DNA from: a virus
Direction: 5' to 3' (one strand)
Length of the DNA stretch: 25,455 nucleotides
Virus record (IMG/VR): IMGVR_UViG_3300046507_000062
Location: 1-25,455 of that record
The stretch's first letter is position 1. Each line of letters begins with the position of its first letter. Below the pieces are notes generated by a model. That model was not told the DNA's origin. It saw only the letters and a program-made list of their open reading frames with translations, and searched no databases. The position numbers and the translations under genes were made by a program. Shown here in pieces: positions 1 to 25,455 of the stretch.

Positions 1-2
1 AT

Positions 3-101
3 AAGGCCTATCTTGCGGTCAAGCAACAGGACGAAACGGTCTGCGTATTCATTCCCGGCATGGATTCGATACTCGCCGACGACTGGCAGTTGCTCATCTG
101 A
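3..101 (+). CDS. C-terminal fragment of a DUF2829 / Tad2-like protein (5' end outside window)
   Basis: The frame is open from the window edge to a TGA at 99-101 and gives 32 residues. The pattern is x-Y-L-x-x-K near the start, then IPGMDSILADDW near the end. This resembles the C-terminus of DUF2829 (MW1434-type) proteins, which usually end in a W-x-P-S-x-x-D-x-L-A-x-D-W signature. The family includes Tad2, a phage protein that sequesters the cyclic ADP-ribose-type signal of the Thoeris defence system. Here the usual tryptophan before the proline is not seen (FIP instead of W-x-P). The next gene starts 2 bp after the stop, so the two are probably co-transcribed. Only the tail is visible; the family call rests on a short motif and the anti-defence role is inference. 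Confidence 0.55.
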   Translation, partial: KAYLAVKQQDETVCVFIPGMDSILADDWQLLI

Positions 102-103
102 CC

Positions 104-298
104 ATGTGCTACGGCGATGCAACCAAATCCCTCGAGCTATCCCGCGCTCGCCTGACTCCCGAGCAATGGGAGAAGTTCGAAGCGGACTTCGAGCATTTCT
201 GTGCGTATAGCGGCCTAGAAATCCTGAACTGGATTCAAGAGGAAGCAAGCGTGTACGACTGGGCCAAATGGGCATATCTCTGCGGGAAGGGACTGTGA
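104..298 (+). CDS. Small hypothetical phage protein (64 aa)
   Basis: I do not recognise this gene. It encodes an acidic, tryptophan-rich, probably helical 64-residue protein with no signal peptide or membrane segment. The ATG lies 2 bp after the stop of the upstream partial gene and has no clear Shine-Dalgarno sequence, so translational coupling is likely. Its TGA overlaps the ATG of the next gene by one base. The tight spacing on both sides is the main support for it being real. Confidence 0.55.
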   Translation: MCYGDATKSLELSRARLTPEQWEKFEADFEHFCAYSGLEILNWIQEEASVYDWAKWAYLCGKGL

Positions 299-390
299 TG
301 AAAACAGCAATAGCAATCGTCGCCGCGCTGCTCATTCTCGGCCTCATAGCCTGGTTCGCTGCCTCGGCAGCGCGCGGCAACAACGGATAG
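298..390 (+). CDS. 30-aa single-span membrane peptide
   Basis: The ATG at 298-300 overlaps the preceding TGA (296-298) and is preceded by a strong ribosome-binding site, GGGAAGGG. The product has MKTA, then a hydrophobic stretch of about 20 residues (roughly 4-23, rich in A, I, L), then a short basic polar tail (ARGNNG). It would be a single-span inner-membrane peptide, or possibly a secreted fragment. Function is unknown. The strong RBS and one-base overlap argue that it is translated despite its size. Confidence 0.5.
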   Translation: MKTAIAIVAALLILGLIAWFAASAARGNNG

Positions 391-406
391 GTAAAACGGG
401 GAAATC

Positions 407-838
407 ATGGATCGCATCGACGAACTCCTGCTCGACTGGTTCGAATGGAACCAGAACTATTCGCCGGCGCTCGGATACGGGAAGGCTGAGCCTGCATGCC
501 GCGATTTCCGCATCAGCCGTCAGTGGATGGATTACGACGACCTGAACGCAGAGGTCGAATGGAACATCAAGGAGAGCGTCGGAAAGGTAATCGAGCCGCT
601 GATTCACGCTCTCGAGACTCGCTACCGGGTGGCGATCAATACGGCTATGAGAAATTTCCAGTCGGAATATGCGGTGTGGACAAATCCGCGCTATCCTGAC
701 GCACAAGCCGACGACTACTCTCAAGCGAAGGCGATCCTTTGCCCGAAATTAGTTGCGCTCGGGATGATCGATAAAAACAGTTGTAAACCCGGAAATTTTG
801 ATTTAGCATATCCAACTGTGGTGAGTTCGCTCGCCTAA
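407..838 (+). CDS. Hypothetical protein, candidate late-gene regulator (143 aa)
   Basis: The start is well supported by GGGGAAA 6-12 bp upstream of ATG 407. The protein begins with an amphipathic helix (MDRIDELLLDWFEWN) and has a helical middle with the pattern ALETRYRVAI at about residues 68-77, then VWTNPRYP at 91-98. It looks like an uncharacterised family often found just upstream of terminase genes in Burkholderia prophages, but I cannot name a domain. It is the last gene before a promoter and terminators that lead into the packaging genes, which is where lambda-type phages place the antiterminator Q. The regulator role is therefore positional inference. The last ~60 bp are more AT-rich than the rest and contain the putative promoter. 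Confidence 0.65.
   Translation: MDRIDELLLDWFEWNQNYSPALGYGKAEPACRDFRISRQWMDYDDLNAEVEWNIKESVGKVIEPLIHALETRYRVAINTAMRNFQSEYAVWTNPRYPDAQADDYSQAKAILCPKLVALGMIDKNSCKPGNFDLAYPTVVSSLA
781..809 (+). promoter_or_regulatory. Candidate late promoter (-35 TTGTAA, 17 bp, -10 TAGCAT)
   Basis: TTGTAA at 781-786 and TAGCAT at 804-809 are separated by 17 bp in an AT-rich patch at the 3' end of the 407-838 gene. Each hexamer matches 4 of 6 consensus sigma-70 bases. Transcription would start near 816 and run almost at once into the terminator at 848-882. This is the layout of lambda pR'-tR', where a Q protein is needed to read through. Motif-based only. Confidence 0.35.
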
Positions 839-847
839 AAATAACTG

Positions 848-882
848 AAGCCTCGCCAGATACGTTCTGCGCGGGGCTTTTT
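848..882 (+). terminator. Intrinsic terminator downstream of the 407-838 gene
   Basis: AAGCCTCGC (848-856) pairs with GCGGGGCTT (871-879) with one G-U pair. The stem extends inward through CAGA/TCTG with one bulged base, and a run of five T follows. It lies 10 bp after the stop codon. Confidence 0.8.
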
Positions 883-1311
883 GCTTTCACGCATGGCGAT
901 TGCAACAAAGTCCGACAGAGAGCACCCCATAGGGCAAGTCCTCAAGGTGCACGGCAAAACGGGAAACCGCGCAGTCGCCAGTCGTGAGAGTTAAAACGTT
1001 GTTCGGCGGCGCTGACGTCGTCTGCGTTCGGGTCGCGACTACGCGGCCGCTCTCAACGAATTGCCGGTAGGCTCTCCGAGCCTAGTCAATGAATTGCAGA
1101 ATATCAAGCCGCCTTCGGGCGGTTTTTTCGTTTACGGCCAGTCACGCGGCGGTCGGCGTCGCGGAGCACAACCGGGCTGGCAATTCTTCCTCAAGCCGTG
1201 AGTGAGATAACCGCGGCAGCTATCGGACGTTCTGGAAGTCGTGGGTCTCCGCCGGCACGCCGGAACTCTGCACGACGCGGGCCATAGCACCCTCAACCAT
1301 TGGAGTGAATC
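883..1311 (+). other. Gene-poor leader upstream of the packaging genes
   Basis: No convincing gene is seen here. It holds a perfect 7-bp hairpin (TAGGCTC, 3-nt loop, GAGCCTA; 1068-1084) flanked by two direct copies of GAATTGC (1058-1064 and 1091-1097), and the terminator at 1106-1128. A 33-codon ORF at 894-995 has no good RBS and is not called. The 180 bp between the terminator and ATG 1312 hold no recognised element apart from the RBS TTGGAGTG just before 1312. Confidence 0.5.
1106..1128 (+). terminator. Intrinsic terminator in the late leader
   Basis: CCGCC (1109-1113), a TTCG tetraloop and GGCGG (1118-1122) form a compact stem, extended by G-U and A-U pairs. Six T follow the stem. It lies 180 bp upstream of the first gene of the packaging cluster, so late transcripts starting upstream must read through it. 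Confidence 0.8.
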
Positions 1312-1668
1312 ATGAGCGATCCGATTGCAGACGCAGCAGCACAGATGAGCGACGCAGCGCCGAGCAGCAGCGAGCCTGTTGTGACGCAGGGCACCCCTGA
1401 ACTCCCAAACGATGCCTCCACACCGCCCGCTGGTGCTGCTACGCCTGCCAGTACCGGCAACGTGCTGGTGAACGCTGCTCCGCTGGTTGATGCGCCCGCA
1501 CTCGATGCGCCTGTCGTTGAACCGGAGGCCGACGAACTCCCGCGCGAATCGCACCTGATGCTGCTCGAAGCGAAGATCGCAGCGTTCCGCACGAAGCTCG
1601 CCAACGCCGAACGTGTCGCGCTCGATGAGTTCGAAGCGATCGTCGGGCATGTGCGGGCGGTGCTGTGA
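1312..1668 (+). CDS. Hypothetical phage protein, Ala/Pro-rich N-terminus (118 aa)
   Basis: First gene of the packaging cluster, with RBS GGAGTG 6 bp before the ATG. Residues 1 to about 75 are low-complexity and rich in A, P, S, T and D, and are probably disordered. Residues 76-118 look like a helical domain starting at PRESHLMLLEAKIAAF and ending HVRAVL. No family is recognised. Its TGA overlaps the next start (GTGA), so the two are translationally coupled. Proteins with a disordered acidic N-terminus and helical tail are common in this location, but no role is assigned. Confidence 0.7.
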   Translation: MSDPIADAAAQMSDAAPSSSEPVVTQGTPELPNDASTPPAGAATPASTGNVLVNAAPLVDAPALDAPVVEPEADELPRESHLMLLEAKIAAFRTKLANAERVALDEFEAIVGHVRAVL

Positions 1669-1850
1669 ACTCGCGCATGCGCATCGCAATCCCCGGCAGC
1701 CCGAATGACGGGAAGGAAGTCGAAGTCATTCGGGAGGCTGATGGGTACGATCCGCGTGATGATTGTTTCCGTCCCGAGTTCGCCGAAATCCGCATTCTTG
1801 ACTCCGGGCACGTTGGCGGCATTGATCGCCGGTACTTGGTGGACCTGTAA
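1665..1850 (+). CDS. Small hypothetical protein (61 aa)
   Basis: The GTG at 1665 overlaps the previous stop as GTGA. An in-frame ATG at 1677 would give a 57-residue product and cannot be excluded. The sequence looks beta-rich and ends in GGIDRRYLVDL. No signal peptide, membrane segment or known motif is seen. Its TAA shares one base with the ATG of the following gene, which fixes it within the co-translated packaging cluster. Function unknown. Confidence 0.6.
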   Translation: MNSRMRIAIPGSPNDGKEVEVIREADGYDPRDDCFRPEFAEIRILDSGHVGGIDRRYLVDL

Positions 1851-2098
1851 TGGCTGCCCGTCTGCGCAAGACGCATCAGGACGATGTGCGCAAGAAGATT
1901 CAGGTCAGTCAGCTTTTGAATGTCTTGCAAAATCATGCACTTGGTGAGGTGGCTGAATTGCCAGCAAGCCGTCTGAAAGCTATTGAAATTCTTTTGCGCA
2001 AGACACTACCCGATCTGTCGCAGATTCAAGGGACGGGAGAGAACGGCGAGCACGAGTTGATCCATCGCATCGAGCGCAAGATCGTCGATCCGAAATGA
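1850..2098 (+). CDS. Small packaging-associated protein, candidate terminase small subunit (82 aa)
   Basis: The protein is helical and contains the pattern QVSQLLNVLQNHALGEV followed by RLKAIEILLRKTLPDLSQI. This resembles a family found directly upstream of large terminase genes and sometimes annotated as a small terminase or DNA-packaging protein. Such proteins would bind phage DNA and load the large subunit. At 82 residues it is much shorter than P22 gp3 (162 aa) and lacks an obvious N-terminal HTH, so the call is mainly positional. The start overlaps the previous stop by one base and the stop overlaps TerL as ATGA. Confidence 0.55.
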   Translation: MAARLRKTHQDDVRKKIQVSQLLNVLQNHALGEVAELPASRLKAIEILLRKTLPDLSQIQGTGENGEHELIHRIERKIVDPK

Positions 2099-3330
2099 GC
2101 ACGCTGACGATTGAGACGCCGCGCGTATATCTGCCGCTGCTCAATCCTGCTCGCTACAAGGGTGCTTACGGCGGCCGAGGTTCGGGCAAGTCCCACTTCT
2201 TCGCTGAGATGCTGGTCGAGGAATGCATCCGCGAAAAGACCGATGCAGTCTGCCTACGCGAGATTCAGAAGTCGCTGAAGTTTTCGGTCAAGAAGCTCAT
2301 CGAGAGCAAGATCGAGAGCTTGAACGCCGGCTATTACTTCGACGTGCTGGACGCGCAGATCAATTCCAAGCAGGGCGGTGTCGTCATCTTTCAGGGGATG
2401 CAGGATCACACGAGCGATTCCATCAAGTCGCTTGAGGGATTCAAGATCGCCTGGTTCGAAGAAGCGCAGTCAGCCAGTCAGCGCAGCCTTGATCTATTGC
2501 GGCCGACAATCCGCGCGCCGGGCAGCGAACTGTGGTTTAGCTGGAACCCGCGTTTCAGCACTGATCCTGTTGACGTGCTTCTGCGAGGCGAGAACACACC
2601 GCCGAATGCAGTGATCGTCGAGGCGAATTTCAGCGATAACCCGTGGTTCCCGCAGGAACTTGTCGATGAAATGGAATACGACAAGTCTCGCGACCCGGAT
2701 AAGTACGCCCATATCTGGCTTGGCGCATATCAGCAGAACAGCGAAGCCCGCGTATTCCGCAATTGGCGTGTCGAAGAGTTCGAGCGGCCGGCCGGGACGA
2801 TTCACAGGCTTGGTGCTGACTGGGGCTTCTCGGTCGATCCCTCTGTGCTGATCCGCTGCGACATTGAAGGCAACCGCCTATACGTCGATTACGAGGCGTA
2901 CATGGTTGGCTGCGAGATTGTGAACCTGCCTGAGCTGTTCATGGGCGTGCCTGACGCTGAGAAGTGGCCGATCACGGCTGATTCTGCTCGGCCCGAGACG
3001 ATCAGCCACATGCAGAAGAACGGTTTCCCGAAGATTCGCGCAGCCATTAAGGGCGCGAAATCGCTTGAAGAGGGCGTCGAGTTCCTGAAGTCGTTTGACA
3101 TCGTTGTGCATCCGCGCTGCAAGCATCTGATCGACGAACTGACGCTCTACAAATACAAGGAAGACCCGCTAACCGGGGCGATCCTGCCGATTCTCGAAGA
3201 CAAGGATAACCACGTGATCGACGCGCTGCGCTATGCCTGCGAGGGCGCCCGACGTGCTGGGAAGGCTCCGAAGCCGAGCAAACCTGTAATCCGCCGCACC
3301 GTGCATGGTGCTGGCGCCTGGATGGGCTAA
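2095..3330 (+). CDS. terL: Terminase large subunit (PBSX / Terminase_3 family)
   Basis: ATPase-nuclease that drives DNA into the prohead and cuts concatemers. The N-terminal ATPase domain has Walker A GGRGSGKS (residues 26-33), Walker B at 117-124 ending WFEEA with catalytic E122/E123, and a coupling motif SWNP (149-152). The C-terminal RNase H-like nuclease has acidic metal ligands D242 (GADWG), D296 (TADSARPE) and D376 (NHVIDALRYA). All motifs expected of an active enzyme are present. At 411 residues it matches the PBSX-type family and is shorter than P22 gp2. The start overlaps the upstream stop (ATGA) with no separate RBS, so translation is coupled. The portal gene follows with no gap. 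Confidence 0.95.
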   Translation: MSTLTIETPRVYLPLLNPARYKGAYGGRGSGKSHFFAEMLVEECIREKTDAVCLREIQKSLKFSVKKLIESKIESLNAGYYFDVLDAQINSKQGGVVIFQGMQDHTSDSIKSLEGFKIAWFEEAQSASQRSLDLLRPTIRAPGSELWFSWNPRFSTDPVDVLLRGENTPPNAVIVEANFSDNPWFPQELVDEMEYDKSRDPDKYAHIWLGAYQQNSEARVFRNWRVEEFERPAGTIHRLGADWGFSVDPSVLIRCDIEGNRLYVDYEAYMVGCEIVNLPELFMGVPDAEKWPITADSARPETISHMQKNGFPKIRAAIKGAKSLEEGVEFLKSFDIVVHPRCKHLIDELTLYKYKEDPLTGAILPILEDKDNHVIDALRYACEGARRAGKAPKPSKPVIRRTVHGAGAWMG

Positions 3331-5487
3331 ATGGCACGCAAACGCAAATCCGACGCTGAATCGAGCGATCTCGATCCGATCGTCAAGGAAGCGAAGGATC
3401 GTTTCGCCCGTTGCGAGGATGCCGAGTCGTCGTTCCGCAAGCTGTTCGTCGAGGACATGAAGTTTGCCAACGGCGACCCGGACAACAACTGGCAATGGCC
3501 CGACCAGATCCGGCAATCGCGAGACGGCGACAACCGTCCGTGCCTGACGATCAACAAGGTGCGCCAGCACAATTTGCAGATCATCAACGACGCGAAGCAG
3601 AACAAGCCGAGCATCAAGACGCTGCCGATTGACGGGCAGGCCGATGTGCAGATCGCGAAGATTCTCGACGGCATCATGCGCCACATCGAGTACAACTCGC
3701 ATGCCGAGATCGCCTACGACACTGCGACTGAGTTCGCGGTGCAGGGCGGCTTGGGTTACTGGCGCGTCATCACGGACTATGCGCACGACGGGTCATTCGA
3801 GCAGGAAATATTCATTCGCCGCGTGAAAGACCCGCTGTGCGTCTATCTCGACCCGGACATTCAGTCCGCGGACGGCGCTGATGCGAAGTTCGGATTCGTG
3901 TTCGAGGACGTGCCGAAGGAAGAATACGAGGCGATGTACCCTGAGGAAGACCCGGCAAGCGTCACGTTCCCGATGGAAGCGACCGGAGACCCTTGGCTCG
4001 ACAAGAATCATGTGCGTGTGTGCGAATACTTCTACCGCGCCGAGAAGAAGGACATGCTGATCAATCATCCGGTCAAAGGGCCGATGAAGCTGTCCGAGGT
4101 CGCAGACGAGAAAGAGCGAGAGTCATTGCTCGACGATAAGGGCGTGAAGAAGCGCGAGATCAGCGAGCCGCATTTCAAGTGGTGCAAGATCGCCGGCGAC
4201 AAGATCATCGACAAGAAGGAATGGCCTGGCCGCTATCTGCCGATCGTGCGCGTGGTGGGCGAGGAAATCGTCATCAACGGCAAGGTCGAGCGAAAGGGCC
4301 ACACGCGCAACATGAAAGACGGCCAGCGCATGTACAACTACATGACATCGGCCAACGTCGAATACATCGCGTTGCAGACCAAGACGCCGTATGTCGCGCC
4401 GGTCGAAGCTATCGAAGGCTATGAGGACGAGTGGGCGAACGCGAACAGGGACAACAAGGCGTATCTGCCCTACAACGGCGTTGATGCTGAAGGTCGGGAG
4501 ATTCCCCGCCCGCAGCGCGAGCAGCCTCCTGTAGGCGCTTCTGCATACCTGCAAGCCATGCAAACGGCTCAGCAGGAACTCATGATGACCTCGGGCCAGT
4601 ATCAGGAGCAGTTCGGCGCGCCGTCGAACGCTGATGCTGGTGTGGCTATCGCCGCGCGTCAACGTCAGGGCGACAAGGCCACGTATCACTTCATCGATAA
4701 CGTGGCTCGAGCAATCCGCTACACCGGCCGCATCATGGTTGACCTGATCCCGAAGGTGTACGACACGGAACGCGTGGTTCGCATCGTCGGCGAGGACGGC
4801 AGCGAGGACTTCGCGCAGATCAATCCTGAGCAGCCGCATGCAGTTGGTACGCCTGACGGCGCGCTGGCGCAGATGCCTCCGCAAGGCGCCGAAAAGCCGA
4901 CAGCCGCGGAGTCCGCGCAACTGATCTACAACCCCGGCATTGGCCGCTATGACGTGACGGTAGAGGTCGGCCCGAACTACGAGACGCGCCGGCAGGAAGC
5001 ATTCCACGCGCTGACGCAGATCATGTCGCAGGATCAGGACTTGATGAAGGTCGCCGGCGATTTGTTGTTCAAGGCTGCGGACTTCCCGATGGCTGATGAA
5101 GTTGCTGAACGTCTGCATCGGACCATTCCGCCTGAAATCCTTGGCGAGGGCCAGAGCCCGCAAGAGCAGGACATGGAGCAGAAGATGCAGCAGATGGGCC
5201 AGATGATCGAGCATCTGACTTCTGAGTTGCAGGACGCGCGCGCTGGCAAGGATGCCGACGAAGTGCGAATCAAGGCATACGACGCGGAAACGAAGCGCTT
5301 GCAGGCGCTGGGTCAGCCGCTCGACCCGCAAGTCGTCGCGCATGTGGCAACTCAGGTCGTGATGCAGATGATGCAGACCGGAGCGCCAGAGGGAAATACT
5401 CCCTTGCCGCCCGAAGGCGCGCAGCAGAATCAACCCCAACCGAACCCGCCGAGCGCGGGTTTTTCTTTGCCCGCTCAACCTCAATAG
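3331..5487 (+). CDS. Portal protein, P22 gp1 type
   Basis: 718 residues, close to P22 gp1 (725 aa). The portal forms the dodecameric ring at the vertex through which DNA enters and leaves, and it binds the terminase and the gp4-like adaptor. The N-terminal part has the family pattern RPCLTINKVRQ at about residues 69-79, with FAVQGGLGYWRV at about 134-145. The C-terminal third is helical, including a Gln/Met-rich segment (EQDMEQKMQQMGQMIEHL) that fits the barrel helix seen in P22. The last ~25 residues are Pro/Gln-rich and are partly encoded by a terminator hairpin. It starts directly after the terL stop. Confidence 0.93.
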   Translation: MARKRKSDAESSDLDPIVKEAKDRFARCEDAESSFRKLFVEDMKFANGDPDNNWQWPDQIRQSRDGDNRPCLTINKVRQHNLQIINDAKQNKPSIKTLPIDGQADVQIAKILDGIMRHIEYNSHAEIAYDTATEFAVQGGLGYWRVITDYAHDGSFEQEIFIRRVKDPLCVYLDPDIQSADGADAKFGFVFEDVPKEEYEAMYPEEDPASVTFPMEATGDPWLDKNHVRVCEYFYRAEKKDMLINHPVKGPMKLSEVADEKERESLLDDKGVKKREISEPHFKWCKIAGDKIIDKKEWPGRYLPIVRVVGEEIVINGKVERKGHTRNMKDGQRMYNYMTSANVEYIALQTKTPYVAPVEAIEGYEDEWANANRDNKAYLPYNGVDAEGREIPRPQREQPPVGASAYLQAMQTAQQELMMTSGQYQEQFGAPSNADAGVAIAARQRQGDKATYHFIDNVARAIRYTGRIMVDLIPKVYDTERVVRIVGEDGSEDFAQINPEQPHAVGTPDGALAQMPPQGAEKPTAAESAQLIYNPGIGRYDVTVEVGPNYETRRQEAFHALTQIMSQDQDLMKVAGDLLFKAADFPMADEVAERLHRTIPPEILGEGQSPQEQDMEQKMQQMGQMIEHLTSELQDARAGKDADEVRIKAYDAETKRLQALGQPLDPQVVAHVATQVVMQMMQTGAPEGNTPLPPEGAQQNQPQPNPPSAGFSLPAQPQ
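5443..5464 (+). terminator. Intrinsic terminator inside the 3' end of the portal gene
   Basis: AACCCGC (5443-5449), loop CGAGC, and GCGGGTT (5455-5461) form a perfect 7-bp stem, followed by TTTCTTT. The hairpin codes for the portal tail NPPSAGF and lies 23 bp before the stop codon. Confidence 0.7.
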
Positions 5488-5497
5488 GGATTCGATC

Positions 5498-5806
5498 ATG
5501 GCCGGCTATATCGGTGTATTGCAGGACGCGTCGAATCTGACGCCAGTCTCAACGCTGTTCATCATCCGTCAGACGCTGACGCCCGCATCGGTCGGCGCCA
5601 ACACGACTGCTGAGCAGACGTTCACGGTTCCCGGCCTGCAAGTCGGTGATTCGCTCGACATCAACAAGGCGTCGCATCAGGCAGGTCTGTCGATCGGCAA
5701 TGTGCGCGTCTCGGCGGCGAACACCCTGGCAATCCAGTTCGTGAACACGACGGCCGGCGCGATCGTGCCGACGAGTGAGCAATACATCATCGGCGGTCAG
5801 CGCTAG
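5498..5806 (+). CDS. Small beta-rich phage structural protein (102 aa)
   Basis: RBS AGGGA 9 bp before the ATG. The sequence has short beta-strands and a pattern (ANTTAEQTFTVPGLQVGD, then RVSAANTLAIQFVN) seen in small beta-sandwich proteins of many phages of unknown role. It sits between portal and scaffold, a slot that has no equivalent in P22. Possible roles are a head decoration protein or a component at the vertex. I see no enzyme motif. The stop is followed by an inverted repeat and by the 3' end of a minus-strand gene. Confidence 0.75.
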   Translation: MAGYIGVLQDASNLTPVSTLFIIRQTLTPASVGANTTAEQTFTVPGLQVGDSLDINKASHQAGLSIGNVRVSAANTLAIQFVNTTAGAIVPTSEQYIIGGQR

Positions 5807-5809
5807 GCG

Positions 5810-5953
5810 CTAGCTCGCCGAAGACAGCACATGTAGAGCAAGCGCCGATAGAGCGATAAGAGAAATACCTGTCCCGACAATTACGCCATGCAGGATCAAC
5901 CCAGACCATCCGTGTTTATTGCGGACGCTGACTAAATATTGGGTGATTCCCAT
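5810..5953 (-). CDS. 47-aa single-span membrane protein, antisense moron candidate
   Basis: The ATG at 5953 (minus strand) has an RBS GGAG five bases upstream and a perfect TATAAT 34 bp upstream. The product starts with a soluble segment of about 18 residues (MGITQYLVSVRNKHGWSG), followed by a hydrophobic span at about 19-43 and a short SSAS tail. It lies in an otherwise non-coding gap of the late operon on the opposite strand, between the 5498 gene and the terminator at 6028. That is the pattern of a moron expressed from a prophage. A small inner-membrane protein could act in superinfection exclusion, but that is a guess from the context. No homologue is recognised. Confidence 0.5.
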   Translation of the reverse strand: MGITQYLVSVRNKHGWSGLILHGVIVGTGISLIALSALALHVLSSAS

Positions 5954-5986
5954 CTTGGCTCCATTGGGTGAACGACTGATCTGCAA

Positions 5987-5992
5987 ATTATA
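5987..5992 (-). promoter_or_regulatory. -10 box TATAAT for the antisense membrane gene
   Basis: Read on the minus strand the sequence is CCTATAATTTG, a perfect -10 hexamer 34 bp before the start codon. No good -35 is seen at 16-18 bp (closest hexamers GTGCGG, GGTGCG, TGGTGC). The same CCTATAAT octamer occurs before the other antisense membrane ORF at 17526-17533. Confidence 0.4.
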
Positions 5993-6027
5993 GGTCGGCG
6001 CTAAGACTCCGCACCATACCTTTTCAG

Positions 6028-6059
6028 AAGGCCCGTTTCCGAAAGGAGCGGGCCTTTTT
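6028..6059 (+). terminator. Intrinsic terminator between the 5498 gene and scaffold
   Basis: AAGGCCCG (6028-6035) pairs perfectly with CGGGCCTT (6049-6056); an inner CC/GG helix closes a GAAA-containing loop, and TTTTT follows. It lies 50 bp upstream of the scaffold start. Confidence 0.85.
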
Positions 6060-6108
6060 GCTTTCCGTACTCGTGCGGCATCACGAGGCTCAATCCTTGG
6101 ATACGTCC

Positions 6109-6831
6109 ATGCAAACCGATGAGAACGCATCAGCAGTAGAGAACGTCACGCCTACGGCCTCCACGGAACAGGCGCAACTGCCCGCTGAAGTCAGCACGGA
6201 ACCGGGCGCCGAGCAACCCGCAGAGCACGTCGAGCAGCCGCAGCAGGACAAACCCAAGAACGATTGGGTTCAACGGCGCATTGACCAACTCACGCGGGAG
6301 AAACACGAGGAAAGACGACAGCGCGAAGAACTCGAAGCGCGGCTGCGGCAGTACCAGCAGCCGGCAGACAGCCAGTCTCAGCCTAAGCAGATGACCGCTG
6401 ACGAGATTCGGGCCGAAGCCAAGCGCCTGATCCAGGAAGAGAAGTTCAACGATGCCTGCAACAAGGTCTTTGACGCGGGCAAAACTGAATTTCCCGATTG
6501 GGATTCGTCGCTGCGCACGTTCCAGATGCTCGGCGGCGCATCGCCCGAGTTTCTCGAAGCCGTGACTGCGATGGATGCCGGCCACAAGGTTTTGCATCAC
6601 CTCGGCCAGAACCCGGAAGTCGCTGAACGCCTGCTGTCCCTTCCTCCGTTGCGCATGGCGCTTGAACTGGCCCGTCTCGAAACGACGGTCGGTCAGGCGA
6701 AACCCAAACCCGTTTCCAACGCCCCCGCACCGATCAACCCGATCGGCGGACGGTCGTCGCCTGTCGAGCCCGAGGAATTCGCATCGGCCGCAGAGCAGAT
6801 CGCGTGGTGGAAGAAACACGGCTCCAAATGA
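6109..6831 (+). CDS. Scaffolding protein (P22 gp8-like role)
   Basis: 240 residues directly upstream of the coat gene, as in P22. Scaffolding proteins assemble coat into a prohead and then leave. Residues 1-60 are acidic, rich in E, Q, A and T and probably disordered. Residues about 65-86 are strongly helical and charged (IDQLTREKHEERRQREELEA), and the C-terminal part has further helices. The final stretch ends AWWKKHGSK, a basic tail that could bind coat as in P22 gp8. I chose ATG 6109; an in-frame TTG at 6097 would add four residues. Longer readings into the upstream terminator are unlikely. Confidence 0.8.
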   Translation: MQTDENASAVENVTPTASTEQAQLPAEVSTEPGAEQPAEHVEQPQQDKPKNDWVQRRIDQLTREKHEERRQREELEARLRQYQQPADSQSQPKQMTADEIRAEAKRLIQEEKFNDACNKVFDAGKTEFPDWDSSLRTFQMLGGASPEFLEAVTAMDAGHKVLHHLGQNPEVAERLLSLPPLRMALELARLETTVGQAKPKPVSNAPAPINPIGGRSSPVEPEEFASAAEQIAWWKKHGSK

Positions 6832-6840
6832 GGCTGAAAA

Positions 6841-8043
6841 ATGGCTAATACCCTTCTCAATACCAGCAAGATCCTCGACAAGTCGTTGATGATCCTTGAA
6901 AACAACCTGGCCTTCTCGGGCCGGGTCAACAAGGAATACAGCGACGAGTTCGCCGTCAAAGGCGCAAAGGTCGGCTCGACCGTGAACGTGCGCAAGCCGG
7001 TGCGTTTCGTCGGTACGACTGGCCCCGCGCTCGCGATCGAAAACGTGGTGGAAACCGTCGTGCCGGTCACGCTCGACACGCAGTTCCACGTTGACTTCAC
7101 GTTCTCGTCGCAGGAACTCACGCTGAACATCGACGACTTCGCCGATCGCTACCTGAAACCGGCAATGGCGACCATCGCGAACAAGATCGACTTCGACGGC
7201 CTCGGCCTGTACACGTCGGTCGCGAACCAGGTCGGCACCGCAGGCACCACGCCGAACGACATCGCCACGCTGCTCGCTGCCGGCACGCGCCTCGATCAGG
7301 AAGCCACGCCGCGCGACGGTCAGCGTACGGTCGTGTGGGATCCGGCTGCAAACGGCTCGATGGTCAAGGCTGCTGCGGGTCTCTTCAACGCGCCGCGCCC
7401 GATCAGCGACCAGTACGAAAGCGGCATCTTCGTTCCGGCGCTGGGCTTCGACATCGGCATGGACCAGAACATTCGTCAGGCGACCGCCGGCACGCGCACC
7501 AACGGCACGGTCTCGGGCGCAGGTCAAACGGGTAGCACGCTGCTCGTGACCGGCCTCGGTGCTGCTGGCACGGTTGCCGCGGGCGACACGTTCACCATCG
7601 CTGGCGTCTTCGCAGTGAACCCGCAATCGCGTCAGTCCACGCGCGTGCTGCGTCAGTTCACCGTGACGGCTGCTGCAACGGCTGACGGCTCGGGCAATGC
7701 AACGCTGTCGATCTTCCCGGCGATCAATACGGCCGCGTCGAACCAGCAGTACCAGACGGTCTCGGCCGGCCCGGCGAACGCTGCTGTCGTCACGTGGGAC
7801 GTTGCCGCGGGCACGCAATACACCGTGAACCTGGCGTACCACAAGAACGCCTTCACGCTCGCCACGGCTGATCTGCAAATGCCGGAAGGCGTGGACTTCG
7901 CCGACCGCCGCAATCACAAGGGCATCTCCATGCGGATCGTGCGTCAGTATGCGATCGGCACGGACACGTTCCCTTGCCGTATCGACGTTTTGTACGGATG
8001 GCGTCCGATTTATCAGGAACTCGCCTGCCGTATCGCCGGCTGA
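6841..8043 (+). CDS. Major capsid protein, P22 gp5 coat family
   Basis: 400 residues, near P22 gp5 (430 aa), with RBS GAGG 9 bp upstream and only 9 bp after the scaffold stop. The start MANTLLNTSKILDKSLMILE and the region with VNVRKPVRF are typical of P22-type coat proteins, which have the HK97 fold with an inserted domain. Residues about 220-335 are rich in A, T, G and V with repeated beta-strands and would be the inserted, surface-exposed domain. The C-terminus returns to a conserved pattern (CRIDVLYGWRPIYQELACRI). The gene is followed by a strong hairpin, consistent with separate control of a highly expressed product. Confidence 0.9.
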   Translation: MANTLLNTSKILDKSLMILENNLAFSGRVNKEYSDEFAVKGAKVGSTVNVRKPVRFVGTTGPALAIENVVETVVPVTLDTQFHVDFTFSSQELTLNIDDFADRYLKPAMATIANKIDFDGLGLYTSVANQVGTAGTTPNDIATLLAAGTRLDQEATPRDGQRTVVWDPAANGSMVKAAAGLFNAPRPISDQYESGIFVPALGFDIGMDQNIRQATAGTRTNGTVSGAGQTGSTLLVTGLGAAGTVAAGDTFTIAGVFAVNPQSRQSTRVLRQFTVTAAATADGSGNATLSIFPAINTAASNQQYQTVSAGPANAAVVTWDVAAGTQYTVNLAYHKNAFTLATADLQMPEGVDFADRRNHKGISMRIVRQYAIGTDTFPCRIDVLYGWRPIYQELACRIAG

Positions 8044-8050
8044 TTGAACA

Positions 8051-8085
8051 AGGGGCCGTCATGTTCGGAATAACGTGCGGCCCCT
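8051..8085 (+). other. Strong hairpin after the coat gene
   Basis: AGGGGCCG (8051-8058) pairs perfectly with CGGCCCCT (8078-8085). An inner 6-bp helix, CATGTT with AACGTG including one G-U pair, closes a short CGGAAT loop. No T-run follows, so this is not a standard terminator. It could stabilise the 3' end of coat mRNA or slow transcription into the next gene. Confidence 0.6.
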
Positions 8086-8105
8086 GCATCCTTCTGGAGT
8101 GGCTC

Positions 8106-8438
8106 ATGCCCTACAAATATGTTGAGTTTCCGAAATGGACGCGCAAAGGCGAGGAAGAACGCCTTGTGCATTCACGCGAGGAACTCGAAGCGCTCGGTGA
8201 AGGCTGGTCGGACTACAAGCATGTACCGCCGAAAGTGCATGTCGATTCCGAAACGTTCCAGCACTACCCGAAGTGGGTCGGCGGCAAGCTCGTGAACAGC
8301 GCTGAAGAAGAGGCCGCGCTTGAACCCGAGCAGACCGACGAACGTGCGGCACTGATCCAGATCGCCGAGGAAAAGGGCGTGAAGATCGACAAGCGCTGGT
8401 CGGCTGACAAGATCCGCACGGCGCTGGAGGCAGTGTGA
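8106..8438 (+). CDS. Small protein with C-terminal HeH/LEM-like motif (110 aa)
   Basis: RBS CTGGAGT lies 5 bp before ATG 8106; the frame is open further upstream but that part has no ribosome-binding support. Residues 1-65 are basic and aromatic (KYVEFPKWTRKG, YPKWVGGKLV). Residues about 79-109 have the helix-extension-helix pattern ALIQIAEEKGVKIDKRWSAD...ALEA seen in small phage head proteins with a SAP/HeH-like fold. It lies between coat and the gp4-like adaptor, so a head completion or stabilising role is plausible. The stop overlaps the next start as GTGA. Confidence 0.7.
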   Translation: MPYKYVEFPKWTRKGEEERLVHSREELEALGEGWSDYKHVPPKVHVDSETFQHYPKWVGGKLVNSAEEEAALEPEQTDERAALIQIAEEKGVKIDKRWSADKIRTALEAV

Positions 8439-9154
8439 CGACCGGAACTGATCTGTTCATGATGGCGCTGAAGGATATCGGCGCGGTCGGCATCGGGCAG
8501 GCCATTTCGGCCGAAGATACGGCCGACGCGCTCGGGACACTGAACATGATGCTCGGCCAGTGGGATGCGGAGCGGTTGAGCGTCTATCACCTGGTCGATA
8601 CCGCGCATCAGGCGAACGGGTCAGTTTCCTACACGGTCGGTCTCGGTGGCGATTTCAATGTCACGCGCCCGGTCAAGATCAACGCGGCATACGCTCGCCT
8701 GCAAAGCAGCGGCGCGGGAAGTGCTGTCGATTACCGCATCACGATGATCGACGCGCGCGAGGACTATTCGCGCATCAGCCTCAAAACGCTCTCGTCGTTC
8801 CCCGAGTATGCGTTCTATGACTCGGCATTTCCGCTGGGCAACCTGTTCCTCTATCCGGTGCCGAACAGCAGCTACGAGCTGCACATCGTGACGATGGAGA
8901 CGCTGCCGCAGCTTGCCACGGCTGCCACTGTCATCAATCTGCCGCCCCCGTATCTCGCCGCGCTGCGCTACAACCTCGGGGTCTACCTGTGCCCGTCCTA
9001 TCAGCTTGAGCCGCCGCCCTCGCTGGTGCGGCTCGCGATGAACGCAAAGCGAGTGATCAAGCGCATGAATACGCAGATTCCGTCTTTGACGATGCCGCGC
9101 GGCCTGATGACGAAGTCGCGCTACAACATCTACAGCGACAACTCGAGCAACTAA
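8435..9154 (+). CDS. Tail accessory factor / head-tail adaptor, P22 gp4-like
   Basis: The gene starts at GTG 8435, overlapping the previous stop by 4 bp. The N-terminal pattern DLFMMALKDIGAVGIGQAIS followed by DALGTLNMMLGQWDAE is typical of the P22 gp4 family, which binds under the portal ring and connects it to the tail. At 239 residues it is longer than P22 gp4 (166 aa); the additional part is a central beta-rich stretch (about 65-165) before a helical region with PPYLAALRYNLGVYL. It overlaps the gp10-like gene by one base. Order portal-coat-gp4-gp10 agrees with P22. Confidence 0.88.
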   Translation: MTTGTDLFMMALKDIGAVGIGQAISAEDTADALGTLNMMLGQWDAERLSVYHLVDTAHQANGSVSYTVGLGGDFNVTRPVKINAAYARLQSSGAGSAVDYRITMIDAREDYSRISLKTLSSFPEYAFYDSAFPLGNLFLYPVPNSSYELHIVTMETLPQLATAATVINLPPPYLAALRYNLGVYLCPSYQLEPPPSLVRLAMNAKRVIKRMNTQIPSLTMPRGLMTKSRYNIYSDNSSN

Positions 9155-10578
9155 TGCGAGTCCCGCTCACAACCGGCGCATACCAGACGCGAAGCGTTAT
9201 TGCCGAGGCTCAGCGCTGCGTGAATCTGTACGCAGAGGCGAATCCTCAAGACGCGCCGTGTCCGTTCACCTACTACCCGACGCCGGGCCTGACGCTGGTA
9301 TCGACCCCGCCCGACTCAGGCGAAAGCCGCTGCATCTACACGGCGAGCAATGGCAACCGTTACGAGGCAGTCGGGCAGAACGTGTATTCGGTCAGTTCGA
9401 CGAACGTCTACACGCTCATGGGCGTTCTGGCGTCGCGTTCTGGTCCGGTATCGATGGTGGACAACGGAACCGATGTGTTCATCGTTGACGGCACTGCGGC
9501 AGGGTTCACGATAAACCTGTCATCGAATGTGATGACGCTGTGTTCCGACCCGGCGTTCTACGGCGCGGATAAGGTCGATCTGGTTGACGGATATTTCCTG
9601 TTCAATCGGCCAGGGACTACGCAGTTCTTTATCTCGCTGTTCGAAAGCGTGGCATTCGATCCGCTCGACATCGCGTCGAAATCGACCTATTCCGACAACC
9701 TGGTCACGCTTGCCGTGATGCACCGTGAAATCTGGCTGTTCGGCGAACTGACGACTGAGGTCTGGTACAACACCGGCGCGACGGATTTTACGTTTGGCCG
9801 CATGCCTGGCGTGTTCATCGAGCACGGGTGCGCGGCGAAACACTCGGTCGCGAAGATCGATCTGGCGCTATTCTGGCTCGGGAAAGACCTGCAAGGTCAG
9901 AACGTCGTTTTCGCCGGCCGCAATTACATGGCCGAGCGCATCTCAACGCATTCGATCGAGCAGGAATTTTCCAAGTATTCGCGCGTGGATGACGCGATAG
10001 GATTTTCGTATCAGCAGGGCGGCCACGCCTTCTATGTGCTGACGTTCCCGACTGCGAATGCCACTTGGTGCTTTGACGTCGTGACGCAGCAATGGCATCA
10101 GCGAGCCTATCTGGAAGACGATGGCACACTGAGCCGGCACCGGATGAACTGCCATTCATTCAACAACGGTCGCAATCTGGTCGGCGATTGGGAAACGGGC
10201 GCCGTCTATGCCCTCGATCAGAACGCCTACACCGATAACGGCGTGACGATGGAGTATATCCGCGCCTTCCCGCATATCCTGGGTGGCGACGGAAACCGCG
10301 TCATGTTCCGCCAGTTCATCGCGGATATGGAAGTCGGCAATGGGCTACCCGATGACTCAGCAGAGCCGGAAATCAGACTTCGCTGGAGCGATGACCGCGG
10401 CAGGAGTTGGGGAAACTTCATTCAGGGATCGCTGGGCAAGGTCGGTGCTTATCTGACATCGATCCAGTATCAGCGTCTTGGCTACGCGCGTGACCGCGTG
10501 TTCGAACTGTCGTGGTCTGCACCGGTGAAAACTGCATTGAATGGCGCATGGGTTGACGTGTCGAGGGCGCGCACGTGA
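9154..10578 (+). CDS. Packaged DNA stabilisation protein, P22 gp10-like
   Basis: 474 residues, almost the same length as P22 gp10 (472 aa). The family forms the hexameric tail hub below gp4 and closes the filled head. The N-terminus has the family pattern GAYQTRSVIAEAQRCVNLYAE with YYPTPGL at about 42-48. The rest is beta-propeller-like, with repeated strands and motifs such as EIWLFGELTTEVWYN. The start shares one base with the previous stop and the stop overlaps the next gene as GTGA. No frameshift or gap is seen. Confidence 0.9.
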   Translation: MRVPLTTGAYQTRSVIAEAQRCVNLYAEANPQDAPCPFTYYPTPGLTLVSTPPDSGESRCIYTASNGNRYEAVGQNVYSVSSTNVYTLMGVLASRSGPVSMVDNGTDVFIVDGTAAGFTINLSSNVMTLCSDPAFYGADKVDLVDGYFLFNRPGTTQFFISLFESVAFDPLDIASKSTYSDNLVTLAVMHREIWLFGELTTEVWYNTGATDFTFGRMPGVFIEHGCAAKHSVAKIDLALFWLGKDLQGQNVVFAGRNYMAERISTHSIEQEFSKYSRVDDAIGFSYQQGGHAFYVLTFPTANATWCFDVVTQQWHQRAYLEDDGTLSRHRMNCHSFNNGRNLVGDWETGAVYALDQNAYTDNGVTMEYIRAFPHILGGDGNRVMFRQFIADMEVGNGLPDDSAEPEIRLRWSDDRGRSWGNFIQGSLGKVGAYLTSIQYQRLGYARDRVFELSWSAPVKTALNGAWVDVSRART

Positions 10579-11081
10579 CCGAGGCGACCAACGCGAATAT
10601 CCCGCAGCCGAGCGCGTCGTTTCTCGTCGGTCGGCCCGAGCCAATCAGCCCGGTATGGTGGGCGTTCCTGCTTGCGCTGTTCCAGCGTTCAGGCGGCGGC
10701 GGTACGCCTACACCCGGCACGCAGATCGATTACTCGCCCCTGATCGACGCCCAAGCCATCTATCCGCTGTTCGCGCCCGCTGAGGACGCGCCTGCACCGG
10801 TTGCTTGGCAACCAGCAGCATTTGACTTTCCTCCGGAGGCTGTGGCGATACCTGCCTTTGCATCCGATCCGGTCGAGGACATTTTTACCGCCGGAACGAA
10901 CTTCACGCCCGGCACGACGACAGCGCTGACGCTCTCGAAGGTCTACGCGTCGAAGGCTGCGGTTCTCGTGCACTTCGATGCTTCGTTCCAGGCGACGGAT
11001 CAGTACAGCATCTCGGGAAACACGATCACCTTCACTTCGGCCATTCCGGTCGGCGTGTCAAAAGTCTATGCGCGAGGCTAA
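10575..11081 (+). CDS. Tail-associated protein sharing a C-terminal domain with the tail spike (168 aa)
   Basis: GTG start overlaps the gp10-like stop as GTGA. Residues 20-45 contain PEPISPVWWAFLLALFQRSGGG, similar to a short W-x-x-F-x-x-L-x-x-R-x-G-G motif I recall from small tail proteins. Residues 50-100 are Ala/Pro-rich. Residues 104-168 are a beta module (GTNFTPGTTTALTL ... IPVGVSKVY) that is clearly related to residues 103-165 of the tail spike. The gene holds the position of the P22 tail needle gp26 but lacks its long coiled coil. It is more likely an adaptor between hub and spike than a needle; this is inference. Confidence 0.75.
   Translation: MTEATNANIPQPSASFLVGRPEPISPVWWAFLLALFQRSGGGGTPTPGTQIDYSPLIDAQAIYPLFAPAEDAPAPVAWQPAAFDFPPEAVAIPAFASDPVEDIFTAGTNFTPGTTTALTLSKVYASKAAVLVHFDASFQATDQYSISGNTITFTSAIPVGVSKVYARG
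10884..11078 (+). repeat. Beta module copy 1 (shared with tail spike)
   Basis: Encodes residues 104-168 of the 10575 gene. It matches the segment at 17877-18065 at protein and DNA level; both contain ACGAACTT(T/C)AC near the start, followed by related ACGACGACA/GACGACAAC stretches and GCTGAC. In both copies the module has FDA(S/A)(F/Y)QA in the middle and IPVGV near the end. Confidence 0.75.
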
Positions 11082-11084
11082 AGC

Positions 11085-11417
11085 ATGACGACGAAATATC
11101 GGGAAATGGTGGCAGGGCAGACCCTGACGGGCTCTGCTGTCGCCTACTACACGACGCCCACATCGACCTATGGCGCTGTCCACGCGGTGAGCGTGTCGAA
11201 TCCCACTGGATCGCCGGTGACGGTCAATATCTACAAGGTGCCGAACGGCGGCACAGCGGGCTCGCCGACGAAGATCGGCAGCAAGGTTGTCGGCGCTGGC
11301 TTGACGGTCTCGATTCCCGAAGTCATCAATCACAAGCTCGAGCCCAGCACGCAGATTTTCGCCGATGGCCTCGCCTGCACGCTGAACGTCAGCGGCATTG
11401 AATACCTGCCGAGCTAA
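11085..11417 (+). CDS. Small beta-sandwich structural protein (110 aa)
   Basis: RBS GAGG lies 9 bp before the ATG, inside the end of the previous gene. The sequence looks like a small beta-sandwich: MTTKYREMVAGQTLTG, then VHAVSVSNPTGSPVTVNIYKV, with no catalytic motif. It sits among tail genes and is probably a virion component. The protein is of the same general type as the 5498 product but I see no clear sequence match between them. Function unknown. Confidence 0.75.
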   Translation: MTTKYREMVAGQTLTGSAVAYYTTPTSTYGAVHAVSVSNPTGSPVTVNIYKVPNGGTAGSPTKIGSKVVGAGLTVSIPEVINHKLEPSTQIFADGLACTLNVSGIEYLPS

Positions 11418-11987
11418 ATGAAACATTTCCTGCAAATAGCGTCAGGCGTAGATGTCGCGCCGCTCATCGCTGCGATCGATGCACAACCGGAACTGTGGGA
11501 CTCGCACCGGGAGCGAAAGGAATCGGATGGTAGTCCTCACGCGCGCATGTCCGACATCTGGGTCCGATACAACGACAAGGCTCGATACAAGGATCGCGAG
11601 TCGTTCAATGCGGAGCATGTTCCGGTCTGGTATCCAGCCTGGCACGCGCTGCCCGAGCTTCGCCCGGTCATCTTCGGGCTGATGGCTGCCGTGGACGGAG
11701 AAATGCTTGGGGGCGTCCTGATCACGCGCATTCCGCCAGGCGGCGGTATTGCACCGCATGTCGATCAGGGATGGCACGTCGAGTACTACGACAAGTTTTA
11801 TGTGTCGCTTCGCAGCGATCCGGGCGCGGAATTCTGGTGCGACCACGGCGGCATCGCAGAAGCGCTGAATCCGAAGGTCGGCGACATCTGGCGATTTGAC
11901 AACCGGAAGAATCATTGGGTCGAGAACAACAGCAGCACAGACCGCGTGACGCTGATCGTATGCATCCGCACGGACAAGTTCAAATGA
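11418..11987 (+). CDS. 2-oxoglutarate/Fe(II) oxygenase, aspartyl/asparaginyl beta-hydroxylase-like
   Basis: 189 residues with the complete metal and cosubstrate site of this fold: H114-V-D116 in GGGIAPHVDQGW, distal H166 in KNHWVENNSS, and R176 ten residues later for 2-oxoglutarate. Family members hydroxylate protein Asp/Asn side chains or related substrates using O2 and 2-oxoglutarate. All key residues are present, so it is probably active. No signal peptide, so it acts in the cytoplasm. The ATG follows directly after the previous stop and the stop overlaps the cupin gene as ATGA. Its place between tail genes and ejection genes suggests that a virion protein, or the linked cupin pathway, supplies the substrate; this is inference. 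Confidence 0.85.
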   Translation: MKHFLQIASGVDVAPLIAAIDAQPELWDSHRERKESDGSPHARMSDIWVRYNDKARYKDRESFNAEHVPVWYPAWHALPELRPVIFGLMAAVDGEMLGGVLITRIPPGGGIAPHVDQGWHVEYYDKFYVSLRSDPGAEFWCDHGGIAEALNPKVGDIWRFDNRKNHWVENNSSTDRVTLIVCIRTDKFK

Positions 11988-12289
11988 TCGATCTGCATAT
12001 CAAGCACTTCTTTTCGGGGCGTGAGTACGCCAAACAGATGACGCTGCCGGCCGGTCACTATGCCGAGACACACGAACATATTTACGACCACATTTCGATC
12101 CTTGCGCAGGGCGAAGTGATGGTCACGATAGACGGCGCACCTGAGAAACACCTTGGACCGACCGCGATCGTGATCCCGGCGAACTGCAAACACCGCATTG
12201 ACGCGATCACCGATTCAGTCTGGTTCTGCGTGCATGCGACCGATGAAACCGACCCCGAAAAGGTCGACCAAGTTCTGATTAAGGGGTGA
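11984..12289 (+). CDS. Small single-domain cupin (101 aa)
   Basis: The ATG at 11984 overlaps the oxygenase stop (ATGA); a longer reading from 11915 would be out of context. Cupin motif 1 is intact in spacing: G24-x5-H30-x-H32-x3-H36-x6-G43, with His in place of the usual Glu. Motif 2 is P65-x-N67-x2-H70. These would give a metal site made of His30, His32, His36 and His70. Small cupins may be dioxygenases, isomerases or simple binding proteins, so the reaction cannot be told. Close coupling to the oxygenase suggests they work on the same or related substrate. Confidence 0.82.
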   Translation: MIDLHIKHFFSGREYAKQMTLPAGHYAETHEHIYDHISILAQGEVMVTIDGAPEKHLGPTAIVIPANCKHRIDAITDSVWFCVHATDETDPEKVDQVLIKG

Positions 12290-12293
12290 CGCC

Positions 12294-13043
12294 ATGCCAT
12301 GGGGATTTGCTGCCGCCGCAGTCGGTTCGATCGCTGGAGCGGTGATCAGTGGTGACGCGTCCAAGAGTGCTGCTAACACGCAGGCTCAAGCCGCCGAAGA
12401 CGCTGCTCACCTTCAGAACGACCAGTACAACACCACCCAAGCCAACCTTAAGCCTTACATGGACTTGGGGGCTAGCTACATTGACCCGCTCAAGAACGCG
12501 CTCGCCAATTCGATGCTGACGAAGCAGTTCACAGCGCCGAATACCGCTGATGCCATGTCGGCGCCCGGTTATCAGTTCACGCAGCAGCAAGGTCTGAAAG
12601 CGGTGCAGAACAGCGCGGCCGCGCGGGGGCTTGGCGTCTCTGGTGCTGCGATGAAGGGTGCTGCGAGCTATGCCACTGGCCTCGCCGATTCAACGTACAA
12701 CGACGTGTTCAACCGTGCGTTGCAGACGTTCAACACGAACTACAGCAGCGCGGCGAACAACGTCAACCGGCTCACGAACATCGTTGGCAGCGGCCAGAAC
12801 GCGGCGGCGACGAATGGTTCTCTCGGAGCGCAGGCGGTCGGCAACATCGGCAACACGCTCACGAGTGGCGCGAACGCCGTCGCATCGGGCACGATTGGCA
12901 GTGCGAACGCGCTTGCTTCCGGATTGAATGGGGCCGGCAACAGTGCGCTGACCTATGGGCTCATGACGAACAACGCCAGCACGTCAAACGCCGCGGCCGC
13001 AGGGACTACTACCGGCGCCAATCAATACGGCTTCACGGTCTAG
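12294..13043 (+). CDS. DNA ejection (transfer) protein, gp7-like
   Basis: 249 residues with RBS GGGGTGA. The N-terminus is a small hydrophobic segment (MPWGFAAAAVGSIAGAVISG), followed by a long helical Ala/Gln/Asn-rich region. The patterns APGYQFTQQQGLKAVQN and ARGLGVSGAAMKGAASYATGLADSTYN match a family annotated as DNA transfer or injection protein in P22-like and other podoviruses. These proteins are packaged in the head and are released into the cell envelope to form a DNA conduit. It begins a block of three ejection genes in the position of P22 genes 7, 20 and 16. Confidence 0.82.
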   Translation: MPWGFAAAAVGSIAGAVISGDASKSAANTQAQAAEDAAHLQNDQYNTTQANLKPYMDLGASYIDPLKNALANSMLTKQFTAPNTADAMSAPGYQFTQQQGLKAVQNSAAARGLGVSGAAMKGAASYATGLADSTYNDVFNRALQTFNTNYSSAANNVNRLTNIVGSGQNAAATNGSLGAQAVGNIGNTLTSGANAVASGTIGSANALASGLNGAGNSALTYGLMTNNASTSNAAAAGTTTGANQYGFTV

Positions 13044-13051
13044 AGGGAAAA

Positions 13052-14488
13052 ATGCCAATCGACCCCAGCATCGCTCTGAACGCGAACCGTCCTGCCCCTA
13101 TCAATCCTCTGCAACAGGCACTATCAGTTGCGCAGTATCGCGCTATTAATGCAAGTGGCATGGCTCAGCAACAACAACTTGCAGCGAACCGTGCCACGTC
13201 CGCAGCCTACCAACAGGCGACCGATCCGAATACCGGGCAGGTAGATAACAATAAGCTCGTCGGTATCCTGTCTCAGAATCCCGATGCGGCATATAACCTG
13301 CCTCAAGTCATTCAGGGAATCGGTGCGCAGAAGCAGCAGCAGACCACGCTGAACACGACGAATTTCGACCTCGCGATGAAGCAGAACGGATTCCTGAATC
13401 AGCGGCTAGGGGCCATTGATCCGGCGTCGCCGACGTTTCAGGCAGACGTTATGCGTACCGCGACAGACTTCGTGCACAACTTTCAGGGTGATCCGCAGAA
13501 GGTGCAAGGCCAACTCTCGGATCTTCCGCCGCTCGGATCGACGCCTCAGCAAAATTCGCTCTGGTTGCAACGGCACCTCGCGGCAATCGGCGCTGTCGGC
13601 GAGCAACTGAAATCACTTCAGCCCCAGTTTGCACCCGTCAACACAGGCCCGGCGACTGTTGCGGTCAATCAGAACCCGTTGGCGCTCGGCGGTGTCGGCT
13701 CGGTCGGCTATACGGTCCAGAACGGGCTCTCAAAGAGTGAAGCGCTTGCGCCAGGGGTCACGATCAACCAGGGCGGCCAGCCGGTCACGTACACGAAGGG
13801 CCAAATGGATTCCGGTCAGGTTCCGCAGCAGCAAGGCGGCGGCTATCAGACGGCTCCCCCGATGGGCGCGCAGGGTATCGCCGATGCTGCCGGTCAACGC
13901 TATAGCTCGCTTCAGCAGGCCGCAAGCCAGGCCAAGCCGCTCATGCAGACCTACGACATGGCGGCTCAGGCTCTGCAAGGCACGATCGCCGGCAAGGGTG
14001 CAGCCGCGGCGCTGAATGTCCCCGCACTGCTGAACACGTTCGGCATTCAGGCTGGATCGGATTCTGTTAAGAACAATCAGCTTCTCGTGAACTACCTGAA
14101 CAGTGCCGCCGATCAGGCTGCATCCTCGCTCGGTCTATCAGGCAGTGATTCACGTCTTGCCGCGGCGAAGGCGGGCCAGCCGGACCCGGCACACATGAAC
14201 GCGCCGGCCCTGCTCGAGTCGATCCAGCATGTGAAGGGTCTGCAACAGGCTGTTCTAGACCGTCAGCAGGCTACGACCAACTTCCTCGCGCAGAACGGCA
14301 ACAACACGAGCGCGCTCCCGCAGTTCGAAACGAAGTGGAACCAGTCGTTTAATCCTGATGTGTCCTACGTTCGCTCGCTCGGCGATCCCGCTGCGCAGCA
14401 GGCCGCCATGCAGAAACTGAAGACTGAAGGAAAGCTTCAGCAGTGGACGAAGGACTATCAGGCCATGAAGGCGCTCGGGGCGTTCTGA
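13052..14488 (+). CDS. Putative internal virion / DNA ejection protein (478 aa)
   Basis: RBS AGAGGGAAAA lies directly before the ATG. The protein is Gln/Ala-rich and largely helical, starting MPIDPSIALNANRPAPINPLQ and containing long QQ-rich stretches at about 35-60 and 255-300. No enzymatic motif is seen. Length (478) is close to P22 gp20 (471 aa) and it lies between the gp7-like and the largest ejection gene, which is the P22 gp20 position. The stop shares one base with the next start. Identification is mainly by composition and position. Confidence 0.7.
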   Translation: MPIDPSIALNANRPAPINPLQQALSVAQYRAINASGMAQQQQLAANRATSAAYQQATDPNTGQVDNNKLVGILSQNPDAAYNLPQVIQGIGAQKQQQTTLNTTNFDLAMKQNGFLNQRLGAIDPASPTFQADVMRTATDFVHNFQGDPQKVQGQLSDLPPLGSTPQQNSLWLQRHLAAIGAVGEQLKSLQPQFAPVNTGPATVAVNQNPLALGGVGSVGYTVQNGLSKSEALAPGVTINQGGQPVTYTKGQMDSGQVPQQQGGGYQTAPPMGAQGIADAAGQRYSSLQQAASQAKPLMQTYDMAAQALQGTIAGKGAAAALNVPALLNTFGIQAGSDSVKNNQLLVNYLNSAADQAASSLGLSGSDSRLAAAKAGQPDPAHMNAPALLESIQHVKGLQQAVLDRQQATTNFLAQNGNNTSALPQFETKWNQSFNPDVSYVRSLGDPAAQQAAMQKLKTEGKLQQWTKDYQAMKALGAF

Positions 14489-17337
14489 TGCCGGACATTC
14501 AAGGGTTCATCCAGCAATATGCGCCGGTCGCGGCGAGCGTCGGCCAGAGGATCGGTGTCGCTCCTGATGTGCTGCTCGGGCAATGGGGACTTGAGACGGG
14601 ATGGGGCAAGTCGGTCATTCCCGGCACGAACAATCTCGGCAACATCAAGGGACCGGGCGTCGCCGCGACGGATAACCAGACTGGCTCGAATGACCAGTAT
14701 CGCGCGTATGCGAACCCACAGGCGTTCGGCAACGACTTCGCGAACCTGATCAGCAGCAACTACAAGGGAGCCGTTGGAGCGGGTTCTGATGCGTCTGCAT
14801 ATGGCAAAGCGCTGAAGGCAGGCGGCTACGCAGAAGATTCGGCTTATGCAAACAAGCTGGCCGGTGCCGTTGGAATGGTGAGGAAATTCGGGGATGCGGT
14901 TGCGTCTGCCATCTCAGGGACTGCCAACGCTGCCGAACTCAGCCCGCAGCAGATGAGTGCACCCGTCATCTCGGCTACTGGACAACAGATCATGCCGCAA
15001 GCAAAACCGCAGACGCCTTCCACCTCGCCGGCCACCTCGTCGTCGCCGGCATCGACCGGCGATCCATTGCTAGACATGGCGCATGGCGTGATGTCAGGCT
15101 CTACAGCGGCGTCGTCAACTCCCGCCACGGCATCGGCACAAGCCGCTGATGATCCTCTGCTCGCGATGGCGAATAGCGTGATGTCGGCCAAGGATGCGCC
15201 GAAGGCCACGCAGCCGGCGAAGTCTGCACAAGCTGGCCCGGCCCCGGTGACGGTGGGCAATGCCATTGGCGCCGCTGTCGAACCGCTTGCAACGCTCGCG
15301 ACGGGTGCAATTGCAACGCCTATTAGTACCATCGCGCGCGTCGGTGCTGCGGCATTGCCCGGAGTCTCGTTCGACCGCGCGAAGCAGATCGGTGAATCCG
15401 TCCAGAATGCGCTCACCTATCATCCGCAGACGGCCGGCGGCCAACAGGCCAATGCTGACATCGGGCGCGTGGCTAACAACGCGCTCGGCGTCATCACCAA
15501 CAGCGCGCCGGTCCAGACTCTGACGAATGCCTATCAGCAGAACTTCGTGCAGAACCAAGGTCCGCTGATGGGGACGATCAACGATGTGATTCCCAGTGCA
15601 ACAGCGCAGATCGTCGCGCCGGAATTGATCGGCCGCGCCAATGGCCTCGTCAAGTCGATCGGCCGCGCTGATGTGCCTGCACCGACTCCCGGCAGCGTTG
15701 AGCTGGCCAATCGTGGCGTCGGACCTGTTCCGCAGGGGATTCAGCAAGCTCCGGTAGGACAGATACCAGTCGCGCCGGCCGCTAATGACCTGTCGGCCAT
15801 TCTCAAGGCAGACCAACCGGTCGCGGCGCCTCCTCCTGCCTCGACGATTGCGCGCGCGCCGAATGATGCGGTTGGAATCAACCGTGTTGCGGTCAACGAT
15901 GCGAGTGGCGGCCGTCCCGATCTTCCGCAGGCGCCATCGACGCAACTCGTTCCGGCCAGCGCCGCGGCGAACGACACCAGCAAGGCCGTTCCTGCTGCTC
16001 CGCCTGCCGTGCCCGCCGAAGTGCCGAAGTTCGACGACTCGACTCCATCGACCGTCAAAGCCTCGCTCGCGCCTGACCAGCAGCAGAAGAATCTGGACCT
16101 GATGCGCGAAGTTGGCCTGACGCAGACGCGGCCGAGCGCAATTTCCGGTGACAAGTTCTCGGCCGGCAACGAATACCAGCTCGCCAAGACTGATACGCCA
16201 CAAGGCGAAGTGCTGCGCGCGCAGTTCGACAAGGAACGTACCGCGCTAGACAGCTATTCCCAGCAGATCGCTCAGGACACTGGCGCTCGATCCGCCTCTC
16301 CCGAAGAGGCCGGCCAGATCATCCGTCAGCCGCTGCGCGACCTGAACGACTATTACGACAGCGCCGTAAAGGGCGTCTACCAGGCGGCCGATCAGCGCGC
16401 GGGCGGCATCGCTGGCATCGACGCGGATTCGTTCAAGTCGATGATGGATACGAAATCGAACTTCGCCGGCAAGTCGGAAAACGGCGCGCTCGGCCGCGGC
16501 ATCAATGCGTATCTGAAAGAGCAGGGCATTCGCAATGCAGATGGCTCCTTCAACCCGATGACGGCGAAGCAGGCCGAAGGTGTTCGCCAGTACATCAACG
16601 GCCAATGGTCTCCGCAGAATTCAGGGCTAATCGGGAAGATCAAGGAAACGCTCGATACGGATGTTGCGAAGTCGGCCGGTGACGACATCTACGCACAGGC
16701 CCGCGCTTTACATGCTGAGCGCAAGAATGTGCTCGACAACCCGAAAGGCATTTCCTCGCTGCTCAATGAGGAAGGGCCGAACGGTATAAACCAGATCGTG
16801 CCCGATGAGAAGGTCGGACAGAAACTGACTTCGATGCCGGTCGGCCAGCTTCGCCATATTGTCGAGACTCTGAAGAATGCACCTGAACCGCTTCAGCCAA
16901 CGGCTCAGCAGGCTCTGTCCGAGATGAAGGGGGTATTTGCGGACGCGGTGAACAAAGCCGGTCAGGGCGCCGAATGGAACGCTGCCAGGGTGACGAAGCA
17001 GTTGAATGATCAGCGCTCGCGTATGGGGCTGCTGTTCGATGATGCAGAAATGAGCCGATTCCGCACGCTGAACGATGCCGGGCACGTCCTGCAAAAGCCG
17101 ACTGCCTATCCCGGCGCCGCGGTGCAGGGTCATAACCTGCTTCAGAAGGCTGTCATCTGGGCGCCGACTGCCGCAACGACTGGTGCTGCCTCTGCGCTGT
17201 TCGGGCCGCTCGGTGCTGCGGTGGCGGCTCCAGCAGGGGCTGCATTGACGAGAAAGGCGACGGAGTTCGTCAACCGGCGCGCGGCCAACAAGCTATCGGA
17301 ATCGCTGTCCAATCCACGCGTCGATTGGGACAAGTAA
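14488..17337 (+). CDS. Ejection protein with N-terminal FlgJ/GH73-like murein hydrolase domain (949 aa)
   Basis: The ATG at 14488 overlaps the upstream stop (TGATG). Residues about 10-135 resemble the FlgJ/GH73 glucosaminidase fold: IGVAPDVLLGQWGLETGWGKS with likely catalytic E36, then NNLGNIKG. This domain would open peptidoglycan during DNA entry. Residues 140-600 are low-complexity and rich in A, P, S and Q, with two copies of D-P-L-L-x-M-A-x-x-V-M-S at about 192-203 and 222-233. The remainder is helical. A hydrophobic Gly/Ala segment near the C-terminus (WAPTAATTGAASALFGPLG) could insert in the membrane. It fits the P22 gp16 position but is larger (gp16 is 609 aa). Confidence 0.82.
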   Translation: MPDIQGFIQQYAPVAASVGQRIGVAPDVLLGQWGLETGWGKSVIPGTNNLGNIKGPGVAATDNQTGSNDQYRAYANPQAFGNDFANLISSNYKGAVGAGSDASAYGKALKAGGYAEDSAYANKLAGAVGMVRKFGDAVASAISGTANAAELSPQQMSAPVISATGQQIMPQAKPQTPSTSPATSSSPASTGDPLLDMAHGVMSGSTAASSTPATASAQAADDPLLAMANSVMSAKDAPKATQPAKSAQAGPAPVTVGNAIGAAVEPLATLATGAIATPISTIARVGAAALPGVSFDRAKQIGESVQNALTYHPQTAGGQQANADIGRVANNALGVITNSAPVQTLTNAYQQNFVQNQGPLMGTINDVIPSATAQIVAPELIGRANGLVKSIGRADVPAPTPGSVELANRGVGPVPQGIQQAPVGQIPVAPAANDLSAILKADQPVAAPPPASTIARAPNDAVGINRVAVNDASGGRPDLPQAPSTQLVPASAAANDTSKAVPAAPPAVPAEVPKFDDSTPSTVKASLAPDQQQKNLDLMREVGLTQTRPSAISGDKFSAGNEYQLAKTDTPQGEVLRAQFDKERTALDSYSQQIAQDTGARSASPEEAGQIIRQPLRDLNDYYDSAVKGVYQAADQRAGGIAGIDADSFKSMMDTKSNFAGKSENGALGRGINAYLKEQGIRNADGSFNPMTAKQAEGVRQYINGQWSPQNSGLIGKIKETLDTDVAKSAGDDIYAQARALHAERKNVLDNPKGISSLLNEEGPNGINQIVPDEKVGQKLTSMPVGQLRHIVETLKNAPEPLQPTAQQALSEMKGVFADAVNKAGQGAEWNAARVTKQLNDQRSRMGLLFDDAEMSRFRTLNDAGHVLQKPTAYPGAAVQGHNLLQKAVIWAPTAATTGAASALFGPLGAAVAAPAGAALTRKATEFVNRRAANKLSESLSNPRVDWDK

Positions 17338-17490
17338 CGGAAACACGAAGCGTATCAGCCAGTGCGATTGATGGCGTGGCTGCCATACAGGTGCGGTTTT
17401 CAGCTTTCTCTCATCAATCTCAAAAGGCGTCCCGCGTTTTCTGCCGAATACGGCAATAACTCTGCCGTGAATGTCTAGCACTTCGAACAT
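17293..17490 (-). CDS. 65-aa antisense protein with hydrophobic segment, moron candidate
   Basis: On the minus strand an ATG at 17490 follows TTGGGGA, a usable RBS, and lies 35 bp downstream of a perfect TATAAT. The N-terminal half looks like a small beta structure (MFEVLDIHGRVIAVFGRKRG); the C-terminal half has a hydrophobic stretch at about 44-61 (WLIRFVFPLLVPIDAWIG) and a basic end. The last 45 bp overlap the 3' end of the large ejection gene on the other strand. It lies between the ejection genes and the tail spike, where P22 carries sieA and the immI region. A superinfection exclusion role is a positional guess. The ORF could also be chance. Confidence 0.4.
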   Translation of the reverse strand: MFEVLDIHGRVIAVFGRKRGTPFEIDERKLKTAPVWQPRHQSHWLIRFVFPLLVPIDAWIGQRFR

Positions 17491-17500
17491 GTAGTTCCCC

Positions 17501-17525
17501 AAGCCCTCCCTGTGAGGGCTTTTTC
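17501..17525 (+). terminator. First of two tandem terminators before the tail spike
   Basis: AAGCCCTC (17501-17508), loop CCTGT, and GAGGGCTT (17514-17521) make a perfect 8-bp stem, followed by TTTC. Confidence 0.85.
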
Positions 17526-17531
17526 ATTATA
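17526..17531 (-). promoter_or_regulatory. -10 box TATAAT for the antisense 65-aa ORF
   Basis: On the minus strand the sequence reads GGCCTATAATGAAA, located between the two tandem terminators. The -35 region falls in the T-rich tail of the second terminator and is poor (AAAAGC at 17 bp spacing). The octamer CCTATAAT is identical to that before the 5810-5953 gene. Confidence 0.35.
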
Positions 17532-17532
17532 G

Positions 17533-17556
17533 GCCACCCAAAGAGGTGGCTTTTTT
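17533..17556 (+). terminator. Second tandem terminator before the tail spike
   Basis: GCCACC (17533-17538), a 6-nt loop and GGTGGC (17545-17550), followed by six T. It ends only 14 bp before the tail spike ATG, so a spike transcript must either read through it or start within this gap. Confidence 0.85.
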
Positions 17557-17570
17557 GTTTTGAGGCCCAC

Positions 17571-19730
17571 ATGCAAATCCTCCCGAACGCGAAGTCGCAG
17601 TTCATTGACCAGAACGGGCTTCCCTTGGCAAGCGGCACAGTGGGGTTCTATTTCCCCGGCACGCTGAACCCGAAGCCGACATATCAGGACGCGGCCGGCA
17701 CGATCGCCAACACCAATCCTGTCACGCTCGATAGCCGCGGTCAGGCGCTTATCTGGGGCTCGGGCGTTTATCGCCAGATCGTCAAGGACTCGTCGGGTGT
17801 CACGATCTGGGATCAGGTAACAGAGGATTCCAATTCGGGCCTGGTAGGCAACATCACGGATGCGAAGTATGTCAGCGGCACGAACTTTACTCCGGGGGTG
17901 ACGACAACGCTGACCCTTCCGATCGCGCCGGGTGCTTCGGCGAACATGTGGGTGTTCTTCGACGCTGCATATCAGGCCGACGACCAGATGTCGGTTTCAG
18001 GGACGACGCTCACGTTCAACAGTCCGATCCCGGTGGGCGTGCAAGAGGTCAACGTCAAGATCGGGACAACCATCGCGATCGGCACTCCCAACCCTGGCTC
18101 AGTGACCGACGCCTCTGTTTCCAGCGGCAGCGCGCTCTACAACCGCATCAACAACTTCATCGACGTGACGGACCCGCGCTTTGGTGGCAAGGTCGACGGC
18201 GTCACGGACGATACCAGCGCCATTCGCGCGGCGGTCGTCTATGCCTCATCGAGGGGCGGCGGTACGGTGTTTATCCCGCATGGCACGACAGTCGTTTCAT
18301 CGTCGATCGTGGTTCCGTCGAACGTGACGATTTGCGGCGATTCGATGTACGCCACGACGGTTACTGTCCCGTCGAACGCAACCGGTTTCAATGGCTTCAA
18401 TCCGAATGCGGTTTTTATCCTGAACGGCAACAACTGCGGCATTCGTGATCTCGGCATGGACGGGAATATCGCGAACAATGCCGCGCAGGCTTTCGGAGCG
18501 GTTTCGAATACCTTGCCGGTGTCCGGCCTGTTTGTCGAAAACTGCTATATCCGCAACTTCATCTACAACGGCATCATCCTCAATCCGGCAACCGGCAGCG
18601 TGTCGAACTACAGGTTCAACCGCAATAGGCTGGAAAATATCGGGTGGGGCGGCATCACCGCCTATTGCTCGACGAATGGGGAGATCAAGGACAACTCCAT
18701 CATCAGTTGCGGCTCGAGCGCAATCCAGACGGGCTACAACTCTAACATCAGCAACTTCACGGTGGCACAGTACGTTGTCATCGAGGGCAACTACGTCAAC
18801 CGCGCCACGCCTCCTACCCATATCGTCAGCAGCGCGGCAGAGAACGGGTTCATGATCGTGGTCGGCGCAGGGGATCAGTACATCACGGTCTCCAACAACA
18901 TCTGCTACGACAACCGCAATGCAGGGAATGACGGAATCGGCCTCGGCCAGGATGGAACACGTTCGAACGAGGGGCTCGTATTCGATTCCAACGTCGTCAT
19001 CTACGCGGGCCTGTTTGGCATCGACGTAAGCTCCAATCACATCGTCAGCAACAACTACATCAGGTTCTCGTCACAGCAGGGCATCAAGCTCGGCACTGAC
19101 CTCGGCGGGAACCTCGCGAATGCGACGGTGGTGGACAACATCATCGATTCCTGCAACTTCGCCGGGAATGGATCTCAGGACGGCATCTGGGTCGATGCGA
19201 CGTTGACCGCAAGTATCCCGACTGCGCTATACGAAAACATCAAGATCAACGGTAACCGGGTGATCGACTTCAACCCGACGCCGCATACGATTTTCGGCCT
19301 GAATATCGGGTTTCGCAGCAACCTGACCTACCTGAATTGCGAGTTTTGCGACAACGATTTTTCGCAATTGACTGGCGTCAACGGTAACGCGTTCCAGGCG
19401 TCGGGGCCGAGCGCGAATTATGTTGGCTGGTCATTCAGGAAAAACAAACACCCAGTCCCACTTCCGGCCATCGCCGGGACGGCCCCGTTAATCATGGGGC
19501 TCGATGCGGCAACCGTTGTAAACGGAGGTGCCACGAACCTAACAAACTTTGTCGGCGGATTCGACGGGCAGGAATTCACAGTTCAGTCCGGCAACGCGAA
19601 CACGACGTACATCAATGGTTTGGGCATTTCGATTCACAACAGTGTGAATCAACCAACTACCGCATCTTCGATTTATAAGTTCTTCAAATACGCGTCGATC
19701 TGGTATCTGAACCAGTTCTATACGCCTTAA
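17571..19730 (+). CDS. Tail spike with head-binding, adaptor and pectate-lyase-like beta-helix domains (719 aa)
   Basis: Residues 1-85 (MQILPNAKSQFIDQNGLPLA ... VYRQIVKDSSGVTIWDQ) are the common N-terminal particle-binding domain related to that of the P22 tailspike. Residues 103-165 are the beta module also found in the 10575 gene. From about 198 the pattern VTDPRFGGKVDGVTDDTSAI begins a pectate_lyase_3 right-handed beta-helix, with repeated short N-x-I/V strands up to about 620 (for example ENCYIRNF, GNYVNRA, DSNVVIY). The C-terminal ~90 residues form a separate beta domain. It would bind and probably cleave surface polysaccharide; a specific catalytic residue is not evident to me. RBS GAGG 7 bp before the start. 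The holin follows 13 bp after the stop. Confidence 0.88.
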   Translation: MQILPNAKSQFIDQNGLPLASGTVGFYFPGTLNPKPTYQDAAGTIANTNPVTLDSRGQALIWGSGVYRQIVKDSSGVTIWDQVTEDSNSGLVGNITDAKYVSGTNFTPGVTTTLTLPIAPGASANMWVFFDAAYQADDQMSVSGTTLTFNSPIPVGVQEVNVKIGTTIAIGTPNPGSVTDASVSSGSALYNRINNFIDVTDPRFGGKVDGVTDDTSAIRAAVVYASSRGGGTVFIPHGTTVVSSSIVVPSNVTICGDSMYATTVTVPSNATGFNGFNPNAVFILNGNNCGIRDLGMDGNIANNAAQAFGAVSNTLPVSGLFVENCYIRNFIYNGIILNPATGSVSNYRFNRNRLENIGWGGITAYCSTNGEIKDNSIISCGSSAIQTGYNSNISNFTVAQYVVIEGNYVNRATPPTHIVSSAAENGFMIVVGAGDQYITVSNNICYDNRNAGNDGIGLGQDGTRSNEGLVFDSNVVIYAGLFGIDVSSNHIVSNNYIRFSSQQGIKLGTDLGGNLANATVVDNIIDSCNFAGNGSQDGIWVDATLTASIPTALYENIKINGNRVIDFNPTPHTIFGLNIGFRSNLTYLNCEFCDNDFSQLTGVNGNAFQASGPSANYVGWSFRKNKHPVPLPAIAGTAPLIMGLDAATVVNGGATNLTNFVGGFDGQEFTVQSGNANTTYINGLGISIHNSVNQPTTASSIYKFFKYASIWYLNQFYTP
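17877..18065 (+). repeat. Beta module copy 2 (shared with the 10575 gene)
   Basis: Encodes tail spike residues 103-165 (TNFTPGVTTTLTLP ... SPIPVGVQEV). See the copy at 10884-11078. Both the order of conserved residues and parts of the DNA sequence agree, pointing to shared ancestry by duplication or recombination. Confidence 0.75.
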
Positions 19731-19743
19731 AGGACGACCGGCA

Positions 19744-19923
19744 ATGGATCATTACAAAGAACAAATTGTCGCCGCCGCGAAGACGGCGCCGGCCTGGGTC
19801 GGGGTGGTAATGGGCCATGCGATCGACAGCATCACACTGTCCGGCCTCGCGTTACTCGCATCAACCATTTATAGCGTCGTTCAGACCTATATCTCGATCC
19901 GCAAATACAGGAGCCAGAAATGA
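19744..19923 (+). CDS. Small holin, T7 gp17.5-like class II (59 aa)
   Basis: RBS AAAGGACGA precedes ATG 19744. The product has an amphipathic start (MDHYKEQIVAAAKTAPAW), one or two weak hydrophobic spans (about 17-26 and 31-48) and a basic tail RKYRSQK. Its layout resembles T7 gp17.5, including KTAP near residue 13 and IYSVVQTY near 42. As in T7 it follows the tail fibre/spike gene. Holins form the membrane lesions that release endolysin. The stop overlaps the endolysin start as ATGA. The homology is judged by eye from a short alignment. Confidence 0.72.
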   Translation: MDHYKEQIVAAAKTAPAWVGVVMGHAIDSITLSGLALLASTIYSVVQTYISIRKYRSQK

Positions 19924-20402
19924 GCGCCTTTGATGACGCTTTCTCGGCCCTTATAGGCAACGAGGGCGGCTATGTGAACAGCCCGGCCGATCCTGGTGGA
20001 GAAACCATGTTCGGAGTGACGGCCCGCGTCGCGCGCGCATGGGGCTATGCCGGCGATATGAAAGACCTTCCGCTCGAGACTGCCAAGGCAATCGCGAAGA
20101 AGAACTATTGGGATGCGTATCAGTGCGACCAGTTCGACCCGCGCATTGGCTTTCAGGTGTTCGACGCCGCATACAACGGCGGTCACCCGGCGCAATGGCT
20201 TCAGCAGGCGGCCGGCGTCACGGCTGACGGCGTGATTGGCTCTATCACGGTCGGCGCAGTGCGCGCGGCAGATCCAATGAAACTCATCATCCTGTTCAAC
20301 GCCTCGCGCCTTCTCTACTACACGAGCCTCGCTGCTTTCGAGAGCTTCGGTAAAGGCTGGGCTAACCGGATCGCTGGTAATTTGCGGAGGGCCGCGTCAT
20401 GA
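19920..20402 (+). CDS. Endolysin, glycoside hydrolase family 108
   Basis: 160 residues, the usual length. The N-terminal pattern LIGNEGGYVNSPADPGGETM with catalytic E15 is the GH108 signature, followed by FGVTARVARAW. The C-terminal part (about 95-155) matches the peptidoglycan-binding PG_binding_3 domain, with GVTADGVIGSITVGAV and a final GWANRIAGNL. It cleaves the glycan backbone of peptidoglycan at the end of infection. There is no signal peptide or SAR segment, so it needs a holin to leave the cytoplasm. It overlaps both neighbours by 4 bp, forming a tight lysis operon. Confidence 0.92.
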   Translation: MSAFDDAFSALIGNEGGYVNSPADPGGETMFGVTARVARAWGYAGDMKDLPLETAKAIAKKNYWDAYQCDQFDPRIGFQVFDAAYNGGHPAQWLQQAAGVTADGVIGSITVGAVRAADPMKLIILFNASRLLYYTSLAAFESFGKGWANRIAGNLRRAAS

Positions 20403-20962
20403 GCGCATGGACATCAGCATTGAACGTCGTCAAGACGCTCGCGCCGACGATCGCTACCGCATTGGGCGGTCCGCTTGCCGGTGGCGCAGTCGTGGCTCTG
20501 GAAAGTGTATTCGGTATCACGCCAAAGCCCGATGCATCGACTGATGATCGTCAAGCATCACTCGCTGCGGCGATCAGCGGTGCGACGCCTGAGCAGCTCG
20601 CAGCCATGAGGGCAAAGGATCAGGACTATGCGCTCGCAATGGCGCAGGCCGGATTCAAGAACACGGAGACGCTTGCTTCTCTGGCAGTTCAGGACCGCGC
20701 CAGCGCGCGTGCCATGCAGATCAGCACCAAGAGCATGACGGCGCCTTTTCTCGCTGTCTTCGTCACGCTTGGGTTCTTCGGCTGCCTCGCGCTGATGATG
20801 TTCTATCCGATCCAGAAGGAAGCGCACGACGCCCTGATGCTGATGCTGGGAGCCCTTGGAGCTTCGTGGTCGGCGGTCGTCGCCTACTACTTCGGTAGCA
20901 GCCAGTCGAGTGATCGCAAGACGGAGTTGCTCGCTCAATCCACGCCGGGGGCGTCTCAATGA
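20399..20962 (+). CDS. Three-span holin, GTA_holin_3TM type (187 aa)
   Basis: RBS GGAGG lies 10 bp before the ATG. The N-terminus has a Gly/Ala-rich hydrophobic stretch (about 15-36, IATALGGPLAGGAVVAL). A soluble helical region at about 45-105 with KDQDYALAMAQAGFKN follows, then two strong spans at about 114-136 (APFLAVFVTLGFFGCLALMM) and 143-166. The basic/polar tail ends SSDRKTELLAQ. This layout matches 3TM holins first described for gene-transfer-agent release. With the smaller protein at 19744 it gives the cassette two holin-like genes; one may act as a regulator or antiholin. Confidence 0.82.
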   Translation: MSAWTSALNVVKTLAPTIATALGGPLAGGAVVALESVFGITPKPDASTDDRQASLAAAISGATPEQLAAMRAKDQDYALAMAQAGFKNTETLASLAVQDRASARAMQISTKSMTAPFLAVFVTLGFFGCLALMMFYPIQKEAHDALMLMLGALGASWSAVVAYYFGSSQSSDRKTELLAQSTPGASQ

Positions 20963-21198
20963 ACCTGATTCTTCGCTACCTGATGAACTGGCTGATCCTG
21001 CTCGACCAGGCGCTCAACACGCTCGCAGCAGGTTCGCCAAACGAAACGATCAGTGAGCGCGCAGCAAAGGCGCGCAACGCCGGGCGCCGATGGGGATGCA
21101 TCCTCTGCAAGGCGCTGAACTGGATCAACCGCGGCCACTGCGACAAGGCTCTCACATCAACTATCGGCGACGACGCCGTAATTCCTGACGGTAAATGA
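20959..21198 (+). CDS. Hypothetical lysis-linked protein (79 aa)
   Basis: The start overlaps the 3TM holin stop as ATGA and the stop overlaps the next gene as ATGA. The protein has a hydrophobic N-terminal segment (MNLILRYLMNWLILLDQAL), then SPNETISERAAKA and GRRWGCILCKALNWI with HCDKAL. It resembles a small family near phage lysis genes that has no known role. Cys47, Cys50, His60 and Cys61 could bind a metal but are more likely incidental. It is not recognisable as a spanin: no lipobox or periplasmic coiled coil is visible. Confidence 0.7.
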   Translation: MNLILRYLMNWLILLDQALNTLAAGSPNETISERAAKARNAGRRWGCILCKALNWINRGHCDKALTSTIGDDAVIPDGK

Positions 21199-22121
21199 CC
21201 ATGAAAAGAATCCTCACCGCTCTCGCGCTGGCATGCGCTGCTGTTTCCTCGTTCGGAGCCACGCTCAACCCGGTGCAGTTGCTCAATCCGGCCGGATCGA
21301 GTTCAGGCCAGGCGATCATCTCGACAGGGGCATCGACTGCACCCGCATGGGCGAATGTGCAGGTTGCGAACGTGACTGGTGCGGCGCCGTCTGCGTCGCC
21401 CAACCTGACGGGTGTCTTAACGATCACGAATTCAGCGACAAGCGGCGGCACGATCGTCGTTAACGCCACTGGCAATACCGGATCGGGCGCAGCGATTGTC
21501 CTCGGAGGCAACGGAGTTACAACGCCGAACAAGTTTATCCGCGCGTTCAATGGTGCATTCCAGATCGTCAACAGCGCGAACAGCGCGACGCCGATGTCGA
21601 TGGACGACGCCGGCAATGTGACGTTCTCGGGAAGCGTTACTGGAACCGCAGGATCGTTTTCGACGCTCTCTGCGTCAGGTCTGATCTCTCCGTCGAGCAC
21701 GGTTGGAATCAAAGGAACAACCGCGGCTGACAATGCGAATGCGGGCAGCGTTGGCGAGTTCCTGACGGCCACCGGAACTGGTGTTTCCCTGACCAGTGGG
21801 ACGACTGCCAATATCACGAGCATCGTGCTGACTGCGGGTGATTGGGACGTGAGCGGGAACGTCGAATTTATATCAGCTGCCGGCACGATAATTACAATCG
21901 CCCAAACTACGGTTACGACGACGAGCGGGGCGAATGGAACTAACGGTATTAGAGGGATAAACAGCGCTACTCAGGCGGCATCGAACAACCTTTCACTGGT
22001 AGCGCCGGTACAGCGGTTCAACGTCTCAGGATCAACCACAGTTTTTCTGACTGCTACCGCGAGTTTCAGCACGAGCACGCTGACAGCTACCGGAGTTATT
22101 CGCGCACGACGCGTCCGCTGA
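21195..22121 (+). CDS. Fibre-like protein with predicted Sec signal peptide (308 aa)
   Basis: Start ATG 21195 overlaps the upstream stop; ATG 21201 would give the cleaner signal MKRILTALALACAAVSSFG. The likely cleavage is after residue 21 (SFG, then ATL). The mature part is Ser/Thr/Gly/Ala-rich and looks like phage fibre sequence: LNPAGSSSGQAIISTG near the start, repeats of short beta-strands, and a C-terminal domain of the type WDVSGNV ... FSTSTLTATGVIRARRVR found on phage structural proteins. A signal peptide on a fibre-like protein is unusual, because virion proteins assemble in the cytoplasm. It may be exported to the cell surface. Its 3' end overlaps the convergent acyltransferase gene by 26 bp. 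Confidence 0.78.
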   Translation: MTMKRILTALALACAAVSSFGATLNPVQLLNPAGSSSGQAIISTGASTAPAWANVQVANVTGAAPSASPNLTGVLTITNSATSGGTIVVNATGNTGSGAAIVLGGNGVTTPNKFIRAFNGAFQIVNSANSATPMSMDDAGNVTFSGSVTGTAGSFSTLSASGLISPSSTVGIKGTTAADNANAGSVGEFLTATGTGVSLTSGTTANITSIVLTAGDWDVSGNVEFISAAGTIITIAQTTVTTTSGANGTNGIRGINSATQAASNNLSLVAPVQRFNVSGSTTVFLTATASFSTSTLTATGVIRARRVR

Positions 22122-23193
22122 TTGCCGTGTGAATCTCTCGCGGACGGCGGTGCATGAATGGCTGTTCGATCAGCCGGTGCGCCGCCTCTGCCAATACCAA
22201 CGTCGCGGTCGCGAAGATTAGAAACGAGACGACCGGGCGTTCGGCAAACCATCCATGCCTGAGCATCGTCCGCACGACGCTGCCGTGGCACAGATAGAGG
22301 GCATAGCTCCGGGTGCTGAACCAGCCGATCACCTTCGATTCTCCGCCCGCTTCCAGATGCGCCCATGACTGGAAATACGCCCACACGACAATAGCCGCGA
22401 AGGACGCCGAGGCGAGCGAGAAAGAAAACGCGCGCAGGAAGAATACGCCGACGTCGATCCGGCCCATCAGTATCTGGATGGTTGCGAACACGCCGGCCGC
22501 GCCCGCGAGGCCGATCACGTTCTTCCAGTAACGCATGCCGACCGGGAACGTCCGCACGGCCCAGATAGCCAGAATCCCGAAGGCAATGGCGTCGAGCCGC
22601 AGCGCGACGATGCGGCGCACGTACAGGTCAAAATCCGTGCTCGGATCGTAGAACCATATGCGCAGGGCGAGCGGGACGACGATGAGGGTCACCGCGATAA
22701 CCAGAATCCGCGTGCGCGCCGGCACGCCGACGAGCACCGCGAACATGGCCGGGAAGATCAGATAGAACCACTCTTCGATGGCCAGTGACCAGCTCTCGTG
22801 ATACCACTGCGCCAGCATCGGCCACGCGAGATTTTGCAGGAACAGGAGGTAAGCGAGGCACTTCGCTGACCACACCTTGTCCAGCGTGATCCCGTAAATG
22901 GTGACGAATGCCGATGCCACGAAGAAGACGTAGTAGAGCGGCAGGGTGCGCATCCACCGGCGCACATAGAAATTCAGGCTGACGCGCCACGAAAAGCCAC
23001 GCTCGAAGTCACGCAGGATAATCCCGCCGATCAGGAATCCGCTCAGCGCAAAGAATATCTCGACGCCGAGATCGCCGGTAACGTAGATCAGTTGCGGCAC
23101 ATCCTTGAGCGCGAACGCGGAGTAGTGCACGGCGAGCACCGGCAGGATGGCGAACATGCGCACCACATCCAGCCCGAAGTTTCGGTTCTTCAT
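22096..23193 (-). CDS. Acyltransferase family 3 (OafA/YrhL-like) membrane protein
   Basis: 365 residues starting at MKNRNFGLD, with RBS AAGGAAAG just upstream; a longer reading to 23223 runs through that RBS. The family motif R-x10-H is present (R12 and H23 in VRMFAILPVLAVH). About ten hydrophobic spans follow, as expected for an inner-membrane O-acyltransferase that acetylates surface polysaccharide. The motif SWSLAIEEWFYL at about 134-145 is typical. It is on the opposite strand to the late operon and forms an operon with the small membrane gene upstream (ATGA overlap). It probably modifies O-antigen or other glycan in lysogens and so alters phage adsorption. Confidence 0.9.
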   Translation of the reverse strand: MKNRNFGLDVVRMFAILPVLAVHYSAFALKDVPQLIYVTGDLGVEIFFALSGFLIGGIILRDFERGFSWRVSLNFYVRRWMRTLPLYYVFFVASAFVTIYGITLDKVWSAKCLAYLLFLQNLAWPMLAQWYHESWSLAIEEWFYLIFPAMFAVLVGVPARTRILVIAVTLIVVPLALRIWFYDPSTDFDLYVRRIVALRLDAIAFGILAIWAVRTFPVGMRYWKNVIGLAGAAGVFATIQILMGRIDVGVFFLRAFSFSLASASFAAIVVWAYFQSWAHLEAGGESKVIGWFSTRSYALYLCHGSVVRTMLRHGWFAERPVVSFLIFATATLVLAEAAHRLIEQPFMHRRPREIHTAISGRVVRE

Positions 23194-23378
23194 TTGCTCT
23201 TTCCTTGGCGCCACCAGTCCCATTCACTCCACACCCACAGGAGGATGCCGGTGCCGCTGATCATCCATGTCTCGGTCGGGAGCTGCGCGCCTGACAGCAT
23301 CCATAGGATGGATGCGACGGACACTGCGCCCGCTGACCGGACGACAATCTTGATGTAAAGGGGCGGCTGATCGTTCAT
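23190..23378 (-). CDS. 62-aa membrane protein upstream of the acyltransferase
   Basis: The ATG at 23378 starts MNDQPPLYIKIVVRSAG. Two hydrophobic spans are seen at about 13-30 and 38-51, with a polar, tryptophan-rich end (VWSEWDWWRQGKSK). The stop overlaps the acyltransferase start as ATGA, so both are translated together. The reading frame is open upstream through the tRNA fragment, but that part is non-coding by context. It might help the acyltransferase, for example as a small partner or flippase-like subunit; no family is recognised. No strong promoter is visible; TAGACT at 23408-23413 (minus strand) is a weak -10 candidate. Confidence 0.68.
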   Translation of the reverse strand: MNDQPPLYIKIVVRSAGAVSVASILWMLSGAQLPTETWMISGTGILLWVWSEWDWWRQGKSK

Positions 23379-23507
23379 TGTCTGAGCATTTTGGTATCGC
23401 GCGCAGTCTACACGATTCGCGAAGGTGCAGATTTGCTTGTGGCGCACTTCACTAACCGGGATGGATTGCCCGCGACGAGACAAGGGAGGCGGGCGAGGAT
23501 TTGGAAT

Positions 23508-23688
23508 GACAGCTTTTTGCCAGCATCGGTCATCCAAGCAAGCCCACACAAGAAATTGTAGGGGTTCGAGTCCCCTCCCTCGCACCATCAAACCCTTATC
23601 CAGCAAGGCTTTCAGATTTTCTGCTGTTAAAAATCTAGCCAGTTTTTGCCGGGTTTACGGAGTTTTTGACAGCAAATATGCCAGCATC
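23508..23688. repeat. Direct repeats around the att core, candidate integrase arm sites
   Basis: GACAGC, 5-6 bp, GCCAGCATC occurs at 23508-23527 and again at 23668-23688, on both sides of the core. A shorter motif AG(C)TTTTTG(C/A)C occurs at 23511-23521, 23641-23650 and 23661-23670; the last two are 20 bp apart. Copies on the right lie within the end of the int gene. A role in Int or Xis binding is inferred. Confidence 0.45.
23560..23587 (+). other. att core: 3' end of a tRNA gene (probably tRNA-Leu)
   Basis: AGGGG (23560-23564), loop TTCGAGT and CCCCT (23572-23576) form a perfect T-arm, followed by the acceptor strand CCCTCGC (23577-23583), discriminator A and CCA. The 3' strand CCTCGCACCA is that of some tRNA-Leu genes (for example E. 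coli leuQ/V). No D-arm or anticodon arm precedes it, so this is a tRNA fragment, as expected for a phage attachment site. The integrase stop lies 48 bp away. Confidence 0.8.
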
Positions 23689-24864
23689 CTGGGCGAACTT
23701 CTCGACGGCCTTGTTTCCAGCGTCGGTGTCAGCCGACGGCATCCACCGGCCATAGACGCGCGCGATCATTGTCCAGTCGGCATGCCCCATCTGCTTGGCT
23801 ACCCACATCGGGTGCTCACCGGCGGACAGCATCATTGACGCATAGGTGTGTCGTGTCTGATACGGACGGCGATACCTGACAAGTGCACGCTTCAGCGCGG
23901 TCTGCCAGATCCGCCAGAACTGATGTGATCCGGCAAACCGTTCGCGCGTTGTCGGATTGATGAACACCGGGCCGTCTAGCTCGGCCATGTATGTGATTTC
24001 CCTTTGAGCGAGCAGGGCGGCGCGCGCGGGCTCCAAAAGCTTGACGTCGCGACGGCCGGCACTCGTCTTGGGTAGCTCGGCAACGCCCTTGGCTTCGCGC
24101 GTCAGCGCGCGGCGCACGCGCACGTATCCGCCCATCAAGTCGATGTCTGACCAGTTCAGTTCGATAGCCTCAGACGTGCGCAGGCCAGTCCACAGGAAAA
24201 ACTGCGTCAGGTTGCGCTCAGCGGGACGGAGCTTGGCAAGGATCGCTGTCTGTTCCTCTGGCGTGAACGGATCAACCTCGTCGTCGACGTCGCCCGCGAC
24301 AGGCCGCTCGATTCGTGAATATGTATATCCGGCCAGCGGATTTGCGTCGATTATTTCGTCGGCGACTGCATCCGCGAGAGCGGACCGCATGCAGCTCTGA
24401 ATATTCGAGAGGCGCTTGTTAGTGACCTTCTCGTCTTTCTTCGCGTCGATGGTGGCTAGCCAGTCACGAATGGCGGCGCGCTTCAGTTCGGATAGAGCTA
24501 GCCTTCCGAACTTCGGAATGACGAACCGATTAACGATCCCGTAATAGCCTTTGTACGTCGACGCCTTGATCTCGGCCTGCTTGCGCGTTAGCCACTGGTC
24601 GAAATAGCGCTCGACGGTGAGGACATCGCCCGGCTGCTCCGCCATCTGCTCGGCGTGCTTCGAGCCGGGGAATGTTTCGCTGTAGTTGAATTCGCCTTTG
24701 TCGATCGCGTGCAGGATGGCGGCGCGGAACTGCTCTAGCTTTCGAGTATTGGCAGGACTGGGCTTCGCTTTGACCCTCTCGCGGCAGCGTTTGCCTTTGA
24801 AAGTGAAGGCGATCTCATAGCTGGAGTCGGAAATTGGGGTGACTCCGGTCCCTTTTCTACCCAT
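23635..24864 (-). CDS. int: Tyrosine integrase with N-terminal arm-binding domain
   Basis: 409 residues. Residues 1-65 (GVTPISDSSYEIAFTFKGKR) are a DUF3596-type arm-DNA-binding domain. Residues about 82-175 form the core-binding domain (VERYFDQWLTRKQAEIKASTYK). The catalytic domain has R229 in TGLRTSEA, K266 in LPKTSAGRR, R338-H339 in YQTRHTYAS, H361 in QMGHADW and nucleophile Y371 in ARVYGRW. The first His of the H-x-x-R box is Tyr (Y335), as I recall in several members of this subfamily. It would join attP to a tRNA gene. The gene ends beside the tRNA-like core. Its start has GAGG ten bases upstream and lies within the excisionase gene. Confidence 0.95.
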   Translation of the reverse strand: MGRKGTGVTPISDSSYEIAFTFKGKRCRERVKAKPSPANTRKLEQFRAAILHAIDKGEFNYSETFPGSKHAEQMAEQPGDVLTVERYFDQWLTRKQAEIKASTYKGYYGIVNRFVIPKFGRLALSELKRAAIRDWLATIDAKKDEKVTNKRLSNIQSCMRSALADAVADEIIDANPLAGYTYSRIERPVAGDVDDEVDPFTPEEQTAILAKLRPAERNLTQFFLWTGLRTSEAIELNWSDIDLMGGYVRVRRALTREAKGVAELPKTSAGRRDVKLLEPARAALLAQREITYMAELDGPVFINPTTRERFAGSHQFWRIWQTALKRALVRYRRPYQTRHTYASMMLSAGEHPMWVAKQMGHADWTMIARVYGRWMPSADTDAGNKAVEKFAQDAGIFAVKNSVNPAKTG

Positions 24865-25025
24865 TTTTCGTAGGCCTCGATGTCCATCAGGATCGTCTTG
24901 GACCCTGGGGCGTAGCGCCAGACGGTCCCCTCAAGCCAGACGCCCTTGCACTTTTTGGTGTACACGGCTGCCGGGGTCATCCCGGTCAACTCGCAGAATT
25001 TGGCAATTGTTACAAAGCGTACCAT
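24735..25025 (-). CDS. xis: Excisionase-like DNA-binding protein
   Basis: 96 residues starting one base after the stop of the upstream gene (TGATATG). Residues 1-57 match small phage excisionases with a winged-helix fold: VRFVTIAKFCELTGMTPAAV, then KGVWLEGTVWRYAPGSKTI and DIEAYEKWVEKG. Residues 58-96 are basic and Pro/Ser-rich. They overlap the start of int in a different frame by 130 bp and are probably an unstructured tail. Xis directs Int towards excision. The overlap suggests both are made from one transcript in fixed ratio. Confidence 0.82.
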   Translation of the reverse strand: MVRFVTIAKFCELTGMTPAAVYTKKCKGVWLEGTVWRYAPGSKTILMDIEAYEKWVEKGPESPQFPTPAMRSPSLSKANAAARGSKRSPVLPILES

Positions 25026-25026
25026 A

Positions 25027-25455
25027 TCAGCCCCGATCGGCTTCCTGCGCCAGGTGGTTGGCTTTCTGAGACAGGGCGGCCGGCAGTGGTGCCCAATGCG
25101 TCACCGTTCCGTATTCCACGTAATCGCTCGGCATGTACCCGTCGGCCAGGTTCGCGATCACCCATCCGCCGTGTGCGAACGAATAACGCCACGTCATCTC
25201 CGAGCGGCGATGATGTCCGTTGTAATCAATCATCACAGCGACCGGCTCAGAAAAATCATCCTCGTAATACTTGTCCCATTCGGCGCGCGGCTTTTCGGCA
25301 TCGACGCTGATCCACGCATCCCGCCCGTCTCCCTTCTCAAGAGCGGCGGTGGGAGCGGTGTAGAGCGGATGCACCGGCCAGCCTTTGGCTCGCCAGCGAT
25401 CAGCCACATTTCGATCCCACGTTGTTGCAGACCTGTCGGACTGACTATCATCGGT
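25027..25455 (-). CDS. DUF551-like phage protein, N-terminus outside window
   Basis: The frame is open to the right edge of the window, so the gene begins outside. The visible part has WPVHPLYTAP at about 30-39 of the fragment, a linker seen in many phage early proteins. It is followed by DAWISVDAEKPRAEW and ending VTHWAPLPAAL, the signature of DUF551. Function of the family is unknown. It is an early-type gene, placed directly before xis with TGA and ATG separated by one base. A GTG inside this frame at 25407 would be an artificial start. Confidence 0.75.
   Translation of the reverse strand, partial: TDDSQSDRSATTWDRNVADRWRAKGWPVHPLYTAPTAALEKGDGRDAWISVDAEKPRAEWDKYYEDDFSEPVAVMIDYNGHHRRSEMTWRYSFAHGGWVIANLADGYMPSDYVEYGTVTHWAPLPAALSQKANHLAQEADRG

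Follow-up and report, generated by a model that had tools for sequence, protein, structure and literature searches.

Introduction

Small genes located between the tail-tube or head-closure genes and a gp14/gp7-like ejection gene are present in several known phages. First, gene 13 of T7 lies between gene 12 and gene 14, and gp13 of epsilon15 occupies the same slot, belongs to the same family (PHROG 308, PF11090) and has a record that carries an HHpred GNAT note. Second, gene 14 of P22 (DUF2824, PHROG 651) is found directly before gene 7. These genes encode small proteins with a head morphogenesis annotation, and T7 gp13 is named 'probable scaffold protein' in Pfam. For phiPsa17, a T7-like phage, gp14-gp16 were named as virion proteins and gp13 was absent from the list (PMC4517105), as expected for a factor acting at the time of assembly. 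The slot is empty in phiKMV, and a cupin is located exactly in the gene-13 position of vB_SnaP-R1, a T7-family member of the Autographiviridae. Regarding the ejection protein, a host protease cuts the N-terminal 20 residues off P22 gp7 before assembly (PMC4992974), and deletion of this leader is tolerated, with a burst of about 60% (PMC8402733).

The window analysed in the present study, i.e. the whole 25,455-base stretch of a virus record, comes from a temperate short-tailed phage with a tyrosine integrase and carries, in this slot, a 2OG-Fe(II) oxygenase gene followed by a cupin gene. The preliminary description of this DNA held that neither enzyme fits a known podovirus assembly function; as regards position, this was incorrect, as the pair stands where gene 13 stands in T7 and gene 14 in P22. 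Pseudomonas phage PfAn1 and Limnohabitans phage DC33 both carry an orthologous oxygenase (33% identity) in this slot upstream of the ejection gene; unlike in the window, a GNAT replaces the cupin and the ejection protein begins with M-V or M-G instead of M-P. In Bordetella phage BPP-1, the genes bbp24-bbp23-bbp22 encode a GNAT, a His-less cupin and a small Ala-rich protein, followed by a head-tail adaptor; in contrast to the window, this locus contains neither oxygenase nor metal His, and the downstream protein begins with M-S. Ab31 was also considered and was a false lead.

Enzymes dedicated to one component of a large assembly are exemplified by the RimI/RimJ/RimL acetyltransferases and the ribosomal 2OG oxygenases (YcfD). 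However, their targets are host ribosomal proteins, not phage ejection proteins, and no case is known among them in which the type of enzyme changes along with the first substrate residue. Cupin-fold metal enzymes acting on protein N-termini are represented by ADO and the plant cysteine oxidases, which act on N-terminal Cys through a three-His site, whereas the cupin of the window has a four-His site and its proposed N-terminus is Pro.

The oxygenase and cupin genes

The genes of this region lie on the plus strand. The head-closure gene Hc3 (9154-10578; PHROG 578, the P22 record naming gp10 likewise) is followed by two genes for small appendage-like proteins, of which the second (11085-11417) belongs to PHROG 20100, a family with no assigned function. 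The oxygenase gene (11418-11987), the cupin gene (11984-12289), the ejection gene (12294-13043) and the gene for a second protein in the gp20/gp15 position (13052-14488) come next. The cupin ATG (11984) lies inside the ATGA (11984-11987) that ends the oxygenase gene, and the pair was thus correctly described as overlapping and as lying between tail and ejection genes. The ejection protein (249 aa, N-terminus M-P-W-G-F-A-A-A-A-V-G) is of the P22 gp7 family and matched PHROG 598 ('DNA ejection') at E 1e-34, compared with E 2e-95 for P22 gp7 itself; its match to Pfam P22_gp7 reached only E 0.38. An NCBIfam search returned no useful name.

The oxygenase (189 aa) matched PF05118 (Asp_Arg_Hydrox; Asp/Asn beta-hydroxylase or cis-proline-hydroxylase-like) with 28.7 bits in the Pfam profile search, above the curated cut-off of 22.6. 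The full H114-x-D116...H166...R176 site reported for it at the outset was confirmed and is conserved among relatives: H114, D116 and H166 are identical in 84 of 84 oxygenases, and position 176 is Arg in 77 of 84. The AlphaFold2 model is a double-stranded beta-helix of very high confidence. In the profile search, the nearest solved proteins were L-proline cis-4-hydroxylase (E 3e-7) and proline 3-hydroxylase (E 1.5e-5), and the best Foldseek matches were 4p7w, 6n1f and 7v4f, followed by PHD2 and AspH, placing the oxygenase by fold nearest to L-proline cis-4-hydroxylase and a Burkholderia 2OG oxygenase. L-proline cis-4-hydroxylase (4P7W), proline 3-hydroxylase (1E5R) and AspH are its closest solved relatives by profile and fold, but identity over the fold is only 14-18% and the phage oxygenase is shorter. 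The known substrates of this group are free proline and EGF-like domains, and the phage enzyme is likened to the group by sequence and fold. PADLOC gave a single weak generic 2OG match (E 0.0036) in surroundings without defence context. A role in DNA or RNA repair and an identity as a CRISPR-associated 2OG protein were both considered and rejected.

The cupin (101 aa, Cupin_2) is a single domain, which matched PF07883 marginally in the Pfam profile search (27.7 bits, cut-off 27.2). The classical cupin motif provides three His and one Glu as metal ligands; here there are four His (H30, H32, H36 and H70), with His36 in the position of the Glu. The His-rich site that had been noted previously is nearly invariant, as H30, H32 and H36 are retained in 57 of 57 oxygenase-linked cupins and H70 in 56 of 57, and all four His are present in each of 90 full-length non-redundant four-His cupins (53 adjacent to an oxygenase and 37 others). 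Structure prediction, which had been suggested for both proteins, also gave a confident double-stranded beta-helix for the cupin, slightly below that of the oxygenase in its scores. Foldseek returned 3fjs, TM1459, KdgF and CelOCE (cellulose oxidative enzyme), small cupins of different or unassigned activity, and this fold search pointed to no specific reaction.

The cupin also matched PHROG 12032 and PHROG 24280, which bear short tail fibre/adhesin names, at E values of about 1e-16 (5e-17 and 2e-16, respectively). Cupins in JX880072, NC_009990, NC_005357 and other records are likewise named 'short tail fiber protein/adhesin'. These names and the GenBank/RefSeq labels are the basis for regarding the cupin as a tail-fibre adhesin, as annotated in several phages. 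However, the protein is a 101-residue single cupin domain without fibre sequence, and a cupin holds the gene-13 position in a T7-family phage; we consider the adhesin reading barely credible. A paper discussing such a label in phiAP1 calls it not validated (PMC8703784), and no experiment behind the label was found in the literature searched. The cupins that bear this name in public databases are probably slot proteins with a wrong label.

A four-His cupin of the same family is found at 4950-5315 in Xanthomonas phage Elanor, a phage of another family, in the early/replication region with no ejection operon around it. The function of that cupin must differ from that of the cupins in ejection operons.

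Slot occupants in related phages

The oxygenase is common in viral contigs, with 131 relatives, and is also found in prophage-like loci of Paraburkholderia and Cupriavidus; P. kirstenboschensis LMG 28727 (L237) and C. basilensis KF708 (L238) harbour prophages of the related type. Among 105 non-redundant oxygenase loci, 51 have an adjacent cupin (directly downstream in 47 and directly upstream in 4), about 30 have a GNAT acetyltransferase downstream, and the remainder have neither. Close relatives of the window were also sampled by the head-closure gene rather than by the cassette itself, giving 73 loci with an ejection gene. These comprised oxygenase with GNAT in 42, oxygenase with cupin in 10, cupin alone in 10, GNAT alone in 6 and other contents in 5, and the slot before the ejection gene was filled in all 73. 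This split shows that the oxygenase-cupin pair is real and recurrent and is yet one of several combinations. The pair had been presented as coupled. The linkage itself held among related phages, as did the catalytic residues, but an exclusive coupling did not, with GNATs outnumbering cupins by 42 to 10 among the closest relatives and four-His cupins occurring also at loci without an oxygenase. The constant feature is the position directly upstream of the gp7/gp14-like ejection gene; the pair is conserved and not obligate.

Alternatives found in the slot include a GNAT acetyltransferase, a His-poor cupin and the oxygenase alone, and the cassette precedes a gp7/gp14-like gene across unrelated podovirus lineages. 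Four-His cupins without an oxygenase precede gp14/gp7-like genes even where the upstream gene is a terminase (terL) or a tail fibre gene. Since the position is kept despite these different upstream genes, the cupin goes with the ejection gene and not with the tail genes. Two oxygenase subfamilies track the partner in the slot, differing by G99R, K126R, Y128H and C182D: oxygenases with a cupin or alone carry G99/K126/Y128/C182/W119/W71, and those with a GNAT carry R99/R126/H128/D182, while H114, D116, H166 and R176 are constant. The slot GNATs are variable in their profile matches; against PF00583 (cut-off 20.7 bits), that of DC33 scored 24.0 bits and that of the close relative L089 scored 14.1, below the cut-off, and a slot GNAT matched the acetyltransferase family PHROG 1249 at 1e-10.

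In a profile comparison of T7 gp13 and P22 gp14 with the cupin, oxygenase and slot-GNAT profiles, no sequence similarity was detected, and by sequence the cassette of the window falls outside the T7 gp13 family. Homology between T7 gp13 and the slot GNATs was considered and set aside for lack of signal in this comparison, the GNAT reading of gp13 resting on the epsilon15 HHpred note.

Two further kinds of cassette protein were seen. At nine oxygenase loci (L024, L034, L046, L052, L058, L061, L076, L080 and L239), a small P-loop protein with a PRSxTAW-type motif lies upstream and is a cassette member where both cupin and GNAT are absent; read by eye it is weakly sulfotransferase-like, with a sub-threshold Pfam match (E 0.038). 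At L130, L147, L148, L149 and L151, the slot contains a fourth kind of protein. The member tested matched no Pfam or PHROG family convincingly; the C-terminal part may be a truncated GNAT and looks similar to T7 gp13.

Slot occupant and residue 2 of the ejection protein

The identity of the slot occupant was compared with residue 2 of the downstream ejection protein at 230 non-redundant loci, which are related to each other and for which ejection-gene starts were picked by a scoring heuristic. With a four-His cupin in the slot, residue 2 is Pro in 77 of 83 loci. With a GNAT, it is Gly (37), Val (26), Ala (25) or Cys (4), accounting for 92 of 92 loci, and Pro is never found (0/92). With a His-poor cupin, it is Ser (32) or Thr (3) in 35 of 38, and where the oxygenase is the last gene in the slot it is Pro in 13 of 17. 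Intact metal sites go with Pro. The association was retained when each ejection-protein family was counted once per combination (cluster-level Fisher p = 1.6e-7). The exceptions with a four-His cupin were L214, L216 and L217, which have Met-Ala, L038 and L039, which have an uncertain start, and the Elanor cupin (L087), which lies outside a structural operon. T7-family gp14 proteins begin with Met-Cys in 17 of 17 cases, and P22 gp7, which begins with Met-Leu, is outside the rule. A retest was made on loci fetched after the rule had been stated; the queries were a His-poor cupin and two GNATs, it covers two of the three rules, and a few of its loci are further stretches of earlier contigs. The GNAT rule held in 65 of 65 loci (Pro 0/65), and Ser or Thr followed a His-poor cupin in 25 of 28.

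Several controls were consistent with a signal located at the N-terminus. The mutual information between slot type and residue is 1.37 bits at residue 2 (z 36), falls to 0.52 bits at residue 3 and is near background at residues 8-9; at residue 2 of the next protein along, encoded in the window at 13052-14488, it is 0.39 bits (z 4.6). All four Pro codons are in use at residue 2. The upstream ORF does not reach codon 2 in 94% of loci with four-His cupins and in 41% of those with His-poor cupins, and the His-poor rule is weaker on this control because codon 2 more often overlaps the upstream ORF. On a tree built from the ejection-protein body (residue 36 onward), at least 16 switches of occupant were observed, with Pro in 37 of 37 four-His loci, Gly, Ala, Val or Cys in 32 of 32 GNAT loci and Ser in 15 of 16 His-poor loci, i.e. 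a single mismatch in 85 cupin or GNAT loci. The rule also holds inside single genomes, two of which contain two modules: L073 has a GNAT followed by M-G and an oxygenase with a four-His cupin followed by M-P, and zth2-2 has a His-poor cupin followed by M-S and a GNAT followed by M-G.

The limits of the exchange are visible when the window is compared with L089. The two are near-identical up to the oxygenase ATG, the stop codon of the small appendage-like gene (11085-11417) marking the left edge of the exchanged cassette, and then diverge through the oxygenase, the slot enzyme and the beginning of the ejection gene, which in the window amounts to about 20 codons (12294-12353) that include the Pro codon at 12297-12299. 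The ejection proteins re-converge thereafter (29/40 identical over residues 21-60, 169/189 beyond). This divergence indicates that the unit of exchange is the oxygenase, the slot enzyme and the N-terminal segment together. As the slot gene borders directly on the start of the ejection gene, co-inheritance could account for some of the correlation. Taken further, recombination would carry the slot gene along with the 5' part of its downstream neighbour without any direct action of one on the other, and the match would be a frozen accident of a few founder cassettes; the exchange boundaries, which take in the first codons of the ejection gene, favour this explanation. However, the rule spans unrelated ejection-protein families at the cluster-level significance given above and survives the switches on the tree with one mismatch, the information is mostly in residues 2-7 although the exchanged segment is longer, and the Pro codons vary. 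Co-inheritance as a full explanation is accordingly regarded as improbable.

The same data bear on the possibility that the late operon accommodates genes for metabolism or for action on the host (auxiliary metabolism, modification of a surface glycan or small molecule). For 2OG-Fe(II) oxygenases of cyanophages, a part in metabolism or DNA repair has been suggested (PMC3037559), and the closest solved relatives of the present oxygenase act on free proline. The strict position before the ejection gene despite varied upstream genes (terL, tail fibre, Hc3) and the residue-2 match are difficult to reconcile with this possibility, which we disfavour as very improbable. Host-surface modification was considered and rejected. 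As to the targets that had been suggested at the outset, nothing supports a small molecule or surface glycan; the idea of a virion-protein target fared better in part, the ejection protein being favoured by position and by the residue-2 match, and nothing supports the tail or spike. A scan of the virion proteins (Hc2, Hc3, the products of the genes at 10575 and 11085, Ej1-Ej3 and the spike) for conserved residues dependent on the oxygenase yielded only a weak pair, S74/Q75 in Ej2.

Both the slot and the families of these proteins were already known. In the literature searched, which was mostly outside subscription journals, neither a description of the cassette nor a swap of enzyme type matched to the N-terminal residue of the ejection protein was found.

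Proposed role of the cassette

Herein, we propose that the oxygenase and cupin together form one variant of an exchangeable 'N-terminus cassette' that serves the downstream P22-gp7/T7-gp14-like ejection protein, a proposal that we consider somewhat better founded than not. On the best reading of the sequences, the exposed N-terminus of this protein, which would be the client or substrate, is recognised and probably also modified by the cassette, and the pairing of occupant swaps with changes of the first residue suggests that the enzymes recognise or modify this end. The L-proline hydroxylases among the solved relatives of the oxygenase and the division of its subfamilies by slot partner are in favour of this proposal. 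Pro, Ser, Thr, Gly, Ala, Val and Cys are small residues of the kind exposed by methionine aminopeptidase. As nearly all residues found at position 2 permit removal of the initiator Met, residue 2 is expected to be exposed. Gly, Ala, Val and Cys are typical targets of N-alpha-acetyltransferases and Pro is not, and a GNAT as the occupant for the Gly/Ala/Val/Cys group fits for this reason.

The proposed mechanism would be as follows. The slot protein would recognise the exposed N-terminus during assembly and modify it where its active site is intact. The GNAT may be a dedicated N-alpha-acetyltransferase acting on Gly, Ala, Val or Cys, and the oxygenase and the metal-bound four-His cupin may act on the N-terminal Pro-Trp segment, the simplest order being hydroxylation by the oxygenase and then binding or oxidation by the cupin. 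Ser/Thr N-termini would be bound, and not modified, by the His-poor cupin. The aim might be to control a hydrophobic, Ala-rich N-terminal segment of a protein that has to be packaged into the head before its insertion into the host envelope. Oxygenases are found together with GNATs as well, next to ejection proteins with Gly, Ala or Val N-termini, so that the N-terminal residue is not necessarily what the enzyme acts on. The Met-Leu start of P22 gp7, the tolerated deletion of its leader and the empty slot of phiKMV also speak against the proposal. By analogy, the cassette may work like the dedicated ribosomal-protein modification enzymes, and the N-terminal cleavage of P22 gp7 offers a precedent for a special N-terminus in this protein family.

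Alternatively, the slot proteins might be dedicated assembly chaperones. In this case, the hydrophobic, nascent N-terminus of the ejection protein would be bound by the cupin and GNAT folds and brought by them to the procapsid, the residue match would reflect recognition of shape, and the metal of the four-His cupin would be structural or would coordinate the N-terminal Pro. This explanation accounts for the residue match nearly as well as modification does, and catalytic evidence alone separates the two. His-poor cupins in the same slot obey their own residue rule without a full metal site, the slot GNATs score weakly against catalytic GNAT models, and both the Pfam name of T7 gp13 and its absence from the phiPsa17 virion list (PMC4517105) are consistent with such a role. 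However, the invariance of the four His in 90 cupins and of H114, D116 and H166 in every oxygenase goes beyond what binding needs, and a chaperone role is hard to see for an oxygenase whose 2OG site is complete. We consider chaperones without catalysis possible but rather unlikely.

If the N-terminus cassette is right, it would represent phage-encoded post-translational maturation of the DNA-ejection machine, would assign a first substrate to an extensive family of 2OG oxygenases and cupins from phages, and would set right the 'short tail fibre adhesin' label of these cupins. The residue match also offers a concrete and cheap hypothesis for the slot gene in T7 and P22, namely N-terminal recognition or modification. 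In a broader and more tentative form, short-tailed phages might use a modular N-terminal modification code, in which P, S/T or G/A/V/C is exposed and an adjacent cassette supplies the matching enzyme, with T7 gene 13 and P22 gene 14 as members. The N-terminal chemistry of the ejectosome would then be a general step in podovirus infection.

Other genes of the window

Three further features of the window deserve mention. The C-terminal 64 residues of the small appendage protein encoded at 10575-11081 correspond to a domain at residues 100-163 of the tail spike (17571-19730), with 53% identity and E 5e-17, and this common domain is probably a virion-attachment or oligomerisation module. The large ejection-side protein encoded at 14488-17337 has an N-terminal glucosaminidase domain (E 2.5e-19), for which a peptidoglycan-opening function similar to that of T7 gp16 is possible. 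Finally, an Acyltransferase_3 membrane protein (E 8e-23) is encoded on the minus strand at 22096-23223, between the lysis-side genes and the integrase, and is a candidate lysogenic-conversion (surface acetylation) gene.
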